Positions 1 through 64,000 of a stretch of DNA of 64,000 nucleotides are shown here, piece after piece. The translations under genes were made by a program, and so were the position numbers. The notes under the pieces are model-generated. The model searched no databases. It worked only from the letters and a program-made list of their open reading frames with translations, and was not told where the DNA came from. Source of the DNA: Myroides odoratimimus (lineage in GTDB: Bacteria; Bacteroidota; Bacteroidia; Flavobacteriales; Flavobacteriaceae); contig NZ_BCMQ01000006.1 in the NCBI RefSeq assembly GCF_001485415.1, positions 62,001 through 126,000 of the forward strand, in the 5' to 3' direction. The stretch's first letter is position 1; each line of letters starts with the position of its first letter.

Positions 1-584
1 ACGAATGTAGCATATCCAACATTAATATTATAAAGAGGTACAGCTGTGACATTAAATGGACGTCTAGTAGCAATAGCCTGATCCATTGGTGTGCTTTTAG
101 CCATTGCCTTGTTCACTTCTACTTGCGCATTGAACGTTCCCATAGAGACCATCACAGCTCCTATAGTTTGCTTATAATAGAGCATATAAGACGCATCTGC
201 ATATACTGAGATAGAAGGGACTTCTCCCTTTTGCATATCACGAGTAAAATCTTTTGGTATCATTATAATACCTCTAATTTCACCTTTATCATATACTTCC
301 TTAGCTGCATCAAAATCACTTGTATGATATACTACCTTTAACTGATGTGTAGCATCTATCATTCTACTAACCTGCTGCCCTAACTTAGCCTGATCGTGAT
401 CTACAATTGCTACAGGTAAGTCATCAAAGTTCTCATGTGAGTAGACATAAGAATAGAAGAATCCTACTAACATAAAAGATAGCATATAGGACATCACTAC
501 AGCCGAATCCGAAAAGATTAGTTTAAACTCTCGTTTACACGCTTCTGTAATTAAAGCGAAGTTAGCTATTAGACCTTTAAACAT
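1..584 (-). CDS. ABC-2 type transporter permease, C-terminus beyond window
   Basis: The partial gene begins with ATG at 584 and runs off the left edge after about 194 codons. It starts with a cytoplasmic stretch and one membrane span (about residues 27-47), followed by an extracytoplasmic domain. This is the YbhR/YhhJ-like ABC-2 permease layout, and it is a clear paralogue of the gene just upstream: both carry an LPVxxxDxDxxxLxxQ-type stretch and an SRMIDAT segment. The start overlaps the stop of the upstream permease by 8 bases, so the two are translationally coupled, and an AGGAGG-like site lies just before the ATG. The pair probably forms the heterodimeric membrane part of an ABC exporter working with the HlyD- and TolC-like proteins of the same operon. 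Confidence 0.85.
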   Translation of the reverse strand, partial: MFKGLIANFALITEACKREFKLIFSDSAVVMSYMLSFMLVGFFYSYVYSHENFDDLPVAIVDHDQAKLGQQVSRMIDATHQLKVVYHTSDFDAAKEVYDKGEIRGIIMIPKDFTRDMQKGEVPSISVYADASYMLYYKQTIGAVMVSMGTFNAQVEVNKAMAKSTPMDQAIATRRPFNVTAVPLYNINVGYATF

Positions 585-1746
585 CGTATCCTCCTTTCTT
601 CAATTTTTTATAGTACAACGGAATACACAACAATCCTACGCATACAAATATAGCTAGCGTTATGATGTAATTCTGTTGTGTATTATTATATTGAAATCCT
701 TTAATAGCATAATCAACTGTAAAACGCATATAAGAGTGGAATGGAAAAATATAATTAAACCCTCTTATGAATGCACTCATCCCTTCTGGAGGAAACGTAT
801 ATCCAGCAAAAGAAAAGGCTAGAGCTGCATAAGACCCTCCTATAGTCAGTGCTGTTCTAAGGCTAGACATAATAGAAGCCATAAAGAAAGCCATACTCTG
901 ACATACCACTACGAAAGAACAAAAGAATAAATTTATAACGAAGAAATTTCCTTTAAAAGGAACTCCGATTCGGTAATAAAGTAAACTATTCATCATGAAC
1001 CCCATTAAACAGAACAGTAACGTATAAGGTAATATTCTACTTATCACAGCTACGAATACTTTATCATTACTCTGTTCTAATAATTGTTTCCCTTTATTAT
1101 ATCTCAACACAGATCCAAAAACATAGATAGAGATGACCATAATAATAATCTGAAATGACATTGGCATAAAAGCAAGTGTCAGATAATACCCATAACTTGT
1201 ATAAGGATTATACAGCACATGGCTATTAGTACCTGTAGGCACTACAGTAGCCACAGCCTGTTCTGCCATCAGTCCACTCTGTTGTAAACTCATGATCTTT
1301 GCCCCTGCAGCTAGATTACCTGCTACCATCTGGAAATCTCTTTGTATTAATCCTGCTGGTAATAAATACTGCCCATTGTAGTAACACACTACATTAGTAT
1401 AAACACCTTTCTGAGCATTTTTCTGAAAATTCTTTGGTATGATAATTAGAGCAAAAGAATCTCCTCTTCTAATTGTCTGTTGACCTTCTAGCTCATCACT
1501 TACTTCATAAGCAATGTCCATACTAGCTGTAGCATCAATCATACGTCCTAACTGACGAGACAATTTACTTTTATCTAAATCTAGTAACGTAACAGGGAGA
1601 TCTCGTGAAATCCCCTGACTCAGCAGTGATGAATAAAAATAGAATAGCATCATAGGCACACCTATCATCAAGACAAGCAACCGCGGTGATGTAAACATCC
1701 TTTTACATTCACTAATAAATATAGATAAAAAACCTGTTTTAGTCAT
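577..1746 (-). CDS. ABC-2 type transporter permease (YbhS/YhhJ-like)
   Basis: A 389-residue integral membrane protein with one N-terminal span (about 22-44), a large extracytoplasmic domain (about 45-190), then five or six hydrophobic spans to the C-terminus. This is the usual ABC2_membrane_3 layout. It sits 8 bases after the HlyD-like gene and overlaps the next permease. In relatives such as E. coli YbhGFSR, two such permeases work with a HlyD-type adaptor and a cytosolic ATPase to export drugs or lipophilic compounds. No ATPase gene is present in the visible operon. The substrate cannot be predicted. Confidence 0.88.
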   Translation of the reverse strand: MTKTGFLSIFISECKRMFTSPRLLVLMIGVPMMLFYFYSSLLSQGISRDLPVTLLDLDKSKLSRQLGRMIDATASMDIAYEVSDELEGQQTIRRGDSFALIIIPKNFQKNAQKGVYTNVVCYYNGQYLLPAGLIQRDFQMVAGNLAAGAKIMSLQQSGLMAEQAVATVVPTGTNSHVLYNPYTSYGYYLTLAFMPMSFQIIIMVISIYVFGSVLRYNKGKQLLEQSNDKVFVAVISRILPYTLLFCLMGFMMNSLLYYRIGVPFKGNFFVINLFFCSFVVVCQSMAFFMASIMSSLRTALTIGGSYAALAFSFAGYTFPPEGMSAFIRGFNYIFPFHSYMRFTVDYAIKGFQYNNTQQNYIITLAIFVCVGLLCIPLYYKKLKKGGYDV

Positions 1747-1754
1747 TACACCCT

Positions 1755-2741
1755 TTATTTCAAACTACTTTCTAATACTAAAGCACTCATACCTGGTCTA
1801 AGACCTTCTACCTTCTTAGTTGGGTAAGCTTTAATTAAGAATGTCTTCATATCAAAATCACCTTTTGTTTTCGTAGCCGTCCATGTAGCATAGTCTCCTT
1901 GAGCAGCGATATACTGTACTTCTAGCTCTACCATCTCATCCCCTAAAGCAGGAAACTTAGCCATAAACTTACTTGCCATCTTAAACTTAGGCATTAGATT
2001 TTCTTTGATATTGAAATATACCCATACATCTGACAAATCTACTAGATTGACCACAGGATAACCAGAATTCACTATTTCCCCTTTATTAGGCATGATAGTC
2101 AATACTTCTCCTTGTTGTGGAGCTTTTACATCACCTTCTCCTTTCAGAGACAACACTTCATTTACAGCACCTTGTGCTTGTCCTACCATAGCTAATGCTG
2201 CAGCTTTATCCTCTACACGAGCTCCTTTTTGTACCATTTGATACTTAGCATATGCCGCTTTCTCTACTTCTTGTGAAGCCTTAAACTGTGTATATGCCTC
2301 ATCTCTTTTTTGAGCTGGTACTACTTTCTCTTTATATAAATTCTCTACACGATTATAAGTCTTCTCTGCTAATTCTGCTCCTGCTTTTGCTTGTTGCCAC
2401 ATATTATAAGTCGCAGAGACTTCTTCACCTCTTGCTCCTTTATTAGCTTTAGCATCCATAGCTTGTGCAGCCTGTTTAGCTGATTCCGCCTGTAGTAGTT
2501 TAGCATCTATCTCAGGAGTGCTTATTTTTAATAATAACTCCCCAGCTTTAACTTGTTGTCCCTCCTTTACTAAAATATCTTCTACACGTCCAGGTATCTT
2601 AGAAGCCACATTAATCTGTGTAGCATCTACCTGTCCTTGAATATAGGATTCTGATGGTGCACTCATATACCATAGTGATATAATTAAAATTAAAAGCACT
2701 ATAACGATAGCAACCATTGCACTTACAACTTTATTTTTCAT
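1755..2741 (-). CDS. HlyD family periplasmic adaptor (membrane fusion protein)
   Basis: The 328-residue protein has an N-terminal membrane anchor (about 5-27), a biotinyl-lipoyl-like half motif (IPGRVEDILVKEGQQVKAGE) near residues 50-70, an Ala/Lys/Glu-rich alpha-helical hairpin (about 75-190) and a C-terminal beta-barrel with the typical GLRPGMSALV ending. It would bridge the inner-membrane permeases encoded next in the operon and the TolC-like channel encoded just before. Length and architecture match YbhG/EmrA-type adaptors. It starts 15 bases after the TolC gene. Confidence 0.92.
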   Translation of the reverse strand: MKNKVVSAMVAIVIVLLILIISLWYMSAPSESYIQGQVDATQINVASKIPGRVEDILVKEGQQVKAGELLLKISTPEIDAKLLQAESAKQAAQAMDAKANKGARGEEVSATYNMWQQAKAGAELAEKTYNRVENLYKEKVVPAQKRDEAYTQFKASQEVEKAAYAKYQMVQKGARVEDKAAALAMVGQAQGAVNEVLSLKGEGDVKAPQQGEVLTIMPNKGEIVNSGYPVVNLVDLSDVWVYFNIKENLMPKFKMASKFMAKFPALGDEMVELEVQYIAAQGDYATWTATKTKGDFDMKTFLIKAYPTKKVEGLRPGMSALVLESSLK

Positions 2742-2756
2742 CTTTTAAAGCTTATA

Positions 2757-4151
2757 TTATTTTGTGTATTGTAAAAAATTATGACTTAATCCTGCTACTT
2801 CGAAAAGGGATGCCACCCCTATAGCATAATTATAATTGGCTTGTAGTTTCATTAATCTTACTCCTGACAAATTCATCTCAGCATCCACTACCTCTGTTGA
2901 TGTTGCAAAACCTTCTGAGAATGCTTTAGTTCTAACACGTAGATACTCCACTGCTAATTTCTCTTGTACATTAAGATTCTTAATCTGATCTTCTTGTTTT
3001 TGAATATCTTGATACAGCTTAGCTACTAGCATCTTCACATCACTCTTCGCTTTTGTTTCGAATAATTCTACGCTTTCTCTAGTTGCTTTAGCAGCTTTAA
3101 TCTCATTCTTGTTTTTAAATCCTTCGAATAACGTATAACTAACACCTATCCCTACTACCCACGGCTTACTATCTTTCTCTCCTATTAAGATAGGGTTATT
3201 ATGTGCTAATATTGTTTGTCCGAATCCAAATACTGTTGGATAATTAGCAGATTGCTTTACTTTTACCCCTTGATCAGCTAGCTCTTTTTGCAATACTAAT
3301 TTTTGTAGTTCTGGATAATTTTCTACAGCAGAACCTTGAAAGAAGTCAACGTTCTCTAACTGAGGTATCGAAAAGAAATCACTATCTAACGTAGCTGTAA
3401 CTTCATCTACTTCTAATGTATTTGCTAAGGCTAACCTTGCTAATTTAGCATCTTTTAGCGCTCCATCTAGCTGTCTATTAGCTTCTGATACCGCCACATC
3501 AGCACTCATCTTTTCTACAGCTGCTATCATACCGTGTTCCTCTAGCTTAGTCGCATCGTGTAGATGTTTATTCATCCCCTCTAAGACTGTTCTTCTTACA
3601 GCCACAGCTTCTTCAGCTAACTTCACTGAATAATAACGTTGTGCTAATTCAGTGATTAACTTATTCTTCGTTTTTTCTAAATCTTTCTCTCCTATTTTAC
3701 TCTCTATCTCATGTGCCTTTATAGCTGCGTTAATCTTTCCTCCTGTATAAAGAGGCCAAGTAGCCATAAAACCACCGAAAACCATATCTTTTTTATTAAA
3801 TGACTTAGACCAGTTACCTAAGACATCTGGATTAGGTAAATGAATAAAATCTCCTATTCCATTTTTCAACCCATTTAGATCTACTCCTAACGATTTGCTA
3901 AGATATAGTCCTCCTCCGAAAGCACGCACAGAAGGATAGCGTAGCCCCTTAGTAGCTTGCCATTTATAATGGTGTACTTCTTCCTGTTTCTCTACTGCCT
4001 TAATAAGACTATTATCTTGATACATCTTATTATACGCATCTGTAAATGACAGACTCTCCTGTGCATACACAGAACTAGACATACCTATAAAGAATAATAC
4101 TCCTCCTACTACAGAGAAATAATCCCTTAAATCTAATCGCTTCATGAACAT
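2757..4151 (-). CDS. TolC family outer membrane efflux protein
   Basis: A 464-residue protein with a signal peptide cleaved after VYA (about residue 30) and two outer-membrane-efflux repeats rich in coiled-coil heptads (about 35-240 and 270-455). It is the first gene of the four-gene exporter operon and follows a TATATTTG -7 box. It should form the trimeric outer-membrane duct for the adaptor and permeases encoded downstream. The start is ambiguous between the first Met and the Met two codons later, which precedes the Lys/Arg-rich start of the signal peptide. Confidence 0.92.
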   Translation of the reverse strand: MFMKRLDLRDYFSVVGGVLFFIGMSSSVYAQESLSFTDAYNKMYQDNSLIKAVEKQEEVHHYKWQATKGLRYPSVRAFGGGLYLSKSLGVDLNGLKNGIGDFIHLPNPDVLGNWSKSFNKKDMVFGGFMATWPLYTGGKINAAIKAHEIESKIGEKDLEKTKNKLITELAQRYYSVKLAEEAVAVRRTVLEGMNKHLHDATKLEEHGMIAAVEKMSADVAVSEANRQLDGALKDAKLARLALANTLEVDEVTATLDSDFFSIPQLENVDFFQGSAVENYPELQKLVLQKELADQGVKVKQSANYPTVFGFGQTILAHNNPILIGEKDSKPWVVGIGVSYTLFEGFKNKNEIKAAKATRESVELFETKAKSDVKMLVAKLYQDIQKQEDQIKNLNVQEKLAVEYLRVRTKAFSEGFATSTEVVDAEMNLSGVRLMKLQANYNYAIGVASLFEVAGLSHNFLQYTK

Positions 4152-4170
4152 ACTTTCTATTTATATATTG

Positions 4171-4178
4171 CAAATATA
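4171..4178 (-). promoter_or_regulatory. Promoter -7 box of the TolC/HlyD/ABC-2 operon
   Basis: TATATTTG on the minus strand matches the Bacteroidota TAnnTTTG -7 consensus and lies about 20 bases before the TolC start. No clear TTG -33 box is visible. The rest of the 374-base gap up to the ABC-F gene is AT-rich and holds only the ABC-F terminator. Confidence 0.6.
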
Positions 4179-4485
4179 GAGACTATACTCCTAATATTAT
4201 ATTTTACGTAAAATTACCTATAAATTTAAACTTTTTTAATACAATTAAAAATGATTAAACGCTCTTTTTAGCAATAAGCTGTACACTATATAGCAGTCTT
4301 ATTTATTGAATAAAACATCTGCATCAGAGACCGTATATAAAATACTGACCTCATCACTGTAGTAATCAACCCATTACTTATATCTAAAACTATGTATCTA
4401 TGTAGAATACAACTATTTTATCAAAATAATAAAACTCAAAACATATGCCACTCTATCAATATCCACAAACTAAACTTTAGAGTAC

Positions 4486-4519
4486 AAAAAAAAGAGCAAT
4501 CCTTACTGACTGCTCTTTT
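4486..4519 (-). terminator. Terminator of the ABC-F gene
   Basis: A 9-bp stem (AAAAGAGCA with TGCTCTTTT) followed by a U-run when read on the minus strand, directly after the ABC-F stop. Confidence 0.75.
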
Positions 4520-4525
4520 ACGATT

Positions 4526-6157
4526 TTATTTTTCGATTTCTCTTAAGTTCTCCATTTTCTTATGTGCTAAGAATCCTTTGATATCTTCGAAGTGTTCTTT
4601 CACTCGTTTATTTCCAAACTCAAATACCTTCTCTGCAAGACCATCTAAGAAATCACGGTCGTGAGACACTAAAATCACGGTTCCTTCGAAGTCGCGCAAA
4701 GCTTCTTTAATGATATCTTTCGTTTTCATATCTAAGTGGTTCGTTGGCTCATCCAGAATCAATACATTATAAGGTTCTAACAGAAGTTTCACCATCGCTA
4801 AACGAGTTTTCTCTCCTCCTGATAACACTTTTACTTTTTTATGAATATCATCACCAGAGAACATAAATGCTCCTAAGATATTTTTTATCTGTGTTCTGAT
4901 ATCTCCTTCTGCTATTCTATCTACTGTTTCGAAAATAGTCAAATCTTCATCTAATAAAGAAGCTTGATTCTGTGCGAAGTAACCAATCTGTACATTATGT
5001 CCAATCTCAGCTTCACCTTGAAAATCTATTTCTTTCATGATCGCTTTAATCATAGTAGATTTACCCTCACCATTCTTTCCTACAAACGAAACCTTCTGGC
5101 CTCTCTCTATTACAATATTTGCATCTTTAAATACAACGTGATCTCCATAAGACTTTGACATCTCTTTTACTACCACAGGATACTGTCCTGAACGTGCTGC
5201 TGGTGGAAACTTCAAACGAAGTGCAGAATTATCAATTTCGTCCACTTCGATGATTTCAAGTTTCTCAAGCATCTTTACACGAGACTGTACTTGTAAAGTC
5301 TTAGAATACGTTCCTTTAAAACGTTCAATAAACTCTGTTGTCTCTGCGATCATCTTTTGTTGCTCCTCATACGCTTTTAGCTGATGAGCACGTCTATCTT
5401 GACGCAATACTAAGTAATCAGAATACTTCGCTTTATAATCATAGATTTTACCCATCGTTACTTCAATCGTACGATTGGTAATATTATCTACGAATGCACG
5501 GTCGTGAGAGATAACCATCACCGCCTTAGCTTGGTTGATTAAGAAGTCTTCTAACCACTCGATACTTTCGATATCCATATGGTTCGTAGGCTCATCTAAT
5601 AAAATCAAATCTGGTTTTTGTAATAAGATTTTTGCCAACTCGATACGCATTCTCCATCCACCACTAAACTCTGATGTAGGTCTATTAAAGTCTTCTCTAG
5701 TAAAACCTAATCCTTTTAATATCTTCTCTACCTCTGCCTCATAGTTCACCTCTTCGATAGAATAGAACTTCTCACTTAACTCAGATACACGCTCGATTAG
5801 CTTCATATAAGCATCACTCTCATAGTCAGTACGCACTGTCAGTTGCTCATTGATATCATCTATCTCTTTCTTCATAGAGAAGATACTTGCATACGCCTTA
5901 GACGCTTCTTCCATTACAGTACAGTTATCTTCAGTCAATAAATGCTGTGGAAGATAAGCAATAACAGCATCTTTTGGTGCTGAGATATTCCCTGTAGAAG
6001 GTTTATTCGCTCCTGCTACTATCTTTAATAAAGTAGATTTTCCTGCCCCATTTTTTCCCATTAAGGCAATCTTGTCGTTTTCATTGATTGAAAAATTGAC
6101 ACCACTAAATAAAGTAGTACCACCAAACTGAACTGAAATATCGTTAACTGTAATCAT
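4526..6157 (-). CDS. ABC-F family ATPase (ribosome-associated, YbiT/EttA-like)
   Basis: A soluble 543-residue protein with two ABC cassettes and no membrane spans. Cassette 1 has Walker A GKNGAGKST (34-42), signature SGGWRMR and Walker B ILLDEPTNH. Cassette 2 has Walker A GKNGEGKST, signature LSGGEKTR and Walker B LILDEPTNH. A charged linker (about 240-320) lies between them, as in ABC-F translation factors. This family acts at the ribosomal E site rather than in transport, and some members protect against ribosome-targeting antibiotics. The short linker and lack of a long C-terminal coiled coil favour a YbiT-like housekeeping member over a resistance protein. It is a monocistronic unit with its own terminator and a TATATTTG promoter box. 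Confidence 0.93.
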   Translation of the reverse strand: MITVNDISVQFGGTTLFSGVNFSINENDKIALMGKNGAGKSTLLKIVAGANKPSTGNISAPKDAVIAYLPQHLLTEDNCTVMEEASKAYASIFSMKKEIDDINEQLTVRTDYESDAYMKLIERVSELSEKFYSIEEVNYEAEVEKILKGLGFTREDFNRPTSEFSGGWRMRIELAKILLQKPDLILLDEPTNHMDIESIEWLEDFLINQAKAVMVISHDRAFVDNITNRTIEVTMGKIYDYKAKYSDYLVLRQDRRAHQLKAYEEQQKMIAETTEFIERFKGTYSKTLQVQSRVKMLEKLEIIEVDEIDNSALRLKFPPAARSGQYPVVVKEMSKSYGDHVVFKDANIVIERGQKVSFVGKNGEGKSTMIKAIMKEIDFQGEAEIGHNVQIGYFAQNQASLLDEDLTIFETVDRIAEGDIRTQIKNILGAFMFSGDDIHKKVKVLSGGEKTRLAMVKLLLEPYNVLILDEPTNHLDMKTKDIIKEALRDFEGTVILVSHDRDFLDGLAEKVFEFGNKRVKEHFEDIKGFLAHKKMENLREIEK

Positions 6158-6189
6158 GTAACTCTGTATATCTGTTTTGAATTAAGTTG

Positions 6190-6197
6190 CAAATATA
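6190..6197 (-). promoter_or_regulatory. Promoter -7 box of the ABC-F gene
   Basis: TATATTTG on the minus strand, about 33 bases before the ABC-F ATG; matches the TAnnTTTG consensus. Confidence 0.6.
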
Positions 6198-6235
6198 GTA
6201 TTTGTTAAGTACCATCTACTACATTTTAATTAATA

Positions 6236-6267
6236 AAAAAAGCTCTGTAAAACTAAATTTACAGAGC
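6236..6267 (-). terminator. Terminator of nhaA
   Basis: A 10-bp perfect stem (GCTCTGTAAA with TTTACAGAGC) followed by a U-run on the minus strand, just after the nhaA stop. Confidence 0.85.
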
Positions 6268-6290
6268 CATATATCTTTATAGTATCATCA

Positions 6291-7646
6291 CTAGGCTTCT
6301 TCTTGAACTCCCGTTTTCTTACCACACATAAATAGTAGTACATATCCTATGATACCACCAAGTCCTGAAGCAATTAGAATACCTAATTTTGCTTGATCTG
6401 GGAACTCTGGATGCAGATTGATATCAAATGCTAATTCAGTAACGAATAACGACATCGTGAACCCAATAGCAGCTAAGAATCCTAATCCTAATAAATTAAG
6501 ATACGTCATCCCCTTAGGCATTGCTACTATTTTAAGTTTAATTAATAACGCTGTTAGTCCTGATACTCCTAACACTTTTCCTACTAATAAACCGAATGCT
6601 ACTCCTAATGTCACAGCACTTAATCCACCATCTCCGATACTAATCGGAATAGCTGCATTAGCTAACGCAAACACAGGCATCACAAAGAATGCTACGAAAT
6701 TATGCATGCTGTGCTCTAAACGAATAGATGCTGGTAACGCATCTGTAGCCAAATCTTTAATATCATGGACACATTCCATCTGATCTCCTGTAAGATTAGG
6801 AATCTTATCGTCTGGATCTATTTTACTGAAACGGTCTCTTAACTTGTTTAATTTTGCTACGAAGTATGACTCGTGTACTCTCGCTGTACTCGGTATAGCG
6901 AATGCCGCTAATACTGCTGCGATAGTAGCGTGTACTCCTGATAATAAGAAGCATAACCACACTCCACCGATACCGATGATCGCGTAGTATATCGTGTTTC
7001 TAATTCCCACTAGATTACTGATTACTAATAATCCGAAGAATCCTAATCCCATACCTAGATTAGCTAAAGATAAATCACTTGTATAGAACATTGCGATAAC
7101 TAATACTGCTCCTAAATCATCTGCAATCGCTAACGCTGTCAAAAACACTTTTAACGAAGTAGGCACTTTATCACCTAATAAATATAATACTCCTAATGCA
7201 AAGGCAATATCTGTAGCCATCGGGATTCCCCATCCATGTGCTGCATCAGTACCTCCGTTAAACACAATATATACTAGAGCTGGTACAGCCATACCACCGA
7301 TAGCAGCGATAATAGGTAACATCGCCTTCTTAGGTGATGATAATTCTCCAGTAGTTAACTCACGTTTTAATTCTAAACCAACCACAAAGAAGAAAATAGC
7401 CATCAGACCATCATTCACCCAATGTTTTAAAGAGTGGTTTAAAGTCATATCATTTAATGAAAACCCAATATGGTTATCATCCCAAAAACTCATGTAAGCA
7501 TCTGCCCATTGTGAATTTGCCATAAAAATAGCAAATACAGCAGCTAAAAATAATACTACCCCACCAGATGTAGATTTGCTCATGAATCTACTCATGGGTT
7601 TTGCAATCCACTTGTCTGCAGGTGTCTCTCTAATTTGATCTTCCAT
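6291..7646 (-). CDS. nhaA: Na+/H+ antiporter NhaA
   Basis: A 451-residue polytopic membrane protein of the NhaA family that exchanges cytoplasmic Na+ (or Li+) for external protons. The cation-binding pair is visible in ALAIADDLGAVLVI (two adjacent Asp, equivalent to D163/D164 of E. coli), and FFVVGLELKREL and ATDIAFALG are family signatures. It is about 60 residues longer than the E. coli protein: the extra residues lie in a polar cytoplasmic loop around residues 255-310 and at the N-terminus, as in many marine and flavobacterial NhaA proteins. It is a single-gene unit divergent from lipA, separated by a repeat-containing gap. Confidence 0.96.
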   Translation of the reverse strand: MEDQIRETPADKWIAKPMSRFMSKSTSGGVVLFLAAVFAIFMANSQWADAYMSFWDDNHIGFSLNDMTLNHSLKHWVNDGLMAIFFFVVGLELKRELTTGELSSPKKAMLPIIAAIGGMAVPALVYIVFNGGTDAAHGWGIPMATDIAFALGVLYLLGDKVPTSLKVFLTALAIADDLGAVLVIAMFYTSDLSLANLGMGLGFFGLLVISNLVGIRNTIYYAIIGIGGVWLCFLLSGVHATIAAVLAAFAIPSTARVHESYFVAKLNKLRDRFSKIDPDDKIPNLTGDQMECVHDIKDLATDALPASIRLEHSMHNFVAFFVMPVFALANAAIPISIGDGGLSAVTLGVAFGLLVGKVLGVSGLTALLIKLKIVAMPKGMTYLNLLGLGFLAAIGFTMSLFVTELAFDINLHPEFPDQAKLGILIASGLGGIIGYVLLFMCGKKTGVQEEA

Positions 7647-8080
7647 TATGTTGTAAAATAAATAATAGCGAATATATATTTTCTCCGCATTTTACACAAA
7701 TTTATACTGCGTTTTTTAAAAATAACTAAATTTACATCAGCAATAAACTTTTTATTTTAAATAATTCACATTTAACAATAAAATAGAATTGTTCCTTAAA
7801 CTCCTTGCTCTTAATACAAAAAAACATTACTTTTTTTATCAATCCAAAAAATATCTCCTAACCTTTTCGTAGACTGTTTAAAAAATAAAGAAACTCTACG
7901 GCTATCATATTCTAGCCTGTCTTGTTATTTTTCAAAGGAATAACAGCCAAAATTATACAAACACTACTTTTATTTTTTTTGTCTTAAAGTTTGTTATTTT
8001 CGCCAATAAAACTACCGTTAGTAAATACTCATCATCACCTTATAGCCCTCACTAGCTAATTTTTCTATTTCGTCTTACTA
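7647..8080. other. Gene-free AT-rich stretch between nhaA and the repeats
   Basis: Contains the nhaA upstream region and long A/T runs. No ORF with family character, tRNA or recognisable structured RNA is seen here. Confidence 0.5.
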
Positions 8081-8187
8081 TACTAGCACATTGCTAGGGG
8101 TATTCTTGCACATTCCTTCGACAAAATGGCCTTCTAGGCAAGCAAACCCCAAGGATACTCCTAGCAAACCCCTAGAAAGTGCAAGCC
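8081..8187. repeat. Dispersed palindromic intergenic repeat, copy A
   Basis: This 107-base element aligns without gaps to another at 61426-61532 (about 90 of 107 identical by hand count). Its outer arms are CTTGCAC (8105-8111) and GTGCAAG (8179-8185). An inner pair TTCTAGG / CCTAGAA and several CTAG-containing words allow a branched stem-loop. The ORF that crosses it on the minus strand has no protein-like conservation. Its sequence outside the palindromes is also shared, which points to a mobile or amplified non-coding repeat. Confidence 0.75.
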
Positions 8188-8220
8188 AAATGACATCGGG
8201 ATCAGATGTATCGGATGGGG

Positions 8221-8360
8221 TTCTTCGCAGACTCAGAAGGACAATAAGAGCGGATGTGTAGGATGGATTCTTCGAAAGCTGAGAAAGACAATGAGAACAA
8301 ATGTGTACGGTGGGATTCTTCACATACACAGAAGGACATAGCGAACAGAAATACACTAGT
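8221..8360. repeat. Degenerate tandem repeat, unit 47-48 bp, about three copies
   Basis: Units start at 8221, 8268 and 8316 with TTCTTC and share the order TTCTTC, AGAAgGACA, then (g/c)a(g/a)ATGTgTa and (g)gTGGga. A partial copy of the unit end precedes 8221. Spacing of 47 then 48 bases shifts the reading frame, so the repeat is conserved as DNA or RNA and not as protein. From memory, the core resembles the TTCTTCG...CTCAGAAnGACA repeats scattered between genes in many Bacteroidota genomes. Confidence 0.7.
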
Positions 8361-8439
8361 GTAAAGTCACAGATTATGAATCAGTGACAACATGATAACT
8401 TTTAGCATATATTAATAATGTATAACTCTTAAGATTAAG

Positions 8440-8447
8440 TATATTTG
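8440..8447 (+). promoter_or_regulatory. Promoter -7 box of lipA
   Basis: TATATTTG, 20 bases before the lipA ATG; matches TAnnTTTG. Confidence 0.6.
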
Positions 8448-8467
8448 TACTTTCATAAACTCATACT

Positions 8468-9340
8468 ATGGATACAATCTTAGACTCAAATATAGAACCT
8501 AAAGCTAAACCAAAGTGGCTTCGTGTAAAACTTCCCACTGGAAAGAAGTACACTGAACTTAGAGGTTTAGTAGATAAATATAAACTGAACACAATCTGTA
8601 CTTCAGGTAGTTGTCCTAATATGGGAGAATGCTGGGGAGAAGGAACTGCTACATTTATGATATTAGGAAATATCTGTACGCGTTCTTGTGGATTCTGTGG
8701 TGTAAAGACAGGACGTCCTGAGACGGTGGACTGGGATGAACCAGAGAAAGTAGCGCGCTCGATCAAATTAATGTCTATCAAACACGCTGTAATCACTAGT
8801 GTGGATAGAGATGACATTAAAGATGGAGGATCTATTATCTGGGCAGAAACTGTACAAGCAGTGAGAAGAATCAGCCCTGGTACTACAATGGAAACCCTGA
8901 TACCAGACTTCCAAGGAATAGAGAGAAATATAGATAGAATCATAGAAGTAGCTCCAGAGATTGTCTCTCACAATATGGAGACGGTTAGAAGACTGACTCG
9001 TGAGGTACGTATTCAGGCTAAATATGATCGAAGCCTAGAAGTACTGAGATACTTAAAAGAAAAAGGAGTGAATAGAACTAAATCTGGTATCATGCTAGGA
9101 CTAGGAGAAACGGAAGAAGAAGTAATCCAAACTATGCATGATCTAAGAGCTGTTAACCTTGACGTATTAACTATCGGACAGTATCTACAGCCTAGTAAAA
9201 AGCACTTACCTGTGAAGGAGTTTATCACTCCTGAGCAATTCGAGAAATACGAAAAGATAGGGCTAGAATTAGGATTCAGACACGTAGAAAGTGGTGCCTT
9301 AGTTCGCTCATCTTACCGAGCGCAAAAACACCTTTTATAA
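8468..9340 (+). CDS. lipA: Lipoyl synthase (radical SAM)
   Basis: LipA inserts two sulfur atoms into octanoyl groups on lipoyl domains of 2-oxoacid dehydrogenases and the glycine cleavage system. Both iron-sulfur clusters are visible: the auxiliary [4Fe-4S] ligands C44, C49 and C55 ([12 protein letters not shown]) and the radical-SAM ligands C70, C74 and C77 (CTRSCGFC). The C-terminal RSSY motif (about 280-283), whose Ser ligates the auxiliary cluster, is also present. At 290 residues it has the normal length. A terminator follows directly and gap lies 45 bases downstream on the same strand. Confidence 0.98.
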
Positions 9341-9347
9341 TATAAAT

Positions 9348-9379
9348 AAGGTCGCGTTCTTCGCGACCTTCTTCTTTTT
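9348..9379 (+). terminator. Terminator of lipA
   Basis: A 9-bp stem AAGGTCGCG / CGCGACCTT followed by a pyrimidine-rich T-run. It sits so close to gap (6 bases before its ATG) that gap must rely on read-through or on a promoter inside this element. Confidence 0.8.
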
Positions 9380-9385
9380 ACACTT

Positions 9386-10393
9386 ATGAGTAAAATAAAA
9401 ATAGCAATAAATGGTTTTGGTCGTATAGGCCGCAACCTTTTTAAACTCCTTTTAGATCATCCTACCATAGAGGTAGTCGCTATAAATGATCTGGCTGATA
9501 CGCAGACTATGTCACATCTACTAAAATATGACAGTATACATGGTATACTGAATAAAGAGGTAAGTTATGACAAGGACCATATCATCGTAGCTGGTAAGAA
9601 AATAGCATTCTTTAGAGAAAGTGAGATATCTGGTCTAGACTGGAAAACGTTAGATATAGACTATGTCATAGAAGCTACTGGACGTAGAAAAACCTATCCC
9701 CTATTAGAGCAACATATCCAGCAAGGAGCTAAACGTGTCATCTTATCTGTACCACCAGAAGACAATGTTATCAAGACTATCGTACTCGGTGTAAATCACA
9801 ATATCTTGACAGGAGAGGAACTTATCATATCTAATGCGAGCTGTACGACTAACAATGCTGCTCCTATGGTCAAAGTAATTAAAGAACTATGTGGTATAGA
9901 ACATGCTTATATCACTACAGTACACTCTTATACTACTGACCAGAGTCTACACGATCAACCTCATAAAGATCTGAGAAGAGCTAGAGGGGCTGCTCAGTCT
10001 ATAGTCCCTACTACTACAGGAGCAGCGAAGGCACTGACTAAAATATTTCCTGAATACGAAGGCAATATTGGTGGGGGTGGTATACGCGTACCTGTACCGG
10101 ATGGATCATTGACAGACATAACCTGTATCGTCAAAAGAAAAGTAGAAATAGAGGAAATCAATGCTGCATTCAAAAAAGCAGCAGAAGGAGAGTTAAAAGG
10201 AATCTTAGCCTATACTACAGATCCTATAGTCTCTGTAGATATCTTAGGGAATACAAACTCGTGTCTATTCGACTCTCAACTCACTTCTGTCTTAGACAAA
10301 ATGGTAAAAGTAGTAGGATGGTATGACAACGAAATCGGTTATTCTTCTAGGTTGATAGACTTGATTACTTATTTCGAAAAGATTAAGAAGTAA
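9386..10393 (+). CDS. gap: Type I glyceraldehyde-3-phosphate dehydrogenase
   Basis: A 335-residue NAD(P)-dependent GAPDH that oxidises glyceraldehyde 3-phosphate to 1,3-bisphosphoglycerate. It has the N-terminal Rossmann GFGRIGR (11-17), the catalytic Cys153 in ASCTTNNAAP and the catalytic His180 in TVHSYT. The phosphate-binding segment RGAAQSIVPTTTGAAKA and the C-terminal WYDNEIGYS are also present. Length is normal. It ends at a strong convergent terminator shared with yajC. Many flavobacteria have more than one GAPDH, so this could be the glycolytic or the gluconeogenic isoform; the sequence alone does not settle which. Confidence 0.96.
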   Translation: MSKIKIAINGFGRIGRNLFKLLLDHPTIEVVAINDLADTQTMSHLLKYDSIHGILNKEVSYDKDHIIVAGKKIAFFRESEISGLDWKTLDIDYVIEATGRRKTYPLLEQHIQQGAKRVILSVPPEDNVIKTIVLGVNHNILTGEELIISNASCTTNNAAPMVKVIKELCGIEHAYITTVHSYTTDQSLHDQPHKDLRRARGAAQSIVPTTTGAAKALTKIFPEYEGNIGGGGIRVPVPDGSLTDITCIVKRKVEIEEINAAFKKAAEGELKGILAYTTDPIVSVDILGNTNSCLFDSQLTSVLDKMVKVVGWYDNEIGYSSRLIDLITYFEKIKK

Positions 10394-10414
10394 TTTTCAT
10401 CTAAAAAAAGACAT

Positions 10415-10452
10415 AAAAAAAGCGTTATCAATATATTGATAACGCTTTTTTT
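10415..10452. terminator. Bidirectional terminator between gap and yajC
   Basis: A nearly perfect palindrome: an A-run, GCGTTATCAATA, its complement, then a T-run. It serves gap on the plus strand and the nusB-DUF1573-yajC unit on the minus strand. Confidence 0.9.
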
Positions 10453-10467
10453 ATAGTGCAATGAGAA

Positions 10468-10743
10468 TTACTTCTTCTCATTTAATTTTTGACTCATTTC
10501 CATAGAGATCGCAGAGCGCTCCATTTGTAGCTTACCAGCCATCGTCTCGATAATTACTGTAGTTTCGTGTAACTCATTGATTCTACCGTGAATTCCAGAC
10601 TTAGTAACAATACGATCACCTACTTTAATACTAGCTTCATAAGCTTTCTCTTGTTTCATTTTCTTTTGTTGTGGGCGAATCATTAAGAAATAGATTACCA
10701 CAAACATTAAAACTATAGGTAAAAATTGTTGTAAATTTTCCAT
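10468..10743 (-). CDS. yajC: Preprotein translocase subunit YajC
   Basis: A 91-residue single-span inner-membrane protein (span about 8-22) with the family motif YFLMIRPQQKKMK right after the span and a small cytoplasmic SH3-like domain (GDRIVTKSGIHGRI). YajC is an accessory part of the SecDF-YajC complex in protein export. It is the last gene of the nusB-DUF1573-yajC unit, an order common in Bacteroidota. Confidence 0.95.
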   Translation of the reverse strand: MENLQQFLPIVLMFVVIYFLMIRPQQKKMKQEKAYEASIKVGDRIVTKSGIHGRINELHETTVIIETMAGKLQMERSAISMEMSQKLNEKK

Positions 10744-10763
10744 TTGGTATTATTTATAGATTA

Positions 10764-11213
10764 TTAATTACTACGAAGACCTACGTTAGCTTTAATCGTA
10801 AGTGTCTCATTTCCTTTTTTTGTATTCGTAACCAAAGTTACTGTTTTTTGTTGTTGTCCTTCTGCCCCTGTTTGAAACTTAACAGTTAATTTTGAAGTTT
10901 CTCCTGGCTTAATAGGTGTTTTTTGATATTCTGGAACTGTACATCCACAAGATGCTGTAGCATTAATAATAACTAAATCAGCCTTACCTGTATTCTTTAA
11001 TTCGATCTCAGTAGTTACAGATTCATTATTTGCAATATTACCGAAATCATGTACTGTTCTGTCAAAAACAATCTCAGGATACTCTCCATTAGTTCTAGTA
11101 CCTTCTACTTTAGCTGCATTCTCTCTGTCAATCAAGCTAGAAGCAGCATTGTTCTCTTTACAAGAAACTACTGTAAAAGCTAACCCTAATGTTAATAATA
11201 AAATTTTTCTCAT
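10764..11213 (-). CDS. DUF1573 lipoprotein (Ig-like fold)
   Basis: A 149-residue protein with a lipoprotein signal peptide; the lipobox VVSC places the lipidated Cys at residue 18. The mature part is a DUF1573 domain, recognised by HDFGNI near 55-60 and the ASCGCTVPEY Cys pair near 90. It is an all-beta Ig-like domain found many times in Bacteroidota, function unknown. Its position between nusB and yajC is a conserved arrangement. Confidence 0.9.
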   Translation of the reverse strand: MRKILLLTLGLAFTVVSCKENNAASSLIDRENAAKVEGTRTNGEYPEIVFDRTVHDFGNIANNESVTTEIELKNTGKADLVIINATASCGCTVPEYQKTPIKPGETSKLTVKFQTGAEGQQQKTVTLVTNTKKGNETLTIKANVGLRSN

Positions 11214-11237
11214 AGTTCTTTACTTAGTTTAGAAAGG

Positions 11238-12179
11238 TTATAGCAATCCTTTACCGATTTTATTAAGTCTATTCTCCTCGTTATAAACTTTAGAAATATT
11301 ATCTAATACTCCATTGATAAAAATACTACTTTTTGCTGTAGAATACTCTTTTGCAATCTCTAAATATTCATTAATTGTCACTTTTACTGGAATAGAGCTG
11401 AATTTTAAGAATTCACAGATAGCCATTCTCAAGATAATCGTGTCTAATTCTGCAATACGCTCAGGGTCCCAATTAGGTGTTTTATCTTCAAACTCTTTTG
11501 TTAACTCTGCAAAGTTCAAAATCGTCTTTCTATAAAGATTAATAGCAAACTCTTGGTCTTCAGAATCTTTATAAACCTTAGGTACGATGAACTGTACATC
11601 TCTTTCTTTTAACTTGCGAAGTTGTTTTTGGATCATGGTATTCACCACAGGAATATCGTCTAACCAAGTTAACTTACTATCTTCTAAGAACTCATAGATT
11701 TTCTCATTAGGAGCGATAACTTCTGTAAAGATGTCACATACGAACTGACGATCGTCTTCAAAAGTTACTTCACTCTTAGCCATATAAGCTTTAAAGAAAG
11801 TACTCTCTTTCACTTCGTCCAATAACATTTGGATATAGTTATCGTGTACTTGCCATGTAGTTATCTTCTTCTCCTCTATCTTATTCGATATAGAAGTAGA
11901 GCTTTCTAATAGGTCTAGAACTCTGTTCTCGATAAAACGCTTGCTTGGGTTTCGTTCTGCGGCAGTAGCTAAATGTTTTTTTTGTGCTAAGGAGATATAC
12001 TCGACTTCTTTTTTTCTAATCTCTACTAAGGTTGTAATCATTAATAAGTATAGATCTTGTATATTCTCTATACTATTGATTAGAAACTTTTCTCCTGACT
12101 GAATTTGTTCAGAATTACTTTGTTGCATTGCATAAAGCGTTTGCATAACCTTTATACGAATGTGTCTTCTGTTTAACAT
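11238..12179 (-). CDS. nusB: Transcription antitermination factor NusB, extended form
   Basis: The 313-residue protein begins with the NusB signature MLNRRHIRIKVMQTLYA and ends with the helical core (DTIILRMAICEFLKFSSIPVKVTINEYLEIAKEYS). NusB with S10 binds boxA RNA and helps rRNA transcription. It is about twice the length of E. coli NusB because of an insert of about 150 residues between the first helix and the core, typical of Bacteroidota. It is the first gene of its operon and follows a TACCTTTG box. Confidence 0.93.
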   Translation of the reverse strand: MLNRRHIRIKVMQTLYAMQQSNSEQIQSGEKFLINSIENIQDLYLLMITTLVEIRKKEVEYISLAQKKHLATAAERNPSKRFIENRVLDLLESSTSISNKIEEKKITTWQVHDNYIQMLLDEVKESTFFKAYMAKSEVTFEDDRQFVCDIFTEVIAPNEKIYEFLEDSKLTWLDDIPVVNTMIQKQLRKLKERDVQFIVPKVYKDSEDQEFAINLYRKTILNFAELTKEFEDKTPNWDPERIAELDTIILRMAICEFLKFSSIPVKVTINEYLEIAKEYSTAKSSIFINGVLDNISKVYNEENRLNKIGKGLL

Positions 12180-12232
12180 GCTACTTAAGAACTTTAAAAA
12201 AAATAAATTATATGTTGTTTGTATAACGAGGG

Positions 12233-12240
12233 CAAAGGTA
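12233..12240 (-). promoter_or_regulatory. Promoter -7 box of the nusB operon
   Basis: TACCTTTG on the minus strand, about 53 bases before the nusB ATG. Confidence 0.6.
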
Positions 12241-12348
12241 TAAAAATATACTTTTAATCAAATCAGAAATTTAATAGAACTATATAATTTAACTTGAATT
12301 TTAATAATTTATTTAAAACTCTAAAATTTAGGATCTCTAATAATCCTT

Positions 12349-12356
12349 TATCTTTG
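12349..12356 (+). promoter_or_regulatory. Promoter -7 box of the ABC exporter gene
   Basis: TATCTTTG on the plus strand, about 75 bases before the ABC exporter ATG, divergent from the nusB promoter. Confidence 0.6.
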
Positions 12357-12430
12357 CAAAGCTAGACAAGCTTTTTTTGCCTAGTTTTATCAATTATTAA
12401 AAATGCTTCTATATAGCATTTATCCCAAGT

Positions 12431-14182
12431 ATGAGCGCATTAAGTCAATTAAATAAGTATTTCTATAAATATAAATATCGTTTCTTAATAGGTGTTATTA
12501 TTACTATAGTAGCACAGATATTTACATTATACACCCCTAAACTAGTCGGGGACTCTATCCGTACATTAGAACAGATGACTGTCTTCGACAAAGAGGAAGT
12601 GACCTCTATCCTACTAAATAATATTCTGTGGATACTAATCACTACATTAATAGCAGGATTCCTAACCTTCTTAATGAGACAAACACTGATCGTGATGTCA
12701 CGTCATATCGAGTTTGACTTAAAGAATGATGTCTTTAAACATTATGAGGTGCTATCTCAGAGTTTCTATAAAAGAAATAGAACTGGAGACTTAATGAACC
12801 GCATCAGTGAAGATGTCGGTAAGGTAAGGCAGTATGTGGGACCTGCTGTAATGTACTCTATCAATACATTAATCCGTTTTGCTGTAGTACTGACACAGAT
12901 GTACTTAATCTCTCCACAGTTAACCCTGTATTCGTTAGTACCACTTCCATTGCTAGGATATTTTATCTACAAATTAAGTAAACAGATCAATGAGAGAAGT
13001 TCTATCTTCCAAGCTAATCTATCTAAACTAACTACTTTCTCACAAGAGATGTTCTCTGGAATAAGAGTAATCAAAGCTTATTCTATAGAACAAGAAAAGC
13101 AAGACGAGTTTAGAACACTAACACAAGAGAGTAAAGACAAGTACTTAAACTTAGCGAAGTCTAGTGCTTTAATAGCTCCTCTGATGATCTTCTTAATCGG
13201 GTTAAGTAACTTAGTAGTGATCGCTGTCGGAGCCTTAATGTTCTTCAATGGTAGTATACCAGACATCGGTATTATCGCTCAGTTTATCCTGTACATTAAT
13301 ATGCTGACATGGCCTATTGCTTCTATTGGCTGGGTATCTTCAATGATCCAAGAAGCAGAAGCTTCTCAGAAGCGTATCAATGAATTCTTAAACGAACAAC
13401 CTGAGATATACAATACGAATCCTAACCCAACTAACGTAGAAGGGAATATCACCTTTGACAAAGTGTCATACACTTATGAAGATACAGGTATACAGGCTCT
13501 AAAAGACGTCTCTTTTACTTTAGAAAAAGGAAAGACACTTGCTATATTAGGTAAAACGGGGTCTGGTAAGTCTACTCTACTTACGCTAATCAGTAGAATG
13601 TACGATGTCACTAGCGGAAATATCTATATAGATAACACACCTATCAAAGACTGTAATCTAAAGGATCTGAGAAACAGTATCGCTGTAGTACCTCAAGATG
13701 CTTTCTTATTCTCTGATACCATCAGTAACAATATTAGATTTGGTAAAGAAGATGCTACTGAAGAAGAAATCATCGAAGTAGCTAAAAAGGCTGTTGTACA
13801 CGATAATATCACTCAATTCAATGAGGGATATAACACTACGCTAGGAGAAAGAGGGCTTACGCTATCCGGAGGTCAGAAACAACGTGTTTCTATCGCTAGA
13901 GCACTGATAAAGGATGCTCCTATTCTAATTTTAGACGATGCATTATCTGCTGTAGATACAGAAACTGAAGAGAAAATATTGCAAAATCTAGAAGAACACA
14001 GCAAAGAAATCACGACACTAATTGTCACACACAGAGTTTCTTCTGCTAAGAATGCAGACCAAATAATCGTACTAGACCACGGTCAAATCGTAGAACAGGG
14101 TACACACAACGAACTTATTCATACTGAAGGATACTATAGAGAGTTATACCAAAAACAATTAAATGAAAAAGAATTATTATAA
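12431..14182 (+). CDS. ABC exporter half-transporter, fused permease and ATPase (MdlB/LmrA-like)
   Basis: The 583-residue protein has a six-span membrane domain (about 1-320) followed by an ABC cassette. Walker A is GKTGSGKST (about 374), the Q-loop follows in VVPQD, the signature is LSGGQKQR, and Walker B LILDDALSAVD is followed by an H-loop His in IVTHRV. It would work as a homodimer or with a partner to export lipids, peptides or drugs; substrate not predictable. No partner half-transporter lies next to it. The downstream DUF3276 gene is 76 bases away on the same strand. Confidence 0.93.
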   Translation: MSALSQLNKYFYKYKYRFLIGVIITIVAQIFTLYTPKLVGDSIRTLEQMTVFDKEEVTSILLNNILWILITTLIAGFLTFLMRQTLIVMSRHIEFDLKNDVFKHYEVLSQSFYKRNRTGDLMNRISEDVGKVRQYVGPAVMYSINTLIRFAVVLTQMYLISPQLTLYSLVPLPLLGYFIYKLSKQINERSSIFQANLSKLTTFSQEMFSGIRVIKAYSIEQEKQDEFRTLTQESKDKYLNLAKSSALIAPLMIFLIGLSNLVVIAVGALMFFNGSIPDIGIIAQFILYINMLTWPIASIGWVSSMIQEAEASQKRINEFLNEQPEIYNTNPNPTNVEGNITFDKVSYTYEDTGIQALKDVSFTLEKGKTLAILGKTGSGKSTLLTLISRMYDVTSGNIYIDNTPIKDCNLKDLRNSIAVVPQDAFLFSDTISNNIRFGKEDATEEEIIEVAKKAVVHDNITQFNEGYNTTLGERGLTLSGGQKQRVSIARALIKDAPILILDDALSAVDTETEEKILQNLEEHSKEITTLIVTHRVSSAKNADQIIVLDHGQIVEQGTHNELIHTEGYYRELYQKQLNEKELL

Positions 14183-14258
14183 ATAGTTGGTTTATTAAGT
14201 TTTTTTTTAGACTTTTGAATGCTATATGAACAAATCAATTAATTGATAAGAAGGAATT

Positions 14259-14618
14259 ATGAGAGATAACGAAATGTTAGAAAAAGAAGAAATTTTTTCA
14301 AAAGTACTAAGAGCGGGTAGAAGAACTTATTTCTTTGATGTTAGATCTACAAAGGCAGATGACTATTACATAACAATTACTGAGAGTAAAAAGTTCACGG
14401 AAGAAGATGGATCTTTTCACTTTAAAAAACACAAAATCTATTTATACAAAGAGGATTTCGGTGCTTTTAGAGAGATATTAGATGAGATGACTCAATTCGT
14501 AGTAGATCACAAGGGAGAAGAAGTTATTTCTGAGAGACATCAAAAAGATTTCAAAAAAGAATATCAGTCAGAGAATGAGGTAAGTTCATTTACTGATGTT
14601 AGTTTTGACGATATTTAA
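14259..14618 (+). CDS. DUF3276 / PUR-domain nucleic-acid-binding protein
   Basis: A small acidic 119-residue protein. Residues about 8-90 match the DUF3276 (PUR family) domain, with the KVLRAGRRTYFFDVRSTKADDYY core. Structural work on Bacteroidota and spirochaete relatives shows PUR-alpha-like single-stranded nucleic acid binding; the cellular role in Flavobacteria is not known. It ends at a strong terminator. Confidence 0.88.
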   Translation: MRDNEMLEKEEIFSKVLRAGRRTYFFDVRSTKADDYYITITESKKFTEEDGSFHFKKHKIYLYKEDFGAFREILDEMTQFVVDHKGEEVISERHQKDFKKEYQSENEVSSFTDVSFDDI

Positions 14619-14641
14619 TAGAAACACACAAAATAAAATAG

Positions 14642-14670
14642 GTCCGAGTTATTCAACTCGGACTTTTTTT
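14642..14670 (+). terminator. Terminator of the DUF3276 gene
   Basis: Stem GTCCGAGTT / AACTCGGAC with an ATTC loop and seven Ts. Confidence 0.92.
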
Positions 14671-14671
14671 A

Positions 14672-14679
14672 TATCTTTG
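14672..14679 (+). promoter_or_regulatory. Promoter -7 box for the riboswitch-CLC transcript
   Basis: TATCTTTG directly after the preceding terminator and 12 bases before the fluoride aptamer, so the aptamer lies at the very 5' end of the transcript. Confidence 0.7.
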
Positions 14680-14690
14680 ACTTATAAATC

Positions 14691-14747
14691 ATAGGCAATG
14701 ATGTCTGCCTCGAACCGCTTCTCTATAGAATGCTGATGACGTCTAAC
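14691..14747 (+). promoter_or_regulatory. Fluoride riboswitch (crcB motif)
   Basis: All aptamer elements can be drawn by hand. P1 pairs AGGCA (14693-14697) with TGCCT (14706-14710). The P1 loop GATGTC (14700-14705) can form the pseudoknot with GACGTC (14738-14743). The AACCGC segment is followed by P3, TTC (14719-14721) with GAA (14728-14730), and then by the diagnostic CTGATGACGTCTAAC-type 3' end. A possible expression switch is GTCTA (14741-14745) pairing with TAGAC (14778-14782), right before the CLC start codon; this would hide the start when fluoride is absent. No intrinsic terminator is seen, so control is probably at translation. Confidence 0.9.
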
Positions 14748-14783
14748 ATAATAGTATACTAACGTAAAACTGAATGATAGACT

Positions 14784-16043
14784 ATGCATTTAAATTTCTC
14801 AAGCTTTAAACAAGCTTTTAATCCAAAAAATATTTCTTTTTCTCTACTGATAAGATGGTTCATTGCTATTCTCCTTTCTGGGACAATAATAGGTAGCATA
14901 TCTGCCCTATTCCTTTATATCTTAGAAGAAGTAACAGAGTTAAGAATCTCTCATACTTACTTATTATATGTTTTACCTCTTGGTGGTTTTTTAATAGGAT
15001 TATTATATCACTACTATGGCAAAGAAGCTAATCAAGGGAATAACCTAATCATATCAGAATACCACACTCCTTCTAAGACAATACCATTTAGAATGTTCCC
15101 TTTAGTTCTATTAGGAACTTGGGTTACTCATCTATTTGGAGGATCTGCTGGTCGTGAAGGTACTGCTGTACAAATGGGAGGTACTATAGCAGATCAACTT
15201 AATAAATACTTACATCTAGGTGCTGAAGCTAGAAAGACTATTCTTCTGATGGGAGTTAGTGCTGGATTTGCCTCTGTGTTTGGAACTCCAATAGCAGGTA
15301 TTTTCTTTGCATTCGAATTAATGCTCCTAAGAAATTTTAAACTTAATAGTCTATTACCTGTTATTCTGACAGCTTATATAAGTCATTACACTTGTATCGC
15401 TTGGGGAATACATCATACCATATACACTGTAGATATACCTATCTCACATACTATAACTACGTTACTGAAATGTGGAGTAATAGGAGTAGTATTTGGTCTA
15501 ACAGCTTATCTATTCATCCTGTTTTTACAAAAATGGGGAAAGCTATTTACCACAACTATCACCTACCCTCCCCTAAGACCTTTTATAGGAGCGCTACTCT
15601 TTATACTCTTAATCCATACGATAGGTAATGAAAGCTACTTAGGACTAGGTGTTCCAACTATCGTAGACTCCTTCACTATACAAATGAACTGGGAAGTATT
15701 TATACTAAAAATAGTCTTCACCACATTAATCTTAGGGGCAGGCTTTAAAGGAGGTGAAGTTACACCTCTATTCTTTATAGGGGCGACACTAGGTAGTTAC
15801 CTCTCTCTTTATGTAGGATTACCAATAAGCCTAATGGCTGCATTAGGTTTTGTAGCTGTTTTCGCTGGAGCTACTAAAACGCCGCTTGCTTGTACATTTA
15901 TGGGCATAGAACTTTTTGGCATAGAATATGCTATATTACTAGCGGTAGTATGCTTTGTAGCCTATTTTACATCAGGGAAACAAAGTATATATAGTGAACA
16001 GTTCAAAAACAAGAACAAGATAATAGATCTAAAATTGAAATAA
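14784..16043 (+). CDS. CLC-type transporter, probable F-/H+ antiporter (CLC-F)
   Basis: A 419-residue CLC protein with about ten membrane segments and no C-terminal CBS domains. The gating-glutamate motif is GREGTAVQMG (about 124-133), with Thr where chloride CLCs have Pro. The chloride-binding GSGIP motif is replaced by QGNNLI (about 82-87), and GGEVTP (about 322) stands for GGxFxP. Loss of GSGIP together with GREGT is typical of the fluoride-exporting CLC clade as I know it. The fluoride riboswitch upstream makes fluoride efflux the best assignment. Confidence 0.88.
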   Translation: MHLNFSSFKQAFNPKNISFSLLIRWFIAILLSGTIIGSISALFLYILEEVTELRISHTYLLYVLPLGGFLIGLLYHYYGKEANQGNNLIISEYHTPSKTIPFRMFPLVLLGTWVTHLFGGSAGREGTAVQMGGTIADQLNKYLHLGAEARKTILLMGVSAGFASVFGTPIAGIFFAFELMLLRNFKLNSLLPVILTAYISHYTCIAWGIHHTIYTVDIPISHTITTLLKCGVIGVVFGLTAYLFILFLQKWGKLFTTTITYPPLRPFIGALLFILLIHTIGNESYLGLGVPTIVDSFTIQMNWEVFILKIVFTTLILGAGFKGGEVTPLFFIGATLGSYLSLYVGLPISLMAALGFVAVFAGATKTPLACTFMGIELFGIEYAILLAVVCFVAYFTSGKQSIYSEQFKNKNKIIDLKLK

Positions 16044-16182
16044 GCGTATATAATCAAAGGATAAATAGCATATTTTCAAAGTACTACTAGTAATTTAGTA
16101 TTAAATTATCAATATGATATTTTCAAGGCTTTATATTCACAAAATTATAATTACAAAAACGAGGTAAATTCAAAATCTTTGC

Positions 16183-16190
16183 TACCTTTG
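16183..16190 (+). promoter_or_regulatory. Probable promoter -7 box of the GltB-like gene
   Basis: TACCTTTG about 147 bases before the ATG, implying a leader of roughly 140 bases. No known RNA motif was recognised in the leader. Confidence 0.5.
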
Positions 16191-16336
16191 CTTCGTAAAT
16201 TTCATAAGGTATTGATTGATTTGAGACTAAGAAATTAGGGCAATCTTCATAAAATAACTTATGAAAAAGAATAACAAAATAAACGCTAATTCTATTACAA
16301 ACTAAACAACAAAAGATTGCATTAAAATTCTATTTT

Positions 16337-17890
16337 ATGTTTCACAAAAAATTTTTAAATCGGTTTACATTTGGACAATTAACGATGGCTGTCGTTTTCC
16401 TTTACCTTATTTACGCAATTACTTCATTTGTATTATACCAATCAACTGCTAGTATAGTAAATATCGTTATTTCAGGTTTTCTTGCAACACTTGCTATAAT
16501 CGACAAAATACAAAACAAACATACAATTCGTAAAAACTACCCAATTTTTGCACGATTCAGATATATGTTTGAATCAATCAGACCAGAGATGCGTCAGTAC
16601 TTTTGGGAAGGAGAATTAGACGGTAAACCATTCAATAGACGTGAGCGTTCTATTGTTTATCAAAGAGCAAAAAACGAGAAACAAACTGTTTCTTTCGGTA
16701 TGCAAGATGACCCTAACCGTATCGGTTACGAATGGGCTTCTCACTCAGTATACCCTAAACATATATCAGATACAAACTTTAGAACTACTATCGGTAGCGA
16801 CTTATGTAGCCAACCTTATAGTGCAAGTGTTTACAACATTAGTGCGATGAGTTATGGTGCATTAAGTAAAAAAGCTATTACTGCTCTTAATGAAGGAGCT
16901 AAGATAGGTGGTTTTGCACACAATACAGGAGAAGGAGGTATTAGTCAATACCACCGTTCTGGAGGAGATTTAATTTGGCAAATCGGTACTGGATACTTTG
17001 GATGTCGTAATGAAAAAGGTTTCTTTGACGATACTTTATTCGAAGAGCGTTCTAACTACCCAGAGGTAAAAATGATTGAGTTAAAACTATCTCAAGGAGC
17101 TAAACCTGGTCACGGAGGTCTTTTACCTGCTGAGAAAAATACACTAGAGATTTCTAAAATCCGTAGTATTACTCCTCACACTACAGTACACTCTCCATCA
17201 GGACACACAGCTTTCTCTAACCCTACTGAATTAGTTCACTTCATCGCTAGATTAAGAAAACTATCAAATGGTAAACCAATTGGTTTTAAAATCTGTATTG
17301 GTAAGAAAGATGAGTTCTTAGATATCGTAGCTGCAATGGTAGAAACTGGTATTCACCCTGACTTTATCACTATCGATGGGGCTGAAGGAGGAACAGGAGC
17401 TGCGCCATTAGAGTTTATTGACTACATGGGTATGGCATTAAATGATGCTTTAGTATTCGCTAATAAAACATTAATCGAAAACGGATTAAGAGATAAAATA
17501 AAAATACTAGCATCAGGACGTATCATTTCTGCTTTTGACATTGCTAAAACAATGGCTTTAGGTGCAGATGCTTGTTATAGTGCTCGTGGTATGATGTTCG
17601 CTTTAGGATGTATCCAAGCTTTACAATGTGATAGTGGTCACTGTCCAGTAGGTATTGCAACTCAAGATGAGACATTATACAAAGGATTAGATGTAACAGA
17701 TAAGAGAATGCGTGTTGCTAACTTCCATAAAAACACAATGAAAGCTTTAGGAGAGTTCATCAGTGCTTGTGGATATGAGAATACTCAAGAAGTTAATCCT
17801 AAAACATTCTACAAACGTATCGATCACGGAGTGATTAAAAGTTTCCAAGAAATGTACTTCGGTAACTTAGATACTAGAAAAGTAAAATAA
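16337..17890 (+). CDS. FMN-binding glutamate synthase (GltB central domain) family protein
   Basis: The 517-residue protein has two N-terminal hydrophobic spans (about 15-55), then a TIM-barrel matching the FMN/ferredoxin-type glutamate synthase domain (SAMSYGALSKKAITALNEGA near 170, NTGEGGIS, EGGTGAAP). A C-x5-C-x4-C cluster (CIQALQCDSGHC, about 424-436) would bind the [3Fe-4S] cluster. It lacks the N-terminal glutaminase domain and the C-terminal beta-helix of true GltB, so it cannot be a complete glutamate synthase. Members of this family are annotated only generically; the physiological substrate is unknown. It is monocistronic. Confidence 0.9.
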   Translation: MFHKKFLNRFTFGQLTMAVVFLYLIYAITSFVLYQSTASIVNIVISGFLATLAIIDKIQNKHTIRKNYPIFARFRYMFESIRPEMRQYFWEGELDGKPFNRRERSIVYQRAKNEKQTVSFGMQDDPNRIGYEWASHSVYPKHISDTNFRTTIGSDLCSQPYSASVYNISAMSYGALSKKAITALNEGAKIGGFAHNTGEGGISQYHRSGGDLIWQIGTGYFGCRNEKGFFDDTLFEERSNYPEVKMIELKLSQGAKPGHGGLLPAEKNTLEISKIRSITPHTTVHSPSGHTAFSNPTELVHFIARLRKLSNGKPIGFKICIGKKDEFLDIVAAMVETGIHPDFITIDGAEGGTGAAPLEFIDYMGMALNDALVFANKTLIENGLRDKIKILASGRIISAFDIAKTMALGADACYSARGMMFALGCIQALQCDSGHCPVGIATQDETLYKGLDVTDKRMRVANFHKNTMKALGEFISACGYENTQEVNPKTFYKRIDHGVIKSFQEMYFGNLDTRKVK

Positions 17891-17915
17891 TAAGCTGACT
17901 AAGCTTCGTTTATAT

Positions 17916-17947
17916 AAAAGACCACAAAGTTATTGTGGTCTTTTTTT
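17916..17947 (+). terminator. Terminator of the GltB-like gene
   Basis: Stem AAAGACCACAA / TTGTGGTCTTT with a short loop and a T-run. Confidence 0.9.
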
Positions 17948-17984
17948 ATATTAGCCCTATCAAAACAACATAATAATAAACGCC

Positions 17985-18890
17985 TTGAAACTTAAACCAA
18001 AACACTGGGTAACACTCATTATCCTTTCCTTAATATGGGGATCGTCTTTCATCCTTATCAAACGAGGTTTAGAATATTTTACTCCTATACAAGTAGGTGC
18101 ACTTAGAATTACTTTTGCAGGTTTATTCTTATTGCCTATTTCTCTAAAGCATATTAAAAAGTTACCTAAGAAAACATTTCACTGGTTATTTCTTACTGCT
18201 CTAGTAGGAAGCTTTATTCCTATGTTTTTATTCCCAATAGCAGAAGTACACCTAGATAGTTCTATAGCCGGAATATTAAATGCCTTAATGTCGATATTCG
18301 TAATTGTATTAGGTGTTTTATTCTTTAAGTACAAAACTCACCTTGGAGAAGTCACAGGAGTTATCCTCTCTTTTATTGGAGTCATTTTATTATTACAGTC
18401 TCCTGAATCTACAGGTCTTGTATCGGATGAGTGGTTCTATCATTTATTATTAGTAATCGCTTCCTTAATGTATGCTTATAGTGGATTATTAACTCAGAAA
18501 TACATGGGTAATATTCCTCCTATTGTCTGGACAGCATTTATAGAACTAGTCTTACTTATACCTGCCTTAATTGTATTAACATCATCAGGCTTCTTTCAAA
18601 CTATCGGTGAACATCCTGAAGCATTGAAAGGACTTGGTTTTGTCTTCTTATTGGCTTTATTTGGTAGTGCATTAGCTAATATCTATTACTATAAACTTAT
18701 CCATGAGACCAATGCTAGTTTTGCCTCGTCTGTATCTCTACTAATGCCTTTAGTAGCTTTCTGTTGGGGATTATTAGATGATGAAGTATTAGGGTTCTTA
18801 CAGATATTAGGAGGTATACTAATCGTAGCTGGACTTTACTTCGGTAGAAAAGAAATAAAACTGCCTGTACTAAAAAAGAAACCGATATAA
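17985..18890 (+). CDS. EamA/DMT family transporter
   Basis: A 301-residue protein with ten predicted membrane segments made of two EamA repeats (about 8-140 and 152-290); the WGSSFILIKRGLEYFTP opening is typical. These drug/metabolite transporters export amino acids, nucleosides or other small molecules; substrate not predictable. The start is a TTG codon: no in-frame ATG or GTG is found upstream, and the first internal Met comes well inside the membrane domain. It converges on a terminator shared with the dehydratase gene. Confidence 0.88.
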   Translation: MKLKPKHWVTLIILSLIWGSSFILIKRGLEYFTPIQVGALRITFAGLFLLPISLKHIKKLPKKTFHWLFLTALVGSFIPMFLFPIAEVHLDSSIAGILNALMSIFVIVLGVLFFKYKTHLGEVTGVILSFIGVILLLQSPESTGLVSDEWFYHLLLVIASLMYAYSGLLTQKYMGNIPPIVWTAFIELVLLIPALIVLTSSGFFQTIGEHPEALKGLGFVFLLALFGSALANIYYYKLIHETNASFASSVSLLMPLVAFCWGLLDDEVLGFLQILGGILIVAGLYFGRKEIKLPVLKKKPI

Positions 18891-18921
18891 AAAAGGGTGT
18901 CATTAGTTTGACACCCTTTTG
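18889..18921. terminator. Bidirectional terminator between the EamA gene and the dehydratase gene
   Basis: Stem AAAAGGGTGTCA / TGACACCCTTTT, flanked by A and T runs, between convergent genes. Confidence 0.88.
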
Positions 18922-18928
18922 TAATAAT

Positions 18929-19867
18929 CTATTCAAAAGGTAAATTATTCAAATCAACATTACCTCCAGAAAGAATAATCCCTACTTTCTTTCCTGCAAA
19001 AGAAGGTCTTTCTTTTATCAATACTGCTAAAGCAACAGCACTACTTGGTTCTACAACAATCTTCATACGTTCCCATATCAATCGCATCGAACTAATAATT
19101 TCATTTTCTCGTACACGTATAATTTTAGATACATGGTCTTTGATAATAGGAAAAGTAATATCCCCTAATTGGGTACGCAAACCATCAGCTATAGTATCTG
19201 TAGTCTCATTACACTCAATCTGCCCACTCATTAAAGAACGATAGGCATCATCTGCTTCTAAAGGTTCACCTCCTATTACTTCAATAGTATCCTTACCAAA
19301 AGCTTTTGCTGCTAATGCAGTGCCTGCAATTAAGCCTCCTCCACCTACTGGAGTGATAATAACATCTAGGTCAGGGTACGCTTCTAACAATTCCATAGCG
19401 GCAGTACCTTGCCCCATAATAACATCTATATTATTAGATGCATGTATAAATGTTGCTCCTGTGTCCTCTATCACTTGATTGCAAATACGTTCTCTAGACT
19501 CTAATGTAGCAATGCAGTCTATAATCTCTCCTCCATAAGCCATTACTGCATTACGCTTAACATCAGGAGCATCTTTTGGCATTACGATATAACATTTCAC
19601 TCCAAGATATTTAGCAGCAAGAGCTAAAGCCTGCGCAAAATTACCAGAAGAGTGAGTGATCACTCCCTTTGCTCTCTGATCTTCTGTCAACTGAAGAATA
19701 GCATTGGCTGCACCTCTCATCTTAAATGCACCTGCACGTTGAAAATTTTCACACTTAAAGTACAAATCGTTACCTAAAAAGTTTTCTATTTGACCAGACT
19801 CCATAATTGGAGTATAACGTGCATATGGTCGAATACGTTCTAAACAAGCTAAGAAATCCTCTTTCAT
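18929..19867 (-). CDS. PLP-dependent threonine/serine dehydratase family enzyme
   Basis: A 312-residue fold-type II PLP enzyme. The PLP Lys is in FQRAGAFKMRGA (about 50), the phosphate-binding loop is GGGGLIAG (about 175) and the C-terminus carries SGGNVD. It deaminates Thr or Ser to 2-oxo acids, or racemises Ser; without the C-terminal ACT domain of biosynthetic IlvA it resembles catabolic threonine dehydratase or serine racemase. No biosynthetic isoleucine genes are nearby. It seems to be transcribed alone. Confidence 0.88.
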   Translation of the reverse strand: MKEDFLACLERIRPYARYTPIMESGQIENFLGNDLYFKCENFQRAGAFKMRGAANAILQLTEDQRAKGVITHSSGNFAQALALAAKYLGVKCYIVMPKDAPDVKRNAVMAYGGEIIDCIATLESRERICNQVIEDTGATFIHASNNIDVIMGQGTAAMELLEAYPDLDVIITPVGGGGLIAGTALAAKAFGKDTIEVIGGEPLEADDAYRSLMSGQIECNETTDTIADGLRTQLGDITFPIIKDHVSKIIRVRENEIISSMRLIWERMKIVVEPSSAVALAVLIKERPSFAGKKVGIILSGGNVDLNNLPFE

Positions 19868-19885
19868 AAAATGTAATCATTTAAA

Positions 19886-19918
19886 CAAAAAACTCCCAAC
19901 TGTAAGTTGAGAGTTTTT
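19886..19918 (-). terminator. Terminator of the PPIase fusion gene
   Basis: A-run, AACTC, CCAACT paired to AGTTGAGAGTTTTT with one mismatch; lies right after the stop of the cyclophilin-FKBP gene. Confidence 0.7.
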
Positions 19919-19928
19919 ATATAACTTA

Positions 19929-20861
19929 TTATTTTACGTCCATTAACTCTACGTCAAATACTAAAGTTGCATTTGGAGGAATAACCCCACCTGCACCAGC
20001 TTCTCCATATCCTAAATAAGAAGGGATAACGAATCTAGCTTTATCACCAACGTTTAATAAAGCAATTCCTTCGTCCCATCCTTCGATTACATAACCTTGT
20101 CCTAATGGGAATTCAATAGGTTTTTTTCTTTTATAAGAACTATCAAACTCTTGTCCATTTGCTAAAGCACCTTTGTAGTGTACAGAAACAGTTTTACCTT
20201 TCTCTGCTTTCTTACCTGTACCTTTAACAATCATTTGATATCTTAATCCGCTTGGAGTTTCTTCAAAACCAGCAGATAATTTCTCTACTTCTACTAAAGC
20301 AGCTTTTTTAGCTTCAGCTTCTCTTTTCTCTCTAGCTCCTTCAAAAGTTCTGAAAGCTTCAATAGCATTCCATTTCTCAGCAGTCTCTCCTACTCTTACA
20401 ATCTCTACAGACTCTAAAATATCTCCTTGTGCTACTGCATCTACAATATCTTGTCCTTCAACAACTTTACCAAAAACAGTATGTTTACCATCTAACCAAG
20501 GTGTAGCAACATGCGTAATAAAGAATTGAGACCCGTTAGTACCTGGACCTGCATTAGCCATAGATAATACACCAGGACCATCATGTCTTAAAGCTGGGTG
20601 GAACTCATCATCAAATTTATAACCTGGACCTCCAGAACCTTGACCTAATGGACAACCTCCTTGGATCATAAAGTCAGGAATAACTCTGTGAAACTTAAGA
20701 CCGTCATAGTATGGTTTTCCTTGTGGACGTGCACTATTTTCTAAATTACCTTCTGCTAAAGCTACGAAGTTACCAACTGTACCAGGTGTTAATTCTTCTG
20801 TAAGCTTTACTAATATTGCTCCTTTTGATGTGTTGAACTTAGCGTAAATACCGTTTTCCAT
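19929..20861 (-). CDS. Dual-family peptidyl-prolyl isomerase: cyclophilin fused to FKBP
   Basis: A 310-residue protein with two different proline isomerase domains. Residues about 1-165 are a cyclophilin with [13 protein letters not shown] (catalytic Arg in FHR), [15 protein letters not shown] and [12 protein letters not shown]. After a charged linker (about 165-200), residues about 205-310 are an FKBP with [22 protein letters not shown] and [13 protein letters not shown]. There is no signal peptide, so it is cytosolic. Such cyclophilin-FKBP chimeras are known from some Bacteroidota and protists. It is a single-gene unit. Confidence 0.94.
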
Positions 20862-20920
20862 TGTTCTAATTTTTATCGTTTTTGAATTACTTCACTTAGT
20901 CTTAAGACTAATTCTTTCTT

Positions 20921-22078
20921 TTATGATTTCTTATTTGCAGCAAGATACACTACTAGAGATAATAATGCTAAACACATACCTCCTATACATACTCCACTCC
21001 ATCCAAAAAACTTCCACAAATATAGTCCAAAAGCCGAGCCAAAAGCAGTTCCAAGGAAACTAAATGACATATAGACAGTATTTAATCTATTGCGAGCTTC
21101 AGGTAAAAGAGAATAAATACGCGTTTGATTAGATACATGTATAGTCTGTAATCCTAAGTCTATCAAAATAATACCTATAATAAGCCCTATCACTGAAGCA
21201 CTTGAAAAATAAAATATTACAAAACTTATGAATGTCATGAATATGCCATATAGTATCAACTTTCTAGCTCCTCCTGCTCCCCCTATTTTTCCTACTAAAG
21301 GAGCTGCAAAAGCACCACATGCACCTATCAATCCGAACGCCCCAATTACAGCAGAGTCATATCCGAAAGGTTCATTGTGTAAAAGTAATACCATCGTAGT
21401 CCAAAAAGTTCCAAACTGAGCAAAAGCTAAAGCTGTTACTCCTGTTGATTCCCTTAATACAGGTTGTTCTTTTATTAAGACAAAAAGAGATTTATATAAG
21501 TCTTTGACCTTTCCATTAAAGGTAGGTTTATTATAGGGTAGTCTAATTTGAATCATGATTACGATAATAATACTTACTATAGTAGCTATCCAAAACATAC
21601 CTCGCCATCCTAACCATACACCTACAAAGCCACTAAGCGTTCTAGAAAACAATATCCCTATAAGTAATCCACTCACTACTGTTCCGATTACTTTTCCGCG
21701 TTGCTCATCAGAAGATAAACTAGCAGCTAATGGCAAGACTAACTGAGGGACAATAGAAGTCGCTCCTAAGACAAAGCTAATAATCTGTAATAAAAAGAAA
21801 TTTTGTACAATTGCAGTTAGGGCTAAAGCAATAGTAGCAAATATTGTTGTTATAATAATTTGTTTTTTCCTTTCGAGCATGTCTCCTAAAGGAATCATTA
21901 AAAACATCCCTACAGCATACCCTGCCTGAGTCAGATAGGTAAGTGTTCCTGCTGAAGCTTCAGACACACCAAACTCTTCTGATATCAAAGGAATTAATGG
22001 TTGACAATAATATAAATTAGCAACGATTAAACCTGTAATCGCTGCCATAAATAGCACATTTGATTTTGATAAACTCAT
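20921..22078 (-). CDS. MFS transporter
   Basis: A 385-residue major facilitator with 12 predicted spans. The motif-A loop is GDMLERKKQI (about 64-73) between spans 2 and 3. Length and the opening NVLFMAAITGLIVANLYYCQPL are typical of the drug:H+ or sugar-efflux (AraJ/YdhP) group. Substrate not predictable. A -7 box lies only about 6 bases upstream, so the transcript may be nearly leaderless, or the true start is Met11. Confidence 0.9.
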   Translation of the reverse strand: MSLSKSNVLFMAAITGLIVANLYYCQPLIPLISEEFGVSEASAGTLTYLTQAGYAVGMFLMIPLGDMLERKKQIIITTIFATIALALTAIVQNFFLLQIISFVLGATSIVPQLVLPLAASLSSDEQRGKVIGTVVSGLLIGILFSRTLSGFVGVWLGWRGMFWIATIVSIIIVIMIQIRLPYNKPTFNGKVKDLYKSLFVLIKEQPVLRESTGVTALAFAQFGTFWTTMVLLLHNEPFGYDSAVIGAFGLIGACGAFAAPLVGKIGGAGGARKLILYGIFMTFISFVIFYFSSASVIGLIIGIILIDLGLQTIHVSNQTRIYSLLPEARNRLNTVYMSFSFLGTAFGSAFGLYLWKFFGWSGVCIGGMCLALLSLVVYLAANKKS

Positions 22079-22083
22079 AGATA

Positions 22084-22091
22084 CAAATTTA
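22084..22091 (-). promoter_or_regulatory. Promoter -7 box of the MFS gene
   Basis: TAAATTTG on the minus strand, 5 bases before the annotated ATG, implying a very short or absent leader. Confidence 0.45.
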
Positions 22092-22331
22092 AACTAATTC
22101 AGATGTAGAAATCTTAAGATAACATAAGAAATTATAATAATTACAGTAAAATTAGAAGTACTACAATAGCCTATCTCTTTAATTTAAATTCATAACTATC
22201 AAATAACTTCTTTTCTAATATTCATTATTAGCTTCAATAATCTATATCCATTACTTCTAAGAAAGTAATTTTCAAATCATATATCATAAAGTATTTTGCC
22301 TTACACAATTTTAATAGACCTAATAAAAAGC

Positions 22332-22339
22332 TACTTTTG
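22332..22339 (+). promoter_or_regulatory. Promoter -7 box of the SMR gene
   Basis: TACTTTTG, 9 bases before the SMR ATG. Confidence 0.55.
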
Positions 22340-22348
22340 CATTAAAAA

Positions 22349-22681
22349 ATGAAGAATATACTATTCTTACTTCTTGCTATACTCTTAGAGACTATAGCTA
22401 CAACTACTCTTAAAGCTAGTGAAGGATTTACTAAACTTGTTCCTACCACTATAACTTTACTTGGTTATGTAGGTGCTTTTTATTTATTGAGTTTGACCTT
22501 ACGTACTATACCTATTGGAATTGCATATGCTTTATGGTCAGGGATTGGAATTGTGTTGGTCACTATAGCGGCTTACTTTTTATACAAACAAAAACTCGAT
22601 ACTGCTGCTTTAATAGGAATTGCATTTATAATTACAGGAGTCTTAATCATTCAGCTTTTTTCAAAAAGCCAAGCCCACTAA
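22349..22681 (+). CDS. Small multidrug resistance (EmrE/Qac-type) efflux protein
   Basis: A 110-residue, four-span SMR protein. The essential membrane Glu is E14 in AILLETIATT, and AYALWSGIGIVLV carries the Trp-Ser-Gly-x-Gly motif of the EmrE/QacE branch; guanidine exporters (Gdx/SugE) usually have WTGIG. It would act as an antiparallel homodimer exchanging protons for cationic drugs. It stands alone, not beside a second SMR gene, and no guanidine riboswitch was seen upstream. Confidence 0.92.
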   Translation: MKNILFLLLAILLETIATTTLKASEGFTKLVPTTITLLGYVGAFYLLSLTLRTIPIGIAYALWSGIGIVLVTIAAYFLYKQKLDTAALIGIAFIITGVLIIQLFSKSQAH

Positions 22682-22688
22682 TACAATT

Positions 22689-22719
22689 TTGTAGGTTACA
22701 GAATACAATTGTACATTTG
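22689..22719 (+). promoter_or_regulatory. Promoter of trmD (-33 and -7)
   Basis: TTG at 22689-22691 and TACATTTG at 22712-22719, with a 20-base spacer, fit the full Bacteroidota TTG/TAnnTTTG promoter. Confidence 0.65.
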
Positions 22720-22739
22720 CCAAAATATCAAAAGTAATT

Positions 22740-23423
22740 ATGCGCATAGACATTATTTCCGTTTTACCAGAATTAATAGAGAGCCCTTTTCAAGCTTCTA
22801 TCCTAAAAAGAGCAATAGAGAAGGGACTAGTAGAAGTACATTTTCACAACTTACGTGATTATAGTACTAATAAGCATAAGAATGTAGATGACTACCAATT
22901 CGGTGGTGGAGCAGGAATGGTTATGAGTGTAGAGCCGATAGATAAATGTATTACTGCATTAAAAGCCGAGAGAGAATATGATGAAATAATCTATATGACT
23001 CCTGATGGCGAAACCTTAAATCAACAAATGGCCAATGGAATGTCTATGCTTAAAAACATTATCATTCTATGTGGACACTATAAAGGAGTAGACCAACGTG
23101 TACGTGACCATTTCATCACAAAGGAAATCTCTATAGGAGATTATGTCTTATCTGGTGGAGAGCTAGGGGCAGCTATTTTATGCGATGCTATTATCCGTCT
23201 TATCCCAGGAGTACTTTCTAATGAAACTTCAGCATTGACTGATAGCTTTCAAGATAACTTATTAGCCCCTCCTATATACACTAGACCATCTGAATATAAG
23301 GGATGGAAAGTTCCAGATGTGTTACTAAGTGGAAACTTCGCTGCTATAGATAAGTGGAGAGAAGATATGGCTTATGAACACACAAAGACAAGAAGACCAG
23401 ATTTATTAGAGAGAGAAGACTAA
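22740..23423 (+). CDS. trmD: tRNA (guanine37-N1)-methyltransferase
   Basis: A 227-residue SPOUT-family enzyme that methylates G37 next to the anticodon and prevents frameshifting. The [12 protein letters not shown] start, the [11 protein letters not shown] loop and the trefoil-knot segments ([27 protein letters not shown]) are all present, as is the C-terminal RRPDLLE. Full length. In many bacteria trmD is next to rplS and rpsP; here rplS is about 5.3 kb away. Confidence 0.97.
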
Positions 23424-23455
23424 ATTATCTCTCCACTTCTTAAAATACTTAATAA

Positions 23456-23491
23456 AAACAGGGATAAATCACATACTGATTATCCCTATTT
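23456..23491. terminator. Probable bidirectional terminator between trmD and the DUF4374 gene
   Basis: Stem AGGGATAA / TTATCCCT with a 12-base loop, flanked by an A-run and a T-run, between convergent genes. Confidence 0.65.
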
Positions 23492-23529
23492 TCATTGATA
23501 AAATGATTTACATTTTATTCTTTTCTATC

Positions 23530-24843
23530 CTAATATACACCTATATAATACTGATCTACTCCAGTTGTTATTGTTGCTCCTAATTGTCCTTTTTTAGCTG
23601 TTGACTTAATATCATAAATGTAAACATTTCCTTTTCCTGAAACAGGTGCTAAAGCAATATAGAACTTTCCTCCTCTTACAACTGATGTCTGATATTGTGT
23701 CAACCATAAGTTAGCTGGCACTTCTAAATCCACCGCAGTTTTATTATTTAAGTCTATACGTGCTAATCCCCATGCATGAGTAGTTGTTGGTTTACCATTA
23801 GGATCCACTCCCATTTCGATCTCTGGTGCATCAAGTTTCTCATAAGGCATATAACCTATACCATCTCCTATATAAAACCATCCATTACTAGAAACTTTCT
23901 TTCCACCTAAGGCACTACCTAAATCGAATTTAAATGTAGTATCATATTTACCATCTTTAATTTTTGCAATATATGTCTTATCAGTTCCATTTACCATTTG
24001 AAGAACTTCTTTTTGGTTATTTACATATAAAGTTGGTGTACGATATCCGTTAGTACTTCCTACAACATGCTCTGTTGTGATTACATCCGTTTTAGACAAA
24101 TTATTTTTATCAACAACTAAAGTAAAAGTTTTATCTGTAGGTTTTCTTTTTCCAGTACTTGGATCATAAAGGCTAACAGCAGCACCATAATAAAGTTTAT
24201 TATCAACTAATACAGGCGAATCAATCCTACTTATGTAATATCCTTTTTTAGTAAATTCGTCACTAAGTTTAACATTAATTTCTTTTTGTGCTCCTGGCAA
24301 AAATGACCATTTATTTAAATCTATAAGAGCAATACTTGCAGTAATTTTATGCCCTAAATAAGCACCTTCTCCATTTTCTCCGGCATGTTGAGGCGCTGCA
24401 GTTATATAATGAACAGACCCCATATCTTCATTAATTTTAGTAAATCTACCTGTTTTTGTCCCTAATACAGGAGCAGATTCAATATGACCTACTTGAGTGT
24501 AATTTTGTCCACCTTTATGTTCATATTTTCGTAAATCTCCCACAGTATAATTTAAATTATATACATACTTTCCATCTTTTGATACATATATTCGAGAAGT
24601 TCGGGATGAAGGCATTTGGAATCCTTTTTTACTAAAACTTATTTCTCCTTCCGTTAGTTTATCTACCCCTTGTAAATAAGTAGCTGACTGTGATCCCGAT
24701 CCACTAGCATAAGCTAATTGAAATTGCTTACCTTTAAATTCCTCTCCTGTATCTGGGTTAGAATTATCATCAGATGAACATCCTATTGTCATTAATGCTA
24801 GCCCTGCAAATAATAATGTGCTTTTAAAAAATTTACGTTTCAT
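23530..24843 (-). CDS. DUF4374 lipoprotein, XusB-like siderophore-binding surface protein
   Basis: The 437-residue protein begins with a lipoprotein signal; the lipobox IGCSSDD puts the lipidated Cys at residue 22, followed by Asp/Asn residues usual for surface export in Bacteroidota. The mature part looks like a beta-propeller of the DUF4374 family, with repeated blades. From memory, the Bacteroides thetaiotaomicron member XusB is a surface lipoprotein that binds ferric enterobactin and hands it to the TonB receptor XusA. Here the gene starts 15 bases after a TonB receptor, the same pairing. A PepSY (XusC-like) gene is not present in the window. Confidence 0.82.
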   Translation of the reverse strand: MKRKFFKSTLLFAGLALMTIGCSSDDNSNPDTGEEFKGKQFQLAYASGSGSQSATYLQGVDKLTEGEISFSKKGFQMPSSRTSRIYVSKDGKYVYNLNYTVGDLRKYEHKGGQNYTQVGHIESAPVLGTKTGRFTKINEDMGSVHYITAAPQHAGENGEGAYLGHKITASIALIDLNKWSFLPGAQKEINVKLSDEFTKKGYYISRIDSPVLVDNKLYYGAAVSLYDPSTGKRKPTDKTFTLVVDKNNLSKTDVITTEHVVGSTNGYRTPTLYVNNQKEVLQMVNGTDKTYIAKIKDGKYDTTFKFDLGSALGGKKVSSNGWFYIGDGIGYMPYEKLDAPEIEMGVDPNGKPTTTHAWGLARIDLNNKTAVDLEVPANLWLTQYQTSVVRGGKFYIALAPVSGKGNVYIYDIKSTAKKGQLGATITTGVDQYYIGVY

Positions 24844-24858
24844 AGTATTTATTATATA

Positions 24859-27360
24859 TTAAAAAATTGAATAAGTTACTTTTCCATAAAAAGCTCTTCC
24901 TGGTTTCTGCAAACCAAAATTGTCATATATCCTTTGATTAAAAATATTCTTCATATCAAAACTTACTGTTGCTTTTTTATTAGAGAACTGATATATCACT
25001 CCAATGTCATTAGGATATTGAGAAGGTATTTCATCTAAATTAGTTCCTCCTACATTAGACCAGTTCCTCAAAAATTTCTTTACATAGTAAACATTGTAAT
25101 TCACAGAAAAGAAATCTCCTTTCGATAAAACATTATTAAACTTATAACTCAGATTAGCATTTAGTTTAAATGAAGGCTCATTTCTTATCTGCGTTTTGTA
25201 GTATAAATATGGATTGCCATCTTTATCAAATTGCTTATTAAATAATACATCAAACTTAGATAGTGCTAGATTGAACGCTAAACGTTGTCTAAAAGAATAG
25301 TTTAACTCTATATCAAAACCTCTACTTAATACATCATCTAAATTTTCATACCTAGTAAAGATTCCTTTTGAGTCAATACTCTCCCTAATCATTCCTTTTA
25401 CATTTCGATAAAAGTAAGTAGCATTTAAGCTCATTGAATGATCTTTAAAGTTAAATGGCCCTGCTATAAACCCTATATTATAGTTTGTGCTTTTCTCAGG
25501 ATCAAGGCTAAATGAAGGCAATAGATTATCTGCATTACTTCCAAAAAGCTCAGATTCTTCTGGCAAGCGAATTGCCTTTTCTGCAGAACCTAATAAGTAC
25601 AATGGTTCTAACAATTTGTAAGACACACTTACCCCCACTCCATTATGATCAATACTATTATTTATTTTCTTAGTCTTATATAAATCACCAACTAATGGCT
25701 TATTCGTATCTTTATAAGGTTCATTAGAGACTGCCTTCTGATGATATAGTTTATAAAATAAATTGGTTTGAAGCCTATTGTCAAAAAGTTTATTCTCATA
25801 GCTAAACGAGAGTATATCCTTAGTCAAATCTCTTGTATTAACTAATCTCATAACAGCTACTGGTTGCAAAACATCAGTTATTCCTCTTTCAAAACTGTTA
25901 TAGAAATAGTTAACACTCAGCTTATGATTAGTTATAAATTCATACCCTACATTTGCACGAACAACCCAAGATTCATCTTTGTTCTTTTCTAGTGTTTTTT
26001 GAGACGCTACTTCTGCACCACTTGTATATTTCAGTGGTTTCCCTAAAGGATCTCTTATTACATTTCCACTCCAATCGTACATATTACCAACTGTATCGAT
26101 AACTTGTCTAGTTAAATCACTATAAGATAAATCTAGCTTTACCTCTAATCCTTTTACTAATAAATCCTTTTTTTCGTAATTAAGTGTTGCTACATAAGAT
26201 TCTCTCTTAGTATTTCTATCCCCGTATACATTCTCCATAGTAATACCATGCTGAATCTCTTTTCTATTTCCAGAAACAATGCCTCCAATAAAAAATTTAT
26301 CCGCCCATTTCACATCTGTGAAACCTACATCTACTTTAGTTCCATAAGATTTATAACCATCGTGAAAACGCCTAGCTCCATTCTTTGGATAACTTACATT
26401 TCCTTGATAATCCACATACCTAATATGATCTCCATAGACTTTATAATCATTATCACTATAATTATAAAATGCATTAGCTCTAACAGTCAGTCCATTTTTA
26501 TCATTTCGATATCCTCCATTGACATTATACTGGTGTGTATTAAAAGAGCCAAAAGAGCCACTAGCACTCAAAGTATTAGTCATTTTCTGTTTTAATACTA
26601 CATTGATAGCTCCTCCTAAAGCGTCTTGTGATAAATAAGTAGGCACTACACCCTTATATACTTCTATACGCTCTATCAAAGCTGGAGGAATACTGTTCAA
26701 TGAAAATGAACTACCATAATTACTTGCTGGTACTCCATCTATAAATACCCTCACCGCGTTTCCAGACAAACCATTTAAATTATAATTTACTCTAGAACCT
26801 AACCCTCCATCTTGTCTTATTTTAACTCCTGCAGTTCTATCAAGTATTTCATTCGTTTGCAAAGACATCAGAGATGCTTCTTTCATTTCTATAACACTCA
26901 CTGCAAAACCTTTAGTTTCAAGATCTCGTTTCTCTGTTTTGACTGAAATAAGCATTTCTTCTAGATTGTGTCCTTTAGATTCTTCTACTGTAACCAATAA
27001 ATTACTTTTAGAATCTTTAAAGTCAATTTTTACTTTAAAATCAACTATTTCCATAGATTTCACATCTAATACATATTGACCATAATCAACATTTTGAATA
27101 GAGAACTCTCCTTCATCATTTGTCTCACTATACAAGTTTCCTTTATCTAAGCTAACAACGGCATATGCTATAGGTCTCCCATCTTTTAGTTTTATTACTC
27201 CTGATAAAACTCCTTTTTGAGCAACCATGAACATAGGTATAAGTAGCATTAAAATATAAATAACATATTTACTCCAAGTATTATTTCTATAACTACCTAG
27301 CACTTCTTTTTCACTCTTTTTTGTACCCCAATATTTTTTTATACTAATGATTCTAAACAC
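24859..27360 (-). CDS. TonB-dependent outer membrane receptor, XusA-like
   Basis: The 833-residue protein has an N-terminal hydrophobic signal (about 32-48), a CarboxypepD_reg-like domain (about 52-125, GVIKLKDGRPIAYAVVSL), a plug domain (about 150-260, with DRTAGVKIRQDGGLGSR and VFIDGVPASNYG) and a 22-strand barrel to the C-terminus. It would take up iron-siderophore or another large nutrient using TonB energy. The start is unsure: the listed start is GTG at 27360 and gives a 30-residue leader, while a GTG 20 codons later would give a normal signal peptide. It is the first gene of an operon with the DUF4374 lipoprotein and diverges from an AraC regulator. Confidence 0.9.
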   Translation of the reverse strand: MFRIISIKKYWGTKKSEKEVLGSYRNNTWSKYVIYILMLLIPMFMVAQKGVLSGVIKLKDGRPIAYAVVSLDKGNLYSETNDEGEFSIQNVDYGQYVLDVKSMEIVDFKVKIDFKDSKSNLLVTVEESKGHNLEEMLISVKTEKRDLETKGFAVSVIEMKEASLMSLQTNEILDRTAGVKIRQDGGLGSRVNYNLNGLSGNAVRVFIDGVPASNYGSSFSLNSIPPALIERIEVYKGVVPTYLSQDALGGAINVVLKQKMTNTLSASGSFGSFNTHQYNVNGGYRNDKNGLTVRANAFYNYSDNDYKVYGDHIRYVDYQGNVSYPKNGARRFHDGYKSYGTKVDVGFTDVKWADKFFIGGIVSGNRKEIQHGITMENVYGDRNTKRESYVATLNYEKKDLLVKGLEVKLDLSYSDLTRQVIDTVGNMYDWSGNVIRDPLGKPLKYTSGAEVASQKTLEKNKDESWVVRANVGYEFITNHKLSVNYFYNSFERGITDVLQPVAVMRLVNTRDLTKDILSFSYENKLFDNRLQTNLFYKLYHQKAVSNEPYKDTNKPLVGDLYKTKKINNSIDHNGVGVSVSYKLLEPLYLLGSAEKAIRLPEESELFGSNADNLLPSFSLDPEKSTNYNIGFIAGPFNFKDHSMSLNATYFYRNVKGMIRESIDSKGIFTRYENLDDVLSRGFDIELNYSFRQRLAFNLALSKFDVLFNKQFDKDGNPYLYYKTQIRNEPSFKLNANLSYKFNNVLSKGDFFSVNYNVYYVKKFLRNWSNVGGTNLDEIPSQYPNDIGVIYQFSNKKATVSFDMKNIFNQRIYDNFGLQKPGRAFYGKVTYSIF

Positions 27361-27393
27361 CTTTCAATATATTTTTTTTAATAAAAACCATTT

Positions 27394-27419
27394 TTAATAA
27401 GAGGTATACCACTTATTAA
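27394..27419. promoter_or_regulatory. 26-bp palindromic operator upstream of the TonB receptor
   Basis: Arms TTAATAAG and CTTATTAA flank a GGTATACC core; only one symmetric pair is mismatched. It lies just downstream of the TAATTTTG box of the receptor operon, about where transcription starts and 34 bases before its start codon, a typical repressor position. It is not a Fur box as I know it. Confidence 0.55.
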
Positions 27420-27429
27420 TTCTGTAATG

Positions 27430-27437
27430 CAAAATTA
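27430..27437 (-). promoter_or_regulatory. Promoter -7 box of the TonB receptor operon
   Basis: TAATTTTG on the minus strand, fitting TAnnTTTG, next to the palindrome at 27394-27419. Confidence 0.55.
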
Positions 27438-27552
27438 CTTTAAGCATTAAGCCTTTTATCTTTCAAAAAAGGATAATTAAATACACATCAAGGATTATTT
27501 TTATTAAATCTAATTAATATCTATATTTACAATCTTAATTTCATTCTATTAT

Positions 27553-28578
27553 ATGCAACTAACTACTAACTATATAGACAAAATAAGCGGTCAACAAACA
27601 ACAAAGAAAACAGAAGGAGAATCAATTATAGAGTACACAGTTAATGATGGTGATTACTTTCTAGAAAAAACTCAAAAAGTAGGGCGTTACTTTATAACTT
27701 ACTATGAGTTTATGTTGAATAGCCCCATCACCATTTCTCTATCTCCAAACTCTAAAGGTATTTTAATGCTGTTCTTACTTGAAGGTGAACAACAACTTTC
27801 TCATCATCTAATAAGAAAAGTAAATAAAGAGAACTATATGCTTAAAATAGATTCCTCAAAACAAGAAACTCGCTATATTTCCATTTTAATACCTAAAGAG
27901 ATTATAATAAAACTAAAACAAGATTTATTAATAGATTTTGAAGCTGAAGAACTACCTAGCACTTTAAAACTAGACGATTTAATAAAAAAGAACAAAATCA
28001 TCTCTCCAGAAATGAAATCCGTAATCACGGATATATGCTCCTGTCAAAGAGATGGTTCATTCAAACAAGTTTATTTAGAAAATAAAATAATAGAGTTACT
28101 GTTTCTACAATTAGAATACATCAATCAAGACCAATCAAAATCTTATATATCCAATATAGACATTGAAAGAATGCACTCTGCTAGAAAACTATTGACTCAA
28201 AATATTAAACATCCATATACTCTATCAACTCTTGCTAAAAAAGTAGGTACAAATGAATTTAAATTGAAAAAGTATTTTAAAGAACTCTTTGGCTCAACAG
28301 TATTTGGGTATCTAAATGAGCACAAGATGAATAAAGCAAAAGAACGATTACAAAATTCAGATATTACAATTTCGGAGCTAGCAGAAGATCTAGGTTATAA
28401 ATCACAGAATCATTTTAGTACAGTTTTTAAAAAATTTTATGGTTATCCTCCTAGTGATGTAAAAAAAGTTAAAAACATAAATAATAACAGCACACACACT
28501 ATATACTTATTACCTTTATTCATTATAGAGAAACTTGAAGCTCTAGAGCTTCTTACATTAGGCACATTTATATTATAA
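27553..28578 (+). CDS. AraC family transcriptional regulator
   Basis: The 341-residue protein has an N-terminal sensor region without a recognised family (about 1-195) and a C-terminal AraC double helix-turn-helix (about 208-305: LARKVGTNEFKLKKYFKELF-like first HTH, then ISELAEDLGYKSQNHFSTVFKKFYGYPP). It ends with an unusual hydrophobic tail of about 25 residues. It diverges from the TonB/DUF4374 operon and is the likely regulator of it, like the AraC regulators (e.g. PchR-type) next to siderophore receptors. The ligand is unknown. Confidence 0.88.
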   Translation: MQLTTNYIDKISGQQTTKKTEGESIIEYTVNDGDYFLEKTQKVGRYFITYYEFMLNSPITISLSPNSKGILMLFLLEGEQQLSHHLIRKVNKENYMLKIDSSKQETRYISILIPKEIIIKLKQDLLIDFEAEELPSTLKLDDLIKKNKIISPEMKSVITDICSCQRDGSFKQVYLENKIIELLFLQLEYINQDQSKSYISNIDIERMHSARKLLTQNIKHPYTLSTLAKKVGTNEFKLKKYFKELFGSTVFGYLNEHKMNKAKERLQNSDITISELAEDLGYKSQNHFSTVFKKFYGYPPSDVKKVKNINNNSTHTIYLLPLFIIEKLEALELLTLGTFIL

Positions 28579-28650
28579 CGAAATAGAAATCAATAGAATA
28601 ACAACTATGCTTTTACTTAAAATAATTAGTTATTATTCTGTTTTATTTTT

Positions 28651-28658
28651 TATATTTG
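28651..28658 (+). promoter_or_regulatory. Promoter -7 box of rplS
   Basis: TATATTTG about 75 bases before the rplS ATG, giving a leader of about 70 bases. Confidence 0.65.
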
Positions 28659-28660
28659 CA

Positions 28661-28715
28661 CTCGATTTTAGACCAACCTCTGGCGAGGTCCGTGTATGTT
28701 GTTCTGAAAAATAAC
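28661..28715 (+). promoter_or_regulatory. Structured 5' leader of rplS, possible autoregulatory element
   Basis: The leader holds a GC-rich hairpin in otherwise AT-rich DNA: ACCTC (28676-28680), TGGC loop, GAGGT (28685-28689). GACC (28671-28674) can instead pair with GGTC (28687-28690), so two alternative folds are possible. Ribosomal protein operons often carry such leaders; identity with a described leader was not established. Confidence 0.4.
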
Positions 28716-28732
28716 TTTTATACATTATTACA

Positions 28733-29083
28733 ATGGCAGATTTAATGAAATTCGTTCAAGACGAATTAGTTGCAAAAAAAGATTTTCCTCAATTCAACGC
28801 AGGAGATACTATCACTGTTTACTACGAAATTAAAGAGGGTGACAAAAAAAGAACTCAGTTCTTTAAAGGTGTAGTTATCCAAAGAAGAGGACAAGGTACT
28901 ACTGAAACTTTTACTATCCGTAAAATGTCAGGTAACGTAGGTGTAGAGCGTATCTTCCCAATCAACATGCCAGCTTTAGAAAAAATCGAAGTTAATCAAA
29001 GAGGTAAAGTACGTAGAGCTCGTATCTTCTACTTCAGAGAGCTTACTGGTAAAAAAGCAAAAATCAAAGAAAGAAGAAGATAA
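28733..29083 (+). CDS. rplS: 50S ribosomal protein L19
   Basis: A 116-residue L19, with the FxxGDTITVYYEIKEGDKKRTQ-type core, FKGVVIQRRGQG, FTIRKMSGNVGVERIFP and the basic C-terminus. It sits at the interface of the two ribosomal subunits. Full length, monocistronic, with its own promoter, a structured leader and a strong terminator. Confidence 0.98.
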   Translation: MADLMKFVQDELVAKKDFPQFNAGDTITVYYEIKEGDKKRTQFFKGVVIQRRGQGTTETFTIRKMSGNVGVERIFPINMPALEKIEVNQRGKVRRARIFYFRELTGKKAKIKERRR

Positions 29084-29102
29084 TCAACTTTCTAAGAGTT
29101 AT

Positions 29103-29140
29103 AAAAAAAGAGATTGTACAATGTACAGTCTCTTTTTTTT
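29103..29140. terminator. Terminator of rplS
   Basis: An A-run, GAGATTGTACA paired with TGTACAGTCTC (one wobble), then eight Ts. Confidence 0.88.
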
Positions 29141-29147
29141 ATGTCAA

Positions 29148-29181
29148 AAAAAAAGGGAAGAGATAATTAAATCCCTTCCCT
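29148..29181 (-). terminator. Terminator of the ABC permease/M1 peptidase operon
   Basis: AGGGAAG paired with CTTCCCT around an AT-rich loop, followed by a U-run on the minus strand. Confidence 0.65.
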
Positions 29182-29186
29182 ATATA

Positions 29187-32100
29187 TTAATTTACACCTT
29201 TTCTATTATCATAAGATCTTGTATCGATTAACTTATTATATGGATCGATACCAACCTCTGTTGGCTTCTCATCTACTATAATAGTAAAATCATTCATAAT
29301 ATCTGATACTTTTACTTTTTTCAGATATAAGACTTTCTCTTTACTGTTTTTAGACTTTTCTTTCACATCTTCTTGTGCAAAAATCCCTATTTCTATATAA
29401 TCTGCTAATGGAAGTGATTTAATTTCTACTCCTTTATCCGATTTGTAGACACGTGTATTCAGATCAGAACCAGCTTTAGTCGTTGCATCCGTATAGCTCT
29501 TTTCTCCTTTATCATCAGCTCTATATTTACTTACGATAGCTTTAATTTTCACTTCATACTTACCATTGTCTAACTTTTTTACTTCTGCTTTATCTATATA
29601 ATTGTCATATAAAGTAATTGTCTCAAACATATCCTTAACTAGGTACTTCAATGAGTCTGGAGTTGCCTCTTTAATATCCGCTACTAACTCAGATGCAGTA
29701 GTATAAGGAGCATCTTGAAAAGCTACCTTTTTAATATATCCTTTTAAAACATCATTAAGCTGCTTATCTCCCAGATAATCACTCATCGTATAGAATACTA
29801 AAGAGCCCTTTTGATAATGGATATACTGTTGATTCTCATTATACATCAATGCTTTTTCTTTTTTACTCTCACCACTACGTCCTCCTAAGTATCTATCTAA
29901 TGCTTCTTTCAAGAACTTACGCATCTGTCCTTTTCCATATTCTGCTTCTAATACTTTTAAAGAACTATATTCAGCTAAACTCTCAGACAACATCGTTGCA
30001 CCTTGGACATTAGCCCCTATCACTTGATGCCCCCACCATTGGTGTGCTACCTCATGTGAAGTTACCGCGAATGGATAATCTACCTTATTATCGGCTTCTT
30101 CATCTACTTTAGCAATAAATCCAATAGCTTCTGAGAAGGGTATTGTATTCGCAAATGACTGTCCAAAAGCTCCCATTGAACTAGGAAATTCAATAATACG
30201 AACTTGTTTATGTTGGTATGGGCTAAATTCTTTCTCATAATATGCTAGGGACTTCTTCACCCCATTTACCATGCGATCGATATTATATTCATGCCCTTTA
30301 TGGTAATATATCTCTATATTAATATCATTCCATTTATCGCGCTTCACTTCATATCTAGCAGAATTATAAGCATAGAAATTCAGCATTTTCTGATCCATTT
30401 TATAATGGAAATAGCGTCTATCCCCTTCTGTCCACTCTTTCTGTAGGTATCCAGGAGCTATCGCTATTTGATCTGCTGATGTACTTACAGTAGTTTCAAA
30501 TGTTACCCAATCTGAGTCAGAACTTATATATGTATTTTGTAATGCTTTCTTATCTGTTTGCTCAGCCATGCGCTCTTTTGGTTTTAGACCATACTTTTTA
30601 CGCACCTCATCATCAGATAACTCAAATCGACTTATGTACCCAAAAGAAGGAAACAACTCACCATTATTAATGAATGTACCATTCTCTAGTACAGAGGAAT
30701 TACTGCGAATAGCGGTATTTTCTTTATTCTTTACTTCAAACTTAAATACCAATTTTTCTCCATGAGCTAAAGGCTTAGTTAATTTGTATAATCTAATACC
30801 AATTACAGTATCATTTAATACTTCTTTTGCTCCATCAACAGTGATGACATTAATATATCTTTTAACATAGTTTACATAAAGGCTATCTACTGCTTTCTCA
30901 TTCTTGTTCTCTAGTACATACTGTCCTTTTGCTAAAAAGTCCCCTTGTGCTGGATATAAATCAAAATCTACTTTTATATCTATAATACGCGGAAGAGTCA
31001 TATTCTCATATTTCTTATAAATCTTTTCGTACTCTACCCCTAATAGCTCATTTTCTTTGTCTGAAGTATACTTATTTAATACAGTATTTTCATAGTACAG
31101 ATATCCACCTAAACTAAAGAATCCTATACCAAAAAGTACAATAACGCTTACTATACCTTTGTTAGCTCTTTTTCTAGCAAAGTATAATCTCTCTTTCAAA
31201 TTATTCACTATACCTCTTCTCCAGAACAATAATGTCAATCCACTTAATGAAGTAATAAACATTACCCAATAAAGAGCATAGATATAATATCTACTTAGGT
31301 TAGAACCAAAACCATTCATATCAGAATAGGGTGTTCCTGGTAGTTTATTAAAAAAGAAGATACGTTGCTCAATACCTAACTTTGACAATTGTCCTCCAAA
31401 TAAGAAGAACACAAATAAAACAAAGAATCCTACTAGATAGTTTCTAAAATAAGTTTGAACCGCAATAGCTAAACCTGCCCAAATCATATACCATATCCAA
31501 CTTATTCCTATTAACTCTTTAAAATAAAGTCCTATCTCAAAGTTGTAATAACCATTGTGTATTTGTACAATAATCCCTCCTATCATAATAACTAATAACA
31601 AGAATAACTGTACTACTATTAAACTTATAAACTTAGAAAAGAAGAATACATAGTTAGGAGTTGGAGTAGCATCTATTAATAAGTCCATTCTTGACAACTT
31701 TCCTCTATGTACTAATAACCCTGCTCCTAAGAAAGTAATAATGATGATGACCAACTGAAATGTAGATCCTGGTATTCCTAACATCAAGCGAGTAACTGGA
31801 TATACTGTAGTCCCATATAAGGAAGTCGCTGAAGAAGAGACTAACAACATCATTAAAACACCTAATCCCACAAGGATCATAAACACTTTATTCTTAGCTA
31901 AATATTTTATCTCTCCTTTAGCGAAACTAAATATATTACTCCACTGTGTTCCTAATGAAAAGTTATAGCTAACCTTAGGTAATTCAATACGTACTATTCC
32001 TCCGAAATTATTCTTCGTCACGCGTTCTGATTTCTTAGACTTTCTACTAAAAGTAAATGCTTGCTGTGTAAACGTAAAGAACTTTGCAAGCCCCCCTAAG

Positions 32101-32870
32101 AACAATAAAGATACCGCTAACCAAATTCCTCTATTTAATAGATACCACTTTTCTATAGGAAGATTATTATTGTTTATCTCATCCACTGTCCAGTATTCAG
32201 TATAATATCTTAAAGCCGAACTTCCTGATGGATCTAATAAAGCGACTAACTCTTTATTATCCATATCTTTTCCTAAGCCCCCTAATACCCCTTGTATAAT
32301 CAATAATATAACCATAGAGACAAAACCGATATACACGCTTCTAGACATTGTCACTACAACAAATACAATACTACCAAAGAATAACATATTAGGAATAATA
32401 GTCAATAAATACACCTGTACATAACTCCAAAGCACATTCTCTCCTAATAAATTAGGATTAGCCCACGGTAGTAATGTCGCAAGAAATATACCAATACCTA
32501 TCGTTAAACTAATGAATAAGGTTACTAAAAATGAACTTAAGAATTTTCCTGCTAAATATTCTCTTTTAGAAAAAGGATACGAGAATAGAATATGATGTAC
32601 TTCATAACGAAAATCTCTATAAATAGAAGCCCCGATAATAGAAGGAAATAAGAAATAAAGTAAATTATTAAAACCTTCTATAAAATTAGCCAATACATAA
32701 GGTGAATTAAACTTCATTAGAGAACTAGACGTTACTTTCACTACATCAAAAACTCCAACGGCACTAGCCATACTTAAAAAACCTAGCAAAAAGAATAACA
32801 CTAGGTATAGATAAAATACCCAATTCTTTAACCAGCGTTTTATTTCAAATGAAAAAATAGTTCCAAACAT
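29187..32870 (-). CDS. ABC-2 permease fused to an M1-family aminopeptidase domain
   Basis: A 1227-residue fusion. Residues about 1-270 and 310-570 hold two sets of ABC-2 membrane spans, about residue 590 has one more span, and residues about 630-1150 form an extracytoplasmic M1 zinc peptidase domain. The zinc motif HEVAHQWWGH (about 935-945) is followed about 18 residues on by the third ligand Glu in SLAEY. The usual GxMEN exopeptidase motif is replaced by GAFGQS. The protein pairs with the ABC ATPase encoded just upstream (3-base gap). The fusion type is common in Bacteroidota, but its substrate is not known to me. Confidence 0.9.
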   Translation of the reverse strand: MFGTIFSFEIKRWLKNWVFYLYLVLFFLLGFLSMASAVGVFDVVKVTSSSLMKFNSPYVLANFIEGFNNLLYFLFPSIIGASIYRDFRYEVHHILFSYPFSKREYLAGKFLSSFLVTLFISLTIGIGIFLATLLPWANPNLLGENVLWSYVQVYLLTIIPNMLFFGSIVFVVVTMSRSVYIGFVSMVILLIIQGVLGGLGKDMDNKELVALLDPSGSSALRYYTEYWTVDEINNNNLPIEKWYLLNRGIWLAVSLLFLGGLAKFFTFTQQAFTFSRKSKKSERVTKNNFGGIVRIELPKVSYNFSLGTQWSNIFSFAKGEIKYLAKNKVFMILVGLGVLMMLLVSSSATSLYGTTVYPVTRLMLGIPGSTFQLVIIIITFLGAGLLVHRGKLSRMDLLIDATPTPNYVFFFSKFISLIVVQLFLLLVIMIGGIIVQIHNGYYNFEIGLYFKELIGISWIWYMIWAGLAIAVQTYFRNYLVGFFVLFVFFLFGGQLSKLGIEQRIFFFNKLPGTPYSDMNGFGSNLSRYYIYALYWVMFITSLSGLTLLFWRRGIVNNLKERLYFARKRANKGIVSVIVLFGIGFFSLGGYLYYENTVLNKYTSDKENELLGVEYEKIYKKYENMTLPRIIDIKVDFDLYPAQGDFLAKGQYVLENKNEKAVDSLYVNYVKRYINVITVDGAKEVLNDTVIGIRLYKLTKPLAHGEKLVFKFEVKNKENTAIRSNSSVLENGTFINNGELFPSFGYISRFELSDDEVRKKYGLKPKERMAEQTDKKALQNTYISSDSDWVTFETTVSTSADQIAIAPGYLQKEWTEGDRRYFHYKMDQKMLNFYAYNSARYEVKRDKWNDINIEIYYHKGHEYNIDRMVNGVKKSLAYYEKEFSPYQHKQVRIIEFPSSMGAFGQSFANTIPFSEAIGFIAKVDEEADNKVDYPFAVTSHEVAHQWWGHQVIGANVQGATMLSESLAEYSSLKVLEAEYGKGQMRKFLKEALDRYLGGRSGESKKEKALMYNENQQYIHYQKGSLVFYTMSDYLGDKQLNDVLKGYIKKVAFQDAPYTTASELVADIKEATPDSLKYLVKDMFETITLYDNYIDKAEVKKLDNGKYEVKIKAIVSKYRADDKGEKSYTDATTKAGSDLNTRVYKSDKGVEIKSLPLADYIEIGIFAQEDVKEKSKNSKEKVLYLKKVKVSDIMNDFTIIVDEKPTEVGIDPYNKLIDTRSYDNRKGVN

Positions 32871-32873
32871 CGT

Positions 32874-33755
32874 TTATCCGTTTTTAAGTGCCACAAAATA
32901 AACATCTTCTAAACTTGGCTGTACTGATACAAAACCTGCTTCTGTAAGCGAATCCTCTGAATACACTCTAATGTTTAGCTTATTATCTTGATTATATTTT
33001 CCAGACAGTATCATAAGCTCCTTATTCAGTTCTTCTGCTACTTCACGAGTAGTTTCTCTAGTCCAGATCTTACCTTCCAATTTCTGTTCAGCTTGCTTAG
33101 GTGTACTTCTTTCTAATAGATTTCCTCCATTTAGAATAGCCATCTCATGACATAGCTCATTTACATCATCTACGATATGGGTCGAGAATATCACTGTATT
33201 ATTATTACCGATCTCTCTAAGTACATTTAAGAAGCGGTGTCTCTCTGCAGGATCTAGTCCAGCTGTAGGTTCGTCTACTATAATTAACTTAGGATCATTT
33301 AATAACAACTGAGCAATCCCAAAGCGTTGTTTCATACCTCCTGAATATCCACTCACACTTTTACGACGAACTTCATAAAGATTCGTTACTTCTAATACTT
33401 TCGTTACTATTTCCTTTCTTTCAGCAGCTTTTGATATCCCTTTTAATCGAGCGAAATAATCTAATAGATCTACTGCTGACATATTAGGATATACACCGAA
33501 ATCTTGTGGTAAGTACCCCAACAGTTTTCTGAACTCACTTTGTTGTTCTAATATATTAATATCGCCGAAGTGAATTGTTCCACTATCTGGTTTTTGAAGA
33601 GTAGCGATGGTACGCATCAGAGATGACTTACCAGCTCCGTTAGGTCCTAACAGACCGAACATCCCTGCTCCTATCTCTAAGTCTAAATTATCTATTGCTT
33701 TAACCCCATTTTTATAGGTCTTGTTCAAGTTTTTAATAACTAATTTCATAATCAC
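32874..33755 (-). CDS. ABC transporter ATP-binding protein
   Basis: A 293-residue ABC ATPase with Walker A GPNGAGKSS (about 37-45), Q-loop YLPQDFG, signature VSGYSGGMKQR and Walker B LIIVDEPTAGLD. The C-terminal 60 residues form the extra domain common in ABC-2 ATPases. It powers the permease/peptidase fusion encoded 3 bases downstream. The start could be the first Met or the Met two codons later. Confidence 0.93.
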   Translation of the reverse strand: MIMKLVIKNLNKTYKNGVKAIDNLDLEIGAGMFGLLGPNGAGKSSLMRTIATLQKPDSGTIHFGDINILEQQSEFRKLLGYLPQDFGVYPNMSAVDLLDYFARLKGISKAAERKEIVTKVLEVTNLYEVRRKSVSGYSGGMKQRFGIAQLLLNDPKLIIVDEPTAGLDPAERHRFLNVLREIGNNNTVIFSTHIVDDVNELCHEMAILNGGNLLERSTPKQAEQKLEGKIWTRETTREVAEELNKELMILSGKYNQDNKLNIRVYSEDSLTEAGFVSVQPSLEDVYFVALKNG

Positions 33756-33971
33756 ATTTTTGGTTCTATATCATAAGTAGCAAAAAGTATAATTATGTTA
33801 CATTATTTTTTAATCTTTTTTTAACAAGTGTGTTTTTATTCATAATTTACAATCATACATTATACTAAGCATATCACACTTCCATTGACTTTAAATCATA
33901 ATTTCTATTGTTTCAATAAATATAACTTTATCATTTATACCTTACTTTTACACCTTCTAAACACCTATTAA

Positions 33972-35477
33972 ATGTTACAACGCTTATTTGGTTTACAAAA
34001 TCAAAACATCAGAATTCAAAGTGAAATACTAGCCGGTCTAACCGTAGCTATGACCATGATACCAGAATCACTGTCTTTTGCCATACTAGCTGGCTTACAT
34101 CCATTAACAGGATTATACGCTGCCTTTCTTATGGGGATTATAACAGCTGTTTTTGGAGGAAGACCAGGTATGGTCTCAGGAGGAGCTGGTGCTACTATCA
34201 TTGTCATGATATCACTTATTGCTATGTATGGAATAGAGTACTTATTCGCAGCAGTAGTATTAGCTGGTATTATACAAGTATTAGTAGGAGTGCTTAAGTT
34301 AGGAAGGTTTGTACGATTCATACCTCAGCCTGTCATGTATGGGTTCTTGAATGGATTAGCTATTGTAATATTCTTTGCACAAATAGCCCAATTCAAAATT
34401 GATATAGAGGGAGTTAATACATGGCTTAGCGGAATGGCTCTATACATAATGATAGGATTAACACTATTAACCATACTAGTTGTAACTATCTTTCCTAAAA
34501 TCACTAAGAAAGTACCTGCTACTCTTGTTGCTATAATTGTGACTACAGCAGTTGTATTTTTCTTCCAAGTAGACACTCGAAAAGTTATGGACATCGCTCA
34601 TATCAGTGGTAGCTTACCTAGCTTTCATATTCCTTCACTCCCTTTTACACTAGAGACTTTACAGATCATCTTGCCCTTTTCTCTGGTTATGGCAGGAGTA
34701 GGTTTAGTAGAATCTTTACTAACCTTAAGTATCGTAGACGAAATCACCAATACAAAAGGGAATAGTAATAAAGAATCTATAGCCCAAGGTATAGCTAATA
34801 TCACAAATGGATTCTTTGGAGGTATGGGAGGTTGTGCCATGATAGCACAGACTTTAGTTAACTTAGATGCAGGAGCTAGAAGTAGACTAGCTGCTATTAT
34901 TGGCTCGCTTACCATCTTAGCCATTATATTAGTTGGCGCTCCTATCATTGAACAGATACCTCTAGCTGCATTAGTAGGAGTGATGATGATTGTCGCGATT
35001 ACTACATTTAAGTGGGTATCCTTTCAGTTAGTGACCAGAATGCCTAAAGCCGATATCTTTGTTTTATTTCTAGTTACTATCATTATTGTAATCACACATA
35101 ACTTAGCCTTAGCTGTATTAATCGGTGTAATCGTTTCTGCTTTAGTATTTGCCTGGGACAATGCCATACGTATACGAGCTAGAAAATCTTTTGACCCTCA
35201 CGGCAATAAAGTCTACGCTATTTATGGCCCATTATTCTTTGGGAGTACTACTTCTTTTATTGAGAAATTTACTCCTCTTACAGACACTCCTGTGGTATAC
35301 TTAGATTTTAAAGAATCTAGAATAGTAGATATGTCTGCTATAGAAGCTTTGAAAAAACTAATCGATAAATATCAAGAACAAAACAAACAAATCTTACTTA
35401 TCAATGTCAATGCTGAAAGCAAAAGATTGTTAATCAATTCTAAGCTTTTCAACAGTAACTTATTAGAAAACAATTAG
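33972..35477 (+). CDS. SulP family anion transporter with STAS domain
   Basis: A 501-residue SLC26/SulP protein with about 12-14 spans (about 15-395) and a C-terminal cytoplasmic STAS domain (about 410-500; VYLDFKESRIVDMSAIEALKKL). The family carries sulfate, bicarbonate or other oxyanions, sometimes with Na+ or H+. The N-terminal GLTVAMTMIPESLSFAILAG is the family signature. Neighbours do not indicate the substrate. Confidence 0.93.
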   Translation: MLQRLFGLQNQNIRIQSEILAGLTVAMTMIPESLSFAILAGLHPLTGLYAAFLMGIITAVFGGRPGMVSGGAGATIIVMISLIAMYGIEYLFAAVVLAGIIQVLVGVLKLGRFVRFIPQPVMYGFLNGLAIVIFFAQIAQFKIDIEGVNTWLSGMALYIMIGLTLLTILVVTIFPKITKKVPATLVAIIVTTAVVFFFQVDTRKVMDIAHISGSLPSFHIPSLPFTLETLQIILPFSLVMAGVGLVESLLTLSIVDEITNTKGNSNKESIAQGIANITNGFFGGMGGCAMIAQTLVNLDAGARSRLAAIIGSLTILAIILVGAPIIEQIPLAALVGVMMIVAITTFKWVSFQLVTRMPKADIFVLFLVTIIIVITHNLALAVLIGVIVSALVFAWDNAIRIRARKSFDPHGNKVYAIYGPLFFGSTTSFIEKFTPLTDTPVVYLDFKESRIVDMSAIEALKKLIDKYQEQNKQILLINVNAESKRLLINSKLFNSNLLENN

Positions 35478-35517
35478 ATTGATATATTCCAGTAGCCTAT
35501 TATCAGAGTTAATTCTT

Positions 35518-35525
35518 TATATTTG
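35518..35525 (+). promoter_or_regulatory. Promoter -7 box of the 50-aa membrane protein
   Basis: TATATTTG, 37 bases before the small ORF. Confidence 0.5.
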
Positions 35526-35562
35526 AGTTTAAACCACTACAATTTTAAAAAACACTATTATT

Positions 35563-35715
35563 ATGCTAAAAATATCACTATCTGTATTACTTGCTATTCT
35601 AGGAGGTTATCTTATTTTTTTAGGATTAAACAATGATATGTTACCTCCAACCATTACAGGAATAGGATTCTTTATAATTGCTATTATATTTAATCTACCT
35701 AAAGACAAAAAATAA
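35563..35715 (+). CDS. Small 50-residue membrane protein
   Basis: A short ORF with its own -7 box upstream and a terminator directly after. Two hydrophobic segments (about 4-22 and 30-44) are joined by a short polar turn, and the C-terminus is Lys-rich (PKDKK). No family recognised. It could be a real small membrane protein; the regulatory signals on both sides argue for expression. Confidence 0.6.
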   Translation: MLKISLSVLLAILGGYLIFLGLNNDMLPPTITGIGFFIIAIIFNLPKDKK

Positions 35716-35743
35716 AGGACTACCTCATCTATTGTCCTTTTCT
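35713..35743 (+). terminator. Terminator of the small membrane protein gene
   Basis: AAAGGAC / GTCCTTT stem with a T-rich end, overlapping the stop codon of the small ORF. Confidence 0.6.
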
Positions 35744-35762
35744 ATTCTAGATTATAGACATT

Positions 35763-35784
35763 GATAGTATCATATGATACTATC
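35763..35784. repeat. Perfect 22-bp palindrome
   Basis: Arms GATAGTATCAT and ATGATACTATC meet without a spacer. It lies between the terminators of the small membrane protein gene and the antitoxin-like gene. It might be an operator or a cruciform-forming site; no function is assigned. Confidence 0.6.
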
Positions 35785-35790
35785 ACCTAT

Positions 35791-35820
35791 AAAAAAACAC
35801 CTCTAATGAGGTGTTTTTTT
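35791..35820. terminator. Bidirectional terminator downstream of the antitoxin-like gene
   Basis: A-run, CACCTC, TAAT loop, GAGGTG, T-run. Confidence 0.85.
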
Positions 35821-35861
35821 GTGTAAAACGTTTCTTATTACAAGCTGTTTACTTAATCTCT

Positions 35862-36041
35862 TTAATTTGGTGATAACTCGCAGTCAATACCTTTTAATGA
35901 ATTATATTCTTCGATAGGAATAATTACGATTCCATTATGTTCGTTTTCATTTACGATTAACTCATTACCACTGTCCATTACATAGTCCACATAAGTAGTT
36001 ACATCCTCTGTAAAGTCACTAAAACTGATTACTTTATTCAT
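35862..36041 (-). CDS. Phd/YefM-like antitoxin, no toxin partner
   Basis: A 59-residue protein. Its order of features matches the Phd/YefM antitoxin N-domain: an N-terminal strand-helix (MNKVISFSDFTEDV), a middle helix (YVDYVMDSGNELIV) and the NGIVIIPIEEYNSL end motif. The C-terminal toxin-binding tail is very short (about 9 residues). No RelE/YoeB/Doc-like gene lies next to it: a terminator follows, and the upstream neighbour is an unrelated lipoprotein. A 16-bp palindrome at 36063-36078 overlaps its likely promoter, as expected for an autorepressor. Not seen in standard ORF lists because of its size. Confidence 0.72.
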   Translation of the reverse strand: MNKVISFSDFTEDVTTYVDYVMDSGNELIVNENEHNGIVIIPIEEYNSLKGIDCELSPN

Positions 36042-36062
36042 TTTTTTAATCTTTTGAAGATA

Positions 36063-36078
36063 CTAATACAAGTATTAG
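36063..36078 (-). promoter_or_regulatory. Palindromic operator of the antitoxin-like gene
   Basis: CTAATAC-AA-GTATTAG with perfect 7-bp arms, ending 22 bases before the ATG. The minus-strand AATACTTG within it resembles a -7 box, so a bound repressor would block transcription. Confidence 0.55.
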
Positions 36079-36106
36079 ACCAAAAAATTAACATTCATAA
36101 AAAAAA

Positions 36107-36514
36107 TTACAATTTAAATTTAAATCCTCGTGGTGCATATAACTTATCCTCATCATATAGGTTTAAATAAAGACGAACAGTATCTTGTTTTCCCTTTATA
36201 TAAACTGCATATATATCGAGTACTCCTCTACCGTTAAACAGTCCATTAGGAGTGTCAAAATGACAACAACTACCTACTCTGTAGAAAGATAAATTATTTC
36301 CTTCTAAATCAGTTAGATCATCTAAGTACTCTCTCTGATTTTTAGGCCCTTCATTTGTCTTTACCCCTCCTACTTTTATAGGATTCTCAGGTGTGTAGCC
36401 ATACTCAAAAGTTCCTATCTCATTCACAGTAGTTACCTTGTTTTCTAATACTTGCTTAGATTTACAACTCACCCCAACAAGAATTAACAAAACGAAAAAC
36501 ACAGACTTTCTCAT
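36107..36514 (-). CDS. Small lipoprotein of unknown function
   Basis: A 135-residue protein with a lipoprotein signal (lipobox GVSC, lipidated Cys17). The mature part has a conserved-looking GSCCHFDTPNGLF motif with two adjacent Cys and a C-terminal LDIYAVYIKGKQDTVRLYLNLYD strand pair. Similar small proteins occur in Flavobacteriaceae and, as I recall, are sometimes misnamed as an aldolase. No function can be assigned. It is followed 65 bases later by the antitoxin-like gene on the same strand. Confidence 0.75.
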   Translation of the reverse strand: MRKSVFFVLLILVGVSCKSKQVLENKVTTVNEIGTFEYGYTPENPIKVGGVKTNEGPKNQREYLDDLTDLEGNNLSFYRVGSCCHFDTPNGLFNGRGVLDIYAVYIKGKQDTVRLYLNLYDEDKLYAPRGFKFKL

Positions 36515-36608
36515 AATAAACTGATTTAAAGAATATTTACATCTCTAAGATACAGAAAATAAATAGACATTGAACTATGTGAAAACAATTACAGAGCTAC
36601 CAAAAATA

Positions 36609-36642
36609 AAAAAACACCTCATCCTAAAGAGAGGTGTTTTCT
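36609..36642 (-). terminator. Terminator of the cysteine synthase-like gene
   Basis: AAAACACCTC / GAGGTGTTTT with a 10-base loop and U-run on the minus strand. Confidence 0.8.
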
Positions 36643-36660
36643 ATATTTTAGTAGAGTGAA

Positions 36661-37692
36661 TTACTTGATATAAGTAATCTCATTTTTAGGTTCTCCATCT
36701 AAGAAGCCTTGTTGCTCCATCCATGCATCACTATAGATCTTACTCATATAACGCGAACCATGGTCTGGGAATAACATAACTACTACACTATTCTCGTCAA
36801 ATGCTCCTTCTGCAGCATATTGTCTTGTAGCTTGTAGTACAGCACCTGAAGTATATCCTAAGAATAATCCCTCTGTGCGTGCCAACTCACGTGCTGTTTG
36901 TGCAGCATCTTTATCCGTTACCTTCATAAACTTATCGATAACAGAGAAGTCTGTAGCAGTTGGGATTAAGTTTTTTCCTAATCCTTCTATCTTATAAGGA
37001 GCTATCTCATTAGGATCAAGCTCTCCTGTCTCGTGATATTTCTTTAATACAGAACCATAAGCATCCACACCTAAGATTTGAATGTTTGGATTCATCTCTT
37101 TTAAGAAACGAGCTGTACCAGATATAGTACCTCCCGTACCAGAACAACAAACGAAGTGTGTAATCTTACCTCCTGTTTGTTCCCATATCTCAGGTCCTGT
37201 AGATAGATAGTGTGCTTCTGTATTTAGCTCATTAAAATATTGATTGATATAAATAGAGTTTGGCGTTTCTTTCTGCACCGTCTTCGCTACCTCATAGTAT
37301 GAACGAGGATCATCAGCCGCTACATTAGCAGGACATACATATACCGTAGCTCCCATCGCACGTAGCATATCTATCTTATCTGGAGAAGACTTATCACTCA
37401 CAGATAAGATACATTTATATCCCTTAATAGCACTCACCATCGCAATACTAAATCCTGTATTACCTGATGTAGTCTCTACGATAGTACTACCTGGCTTTAA
37501 TATTCCTTTTTTCTCAGCTGCCTCGATAATGTGCATTGCTATTCTATCTTTTGCAGATTGTCCAGCACTGAAAGCTTCTACTTTACCATAGAAATTCCCT
37601 TTTAACTCTTTTGTTGCTTTACTCAATTTTACAATTGGCGTTTTCCCTACAAGAGCCAATACATTATCATACGCTTGAATTTCTTCTTTCAT
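36661..37692 (-). CDS. PLP-dependent cysteine synthase / cystathionine beta-synthase family enzyme
   Basis: A 343-residue fold-type II PLP enzyme. The PLP Lys is in [11 protein letters not shown] (about 48), the substrate loop is TTSGNTGFS (about 79-87), and the phosphate-binding loop is SGTGGTISG (about 184-192). It differs from CysK in the SAGQSAKDR motif (CysK has an NPxxSVKDR type) and in a C-terminal extension. It lacks the CBS regulatory domain of cystathionine beta-synthase. It probably makes cysteine or cystathionine from serine or O-acetylserine; the exact reaction is open. Confidence 0.85.
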
Positions 37693-37773
37693 AATATCTT
37701 ATTTACTATGGATAGATGTTCTTTATCTCATCTACCACTGTTATCTAACAAATTTACTAAAAAAACAAAGAGA

Positions 37774-39840
37774 CTACTCTTTTATCCCTTCTAAATCGAA
37801 CATGAAAGCAAACTCTTTTGCGACCTCTTTTAAAGCCTCAAAACGTCCTGAAGCTCCTCCGTGTCCTGCCTCCATATTTGTGTCTAAATACAGTTGTTTA
37901 TCATTCGTTTTCATCACACGTAACTTCGCTACCCACTTCGCTGGCTCCCAGTATTGCACTTGAGAATCGTGTAACCCTGTTGATACATACATATTCGGAT
38001 AATCTTGAGCGACTACATTATCTATCGGAGAATAAGACAGCATATAGTCATAATACTCTTTCTCATTCGGATTTCCCCACTCGTCATACTCTCCTGTTGT
38101 CAATGGTATTGTATCATCCAGCATAGTCGTCATCACATCTACGAAAGGTACTTGAGCAATAACTCCATTGTATAAATCAGGGCGTTTATTCACCACTACT
38201 CCCATTAATAAACCTCCTGCTGAGCCACCTTCTGCATATAAATGTTTTGGAGAAGTATACCCTTCAGCAATCACGTGCTCTGAACAAGCGATAAAATCGT
38301 CAAATGTATTCCATTTCTCTAATAGCTTACCATCTTCATACCACTGACGTCCCATATCTTCACCTCCGCGAATATGTGCTATCGCATAGATAAATCCTCT
38401 ATCTAATAAACTTAAACGAGTAGTAGAGAAATAAGGTTCCATCGAATATCCGTATGATCCATATGCATATTGTAAGAATGGGTTAGTACCATCTTTCTTC
38501 ATTCCCTTTTTATACACGATAGACATCGGAACTTTCACTCCGTCTTTTGCAGTAGCCCAGATGCGTTCTTCTACATAATTATTCTTGTCGAAAGTCCCCA
38601 ATACTTCTTGTTCCTTCTTCACTTCTTTCTCACGCGTACGCATATTAAAGTCGATTACAGAAGAAGGCGTGTTCATAGACTGGTATCCATAGCGTAGTAT
38701 CTCTGTATCAAAGTCTAAATTCGTACCTGTATACGCATTATATGTTTCACTGTCAAATGGTAGATAATATGCCTCTTGGCTATCATCCCAAGGTTGAATC
38801 TTCAAATGAACTAATCCGTTAGATCGCTCTGAGATCACTAAATAATCTTTAAAGATGTCCACTCCTTCTAATAGTACCTCTTCTCTGTGAGGGATAAGCT
38901 CTACCCAATGCTCCACAGTAGTCTTGTCCTCAGGACAACGCATCAACTTAAAGTTATCTGCCTCATCTAGATTTGTCATGATATAGAAATGTCCATCATA
39001 GTGTGAGATATTATACTCTACCTCGCGCACTCTCTCTTGGAATATTCTAAACTCTCCATCAGGATTATGAGACTCTAAGATTCTGTACTCACTTGTCAGC
39101 GTACTCTCACTTCCTATCACTAAATACTTACGCGATTTCTCTTTAAAGATATGAGTATCAAAAGTATCATCCTCTTCGAAGTACACCATCACATCCTCTG
39201 TGATAGCAGTTCCCAATTTGTGTTTATAGATTTTATCTGCACGCAGTGTTACCTCATCTTTACGAGAGTAAAACAAAGTCCTATTATCAGCAGCCCAAGT
39301 AGAACTACCTGTTGTTTTCTCTATCGAGATAGGAGATATCTCACCTGTTACTAAGTTCTTTACTTGCAGTGTGTATTCTCTACGAGATACAGTATCTACC
39401 CCAAAAGCAACCCATTGGTTATCTTCTGATACATTAATCCCTCTTAAATGAAAATAAGAGTGTCCTTCTGCCATCACATTACAGTCAAACATGATCTCTT
39501 CATCAGCCTCTAAGCTTCCTTGTTTACGAGAAAATATAGGGTAATCTTTTCCTTTCTCAAATCGAGTGATATAATAATATCCGTTGTAGAAATAAGGTAC
39601 AGAACTATCGTCCTCTTTTATTCTGCTCTTCATCTCTTCAAACAAGTCTGCTTGGAAAGCCTTAGTATGTGCAGTCTGTCCTTCATAGTATGCATTCTCA
39701 GCATTTAGGTAATCGATCACTTCTTGATCTTCTCTATTGTTTAACCAGAAGTAGTTATCGATACGTGTATGATTGTGTGCTGTTAACTCGTGAGGTCTCA
39801 CTGTAGCTATTGGCGCTTGTATATCTTTATTCATTTTCAA
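37774..39840 (-). CDS. ptrB: Oligopeptidase B (S9A prolyl oligopeptidase family)
   Basis: A 688-residue serine peptidase without a signal peptide. It has an N-terminal seven-bladed propeller (about 75-400) and a C-terminal alpha/beta-hydrolase domain. The catalytic Ser is in GGSAGGLLMG (about 532), Asp in the GLHDSQVQYWEPAKW region and His in EAGHGG (near 660). The opening DNYFWLNNR and AEGGSAGG are typical of PtrB, which cleaves short peptides after Lys or Arg. A -7 box (TACTTTTG) precedes it. Confidence 0.92.
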   Translation of the reverse strand: MKMNKDIQAPIATVRPHELTAHNHTRIDNYFWLNNREDQEVIDYLNAENAYYEGQTAHTKAFQADLFEEMKSRIKEDDSSVPYFYNGYYYITRFEKGKDYPIFSRKQGSLEADEEIMFDCNVMAEGHSYFHLRGINVSEDNQWVAFGVDTVSRREYTLQVKNLVTGEISPISIEKTTGSSTWAADNRTLFYSRKDEVTLRADKIYKHKLGTAITEDVMVYFEEDDTFDTHIFKEKSRKYLVIGSESTLTSEYRILESHNPDGEFRIFQERVREVEYNISHYDGHFYIMTNLDEADNFKLMRCPEDKTTVEHWVELIPHREEVLLEGVDIFKDYLVISERSNGLVHLKIQPWDDSQEAYYLPFDSETYNAYTGTNLDFDTEILRYGYQSMNTPSSVIDFNMRTREKEVKKEQEVLGTFDKNNYVEERIWATAKDGVKVPMSIVYKKGMKKDGTNPFLQYAYGSYGYSMEPYFSTTRLSLLDRGFIYAIAHIRGGEDMGRQWYEDGKLLEKWNTFDDFIACSEHVIAEGYTSPKHLYAEGGSAGGLLMGVVVNKRPDLYNGVIAQVPFVDVMTTMLDDTIPLTTGEYDEWGNPNEKEYYDYMLSYSPIDNVVAQDYPNMYVSTGLHDSQVQYWEPAKWVAKLRVMKTNDKQLYLDTNMEAGHGGASGRFEALKEVAKEFAFMFDLEGIKE

Positions 39841-39851
39841 ATGTTAAAACA

Positions 39852-39859
39852 CAAAAGTA
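39852..39859 (-). promoter_or_regulatory. Promoter -7 box of ptrB
   Basis: TACTTTTG on the minus strand, 12 bases before the ptrB ATG. Confidence 0.55.
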
Positions 39860-39948
39860 AGGTTTTAATATTTAAATAAATGTTAGCATGGTTTAAATGA
39901 ATACTAATGACCTACTCGTCCATTTATTGACTCAACTGAGTAGAAACA

Positions 39949-39979
39949 AAAAAGCCAAAGACTCCCATCTTTGGCTTTT
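39949..39979 (-). terminator. Terminator of the interrupted S41 peptidase gene
   Basis: A-run, AAGCCAAAG, 8-base loop, CTTTGGCTT, U-run on the minus strand. Confidence 0.85.
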
Positions 39980-39999
39980 CTATATCGTTGTATTAATCT

Positions 40000-41463
40000 C
40001 TATTTCTTCAAGAGTTCTAATGCTAAATTCATCTCAGCATCTTGTGCTTGCTGTAATCCCTTTTGGAAATCATCTGCTTTAATAGTATGATTAGGCAATA
40101 CTCCTCTACAAGTGCGATCTTTATTTGCTATTGCATTAAAGAATACCTCACTTCTAGGCAATGATAATACAGATTCTGTATTCGGTAATTTATAACTTAA
40201 AAACCAGGCTGCCGTTGTAAAGTCACTACAACTTCTAGTCTCCTGACCTACGATATCACCACGCTTATTCAATTGGAACAAATGTGCAAAATAAGCTGCT
40301 GCTGATACAGTATTATTATTTGACAATAAAACTACTTTACCTGTAAACGCATTTTTATCCTGTGGGTAATTCTCTACATAAGAATCGTCTAGACGACTGT
40401 TTCCATAATAAAACTGATCTTCTTCATTATAATCAAATCGCTGACTCATAAAGTTGTCTTGGCTAATAATATCAGCTGTATTTGCCAACTTACCATTTCC
40501 ATCCAATAGATTCTCTTTCATATTCACTTTAGGAACTCTAGTCGCATATTTATAAATATTTTTAAAACTCTTCTCTGGACTAATAAAAGAATAAAACAAA
40601 GGAATATTAGACAATAGACCTCCTCCATTATCACGAATATCAACCACTAGCTTTTTAATATTCTTGTCTTTGATGTCTTGAAATACGTTGTTCAAGATAT
40701 AATAAGCATATGTCTCTGATACACTAAATGTTGTTATTTTCAAAATATAAGTATCATCATTTAATGGATATCCATAGATCCCTTTAGAGAAGGCAACAGT
40801 ACTCAGTGGTAGAACACTCTTCTGAGCATGATACTCATAGTCATTAAAGTTCACTGCTTTCAGCGTTATCGTCTTAGGGGTTGCCTCCACAGTTTCTTTA
40901 TACTCAATGATAAACTCTTTGGCTTCTGGAAATATTAAAGAAGCATAATTAGAGAAATTCTTATTAGAACTAGCCTCTACTCCTCCATCTACCTTATTCG
41001 GTATTTTATTCAATAAGTCAGCAATACTTACATTATTTACTTTGATAATCTCAGCTCCCATCGGGATATCTAGAGTGTACTGATTAACGAACACTCTATT
41101 GTCATATACACTAGTCGCAATAGGAAAGAAATGACTGACCTTAATATAATCCTCATAAATAATATCATCCATCTCAATACTTGAATGAGCATCACGTATT
41201 AATGCAACAGGGTTACATAAGACAAAATTCTCTAAAATTGGCTTTTGCTCTAAAGTATGACGTAGTTCCTTTACCTTCTTATCAAATTCTTTTTCTGTTA
41301 TAAATCGAAATGGATTAGGATGCTGTTCTTTTATTGCCTTAACTACAAAATCAAAATCAGCTAAGTAATTATCTTTAGTAAAGTCTTTCACTTTTTTCTA
41401 CCCAAATGCAAAAACCTGTAAAAATAAAACCATTATTACTATAATACCTCGAAGTTTTATCAT
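40000..41463 (-). pseudogene. S41 family peptidase interrupted by an amber codon after its signal peptide
   Basis: The main ORF (463 residues from a GTG at 41391) is an S41 peptidase: a tail-specific-protease core with the nucleophile Ser in LSNNNTVSAAAYF (about 356) and the LVVDIRDNGGG strand. In the same frame upstream, an ATG at 41463 opens a 21-codon signal peptide (IIVIMVLFLQVFAFG), then comes a TAG at 41398-41400, then AAA AAA GTG and the ORF. So the secretion signal is cut off from the enzyme. Either the strain carries a point nonsense mutation, or the GTG restarts a cytosolic form, or it is a base error. A paralogue with an intact signal peptide is encoded next to it. Confidence 0.8.
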
Positions 41464-41567
41464 GTTTTTATTTATTTAAATATCAAAAAGCAAATATAAT
41501 AACTTAACTAACCTCATCTAAAGAATATTTTTAATTAATCTAAAAAAACACTCTTTAGCAGTTTGTC

Positions 41568-43268
41568 TTACTTACCTAAACTCTTTTTATTAATTAAGTC
41601 CACTGCGTACTGTATCATCCCATACGCATTATAATCATTTGCTGATTCAGATACTATATGATCTATCTTTAAACCATTTCGGTGCACATTATACTCTTTA
41701 TCATTTGGGTAGAAAGCTCCATAACCTGAGAAGTCTATTGTAGTATCATCTTTTAAAAGTACCCGTACACGATTAGTCACAGCTCCTCCTGTCTGCTTAC
41801 CTATAGTAATACATCTTGGTGCCTGCTGAATCCCCATTCCCATATATTCAGCAGCACTCAGCGTAGTATGATCCACAAGTAGGACTACAGTTCCTTTATA
41901 ATAATCTTTATTCTCATTGCCCACCTTGAAAGGATCTATAATCTTAGCAATGCCCACCTTACTATCCCATTCTCCTAACGCTGGCCCATACCAACCTAAT
42001 GCTTTAAAAAAAGTAGTTCTATGAGGTAATAGGTAAGATGTAATAAGCTCTGGGCTTATATTCTCAGGATAATTACGTAGATCTAAGATAATGCTCTGCT
42101 TACTACTATTAGCCTTAAAGAAACTCTTCAGTCTCTTCTTTGTCGCTCTACCTAGATGAAGATATCCTATATCATCACCTAACTCAGGAGCTTTCTGTTC
42201 TTTAAAAAGTGACTTTATTGTTTTAAAATTCTTAAACTCTTCTCCCTTTAATAGAGGAACCGTTCTTTCTATAATCTCTCCACTTTTCTTTTTTATACTT
42301 ACTGTCATTGATTCTTGATCTCCTAAAGCAGGAAAATAAAAACTCTCAAATCTTTTTAAATAATTGGGATTAGATACACTTACATATTTTCCTATTGTAC
42401 TTTCTCTATAGTCCTTTACAGACTTTCCTTCGACTCTAAAAATCACATCTCCTAGCTCTATATTACTCTCTTTAGCCTCGATAGGGTCATAAATAGTCGT
42501 TATCACTAAGGAGTCATTTATATTTTTGGTCCCATAGGTACTAAAACGTTTAACTTTAGTATTGAGATAATAACTTGCTTGATAGTCACTATGTGAATCA
42601 TTCAACTTTACGAAAAGCTCATCTTTTAGATACTCAAATTCTACTCCTTCTTTCGTCTTAAACCTCGGAACGAAATCAGTCAATACCTCATCCCATGGCG
42701 TATCAGCTAGATATATATTCACGTTGCCATAACGGATACTATTCCAAAAAGAAGATAAAAACAACATACGGTGGCTTTCATTCCCATTGCTAAAATTAGG
42801 CAACGGCTTTTCGTGATCAAATTTTACGATAGAAGATATTTTACGATTAGTTAGATAATACTTACCATAATTAGTATTGTCTTTTAAGTCTATCAAAATA
42901 GACTTTAATTCCTTATCATAGAGGTCACTGTCTATCCATTCAAATCTAGCATTAACTGTAAATAATTTATCTTCAACTACTTTTATACCATCCTTTTTTA
43001 GAGGATGTTTAGAAGAGTCAAACTGTTTTATCCATTGCTTTAAGAAGGTATTTAAAGCCTCTTCGCTCTTTATCGTTTCTAGAGTAGTATATGCCTTTAA
43101 GAATTCTTGATCCATATCATAACCACCTCTACTTACATTAGGGTGTTTATACTTGACTAGTCCCCATACATGTATTAGACTTTCAGAACTTACCTCTTTC
43201 AACTCTCTTTGCTGAGCAAAAGAAACAGTACAAATCAATAGTGTAAACAGTGCAAAAATTTTCTTCAT
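41568..43268 (-). CDS. S41 family peptidase
   Basis: A 566-residue secreted protein with a signal peptide ending in SFAQ (about 1-19). A possible PDZ-like segment (about 250-330, ELGDVIFRVEGKSVKDY) precedes the S41 catalytic domain (about 370-550), with the nucleophile Ser in DHTTLSAAEYMG and the general-base Lys in IGKQTGG. It is a paralogue of the interrupted gene 105 bases downstream, on the same strand. The target proteins are unknown; such periplasmic peptidases are frequent in Bacteroidota. Confidence 0.9.
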   Translation of the reverse strand: MKKIFALFTLLICTVSFAQQRELKEVSSESLIHVWGLVKYKHPNVSRGGYDMDQEFLKAYTTLETIKSEEALNTFLKQWIKQFDSSKHPLKKDGIKVVEDKLFTVNARFEWIDSDLYDKELKSILIDLKDNTNYGKYYLTNRKISSIVKFDHEKPLPNFSNGNESHRMLFLSSFWNSIRYGNVNIYLADTPWDEVLTDFVPRFKTKEGVEFEYLKDELFVKLNDSHSDYQASYYLNTKVKRFSTYGTKNINDSLVITTIYDPIEAKESNIELGDVIFRVEGKSVKDYRESTIGKYVSVSNPNYLKRFESFYFPALGDQESMTVSIKKKSGEIIERTVPLLKGEEFKNFKTIKSLFKEQKAPELGDDIGYLHLGRATKKRLKSFFKANSSKQSIILDLRNYPENISPELITSYLLPHRTTFFKALGWYGPALGEWDSKVGIAKIIDPFKVGNENKDYYKGTVVLLVDHTTLSAAEYMGMGIQQAPRCITIGKQTGGAVTNRVRVLLKDDTTIDFSGYGAFYPNDKEYNVHRNGLKIDHIVSESANDYNAYGMIQYAVDLINKKSLGK

Positions 43269-43385
43269 TATATCGTTAATTAGATGTTTTATGTTCTAAA
43301 TATATTGATAACACCACAGAGCTTTTAAGCTATTAACACTAAAATAACTTTGCTATTTACTGTCAATCAACCACCTATAAAATAG

Positions 43386-43418
43386 AAAAGGTCAGAAACA
43401 TACGTCTCTGACCTTTTC
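43386..43418. terminator. Hairpin terminator between the S41 and isochorismatase-like genes
   Basis: AAAAGGTCAGA / TCTGACCTTTT with a 10-base loop. It is closest to the isochorismatase-like gene's 3' end, although about 150 bases lie between. The rest of the 302-base gap holds nothing I can name. Confidence 0.75.
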
Positions 43419-43570
43419 GAAAATAACTGAATAACTAAATAACTTCACACCTTACAGTGTGTATAAACCTCGTTTTTTAAAAGCGATTAGAACTCGTGCT
43501 TTATTGACTTATAACGCTAATAAAAAAGTAAATAAATACGCGTATTCTAACCTCTATATACAGCTAATGA

Positions 43571-44212
43571 TTACTCCGCTAGATCATATCCAAACTGAAT
43601 ACCTGCTGTACCTCCTAGTTCTGTAAATAACTTCATGAATCCTTCTGCAGTTTCTGTACGATTCCAGTCACGTTGTAATTCACAGAATAACTGTACTACG
43701 CTAATTGGTTTAGCACCTGCCTGTACCATTCTCATAATCGCAGCATCATGTGCCTCTTTAGATGTACCTCCTACAGCATCTACCACGATATATACCTCAT
43801 ATCCTTCTTGTAACGCATCCATCACTGGGAATGTAAGACATGCTTCTGTCCACAGTGCTGTCATGATTAATTTTTTTCTACCTGTAGCTTTTACAGCCTC
43901 TACGAACTCCTTATCTTCCCATGAGTTAATCGTCGTTCTATCATAAGAAGGCACGCCTTCTAAGTGTTTTCTTAGTTGAGGAACAGTCTCTTTATTTAAT
44001 CCTGTTTTTACATTCACTGTAGATAGAATAATAGGCATATCATACAGTTTAGCTGCATTTACAGTTCCTCTAATATTGTTTAGTAGTAACTGTCTATCCA
44101 TAGAAGCGATAGAATTTACTTGTACTGGTTGATAATCAATAACGATTAATGCTGCGTTCTCACCTGTTAATAAGTGATCTTGTTTTTTGTCTCTAATTGG
44201 TAAACTTGCCAT
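43571..44212 (-). CDS. Isochorismatase-family hydrolase (YcaC-like)
   Basis: A 213-residue cysteine hydrolase. The catalytic triad is visible: Asp in LIVIDYQ (about 26), Lys in TGRKKLIMTAL (about 114) and Cys in TEACLTFPV (about 125). Length and the GYDLAE C-terminus fit the YcaC-like subgroup, whose natural substrate is unsettled. No siderophore or nicotinamide genes adjoin it, so a role in enterobactin synthesis is unlikely. Confidence 0.88.
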   Translation of the reverse strand: MASLPIRDKKQDHLLTGENAALIVIDYQPVQVNSIASMDRQLLLNNIRGTVNAAKLYDMPIILSTVNVKTGLNKETVPQLRKHLEGVPSYDRTTINSWEDKEFVEAVKATGRKKLIMTALWTEACLTFPVMDALQEGYEVYIVVDAVGGTSKEAHDAAIMRMVQAGAKPISVVQLFCELQRDWNRTETAEGFMKLFTELGGTAGIQFGYDLAE

Positions 44213-44580
44213 AACTTTATTTTTTTACTATTTAATCATGATGCATTCACTTCTAGTCTCTCTGTCTTATAGTCTCTCTTTTATTGGAGATAAAACAGTG
44301 TTCGCTAGAAGAAAATGAAATGTTATACACTGTAACAAAAAAAGAATACAGACTGTATTTATAAGGCCTTTTATAAATTCAATAAATGATAGTCTAACTC
44401 CCTTTCTGATTACAAGTATAAAATTATCACATCCTCTCCCAAAACCACTTAACCTAGATTAACAAAGGATTTTTAAGCAACTTTACTACTATGCTTACAC
44501 TGCTAAAATCCTCCTTTATCTCTTCTACCGCCCTCTATTATATGACTTAATATTCTATTCTTATCCTATTCTTTTGTTTA
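44213..44580. other. Gene-free stretch upstream of the isochorismatase-like gene
   Basis: AT-rich DNA with the upstream region of the gene at 43571-44212. No ORF or structured RNA recognised. Confidence 0.4.
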
Positions 44581-44706
44581 CAGCACATTCTAGGAGAATA
44601 GTTGATATACAAAAGAAGCATTCTTCGACAAACAAGTCCTCCCCTCCACTAATCTCGAGGTATTGTCCATGAATTGTCGAAGGAATTCGCTCCAAGTGCC
44701 ATAAAT
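44581..44706. repeat. Diverged relative of the dispersed repeat, copy C
   Basis: It begins with CAGCACATTCTAGGAGAATAG, like AGCACATTGCTAGGGG in copy A, and contains a TTCTTCGACAA word like CCTTCGACAA there. That word is mirrored by TTGTCGAAGGAA at 44674-44685, giving 9-bp arms, and the end CAAGTGCC recalls the AAGTGCAAGCC end. Similarity is partial, so family membership is likely but not certain. Confidence 0.45.
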
Positions 44707-44940
44707 ACTACGGTCAGCAGGTATAATACATAATGAGGTACAACACACACAAAACAAACAACAAACTAATAATCAATAAGTTAAATTAAAAACAGTAGTT
44801 AATAGGCTTAAAAAAAACAGATATCTTTTTTCAATTAAATAGTTCAAAACCCATTAAATTAGGCTGAAAAACAAAAAAAAGTATCTTCTAAAAAGACTTT
44901 TAAGTATATAAATTGCCCAAAAAAGAAATTAAAAAACAAA

Positions 44941-44972
44941 AAAAAGGTCAAAGATTATCTCTTTGACCTTTT
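44941..44972 (-). terminator. Terminator of the FMN reductase/GNAT unit
   Basis: AAGGTCAAAGA / TCTTTGACCTT with a 5-base loop, and a U-run on the minus strand. Confidence 0.85.
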
Positions 44973-45001
44973 ATATTATTCACTAAGTATATATCCTTAC
45001 T

Positions 45002-45544
45002 TTATACAGCTACTTCATTTAATTCACTTCTATACTTTTCGATTTTCTCTTTTAGTTCTGCTGCGAGCTCACCATTTATAATACCATTCACCTCATCAAA
45101 ATTTTCATAATACTTAGGCAATGCAAAGCTGTCCTTTACTTGTCCTCCAAAAGAAGGAAACACCGTCTTAGCAAGGTTTAATGAATTCTGACCTCCATAT
45201 CCTCCTGGTGAAGTAGACATTAAGAACATCGGTCGCTCTTGGAATAGCTTTAACTCTATTCTAGAACACCAATCAAACAAGTTTTTAAAACAAGCTGTCC
45301 AGTTGCGATTGTGTTCTGACATAGAACAGATGATAGCATCAGACTGCTTTATCTTTTCTAAGAATAACTTCGCTCCTTCTGGAAAACCTTGTTTCTCTTG
45401 ATCTACAGAAAATGGAGGTACTTTATAGTCATTCAGATCTATCACTTCCACTTCTCCTGCTGGGAACAAAGGCACGGTATACTCAACTAACTTTTTATTA
45501 ATAGAAGTACTCGATGTACTTGCTGCAAATCCTAATATTCTCAT
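45002..45544 (-). CDS. NAD(P)H-dependent FMN reductase-like oxidoreductase
   Basis: A 180-residue flavodoxin-fold protein with the FMN-phosphate loop AASTSSTSINKKL (about 8-20), the SMSEHNRNWTACFKNLFDW segment (about 79-97) and STSPGGYGGQNSL (about 110). It matches the NADPH-dependent FMN reductase / azoreductase / ArsH group; the electron acceptor is unknown. It lies 13 bases after the GNAT gene and shares its promoter. Confidence 0.87.
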   Translation of the reverse strand: MRILGFAASTSSTSINKKLVEYTVPLFPAGEVEVIDLNDYKVPPFSVDQEKQGFPEGAKLFLEKIKQSDAIICSMSEHNRNWTACFKNLFDWCSRIELKLFQERPMFLMSTSPGGYGGQNSLNLAKTVFPSFGGQVKDSFALPKYYENFDEVNGIINGELAAELKEKIEKYRSELNEVAV

Positions 45545-45557
45545 AGCTTATTTATTG

Positions 45558-45875
45558 TTATAGTTTATCGTATGCAGGAAACGCTCTAGATACTATTCTC
45601 TTCCATTCTGGATGACGCTTAATATAAGCATATACTAACGGACATAATGGGTACAACTCATAATTATGCTCTTCTATATACATCAGACTCTTCTCGATCA
45701 GAGCAGTAGCCACTCCTCTACCTGCTAGCTCTTCTGGGCTCTCTGTATGAATAAGTTTGATAATATTACCTTCTTCAGCATAATCTATAAATGCAGTATG
45801 CCCATCTACTGTTAATTCAAAACGGTTAGTATCAGCATTTTTATTTACTTCTAAATTTACAAATTCTTCTTTCAT
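45558..45875 (-). CDS. Small GNAT-like N-acetyltransferase (YjdJ type)
   Basis: A 105-residue single-domain acetyltransferase of the small Gcn5-related type: an N-terminal beta sheet (RFELTVDGHTAFIDYAEEG), the acetyl-CoA loop ELAGRGVATALIEKSL (about 51-66) and the conserved LCPLVYAYIKRHPEW end. Relatives are widespread; the substrate is unknown. It is the first gene of a two-gene unit and has a TAATTTTG box upstream. Confidence 0.88.
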   Translation of the reverse strand: MKEEFVNLEVNKNADTNRFELTVDGHTAFIDYAEEGNIIKLIHTESPEELAGRGVATALIEKSLMYIEEHNYELYPLCPLVYAYIKRHPEWKRIVSRAFPAYDKL

Positions 45876-45911
45876 ATCCTATACGTTTACGTGGTTAATT
45901 CTACTCTATTA

Positions 45912-45919
45912 CAAAATTA
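45912..45919 (-). promoter_or_regulatory. Promoter -7 box of the GNAT/FMN reductase unit
   Basis: TAATTTTG on the minus strand, about 36 bases before the GNAT ATG. Confidence 0.55.
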
Positions 45920-46120
45920 GAACTAATTCTCTTCTACTAGACTTGACCTAGATTAAGTTTATTGTACTTTTCTACACAAAGATCATACCTATCTATCCCG
46001 TACTAATATAATTTTAATACCGTCGAAATCCCTTTGTTTAAAAGACTTTTTAACTATTCAAAGAAAGAAAACCAACTTTTTATCTCAATAAAAAACATAA
46101 ATTTTCATGTATTTATATTT

Positions 46121-46220
46121 TTTGGCACGATATATGTAAAACACATATCACAACAAAAACAACAAAACTTTCTTTTTCTTAAGTGACCTGGTTACCCCCA
46201 AATAACTAGGTCACTTTTTT
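46121..46220 (+). ncRNA. Candidate small RNA with a sigma-54-like box
   Basis: A strong rho-independent terminator (AAGTGACCTGGTT, 46181-46193, with AACTAGGTCACTT, 46204-46216, then seven Ts) stands alone, with no gene ending before it. About 57 bases upstream TTGGCACG begins at 46123 and resembles a sigma-54 -24 element: GG is followed 10 bases later by GT where GC is usual. A transcript would begin near 46140 and be about 80 bases. The loop ACCCCCAAAT is exposed and C-rich, a possible pairing site. This is a candidate only; no homologue is known to me. Confidence 0.45.
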
Positions 46221-46345
46221 TATATCCTATTGACTACTGCGTTTTGATAGCCATAAATTCCCTCATACACTGTTATAATATAGAATATCCTTCAGTTGTT
46301 ATTAACTATTCTATAACAAAATCATTTATCTTAAAAAGATTTTAA

Positions 46346-46353
46346 TATTTTTG
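46346..46353 (+). promoter_or_regulatory. Promoter -7 box of the ybaB-like/DUF4369 unit
   Basis: TATTTTTG, 25 bases before the ATG. Confidence 0.6.
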
Positions 46354-46378
46354 CGCCACTAACTAAAATGTATTAAAC

Positions 46379-46702
46379 ATGTTTGGAGACTTAATGGGCA
46401 TGATGGGTAAACTACAAGAGACCCAAGCTAAGATAGAAGAAACAAAGAAGAGACTAGACACCGTATTAGTAGATGATCAGAGTAATGATGGGTTACTACA
46501 AGTGACGATGACTGCTAATAGAACTATTCGTTCTTTATCTATCAGTGATGAACTAATGGAGGACAAAGAACAACTAGAAGATTACTTAGTCATGGTACTT
46601 AACCGTGCTATCGAAAAAGCTTCTGCTATCAATGAAGCAGAATTAGCTGCGGCAGCTAAAGATGGAATGCCGAATATCCCTGGACTAGATCTATTTAAAT
46701 AA
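46379..46702 (+). CDS. YbaB/EbfC family nucleoid-associated protein
   Basis: A 107-residue protein with the N-terminal helix [20 protein letters not shown], a central beta hairpin ([18 protein letters not shown]) and the C-terminal helix typical of YbaB. These dimers bind DNA. Unlike many YbaB genes it is not next to dnaX and recR. A DUF4369 lipoprotein gene follows 4 bases later, probably in the same unit. Confidence 0.9.
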
Positions 46703-46706
46703 TATT

Positions 46707-47468
46707 ATGAAAAAAATTGTTTGTGCTCTTTTACTTGCTACTGGAGCGTTATTCGTGTCTTGTAATAAAGAAGAAACTAAGGGGAACCTTACTGTTACTG
46801 GAAAAGTAGATGGATTTAAACAAGGTAAGTTATACCTATTTCAGATTCAAGATACTATATTTAAAGCAATAGATTCATTAAATGTAAAAGGAGATGCTAA
46901 CTTTAAGTTTGACTTAAATATTGACTCTCCTGAAGTATTCTATTTAACCTTAGACCGCGGTCATTCTAACTCTCAGGATAATCAGATTATGTTCTTCGCT
47001 GAACCAGGTAAGATGACAATCAATACTACACTTAAGAATTTCTATAGTGATGCTAAGGTAACTGGATCGAAATCTCAAGAGGTGTATGATGAATACTTAA
47101 AAACTCGTTCGCTAATCACAGATAAACAGAATGGTCTATTAGTAGACATCTTTAATGCTGAAAAAGAACAAAACGCTGCCAAAAAAGACAGCCTTAATAA
47201 CTTATCTAAGAAACTTACCATCAGAAAGTATCTTAATGCTGTAAACTTTGCTATTAATCATAAAGACTCTGATGCGAGTCCTTATATCGCATTGACAGAT
47301 TTGTACAACGCTCATACTAAGTTATTAGACACGATCTATAACTCTCTATCTCCTGAAGTAACTGCTCGTAAATACGGAAAGCAACTGAATGAGTATATCA
47401 AAGAGAGAAAAGAATCAGAAGCACAAGTGACGACTACTCAGAATACAACTACTGAAGTTCAAGAATAA
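46707..47468 (+). CDS. DUF4369 lipoprotein
   Basis: A 253-residue lipoprotein with lipobox FVSC (lipidated Cys at 19). The mature part begins with a DUF4369 domain (about 25-125, LTVTGKVDGFKQGKLYLFQ), the N-terminal module often fused to thioredoxin-like domains in Bacteroidota; here the thioredoxin part is absent. A charged helical C-terminal half ends in a Thr/Gln-rich tail. Function unknown. It is followed by a terminator. Confidence 0.85.
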   Translation: MKKIVCALLLATGALFVSCNKEETKGNLTVTGKVDGFKQGKLYLFQIQDTIFKAIDSLNVKGDANFKFDLNIDSPEVFYLTLDRGHSNSQDNQIMFFAEPGKMTINTTLKNFYSDAKVTGSKSQEVYDEYLKTRSLITDKQNGLLVDIFNAEKEQNAAKKDSLNNLSKKLTIRKYLNAVNFAINHKDSDASPYIALTDLYNAHTKLLDTIYNSLSPEVTARKYGKQLNEYIKERKESEAQVTTTQNTTTEVQE

Positions 47469-47470
47469 TC

Positions 47471-47497
47471 AAAAAACGCCTTATAGGCGTTTTTTTT
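47471..47497 (+). terminator. Terminator of the ybaB-like/DUF4369 unit
   Basis: AAAAAACGCC / GGCGTTTTTT with a TTATA loop and a T-run. Confidence 0.88.
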
Positions 47498-47512
47498 GTA
47501 TGTTTACTATCC

Positions 47513-48085
47513 ATGTCATTAGCTATTCAATTACAACAATCCTTACAGCTCTCTACAGAAGAAACTTCTATAGCAGAAGAACTATTCTATACTATACAAT
47601 TCAATAGAGGTGAGACTATTATTACTCCTCTTCAGAAGAGTGCTCCTCTGTACTATATCACAGAAGGGTATATCCGTATCTATGCTCTAGTAGATGATAA
47701 AGAGGTCACACAGTGGATCAGTGGAGCGGGCTACTTTATGACTGATCTGTCTAATTGGTTATTTGACACCCCTATTAAGTGGACAATAGAAGCGCTTACA
47801 CCTGTCACAGCGCTATGCATCACTCCTACAGACTATAAAGAATTAGCAACACAGATACCTAATTGGACAGAAAAAGAGAGAGGTTTCATCGGACATTGTT
47901 TCATACAGATGGAAAATAGAATATTTCAATTCATCTCGTTAACAGCAGAGCAGCGCTACCTTCACTTCATGGAGCAGCTGGGTTTCTTATTTAATGAAGT
48001 GCCTCATCAATATATCGCATCTATGCTAGATATGACCCCCGAAACACTGAGCAGAATAAGAAAAAAAGCAGTAACACTTCGATAA
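47513..48085 (+). CDS. Crp/Fnr family transcriptional regulator
   Basis: A 190-residue protein with a cyclic-nucleotide-binding-like beta-roll (about 25-115) and a short C-terminal helix-turn-helix (YIASMLDMTPETLSRIRKK, about 165-187). It lacks the residues I would expect for cAMP binding, like many Bacteroidota Crp-type regulators. It lies 85 bases before cobT on the same strand but with a separate cobT promoter, so a link to cobalamin genes is unproven. Confidence 0.85.
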   Translation: MSLAIQLQQSLQLSTEETSIAEELFYTIQFNRGETIITPLQKSAPLYYITEGYIRIYALVDDKEVTQWISGAGYFMTDLSNWLFDTPIKWTIEALTPVTALCITPTDYKELATQIPNWTEKERGFIGHCFIQMENRIFQFISLTAEQRYLHFMEQLGFLFNEVPHQYIASMLDMTPETLSRIRKKAVTLR

Positions 48086-48139
48086 TCAAGTTAGTCAAGC
48101 TTGCTATTCTCTTCGTTGTGGGAACTATACTAATTCTAT

Positions 48140-48147
48140 TATATTTG
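48140..48147 (+). promoter_or_regulatory. Promoter -7 box of the cobT-cobS-cobC operon
   Basis: TATATTTG, 22 bases before the preferred cobT ATG. It adjoins the alternative GTG start at 48149, which would then lie before the transcription start; this decides the start. Confidence 0.65.
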
Positions 48148-48169
48148 TGTGAACCAAAACACTATAAAA

Positions 48170-49174
48170 ATGAATTTTGAACAACAACTACAAACGAAGA
48201 TAGACTTAAAGACAAAACCTCTACAAGCACTAGGACTATTAGAAAAGATAGCTTATAAAATAGGAAAGGTACAACAGACACTTACACCTAGTCTAGTATC
48301 TCCTACCATCATCGTATTCGCAGCTGATCATGGCTTAGCAAAAGAAGGTGTGAGTGCTTATCCTGCTGAAGTAACTTATCAGATGGTACTTAACTTTCTA
48401 AATCACGGTGCTGCAATCAATGTATTCTGTAAGCAACACAACATCAATCTAAAAGTAGTAGATGCTGGTGTGAGTAAAGACTTTGCCACTCATCCTGACT
48501 TAATCCAAGCTAAAGCAGGTCATGGTACACATAATATGATCTCTGGCCCAGCTATAACTAAAGAAGAACTAGCCTTCTGCTTCACTTCTGGAGAGCAAAT
48601 AGTGAAAGATATCGCTGCTACAGGAACTAATATTATAGGATTCGGAGAAATGGGAATAGGGAATACTTCTTCTGCTTCTCTGCTGATGAGTTCTCTATTA
48701 GATCTACCTATAGATAAATGTGTAGGGAGAGGAACTGGTCTAGATGATGAAGGGTTAAAAAGAAAAAAAGATATCCTTACCAATATTATCAATACTCATC
48801 CCAAACCTGCGAATGCAAAAGATGCTCTAGAACAATATGGAGGATACGAGATCGCTCAGATGTGTGCTGCTATGCTAGAAGCTTACAAACATAATATGAT
48901 CATATTAGTAGATGGCTTTATCGCATCGAGTGCATTCTTATGTGCGGCTAACTTAGAGCCAAAGGTAACTGATAATGCAATCTTCTGCCATAAATCTGAT
49001 GAGATAGGTCATTACCTATTGATTCGCTCTTTTAATGAACAGGCACTTCTAGATATGAACTTACGCCTAGGAGAAGGTACCGGGTGTGCTCTAGCATATC
49101 CTCTTATACAGAGTGCTGTAGCATTCTTAAACGAAATGGCTAGTTTCGAATCTGCAAATGTTTCTAACAAATGA
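48170..49174 (+). CDS. cobT: Nicotinate-nucleotide--dimethylbenzimidazole phosphoribosyltransferase
   Basis: A 334-residue enzyme that makes alpha-ribazole phosphate from nicotinate mononucleotide and dimethylbenzimidazole, the lower-ligand precursor of cobalamin. Family motifs are GEMGIGNTSSASLL (about 160), VFAADHGLAKEGVSAYP (about 45) and RLGEGTGCALAYPLI, whose Glu is catalytic. I start it at ATG 48170 rather than at the in-frame GTG 48149, because the latter adjoins the promoter box. It overlaps cobS by 4 bases. Confidence 0.95.
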   Translation: MNFEQQLQTKIDLKTKPLQALGLLEKIAYKIGKVQQTLTPSLVSPTIIVFAADHGLAKEGVSAYPAEVTYQMVLNFLNHGAAINVFCKQHNINLKVVDAGVSKDFATHPDLIQAKAGHGTHNMISGPAITKEELAFCFTSGEQIVKDIAATGTNIIGFGEMGIGNTSSASLLMSSLLDLPIDKCVGRGTGLDDEGLKRKKDILTNIINTHPKPANAKDALEQYGGYEIAQMCAAMLEAYKHNMIILVDGFIASSAFLCAANLEPKVTDNAIFCHKSDEIGHYLLIRSFNEQALLDMNLRLGEGTGCALAYPLIQSAVAFLNEMASFESANVSNK

Positions 49175-49947
49175 TCCGAAAAGAGCTCACTTACTTTCTG
49201 ACGGCTGTCATGTTCTTTACGAGAATACCTATTCCTTTTAAAGTACCTTATAGCCATGAGATCATGAATAAGTCTCAGAAATATTTCCCTCTGATAGGTT
49301 ATCTAGTAGGTAGTATGGCAATACTCGTCTATTGGGCTACCTCCTATTTATTCTCTGCAGATATAGCTATCGTACTCTCTATGGTGAGCACAGTATTACT
49401 GACTGGGGCATTTCATGAAGATGGATTTACAGATGTCTGTGATTCTTTTGGCGGTGGATATGGCAAGGAGAAGATTATGACGATTATGAAAGATAGTCGT
49501 ATAGGAGCGTATGGTGTCATCGGTATTGTTTTATTACTTCTGTTGAAGTTTCTTGCCTTGCATAATATTGCCGAGTTATCTACTTCCTTTTTACTTGTAG
49601 TGATGCTAAATGGGCATACCACGAGTAGATTTCACGCTGCTACAGCTATATATACTCATCGATATGTAAGAGATACAGATGACAGTAAGTCTAAACCGAT
49701 GGCTAATCAAAAGCTGTCTTATTCATCCTTACTGTTTTCTCTGATTCTAGCGATAATCCCTTACATCCTATTTGACAACTGGTTATTTATCATAGCTTTT
49801 TTTGTTAGCTACATTGGTAAAATGTACCTGACGATGTACTTTAAAAAACATATAGGCGGATATACTGGTGACTGTCTTGGCACGATACAGCAAGTATGTG
49901 AAGTCTTATTTTACTTAACAACACTAACACTATGGAAATTTTTGTAA
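49171..49947 (+). CDS. cobS: Adenosylcobinamide-GDP ribazoletransferase
   Basis: A 258-residue polytopic membrane enzyme that joins alpha-ribazole (phosphate) to adenosylcobinamide-GDP, the last step of the nucleotide loop. The catalytic Asp-rich motif GAFHEDGFTDVCDSFGGGY (about 75-93) is typical, as is the RIGAYG loop (about 110). Overlaps cobT by 4 bases and cobC by 16, so the three are coupled. Confidence 0.95.
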   Translation: MIRKELTYFLTAVMFFTRIPIPFKVPYSHEIMNKSQKYFPLIGYLVGSMAILVYWATSYLFSADIAIVLSMVSTVLLTGAFHEDGFTDVCDSFGGGYGKEKIMTIMKDSRIGAYGVIGIVLLLLLKFLALHNIAELSTSFLLVVMLNGHTTSRFHAATAIYTHRYVRDTDDSKSKPMANQKLSYSSLLFSLILAIIPYILFDNWLFIIAFFVSYIGKMYLTMYFKKHIGGYTGDCLGTIQQVCEVLFYLTTLTLWKFL

Positions 49948-50492
49948 TCCGTCATACGAAAGTAGACGTTCCCCCTGGCCACTGTTATGGACAGACTGAT
50001 GTCAATCTACTCAATGACTATCCTGATGAAATAACTACCTTCAGAGATAGAATCCCAAATGACATCGACACGGTTATCTCTAGTCCTCTAAAGAGGTGTA
50101 CTTTTATAGCCGATCACTTCTCTCAATGGTACTCTACGGATGACAGACTCTTAGAAATGAGCTTCGGAGAATGGGAGATGAAAAAATGGGACGAAATACC
50201 AAAAGATGACTTACAAAACTGGATGGACAACCTCGCACAAACTTGTCCTCCTTATGGAGAAAGCTTATCTATAGTACAAGATAGAGTAGCTTCTTTCTTA
50301 GATGATTTGCGCAAAGCAGAGTATAAAAAAGTATTACTAGTCACTCATGCAGGACCGATAAGATGTATGTGGAACTACCTATTACAAACTCCAATCAACA
50401 ACACCTTTAAAGTACCTGTAGATTATAATGAAGTCTTTCACTTTAATCTGGGAGCCACTCCTCAGGATGACTTTATTCTACAGAAAGCTTAG
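49932..50492 (+). CDS. cobC: Alpha-ribazole phosphatase (histidine phosphatase family)
   Basis: A 186-residue phosphoglycerate-mutase-like phosphatase. The catalytic His is in VIRHTKVDVPPGHCYGQTDV (about 7), with the second His in LLVTHAGPIR (about 139). The HCYGQTD segment is typical of CobC, which removes the phosphate from alpha-ribazole phosphate or adenosylcobalamin 5'-phosphate. Its context with cobT and cobS supports CobC over a general phosphatase. CobU/CobP is not in this operon. Confidence 0.9.
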   Translation: MEIFVIRHTKVDVPPGHCYGQTDVNLLNDYPDEITTFRDRIPNDIDTVISSPLKRCTFIADHFSQWYSTDDRLLEMSFGEWEMKKWDEIPKDDLQNWMDNLAQTCPPYGESLSIVQDRVASFLDDLRKAEYKKVLLVTHAGPIRCMWNYLLQTPINNTFKVPVDYNEVFHFNLGATPQDDFILQKA

Positions 50493-50578
50493 CTCCCTTA
50501 TCTGATTACTTTTCTTGATAAATGTCAAGAGGTGATAAATAGAGATATACAACCTTTGTCTATCTAATTTACAATCTT

Positions 50579-50995
50579 ATGACAATAGAAACGAGTATCA
50601 CAATTAAAGCTACGAAGGAAGTAATATGGCAAGTATTAATGAGCTTCTCTGAATATCCTGAATGGAATCCTTTTATACTATCCATCACAGGTGAGCCAAT
50701 AGTAGGAAGACAAATCAAGATTAGCCTGCCTACGATGAAGTTTAAGCCTATAATTCTAACTAATCAAAAAGAACAACTCCTTAGTTGGAAGGGAAAATTA
50801 GGTATAAAAGGGATATTCGATGGATATCATCAATTCGAAATACAACAGCTAGATGAGCAACATTGCTTATTTATACATAGAGAGGACTTCAGTGGAATAT
50901 TAGTTCCCCTATTCAAAAAGAAACTACAAACTGAAACTCAACAAGGCTTTGAAGCTATGAATATCGCTTTAAAGAACAGAGCTGAGAAGGCATAA
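50579..50995 (+). CDS. SRPBCC-fold (START/polyketide cyclase-like) protein
   Basis: A 138-residue protein of the SRPBCC ligand-binding superfamily, with the ETSITIKATKEVIWQVLMSF start and the FSEYPEWNPFI motif. It has a hydrophobic cavity fold; ligand and role unknown. It follows cobC by 86 bases on the same strand with a possible weak promoter (AACCTTTG), so its link to cobalamin is unclear. Confidence 0.85.
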   Translation: MTIETSITIKATKEVIWQVLMSFSEYPEWNPFILSITGEPIVGRQIKISLPTMKFKPIILTNQKEQLLSWKGKLGIKGIFDGYHQFEIQQLDEQHCLFIHREDFSGILVPLFKKKLQTETQQGFEAMNIALKNRAEKA

Positions 50996-51030
50996 AAAAA
51001 CTCGTGAAGCAATTCACGAGTTTTGTTTTT
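50994..51030. terminator. Terminator between the SRPBCC gene and the EF-hand lipoprotein gene
   Basis: An A-run, CTCGTGAA / TTCACGAG, then TTTT, between convergent genes. Confidence 0.85.
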
Positions 51031-51787
51031 ATTTATCTACTTCTATTTCTGCATTGATATGAAGTGGGTCATAACTGATAACTTCCCAATCTTTACTCAA
51101 CAAGTCAATATAGTAGTAGTTTACATTATCATCTTTGTCAAAAGCACCATTCTTATTGATATCTTCTATTGTTCTAAAGTACAATCTATTCTGACTATCA
51201 ATAACTGTCCAATCTAACAGTTCATGTAGATCAGCACTTAACTTTTTAAAGTGTGTACCATCTCCCCTACTAATATACAAGGTCTTGATATCATTAGAGT
51301 CTACCTTACCATCTCTATTCGTATCTGCATCGAATAAGCTATATACTAATATATTCTTCTTTGTCTTCTCTGCTATTGTATTAAGGTAAGATACATTCTG
51401 TATCTGCACTTTCTTATCTGTTAATGGTCTGATCTGTAAAGAGTCTTTATGTTGGAACATAAGGTTCTCTAGATACCCTGTTAGTTCAAAAGGCGCATAG
51501 TTAGATACGGTATAAGAAGTTTGGTTTACTTTACTCATACCACTTTTAGAAGAATAGCTATATACTCTAATCTCTCCTATAGGATGAATCAGGTGATCTG
51601 ATTTGCCCATCAGAATAGGAAGATCAGCAATGCGAATATCTTCTGAACGGTCTCTTTCTTTTACCACTTCAGTCGTAGCAGCAGAGGTACCGTCATCTTT
51701 ATAAATAACTTTTGGTTTTTCGCCTTCTTGTTTACAAGCTGTTACTAAAACTAATGCGCTTAAAAACAGGGTTATTCTTACTTTCAT
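51029..51787 (-). CDS. Lipoprotein with EF-hand-like calcium motifs
   Basis: The 252-residue lipoprotein has lipobox VTAC (Cys at 18). A charged segment follows, then two DxDxDG-like loops, DADTNRDGKVDSND and DINKNGAFDKDD (about 165-180 and 218-230), which look like EF-hand or dockerin-type calcium sites. No family recognised beyond this. A TATCTTTG box lies upstream. Calcium binding is inferred from the motif only. Confidence 0.78.
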   Translation of the reverse strand: MKVRITLFLSALVLVTACKQEGEKPKVIYKDDGTSAATTEVVKERDRSEDIRIADLPILMGKSDHLIHPIGEIRVYSYSSKSGMSKVNQTSYTVSNYAPFELTGYLENLMFQHKDSLQIRPLTDKKVQIQNVSYLNTIAEKTKKNILVYSLFDADTNRDGKVDSNDIKTLYISRGDGTHFKKLSADLHELLDWTVIDSQNRLYFRTIEDINKNGAFDKDDNVNYYYIDLLSKDWEVISYDPLHINAEIEVDK

Positions 51788-51806
51788 AATAGAAAATTTA
51801 ATACTT

Positions 51807-51814
51807 CAAAGATA
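51807..51814 (-). promoter_or_regulatory. Promoter -7 box of the EF-hand lipoprotein gene
   Basis: TATCTTTG on the minus strand, 20 bases before the ATG. Confidence 0.55.
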
Positions 51815-51891
51815 CATAATTAGTGTTTCTGTACACAACACTACTTTGGCATTTTTTCAACAAAGCTTTATAGTCAATAATACGAAATCCA

Positions 51892-53583
51892 TTATCCTCT
51901 AAAGAAGTGTGATTCAAAGGTTCCTTCGTTTCCAACATTGTCCTTTACTTTTATAACTACATCATTTCTACCTGTCACTACTTTGCCATCACTAAACTTG
52001 TGAACAATCTTACGTGTCTTGTAGTCATAATCCAATAATATCCAATTGCCATTGATAAAACCTGTAATGGTATTAATACCTGACAAATCATCTTTAATCA
52101 AGAAAGAGATCTGAGATTCTTTAGTTAACCACTGCCCTTCTGTGAAACTTGGTTTCTCTATAACAGGCTCTTTTTCATCCACTAAGATTTTATAGTCTCC
52201 AAAGCTCTTGGTATAAATCGACCACAGATTACCTTTCTTAGCCGTTTTAAAGTAATCTCTTTTACCTCCATCTACTCTAGCAATAAATGCTTTATCACGA
52301 TTAGAGATATTCATAGAAGACGTATCAAATGACACAAGGATATTCTTAGCTAGAGGAACAACAGGTTTGTGCAACTTTAATACATCATCTTCTACAGACA
52401 TATCCATCAAGAAGTCATTATAGAATGTCTTAATAGGAAAACTCACTGTTACATTCTTTTTCTCAAAAATATAGTCTCTATCCGTAACTATCTTGTATTC
52501 TCCTTTTGCTTCTGATTTCTTTACTTTAGCAGTAGCATCTGTATATTCTACAGGGATATTAATCGTTTTCTTATTTCCATGATAATCTGACAACACAATA
52601 CTATAGTTATAGTTCTGTCCACTCTTTACAGAGATAATCCCTTTAGTAGGATCTACTTTTAAAACTGATAAGCTGTAAGGTTTCTCATAAAACAGTTTTT
52701 GTACTTTTTTCTTTGTTGAAACATAGCGTTCATAGTCAATTAAAGCATTGACATAACCTGTCTCAGAAAAAGAAAAAGTATCAAATTTATAAGAAAACAA
52801 AGCCTTGCCATTCACAAAAGTCTCTACCATATACACCCCATTCTTATTTGCATTAAAATTAGCTGTATCATGAATATCTATTCCAAAACTAATATCTCCT
52901 CTTGCCTTGACAGGAGAGGTCAAAAAGCTACCATCAGACTGTGTCACATAAGATAACTGCTGCGGAGTCTCATTATCATTAGCCATAGCTCCAACACCAA
53001 CAGGGTATACATAAAGCCCATTAACGGTAGGTGCTTGAGTATCTGTTAACAATTTATCCATTCCTTCTTTTAAAGGATTAATGATATTCTGTGTCTTTGT
53101 GTCACGAATCTCATAGTGAAGGTGAGGTCCACCAGATCCACCTGTATTCCCGGTATATGCAATGATTTGACCTTTCTTTACTAATACTTCATTCTTACGA
53201 GGAAAAATCTCTATCTCAAAGTTCTTCTCTGAATAATGTCTATTCAACACAAGAGTAGCAATATCGCCAGCATAAGAGTCTAAATGCCCATAAACAGTAG
53301 TCTGTCCATTAGGATGATCAATATACAGAGCCTTACCGTATCCCCAAGTTGACACTTTGATACGAGATACATATCCGTCTGCAGGAGCATAAACTGGTAA
53401 ACCAATTCTCTGTTGTGTCTTTATATCAAGACCTGTATGGAAATGAGTACCTCTTAACTCTCCAAAATTACCTGAGGCATGTATACTTATATTTAAAGGA
53501 CTATCAAAGGTTTCGGTATTCTGTGCATACGCAAAAGTTCCTAATACACTTAAAAAAAGACTAGGTAGTATTCTTACTTTCAT
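51892..53583 (-). CDS. M23 family metallopeptidase (LytM-type, secreted)
   Basis: A 563-residue protein with a signal peptide ending in YAQ (about 20). The peptidoglycan endopeptidase domain (about 30-180) carries the zinc ligands: HFHTGLD (His and Asp) and GGPHLHYEIRD (His-x-His). Beyond about 190 the protein is all-beta, with Ig-like regions of unknown role. I prefer the ATG at 53583 over an upstream in-frame ATG at 53658, which would add a 25-residue leader before the signal peptide. It probably trims the cell wall. Confidence 0.88.
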   Translation of the reverse strand: MKVRILPSLFLSVLGTFAYAQNTETFDSPLNISIHASGNFGELRGTHFHTGLDIKTQQRIGLPVYAPADGYVSRIKVSTWGYGKALYIDHPNGQTTVYGHLDSYAGDIATLVLNRHYSEKNFEIEIFPRKNEVLVKKGQIIAYTGNTGGSGGPHLHYEIRDTKTQNIINPLKEGMDKLLTDTQAPTVNGLYVYPVGVGAMANDNETPQQLSYVTQSDGSFLTSPVKARGDISFGIDIHDTANFNANKNGVYMVETFVNGKALFSYKFDTFSFSETGYVNALIDYERYVSTKKKVQKLFYEKPYSLSVLKVDPTKGIISVKSGQNYNYSIVLSDYHGNKKTINIPVEYTDATAKVKKSEAKGEYKIVTDRDYIFEKKNVTVSFPIKTFYNDFLMDMSVEDDVLKLHKPVVPLAKNILVSFDTSSMNISNRDKAFIARVDGGKRDYFKTAKKGNLWSIYTKSFGDYKILVDEKEPVIEKPSFTEGQWLTKESQISFLIKDDLSGINTITGFINGNWILLDYDYKTRKIVHKFSDGKVVTGRNDVVIKVKDNVGNEGTFESHFFRG

Positions 53584-53735
53584 AATTTTTAAAACATTTC
53601 TGCTAAAATACATAATAACCCTAGAAAAAATAGTATTATCTCTAAAAATGAAACACATAGCTAAAAGCTGTTTAAAGAAAAAGATAAATAACCTTTTTTT
53701 TTACAGAAAACTTTTTTAAATTTAAATACTAATTG

Positions 53736-53743
53736 TAACTTTG
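53736..53743 (+). promoter_or_regulatory. Promoter -7 box of the zapB-like/zapA unit
   Basis: TAACTTTG, 27 bases before the ATG. Confidence 0.6.
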
Positions 53744-53770
53744 TTGAAAGGATAGTGAATAACAAGTATA

Positions 53771-54061
53771 ATGAGCGAGCTAACTGATATTATTAATTCT
53801 TTAGAGGTAAAGTTTGCTAAACTTATGCAAAGGCTAAGTGTCTTGGAAGCAGAGAACAAACAGTTAAAAACTAGTTTGGAGCAAGCTCAAAAAGAGATTC
53901 TTAAAAATGAGGAGCAATTAGACTCTATTTATAAAAAATATGAGTCAATACAATTAGCTAATTCACTATTGGGCAGTGAAGAAAATAGAAGAGATACGAA
54001 ACTCAAGATAAATTCATTGATTAAAGAGATAGATCAGTGTATAGCTCATCTCACAAAATAG
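53771..54061 (+). CDS. ZapB-like coiled-coil protein
   Basis: A 96-residue protein, nearly all coiled coil (about 8-65). No enzymatic motif. It lies 7 bases before zapA, and in other Flavobacteria a small coiled-coil gene precedes zapA in the same way. A function as a cell-division helper beside ZapA is inferred from context and structure, not from a conserved motif. Confidence 0.7.
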   Translation: MSELTDIINSLEVKFAKLMQRLSVLEAENKQLKTSLEQAQKEILKNEEQLDSIYKKYESIQLANSLLGSEENRRDTKLKINSLIKEIDQCIAHLTK

Positions 54062-54068
54062 GAGAAAT

Positions 54069-54377
54069 ATGAGTCAAAAAGATGAACAGTTAAAAATAAA
54101 ACTATCTATAGCTGATAGGGTATATCCGCTGACGGTAGCTTATTCGCAAGAGGAAGGACTGCGATCGGCATCGAAGAAGATAGATTTAATGATACATCAA
54201 TTTGAGGAAAACTATGCTGTAAGAGATAAGCAAGATGTTCTAGCGATGTGTGCATTACAGTTCGCATCACAAAACGAACAAAAGACAATTGATACTACAG
54301 ATAGTTATAACAAAGCTGTAGAACGTTTAATCAGGCTGGATGAAGCTTTAGATCGTGTACTTTCTAAAAAAATATAA
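54069..54377 (+). CDS. zapA: Cell division protein ZapA
   Basis: A 102-residue protein. The N-terminal strand segment LKIKLSIADRVYPLTVAYSQEE, then EGLRSASKKIDLMIHQFEENY and the C-terminal helix match ZapA, which bundles FtsZ filaments at the division site. It follows the coiled-coil gene by 7 bases, is followed by the 6S RNA and then by rny. Confidence 0.92.
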   Translation: MSQKDEQLKIKLSIADRVYPLTVAYSQEEGLRSASKKIDLMIHQFEENYAVRDKQDVLAMCALQFASQNEQKTIDTTDSYNKAVERLIRLDEALDRVLSKKI

Positions 54378-54410
54378 CAATTCGTTCTTAACATAAGATA
54401 CTAAAAATAC

Positions 54411-54574
54411 TGCTCACATTAGTACTGTTTGATAAACTCAACACAAACAAATTAAAATGGGTGAATCTTTGCAACTAAAGCATGCTGCCTTGCGCAGATC
54501 CTTGAAAAGCAAGCTAACTCAAAACTTGTTAATAAGAGAGTTTACGCGACTCAAACTAATGTGGGCTTTTTTTA
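54411..54574 (+). ncRNA. ssrS: 6S RNA (6S-Flavo type)
   Basis: The about 160-base region has a closing stem GCTCACATTAGT (54412-54423) with ACTAATGTGGGC (54555-54566), one wobble, followed by a T-run. An inner stem TAAACTC / GAGTTTA lies inside it, followed by a large partly unpaired centre and smaller hairpins (e.g. CTTGAAAAGCAAG). This long bubble rod ending in a U-run is how 6S RNA, the sigma-70 polymerase inhibitor, looks, and zapA-6S adjacency is known in other phyla. No ORF of any size fits here. Confidence 0.78.
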
Positions 54575-54596
54575 TATATAATTTATAGAAACATTT

Positions 54597-56162
54597 ATGG
54601 AAATACTAATGTACATTGGGGTAGCAGTAATAATAGGCGCTGTAGTAGGCTTCATGGTAGCGAAGTACCTTGAAAAAAACCATGCTTCCTCAATATTGTC
54701 TAATGCTCAAAACGAGGCCAAAACGATATTGCGTGATGCAAAGACTGATGGAGAGGCAATTAAAAAAGAGAAAATATTACAAGCTAAAGAAAAGTTTATA
54801 GAGTTAAAATCTGAACATGAACAAGTAATCTTAGCTCGTGATAAGAAGATGGCAGAGGCTGAGAAAAGAACTAGAGATAAAGAATCTCAAATTTCAAGTG
54901 AATTAGCTAAAGCAAAGAAAGCAAATGATGAAAGTGAGAAAAAAGTTGCTGAGTACAACAATAAACTTGAAATCATTGAAAAGAAACAAGAAGAGGTAGA
55001 TAGACTTCACCGTTCTCAAGTAGAACAATTAGAAATCATCTCTGGTCTTACAGCTGAGGAAGCAAAAGCTCAAATCGTAGAGAGTCTTAAAAATGAAGCA
55101 AAAGCAAATGCTATGGCTTCTATACAAGAAACTATCGAAGAAGCGAAACTTACAGCTCAACAAGAGGCTAAAAAGATTATTATCAATACTATTCAACGCA
55201 TCGGTACAGAAGAAGCTGTAGAAAACTGTGTATCTGTATTCAACATCGAGTCTGATGATGTAAAAGGTAGAATCATCGGTAGAGAAGGTAGAAACATTAG
55301 AGCTATAGAGGCTGCTACTGGAGTAGAAATTATTGTAGATGATACTCCTGAGGCTATTATCTTATCTTGCTTTGACCCTGTTAGAAGAGAGATTGCTCGT
55401 CTATCTCTACACAGATTAGTAACAGATGGTCGTATTCACCCTGCTCGTATCGAAGAAGTAGTAGCTAAGACGACTAAACAAATCGAGGAAGAAATTATCG
55501 AAATAGGTAAGAGAACTGTTATTGATTTAGGTATTCACGGTCTACACCCTGAACTAATCAAAATAGTAGGTAGAATGAAATACCGTTCTTCTTATGGACA
55601 AAACTTATTACAACACTCACGTGAAGTAGCTAAATTATGTGGATTAATGGCTGCAGAGTTAGGCTTAAATGTTAAGTTAGCTAAACGTGCTGGATTACTT
55701 CACGATATCGGTAAAGTACCAGAAACAGAAAGTGAATTACCACACGCTATCCTAGGTATGCAGTGGGCAGAAAAATACGGAGAGAAACCTGAAGTATGTA
55801 ATGCAATAGGGGCTCACCATGATGAGATAGAAATGACTACATTAATCGCTCCGATTATCCAAGTATGTGATGCTATCTCAGGTGCTAGACCTGGTGCTAG
55901 ACGTCAAGTATTGGATTCATATATTCAACGTCTTAAAGATCTAGAAAGTATAGCTAATGAATTCGGAGGAGTTAAAAATGCTTATGCTATTCAAGCAGGA
56001 CGTGAATTACGTGTTATCGTAGAAAGTGAAAAAGTAACTGATGAAATGGCTGCTACTCTTTCTTTCGATATCTCTCAAAAAATCCAAACTGAGATGACTT
56101 ATCCAGGTCAAGTGAAGATTACTGTAATTAGAGAAACTAGAGCAATAAATATTGCTAAATAA
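54597..56162 (+). CDS. rny: Ribonuclease Y
   Basis: The 521-residue endoribonuclease that initiates mRNA decay. It has an N-terminal membrane anchor (about 2-22), a long coiled coil (about 30-190), a KH domain with [20 protein letters not shown] (about 222-241) and an HD domain with HDIGK (about 368). Full length. In Bacteroidota it stands in for RNase E. It follows the 6S RNA. Confidence 0.97.
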
Positions 56163-56179
56163 TAAAGACAACAAGTCAC

Positions 56180-56215
56180 AAAAAAGAGCTATTCAAATGA
56201 ATAGCTCTTTTTTTA
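56180..56215. terminator. Bidirectional terminator between rny and xerD
   Basis: AAAAAGAGCTATTC / GAATAGCTCTTTTT with an AAAT loop, between convergent genes; the xerD stop lies inside the T-run. Confidence 0.9.
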
Positions 56216-57127
56216 TATCTTACCAGCACGTGGATGAAATTCTTCTAATACCGACCTCAAACGCTCTGTACTAATATGTGTGTATATTTCTGTTGTAGTG
56301 ATAGACTCATGTCCTAGCATCAATTGAATAGCTCTAATATCAGCTCCATTCTCTAATAAATGCGTAGCAAAAGAATGTCTAAATGTGTGTGGACTAATAT
56401 TCTTCTCTAAACCTACTTCTACAGCTAATCGCTTAATAATAGTAAATATCATAGCTCGGGTCAATTGCCCTCCTCTTCTATTCAAAAATAAAATATCAGA
56501 ACTATCTTTCTTAACTACCTGATGAGAACGTATAGAATCATTATACAATACGATTAGTTCCATACTATTATGATCAATAGGTACAAAACGATGCTTACTC
56601 CCCTTACCTATCACACGTATAAAACCTTCTTCAAAAAAGAGATCAGATAACCTAAGTCCTACTAATTCACTTACACGTAAACCACAGCTGTACAATACTT
56701 CTAACATTACTTTATTTCTAAAGCCTTCTGGAGTAGATTGATCAATTGCCTCTATAAGTATATCTATTTCTTCTACACTTAATACATCAGGTAATTTACG
56801 TCCTGTCTTAGGTGTTTCTATCAACTCTACTGGGGAAACCTTTAGATAACCTTCTAAGATAAAGTAATTAAAAAAATTCTTTAATCCTGATATTATACGC
56901 GATTGGGTGGTAGGTGCAACTATATCAGCAATACTATACAAGAACTCCTGTACCACACTTGCATCTATAGCCTCTAATAAGACTTGCTCATCATACCCTT
57001 CTATATACCCGATAAACTTACGAATATCTAATTCGTAACTTTCTATCGAATTAAGCGAGAGTCCCCGCTCTAACTTTAAATAAGTAGTAAACATCTTAAT
57101 AAATCCTTCCCAATACCCAGAAGCCAT
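56213..57127 (-). CDS. xerD: Tyrosine recombinase XerD
   Basis: A 304-residue site-specific recombinase that resolves chromosome dimers at dif. It has an N-terminal SAM-like domain (about 10-90) and a catalytic domain with Arg in SCGLRVSEL, Lys in GKGSKHR, HTFRHSFATHLL, LGHESI and the nucleophile Tyr in TEIYTH. I start at ATG 57127 because a TTG at 57157 sits on the -7 box. The pairing with aroQ on the far side of an OMP gene is common in Bacteroidota. It may be XerC; the two are hard to tell apart by eye. Confidence 0.9.
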   Translation of the reverse strand: MASGYWEGFIKMFTTYLKLERGLSLNSIESYELDIRKFIGYIEGYDEQVLLEAIDASVVQEFLYSIADIVAPTTQSRIISGLKNFFNYFILEGYLKVSPVELIETPKTGRKLPDVLSVEEIDILIEAIDQSTPEGFRNKVMLEVLYSCGLRVSELVGLRLSDLFFEEGFIRVIGKGSKHRFVPIDHNSMELIVLYNDSIRSHQVVKKDSSDILFLNRRGGQLTRAMIFTIIKRLAVEVGLEKNISPHTFRHSFATHLLENGADIRAIQLMLGHESITTTEIYTHISTERLRSVLEEFHPRAGKI

Positions 57128-57146
57128 AGTACATTCTTTTATATCC

Positions 57147-57154
57147 CAAATATA
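57147..57154 (-). promoter_or_regulatory. Promoter -7 box of xerD
   Basis: TATATTTG on the minus strand, 19 bases before the preferred ATG; it overlaps the codons after the alternative TTG start. Confidence 0.6.
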
Positions 57155-57159
57155 CAAAC

Positions 57160-57189
57160 AAAAAAAGAGCCTCTAAAAAGAGGCTCTCT
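57160..57189 (-). terminator. Terminator of the outer-membrane barrel gene
   Basis: AGAGCCTCT / AGAGGCTCT with an AAAA loop, followed by a U-run on the minus strand. Confidence 0.85.
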
Positions 57190-57215
57190 ATATTCAAAAT
57201 AAGCTTTTATTCTAA

Positions 57216-57881
57216 TTAGAATTTGTAAGTTAAACTAAACTTAGCATTATCAAAGAAGTTATTGAAAATGTTTAAGTTAGATTTAGTATTTGAAACTGTT
57301 GCAACTTTTGTTCCAGCTGCCTTAACATTGTAATTCTCGTAAAAGAAGATATCTCCCATATTAAATCCAAGAGCAATTTTCTCAGTTACAAAGTAATTAA
57401 ATCCAACAGTAACTCCAGTTTTAATACCTGTTGCTTTTACATCAGCAACTCCACCTCTAATTTTTGCCTCATTATATCCAATACCTACTTCAGCAAAAGT
57501 TTTAAAACGTCTTCCAACTTCTAAAAAGTAGTAACGTCCAAATGCTCCTGCATATGTTGTATTAACATGGTCTCCTTTTAAATCCTCAATTCCATCAAAT
57601 CCTTCAAAACTATTTAAACCAAGTTTTCCAAATCCTAATTCAACACCAACAGCGAATTTATCTGATAACATATATCCTACTTTTGGAGTAAAGTTAAATT
57701 CTGTTGTTTTGATATCAGATCCACCATTCTTAGGTTTAACTGTTACATCATTAATTTGGAAAGCCCCTTCAACGAATACATTAGATTCTTGGAATCCGAA
57801 AGTTGGTTTTTCTGTTTCTTGTGCGTTAGCAGTGAACCCGAAAGCTGCAACTGCAACTAATGAAAGTACTAGTTTTTTCAT
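57216..57881 (-). CDS. Outer membrane beta-barrel protein (OmpA/porin-like)
   Basis: A 221-residue protein with a signal peptide ending in ANAQ (about 20). The mature part has eight or so amphipathic strands with alternating aromatic residues and a C-terminal aromatic, LTYKF, the outer-membrane assembly signal. It matches the small porin-family barrels common in Flavobacteria; specific role unknown. It has its own promoter and terminator. Confidence 0.88.
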   Translation of the reverse strand: MKKLVLSLVAVAAFGFTANAQETEKPTFGFQESNVFVEGAFQINDVTVKPKNGGSDIKTTEFNFTPKVGYMLSDKFAVGVELGFGKLGLNSFEGFDGIEDLKGDHVNTTYAGAFGRYYFLEVGRRFKTFAEVGIGYNEAKIRGGVADVKATGIKTGVTVGFNYFVTEKIALGFNMGDIFFYENYNVKAAGTKVATVSNTKSNLNIFNNFFDNAKFSLTYKF

Positions 57882-57909
57882 GTTTTTAAGCTATTTTTAA
57901 TTAACAATC

Positions 57910-57917
57910 CAAATGTA
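57910..57917 (-). promoter_or_regulatory. Promoter -7 box of the outer-membrane barrel gene
   Basis: TACATTTG on the minus strand, 29 bases before the ATG. Beyond it, to 58270, the DNA is extremely AT-rich with nothing identifiable. Confidence 0.6.
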
Positions 57918-58270
57918 GCGACTATCACCAATAGCGATGTAATTTTTAATGATAAAATAACAATTAGATAACATAAAATCTACAAAAATCACACTAAAAC
58001 ACTAATAAACAATATAATATAAAATAAAAAACAATTCATAAATATAAGTTAAAACAACTGTTTTTAACCATAACAAAACAATTATTATTCGATTTTATAC
58101 TAAAACACCAGCTATATAAAACCATTTTTAACATAATAAACAGCACAAACCACATAAAACAACACTAAACACTATTCTTATAAGTGTGAAATACTATTTA
58201 TAAAAACACTATATAACACACATAAGAAGCATTAACTTTTTTTTTAAGCAACTGATTAAGTATTAAATAA

Positions 58271-58278
58271 TATATTTG
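58271..58278 (+). promoter_or_regulatory. Promoter -7 box of the aroQ unit
   Basis: TATATTTG, 20 bases before the ATG. Confidence 0.6.
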
Positions 58279-58298
58279 TCAGAAGTAAATTAAACTAC

Positions 58299-58715
58299 AT
58301 GAAAATATTAATTATAAATGGTCCTAATCTGAATCTTCTAGGAAAAAGAGAACCTGATGTATATGGTCACACCTCTTTTGAAGATTACTTTGAAGTATTA
58401 AAGGCTAATTATCCTGAAGTAGAACTCGAGTACTATCAGTCTAATATAGAAGGAGAACTAATTAATAAAATACATGAAGTAGGTTTTAGCTATGATGCTA
58501 TTATCTTAAATGCAGGAGCGTACACGCATACCTCTATCGCTATAGCTGATGCCATCTCAGGTATAACAGCACCTGTCATCGAAGTACATATCTCTAATAC
58601 ACATAAGAGAGAAGATTTTAGAAAACATTCTTATATATCACCAGTATCACATGGAGTAATATTAGGCTTTGGTCTAAAAAGTTACGACTTAGCTATTGCT
58701 TCTTTACAGTTATAA
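58299..58715 (+). CDS. aroQ: 3-dehydroquinate dehydratase, type II
   Basis: A 138-residue type II dehydroquinase of the shikimate pathway. The opening LIINGPNLNLLGKREPDVYG carries the catalytic loop (Arg and Tyr), with NAGAYTHTSIAI and the HISNTHKREDFRKHSY end. Normal length for the dodecameric enzyme. It overlaps the next gene by one base (TAATG) and may be co-transcribed with it. Confidence 0.96.
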   Translation: MKILIINGPNLNLLGKREPDVYGHTSFEDYFEVLKANYPEVELEYYQSNIEGELINKIHEVGFSYDAIILNAGAYTHTSIAIADAISGITAPVIEVHISNTHKREDFRKHSYISPVSHGVILGFGLKSYDLAIASLQL

Positions 58716-61207
58716 TGAAACATTCTTTTTCTAAGTATATTACTTCTATATGCGTTGTGATACTATCTATATACGGTAGTTATGCACAAGACAACACTGT
58801 AAATGGTAAAGTCATAGACTTATATGGTAATCCTATAGAGAATGCTACAGTATTTGTAAAAAAAACGGATAAACAGACTATCACTAACCAGAATGGAGAG
58901 TTTCAGATAGAAATAATTCCAGGTCAATATATCTATGCTCAAAAAGAGGATTTTACAATTAGAAGGATAGAGTACACTCCAAATAAAACTAATGCACAAA
59001 AACTAGAGCTAGTCCTTACTCCTTTAGAAGAAACAGACATCTTTTACGATAATCCACAAGATGAATATGCCATCTTCATTATGGATCTAGCTAGTACGCA
59101 TAAAAAAACGAATAACTTAGAGAAATATACTCTTGACTATTATTCTAAAGGTAATCTTCAACTTGCATCAGGAAGAGAAACATTCTTAGGGCAAAAAAGA
59201 AAAGACCTAGATCCCTCACTTGATATAACAGATGTAAATAACTTTATCTATCTAGGAGAGTTATCTTCTCAACAAACAGTTTTAAATGAAGATTATGGAA
59301 AAGAAAAAGTTATCGCCTTCAATGAAATAGGAAAGGCAAAAGATCTTTTCTTCTTAACAGCAACAGATAGTGATATTAATTTATACGATAAAATCGTTTC
59401 TAATCAGATTAATGTAATCTCTCCTCTGATGTCCTATGCTAAGACATATTACTATTTTAAATTACTGAAAAAAGACACTGATTCTTTAGGAAATGATATA
59501 TATACAATAGGTTTTACCCCAAAAAGGGATAGAGAACCTATCATGGAAGGTAAAATAAAAATCACTAGTGATAAATGGCAAATTACAGAACTGTATGCAG
59601 CTATGAATGGAGAAAATGTTGGATTAAAGAATGTAAAACAAGTCGTAATAACTCAACAGTATAAGCATAATCCATTACTAAATCTATATCTTAAAGAAAG
59701 TCAAAACCTATATTTGAAAGGGAAATTCTTAGTATTTGACTATGTTGGTTCATTTAAAGCGCATTATACAAATTACCAAACAGACAACTCTATTAATAAA
59801 TCACAATTCAGCAATGAACTAATCCAATATTCTAATAACTTCTTACATCAGCCAGAAAGTTACTGGGAAAAGAATAGACCATATCCTTTATCTAAAAAAG
59901 AGATGGCTACTTTCAATGAACAAGAAATAAAAATACAAGAAGCAACAAGGGTAACATTAGATTCTATAGATAATAGAACTAATAACTTCACTCTTTTTAA
60001 GTTAGTCAAGGGATATCAACATTTAAACTCTTATAAAAACTCGGCTATTACCTATCGTGGACTTTTATCCACATTCGCATTTAATGCGGTACAAGGATTC
60101 AATGTTACTACAGGCTTAGACTATGTAAAAGTAAAAGACGACTACTCTCAAACTAAACTAGGTACAATCGTCAACTATGGTATCTCCGAAAATAAATATA
60201 GAGTATCTGGATATGCATCTCATATCTTTAATCAAATAGACTATAATACAATCACTATATCTGGTGGTAGTACGATATTACAGTTTAACCAAGATGATCC
60301 TATTAAAACGCCTATTAACTCATTTGCAAGTGCTTATTTTGGTAAAAACTATGCAAAGTATTTTCAGAAAAGTTACCTTCAAATCAAGTATGAACAATAT
60401 GCTTTTAATAGATTTAAGTTTAGTGGTTTATTAGAGTATGCTCATAGAAGAGCATTAAATAATAGTCTTAACAGCCCACCATTTGCACCACAAAAAGACT
60501 TTACTTCTAATAACCCATTAGACCCAACGGATTTTGATAATGCACCATTTAAAGATAATTCTATCTTTAAATTTAACTTAGGGCTAAACATCATCTTTGA
60601 CCAAAAAATAATCACTTATCCAGATTACAAACAATATTTACCTACTTCTAAATATCCTATTATATCACTTACATTAGATAAGACATTGAATGCTACAACT
60701 AGTAATTATAACTATACTTTTGTATCATTTGCAACACAGTACAATGATAATATCGGTAAAATAGGAAACTTATACATAGGGCTAGCTGCAGGAAAATACC
60801 TTGAACAAAATGATATCGCCTTCACTGACTATAAACACTTCAATGGAAATAGAACTTTTATAGGATCTACCGCTGTATATAACAAACAATTCAACTTACT
60901 ACCCTACTATGAATATAGTACAAATAAATCTTATGTTGAGTTTCACCTAGAACACGACTTTAGAGGGTATATCATGAATAAAATTCCTTTATTAAATAAG
61001 ACCCGATATTCTATCGTAGTAGGATACCATATGCTGAATGTTCCTGATAAAGATGTGTATGGAGAATATAGTATAGGCTTAAATAACTTTGGTTTTGGAA
61101 AGTTTAGACCTTTTAGAATAGACTTCTTTAAAACTGTTTCGAATGGACCTTATAAGAATTTTGGTTTTGTATTCGGTATTAAAGTACTTGACTTAATCCA
61201 AAAATAA
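58715..61207 (+). CDS. DUF5686 outer membrane protein with a CarboxypepD_reg-like domain
   Basis: An 830-residue protein with a signal peptide ending in SYAQ (about 25). It has a CarboxypepD_reg-like Ig domain (about 28-110, VNGKVIDLYGNPIENATVFV) and a long C-terminal beta-barrel-like region (DUF5686) to a terminal VLDLIQK. Similar proteins are common in Bacteroidota outer membranes and of unknown role; TonB dependence is not shown because no plug domain is seen. Coupled to aroQ by a one-base overlap. Confidence 0.85.
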   Translation: MKHSFSKYITSICVVILSIYGSYAQDNTVNGKVIDLYGNPIENATVFVKKTDKQTITNQNGEFQIEIIPGQYIYAQKEDFTIRRIEYTPNKTNAQKLELVLTPLEETDIFYDNPQDEYAIFIMDLASTHKKTNNLEKYTLDYYSKGNLQLASGRETFLGQKRKDLDPSLDITDVNNFIYLGELSSQQTVLNEDYGKEKVIAFNEIGKAKDLFFLTATDSDINLYDKIVSNQINVISPLMSYAKTYYYFKLLKKDTDSLGNDIYTIGFTPKRDREPIMEGKIKITSDKWQITELYAAMNGENVGLKNVKQVVITQQYKHNPLLNLYLKESQNLYLKGKFLVFDYVGSFKAHYTNYQTDNSINKSQFSNELIQYSNNFLHQPESYWEKNRPYPLSKKEMATFNEQEIKIQEATRVTLDSIDNRTNNFTLFKLVKGYQHLNSYKNSAITYRGLLSTFAFNAVQGFNVTTGLDYVKVKDDYSQTKLGTIVNYGISENKYRVSGYASHIFNQIDYNTITISGGSTILQFNQDDPIKTPINSFASAYFGKNYAKYFQKSYLQIKYEQYAFNRFKFSGLLEYAHRRALNNSLNSPPFAPQKDFTSNNPLDPTDFDNAPFKDNSIFKFNLGLNIIFDQKIITYPDYKQYLPTSKYPIISLTLDKTLNATTSNYNYTFVSFATQYNDNIGKIGNLYIGLAAGKYLEQNDIAFTDYKHFNGNRTFIGSTAVYNKQFNLLPYYEYSTNKSYVEFHLEHDFRGYIMNKIPLLNKTRYSIVVGYHMLNVPDKDVYGEYSIGLNNFGFGKFRPFRIDFFKTVSNGPYKNFGFVFGIKVLDLIQK

Positions 61208-61425
61208 TAACGCTGTATTAGTATTTGATATTTAACTCTCGTTATTAATGTAGATCCTTACTTTACGAGCTTAGTTTAGTGAATTCTTAGTTGTCTACAA
61301 TTACACAAAAGATAGAATAACCACAGCTTCAAAAAGCCGAATATTAAAATATCAAAAAACGACATTCATATATAAGTATATTCTTTTTAGTGTGTATTGA
61401 GTAGTTAATGAATTTTGCTCTGGTA
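61208..61425. other. Gene-free stretch before repeat copy B
   Basis: AT-rich. No ORF, tRNA or clear hairpin terminator was recognised after the DUF5686 gene. Confidence 0.4.
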
Positions 61426-61532
61426 TACTAGCAGATTGCTTGCAGGTTTCTTGCACATTTCTTCGACAAAAACACCTTCTAGGCAGGAAAACCCCTAGAA
61501 ATCTCCTAGCAAACCTCTAGAAAGTGCAAGCC
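61426..61532. repeat. Dispersed palindromic intergenic repeat, copy B
   Basis: Aligned without gaps to copy A at 8081-8187 with about 84% identity. It has the same outer arms CTTGCAC (61450-61456) and GTGCAAG (61524-61530) and inner pair TTCTAGG / CCTAGAA. It lies in the gap between the convergent DUF5686 gene and murA. Confidence 0.75.
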
Positions 61533-61725
61533 TTACGCCTTATATCTATTCCTAAATACTAAAATCACAACTCGTATACTAGTTTAAGATAATAATTGCT
61601 CTTTCACTTTAACGTATTCATACCTAATGGTATTACTTTTAAATGATACTGTTATAAAGTCTTTTAAATCAATATTAGGATTACAACTAAGAACTATCTA
61701 TGGAGAGATATACTACAAAAAAGCA

Positions 61726-61762
61726 CAAAAAAAAGAACTAAGCTTGACTTAGTCCTTTTAAT
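61726..61762 (-). terminator. Terminator of murA
   Basis: AAAGAACTAAG / CTTAGTCCTTT with one mismatch and a U-run on the minus strand. Confidence 0.7.
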
Positions 61763-61773
61763 ATATTCTTATA

Positions 61774-63087
61774 CTATTCTTCTATTCTTTCTATATGAGC
61801 TCCTAGAGCACGTAGTCTATCATCTATAGCTTCGTATCCTCTATCTATTTGCTCTATATTCTGAATCTCGCTTACTCCCTTAGCTGATAGAGCAGCTATC
61901 AATAAAGATATACCTGCACGAATATCAGGAGAAGACATCTTAGTAGCCTTTAACTGAGACTTAAAGTCATGTCCTATAATAACAGCTCTATGCGGATCAC
62001 ATAAAATAATCTTAGCTCCCATATCAATTAGCTTATCCACAAAGAATAATCTACTCTCAAACATCTTTTGGTGGATTAATACCTCTCCTCTAGCTTGTGT
62101 CGCTACTACTAAGATAACACTTAACAAATCAGGTGTTAGTCCTGGCCATGGCGCATCTGCTATAGTAAGTATAGAACCATCTATAAAGTTTTGGATTTCA
62201 TATCCATCTGTATGAGCTGGAATATAAATATCATCTCCACGCTTCTCTAATGTAATTCCAAGTCTTCTAAAAGTATTCGGTATCACACCTAAATGCTCCC
62301 AACCTACGTTCTTAATCGTAATTTCACTCTGTGTCATCGCTGCTAACCCAATCCATGAACCGATCTCTATCATATCTGGTAACATCGTATGCTCACAACC
62401 TTTTAGTGCTGTCACTCCTTCTATAGTCAGTAAGTTAGACCCAACACCTTGAATCTTAGCTCCCATAGAGTTCAACATCTTACACAGTTGTTGGATATAT
62501 GGCTCACAGGCTGCATTATAGATAGTCGTAACTCCTTCTGCTAATACAGAAGCCATTAGTATATTAGCAGTTCCTGTTACAGATGCTTCATCTAACAACA
62601 TATCAGCACCTACTAACTTCTCTGCTTCTACTCCATAGAAATATTCTTCTCTATTATATCTAAATGTAGCACCTAATTTTATAAATCCATCGAAATGCGT
62701 ATCTAATCTTCTACGTCCTATCTTATCTCCTCCTGGTTTTGGGATATATCCTTTTCCAAAACGAGCTAATAAAGGCCCAACCATCATAATAGATCCTCTT
62801 AAGGCTTTACCATCTGTCTTAAAGTCATCTGAGATAAGATAATCTAAATCTAACTCATCCGCTTGAAATGACATCTTATTAGGACCTAACTTTTCAATTT
62901 TAACTCCTAATTTGCCTAATAACTCTATTAATTTATTTATATCAATGATATCCGGTATATTAGAGAGTACAATTTTTTCTGGTGTTAATAAGACAGCACA
63001 TAAAATCTGCAATGCCTCATTTTTAGCACCCTGAGCATATACCTCCCCTTGTAGTTTAAAACCTCCTTCAATCTTAAATGTACTCAT
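61774..63087 (-). CDS. murA: UDP-N-acetylglucosamine 1-carboxyvinyltransferase, Asp-type active site
   Basis: The 437-residue first enzyme of peptidoglycan synthesis transfers enolpyruvate from PEP to UDP-GlcNAc. Lys22 of the KNEALQ motif and the late SPDIRAG motif are present. In the fosfomycin loop the sequence is PKPGGDKIG: Asp121 stands where E. coli MurA has Cys115. Since fosfomycin reacts with that Cys, this form should be intrinsically resistant, as known for Asp-type MurA of mycobacteria and chlamydiae. The gene follows DUF4290 with a one-base overlap. Confidence 0.95.
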   Translation of the reverse strand: MSTFKIEGGFKLQGEVYAQGAKNEALQILCAVLLTPEKIVLSNIPDIIDINKLIELLGKLGVKIEKLGPNKMSFQADELDLDYLISDDFKTDGKALRGSIMMVGPLLARFGKGYIPKPGGDKIGRRRLDTHFDGFIKLGATFRYNREEYFYGVEAEKLVGADMLLDEASVTGTANILMASVLAEGVTTIYNAACEPYIQQLCKMLNSMGAKIQGVGSNLLTIEGVTALKGCEHTMLPDMIEIGSWIGLAAMTQSEITIKNVGWEHLGVIPNTFRRLGITLEKRGDDIYIPAHTDGYEIQNFIDGSILTIADAPWPGLTPDLLSVILVVATQARGEVLIHQKMFESRLFFVDKLIDMGAKIILCDPHRAVIIGHDFKSQLKATKMSSPDIRAGISLLIAALSAKGVSEIQNIEQIDRGYEAIDDRLRALGAHIERIEE

Positions 63088-63794
63088 TACTTCTTACCTT
63101 TTGAATGATAGTTATTACTTTTATATTTCTTATTGTTATTGTTGTTGTTAGAATTACTCTTCTGATTATTAGAGTGATTCGTTTTGTTAGATTGTTTCTT
63201 ATTTACCTGCATTAAGTTAGCAGTAGTAGATAATTCTTCTTCTTTTTTAAATAAATTAATCTTTCCATTAGACAGCTCACATAGATGCTCAAAGATCACT
63301 TCGTCTTTCACTGTTTCTTTATTCCAACTCAGATAACTCTTCTTCATATGATTAGCGATCACTAATATCAAGGCATCCTTCATCTCACCATCTTCCCAAG
63401 CGATAGCCTTATTTATCATATAGGTAATATTATTACCATAAAATCTATATTTAGGGTGATTCTGAGGATAGGCTAATTTACCAGGTTTTGTAAAGATAGT
63501 TTCTTGTGTTGCAATAGGAAATGGGCTATCAACATCTAATTTAAACTCAGACATCATGAATAGTTGATCCCATAACTTATGTTGAAAATCAGGTACATCA
63601 CGCAAGTGCGGATTCATACTCCCCATCACACTAATAGCGTACTTAGCGCCATTATTTCGCTCTTCTCTATCTTCGATTTTACAAATATGGTCTATCAAAC
63701 TATGTAGATGACGCCCATATTCTGGTATTATCAATGGTTTTCTTAAGGAATTATAATCTAAGTGAGTTACTGCTTCTTTGGAATCAAATTTCAT
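63087..63794 (-). CDS. DUF4290 protein with Asn-rich tail
   Basis: A 235-residue protein. The N-terminal 170 residues are the DUF4290 domain (LIIPEYGRHLHSLIDHICKI, HPKYRFYGNNITYMINKAI), conserved in Bacteroidota with unknown function. The last 30 residues are a low-complexity Asn/Lys-rich tail encoded by AAC/AAT runs. It overlaps murA by one base and sits after a DUF493 gene, a conserved arrangement as I recall. Confidence 0.88.
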   Translation of the reverse strand: MKFDSKEAVTHLDYNSLRKPLIIPEYGRHLHSLIDHICKIEDREERNNGAKYAISVMGSMNPHLRDVPDFQHKLWDQLFMMSEFKLDVDSPFPIATQETIFTKPGKLAYPQNHPKYRFYGNNITYMINKAIAWEDGEMKDALILVIANHMKKSYLSWNKETVKDEVIFEHLCELSNGKINLFKKEEELSTTANLMQVNKKQSNKTNHSNNQKSNSNNNNNNKKYKSNNYHSKGKK

Positions 63795-63889
63795 ATTATC
63801 TATACTGTTATATTGGAATAATTACTTATTAAGTTATTTATATATAACTCCTAATCAAGTAATTTATTTAAAAATAGGTAAAAAAAGGA

Positions 63890-64000
63890 TTATAAAGAAA
63901 CTATTCCTTCAATAGTTGAAACTGCAATGTATTTATCAATGATTTCTTGTGCATTCTTCACTGTAAGTTTTACAGAAACACTTGCAAACTTACCTGTACT
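63890..64000 (-). CDS. DUF493 family protein, partial (C-terminal 36 residues)
   Basis: The window edge cuts this gene; 36 codons and a TAA stop remain. The visible tail (SVSVKLTVKNAQEIIDKY, then IEGIVSL) fits the C-terminal strand-helix-strand of the YbeD/DUF493 family. It is upstream of the DUF4290-murA unit and probably in the same transcript or just before it. Confidence 0.68.
   Translation of the reverse strand, partial: STGKFASVSVKLTVKNAQEIIDKYIAVSTIEGIVSL

Follow-up and report, generated by a model that had tools for sequence, protein, structure and literature searches.

A fluoride riboswitch upstream of a CLC-F exporter gene in Myroides odoratimimus, with a predicted switch helix next to the start codon

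Previous studies have established that fluoride riboswitches acting on transcription exchange the 3' arm of the aptamer pseudoknot into the base of a terminator (PMC11077080; PMC13273304). An aptamer-plus-hairpin model was fitted to the whole fluoride set in PMC13273304 and was interpreted there as covering translational riboswitches too; the main text of that paper contains no word beginning with Bacteroid or Flavobacter. A search of mostly non-subscription literature gave, among its best matches, no title or abstract opening dealing with fluoride riboswitches of Flavobacterium or the Bacteroidetes. With respect to translation in this group, Bacteroidia ribosomes are reported to keep the anti-Shine-Dalgarno sequence yet not to use Shine-Dalgarno pairing (PMC9976891), and initiation in F. 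johnsoniae is described as being tuned by secondary structure and by an A at positions -3 and -6 (PMC6847099). For the exporter, a review gives GNNLI/GMGLI, GREGT/V and GEVTP as the CLC-F signatures and describes CLC-F exporters as frequent in the phylum (PMC11139923).

The window analysed in this study is a stretch of 64,000 nucleotides from Myroides odoratimimus, and the features of the riboswitch locus are collected in Table 1. A preliminary description had folded a crcB-motif aptamer by hand at this locus, and its P1 stem, its pseudoknot and its conserved 3' end, TGATGACGTCTA (14734-14745), are all present in the sequence. The check proposed at that time, a search with the Rfam covariance model RF01734, gave a match on the + strand at 14685-14752 with 45.2 bits against a gathering cut-off of 34 (E 2.6e-9 over the window's 64 kb). 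This confirms that the element belongs to the fluoride riboswitch class, and its ligand is presumably fluoride. P1 is formed by AGGCA (14693-14697) and TGCCT (14706-14710), and P3, by reading, by 14717-14722 and 14727-14733 with one bulged base. The pseudoknot joins GATGTC (14700-14705) to GACGTC (14738-14743) through six pairs, one of them U-G; the RF01734 structure line for the match displays no pseudoknot, and these pairs were assigned by reading. Between the conserved 3' end (14745) and the CLC ATG at 14784 there are 38 bases, which corrects the gap of 36 given earlier. The ATG inside the conserved GATGAC opens a short frame at 14736-14762 (ATG ACG TCT AAC ATA ATA GTA TAC TAA), for the translation of which there is no evidence.

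Table 1. Positions of the riboswitch, its predicted switch helix and neighbouring features in the window.
Feature	Position	Strand	Basis
Intrinsic-terminator-like hairpin and T-run 3' of the DUF3276 gene that lies upstream, adjoining the riboswitch promoter	14640..14670	+	11 pairs
-7 promoter box TATCTTTG (consensus TAnnTTTG), predicted start ~14684	14672..14679	+	sequence and consensus position
Fluoride riboswitch aptamer	14685..14752	+	RF01734, 45.2 vs 34 bits
P1 stem-loop, loop containing the 5' pseudoknot strand 14700-14705	14693..14710	+	reading, Rfam match, MFE fold
P3 stem-loop	14717..14733	+	Rfam match, MFE fold
3' pseudoknot arm GACGTC, last three bases common to the switch helix	14738..14743	+	reading; switch helix from MFE fold
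Switch helix 5' strand, predicted fluoride-free state (five pairs, mismatch, three pairs)	14741..14749	+	MFE fold; comparative tests
Switch helix 3' strand (predicted), -10 to -2 from the start codon	14774..14782	+	MFE fold; unchanged in close relatives
CLC-F type fluoride/proton antiporter, 419 aa	14784..16043	+	PF00654, structure search, signature motifs

The RF01734 scan of the genome reported a single fluoride riboswitch match, the one in the window. Genomes with a match above the cut-off numbered 9 of 61 in a first genus sample, 50 of 398 in a second and larger one, 20 of 397 in the family and 40 of 395 in the class; these samples overlap one another. The 115 riboswitch loci collected from them comprise 95 leading a CLC-F gene, 14 leading a CrcB gene and six that lead neither as judged here. 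At the last six, where the gene labels come from translations that were read rather than from a family search, the contig ends (L061), an ion-antiporter-like gene (L078) or an enolase gene (L086) follows, or the match leads a cluster that reads as a PAP2-type phosphatase, an EamA-type transporter and an enolase (L084, L118 and L119). Enolase is already known from fluoride-riboswitch operons (PMC11139923). In L084, the likely GTG start codon falls within the anti-arm strand TATTGTAGGTG. Fifteen sub-cut-off matches from the genus and family samples were dropped: none of the 13 that had a locus (L013-L015 and L035-L044) had a CLC-F gene, and sub-cut-off matches, including the two of the 15 that had no locus, were therefore treated as chance.

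A promoter box had been noted directly 5' of the aptamer, and TATCTTTG does fit the Bacteroidota consensus TAnnTTTG. Since the flavobacterial -7 box occupies positions -12 to -5 in F. psychrophilum (PMC9723704), the box at 14672-14679 predicts a transcription start near 14684, one base 5' of the Rfam match. Among 92 CLC-F leaders, 82 contain TAnnTTTG in the stretch from 60 bases 5' of the aptamer match to base 14 of the match, and 80 of these 82 carry it at -19 to -2 from the match. A control stretch lying 186 to 260 bases upstream contains it in 3 of 92. From this position across the leaders, the mRNA probably begins with the aptamer, in the window too. A separate box, TACCTTTG, was read at 16183-16190 ahead of the next gene (16337), and the fluoride-defence unit is thus probably monocistronic, as judged from promoter sequences.

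On the 5' side, the T-run of the DUF3276-gene terminator stops one base before the -7 box (14640-14679), and the same abutting layout was seen by reading in L008, L012, L061 and the Myroides marinus locus L132. Elsewhere in the window, Rfam models matched a 6S-Flavo RNA at 54436-54543 (90.5 bits, cut-off 85) and an L19-Flavobacteria ribosomal protein leader at 28674-28701 (38.3 bits, cut-off 31.5). The characterization of the region as unremarkable was fair.

The protein encoded downstream matches PF00654 with 240.9 bits (cut-off 24.8). It lacks GSGIP and has GREGT (residues 123-127), just as had been described, and also carries GNNLI (85-89) and GEVTP (324-328). In a search of solved structures, the best match was 6d0j, an antiporter whose source species is given as Enterococcus casseliflavus in PMC11139923 (E 3.2e-71, residues 27-406 aligned), and the best chloride CLC reached 1.7e-10. 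The assignment to the CLC-F exporter type is thus confirmed by independent models, and the protein presumably exchanges fluoride for protons. The Pfam and NCBIfam models go no further than the names voltage-gated CLC and, with scores under the models' own cut-offs, chloride CLC, and these names would suit an ordinary chloride CLC that merely sits after a riboswitch. We regard such a coincidence as extremely improbable: three of three CLC-F signatures are present in the protein; 6d0j is a far better match than the chloride CLC structures; and GGEVTP, as well as AGREG followed by T, S or A, occurs in 92 of 92 riboswitch-led relatives. GNN is present in the N-terminal stretch of 80 of these 92, the other 12 having a different pattern or no pattern match. 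The closest named relatives, from a scan that may omit records very near the window, are from Myroides marinus (70% identity), Myroides sp. N17-2 (69%) and two Flavobacterium (53%). The genome holds two other CLCs, both lacking CLC-F signatures, and no CRCB-family match was found in it by a search that was positive in 10 of 14 control genomes. By these family assignments, the genome probably has no fluoride exporter of either known bacterial type besides the CLC-F protein.

How might the aptamer act on this gene? GTCTA at 14741-14745 had been described as complementary to TAGAC at 14778-14782, and this complementarity is found both in the sequence and in the minimum free energy (MFE) fold of the leader, which pairs GUCUA with UAGAC and, in addition, CAU (14747-14749) with AUG (14774-14776). 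Bases 14741-14743 are common to the pseudoknot and this helix, making the two states mutually exclusive. As a whole, the leader has an ordinary folding energy (z -1.41, equalled by 18 of 200 shuffled sequences). Both strands are unchanged in L060, L062, L066, L098, L105, L132 and L135, and such identity in the window and its close relatives alone proves nothing. Counterpart helices with different sequences occur in more distant leaders, with arm and complement being GTCTATTAAA and TTTAATAGGC in L008 (one G-U pair), CCTGATTAAT and ATTAATCAGG in L006, CCTGTTAT and ATAACAGG in L028, and CCTGCAAA and TTTGCAGG in L089.

Pairing of the arm was compared in 65 dereplicated CLC-F leaders from Bacteroidia. 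The arm pairs on average with -8.40 kcal/mol in its own leader versus -5.22 kcal/mol in swapped leaders (0 of 20,000 permutations as good), and with -4.45 kcal/mol when the leader is base-shuffled, 13.6% of the shuffles on average equalling the real leader. A helix of -5 kcal/mol or better with at least two arm bases is present in 55 of the 65 leaders (with at least three arm bases in 39), and the other 10 have no switch helix by this criterion. In 38 of the 55, that of the window included, the helix ends at most 8 bases from the start codon (near type), and the other 17 are of the far type. The pairs formed were 23 TA, 28 CG and 5 TG at arm position 3; 28 AT, 26 GC and 3 GT at position 6; and 25 CG, 18 AT, 8 TA, 3 GC, 2 TG and 1 GT at position 7. 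Tip counts speak for covariation; at position 3, for example, the leader prefers the arm's base in 48 of 60.

A rival explanation is that the start-adjacent helix is an inherited chance match and that some other leader feature regulates. It draws on the invariance of the two strands among the window and its close relatives, on the far-type leaders, which barely open the start when the arm is held (see below), and on the inflation of tip counts by relatedness: with a quick tree of the 65 leaders, the tree-aware test gave 1 to 4 supported independent contrasts per comparison and no significance in seven of the eight comparisons (all but position 7, T versus A), and position 6 went in both directions (0.6 versus 0.5). 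With so few independent contrasts, shared ancestry can inflate the comparative evidence. However, several distinct arm sequences (those of L008, L006, L028 and L089) each meet their own complement, and we think it quite improbable that the helix is such a relic. The comparative evidence for a switch formed by arm and start-proximal strand is encouraging, not final.

The effect of this helix on initiation was modelled as the cost of opening positions -10 to +5 around the start codon (ViennaRNA, 30 C), the arm being barred from pairing to mimic the pseudoknot. With the arm held in this way, the mean cost over all 65 leaders fell from 8.72 to 5.78 kcal/mol; with control blocks of arm length held, it was 8.22 kcal/mol, and on average 26% of these blocks matched the effect of the arm. 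The near-type leaders account for a drop from 10.05 to 5.66 kcal/mol (at least 2 kcal/mol in 31 of 38), and the far-type leaders for one from 6.72 to 6.16 kcal/mol (at least 2 in 3 of 17). For the window, the cost fell from 9.21 to 4.68 kcal/mol, and no control block equalled the arm. When both pseudoknot strands were held in the window, positions -3 and -2 went from 0.00 to about 0.8 unpaired, and A14781, at -3, sits within the switch helix. The start AUG itself stayed paired, if anything more so, by way of another local hairpin (A 0.38 to 0.13, U 0.39 to 0.06 and G 0.20 to 0.25 unpaired), and the mean unpaired fraction around the start went from 0.25 to no more than 0.36. In the window, the model thus releases the start only in part. 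A Shine-Dalgarno-like four-mer was found at -15 to -4 in 12 of the 65 leaders and in none of the other 53. As flavobacteria do not use Shine-Dalgarno pairing, the switch looks like masking of the start site without a Shine-Dalgarno sequence.

Most likely, the locus is a CLC-F fluoride-defence unit in which fluoride locks the pseudoknot and frees the start region, translation of the exporter following from this. Transcription would begin at ~14684, so that the mRNA would start with the aptamer. When fluoride is absent, the GUCUA and CAU of the arm side would be captured by the AUG (14774-14776) and UAGAC ahead of the gene, and the stretch from -10 to -2 would be masked. Mg-bound fluoride would lock the pseudoknot and withdraw the arm from the start-proximal strand; the start region would then be easier to open; and the CLC-F antiporter would be made, exporting fluoride in exchange for protons. 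The preliminary description had proposed much the same, with fluoride freeing GTCTA from TAGAC and control being translational. The MFE fold, the relatives and the pairing in own versus swapped leaders speak for the exchange; the release that it would bring is partial in the model, and the direction of switching and control of translation rather than by Rho are what we infer.

The same riboswitch and exporter could instead be joined by a transcriptional switch. In that case, transcription of the fluoride-free leader would end at an intrinsic terminator or through Rho, and the helix near the start would be the terminator or do no more than expose a Rho site. The fluoride riboswitches of B. cereus and T. 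petrophila are indeed described as transcriptional, with the same arm exchange (PMC11077080; PMC13273304), and one crcB leader (L018 = L115) has a T run after the helix. However, there are no terminator-like sites on the + strand between the window's aptamer and the start codon, and at least five T in the next 8 bases follow only 14 of the 55 helices, by a loose count in which the T are mostly scattered. We consider termination, whether intrinsic or by Rho, unlikely here, and start-site masking remains the preferred reading.

A second design may exist beside that of the window. With the P1 3' strand held, the mean opening cost of the far-type leaders fell from 6.72 to 4.37 kcal/mol (at least 2 kcal/mol in 10 of 17), and that of the near-type leaders went from 10.05 to 9.89 kcal/mol. 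The near type thus opens with the arm and not with P1, and the far type with P1 and hardly with the arm, so that the model separates the two types on average. In the 17 far-type leaders, the start-proximal strand pairs with the P1 3' strand at -6.37 versus -3.07 kcal/mol after shuffling (9 of 17 at or below 5% of shuffles). The near-type leaders gave -4.66 versus -2.97 kcal/mol, and as P1 complementarity reaches the same level in 13 of 38, the types are not cleanly distinct by this measure. Swap tests of the P1 helix gave 1 of 5000 for all 65 leaders together. Split by arm-helix position, the count was 27 of 5000 for the 24 leaders whose helix, if any, lies over 8 bases from the start and 1141 of 5000 for the remaining 41. 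A second helix that invades P1, outside the window's type, is suggestive only. Seven far-kind CLC-F leaders (L005, L011, L021, L031, L045, L048 and L097) carry a start-proximal AAGGCA or AAGGTA complementary to the P1 3' strand and a small GGC-NNNN-GCC hairpin 3' of the aptamer; L031 lies outside the 17 by helix energy.

Leaders of crcB genes were available from 14 loci. A strong anti-arm strand lies over the start codon in five (L018 = L115, L069, L116 and L126; four distinct), and in L018, L069, L116 and L126 it spans the AUG and codons 2-4, so that the codons for the CrcB N-terminus would also encode the switch. In L019, the strand over the start is weak, being equalled by 28% of shuffles; in L095 and L096, the strand lies at +19 to +26; and in the remaining six crcB leaders the best strand was matched by at least 8% of shuffles. 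The second design and the crcB-leader strands are leads. As to the wider notion that fluoride riboswitches of Bacteroidia switch initiation through an anti-pseudoknot strand flush at the start codon, which would lie immediately 5' of the AUG in many CLC-F genes and cover it together with codons 2-4 in some crcB genes, and through a second architecture invading P1, we hold the chances to be about even.

In kind, there is nothing unusual about a fluoride sensor ahead of a fluoride exporter. As the principle of arm exchange is already known, any novelty would lie in where the arm is captured, and its capture right at the start codon in bacteria that do not use Shine-Dalgarno pairing may be new. 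The unit offers a compact, testable example of riboswitch-controlled initiation in such bacteria and possibly a fluoride-inducible switch for Flavobacterium genetics.

Compared with known systems, the exporter resembles the E. casseliflavus CLC-F (PDB 6d0j, 6d0k and 6d0n) in keeping the GREG glutamate and GGEVTP. It differs, in the structure-search alignment, by the Asn of its GNNL, where the E. casseliflavus protein has Met79, the position named M79 in PMC12035849; a literature search on Met/Asn variants of CLC-F gave nothing of use, and the published signature admits both the GNNLI and the GMGLI types (PMC11139923). With the translational fluoride riboswitches of P. syringae and B. pseudomallei, which served as controls in PMC13273304, the element shares a fluoride aptamer on a non-terminating platform. 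It lacks an intrinsic terminator like that of the B. cereus riboswitch, and no Shine-Dalgarno-like core is present in the window's leader. It is like other members of RF01734 in scoring above the curated cut-off, in having P1, P3, a six-pair pseudoknot and the conserved 3' end, and in being followed by a fluoride exporter gene, and unlike them in that its predicted switch helix stops one base before the start codon.
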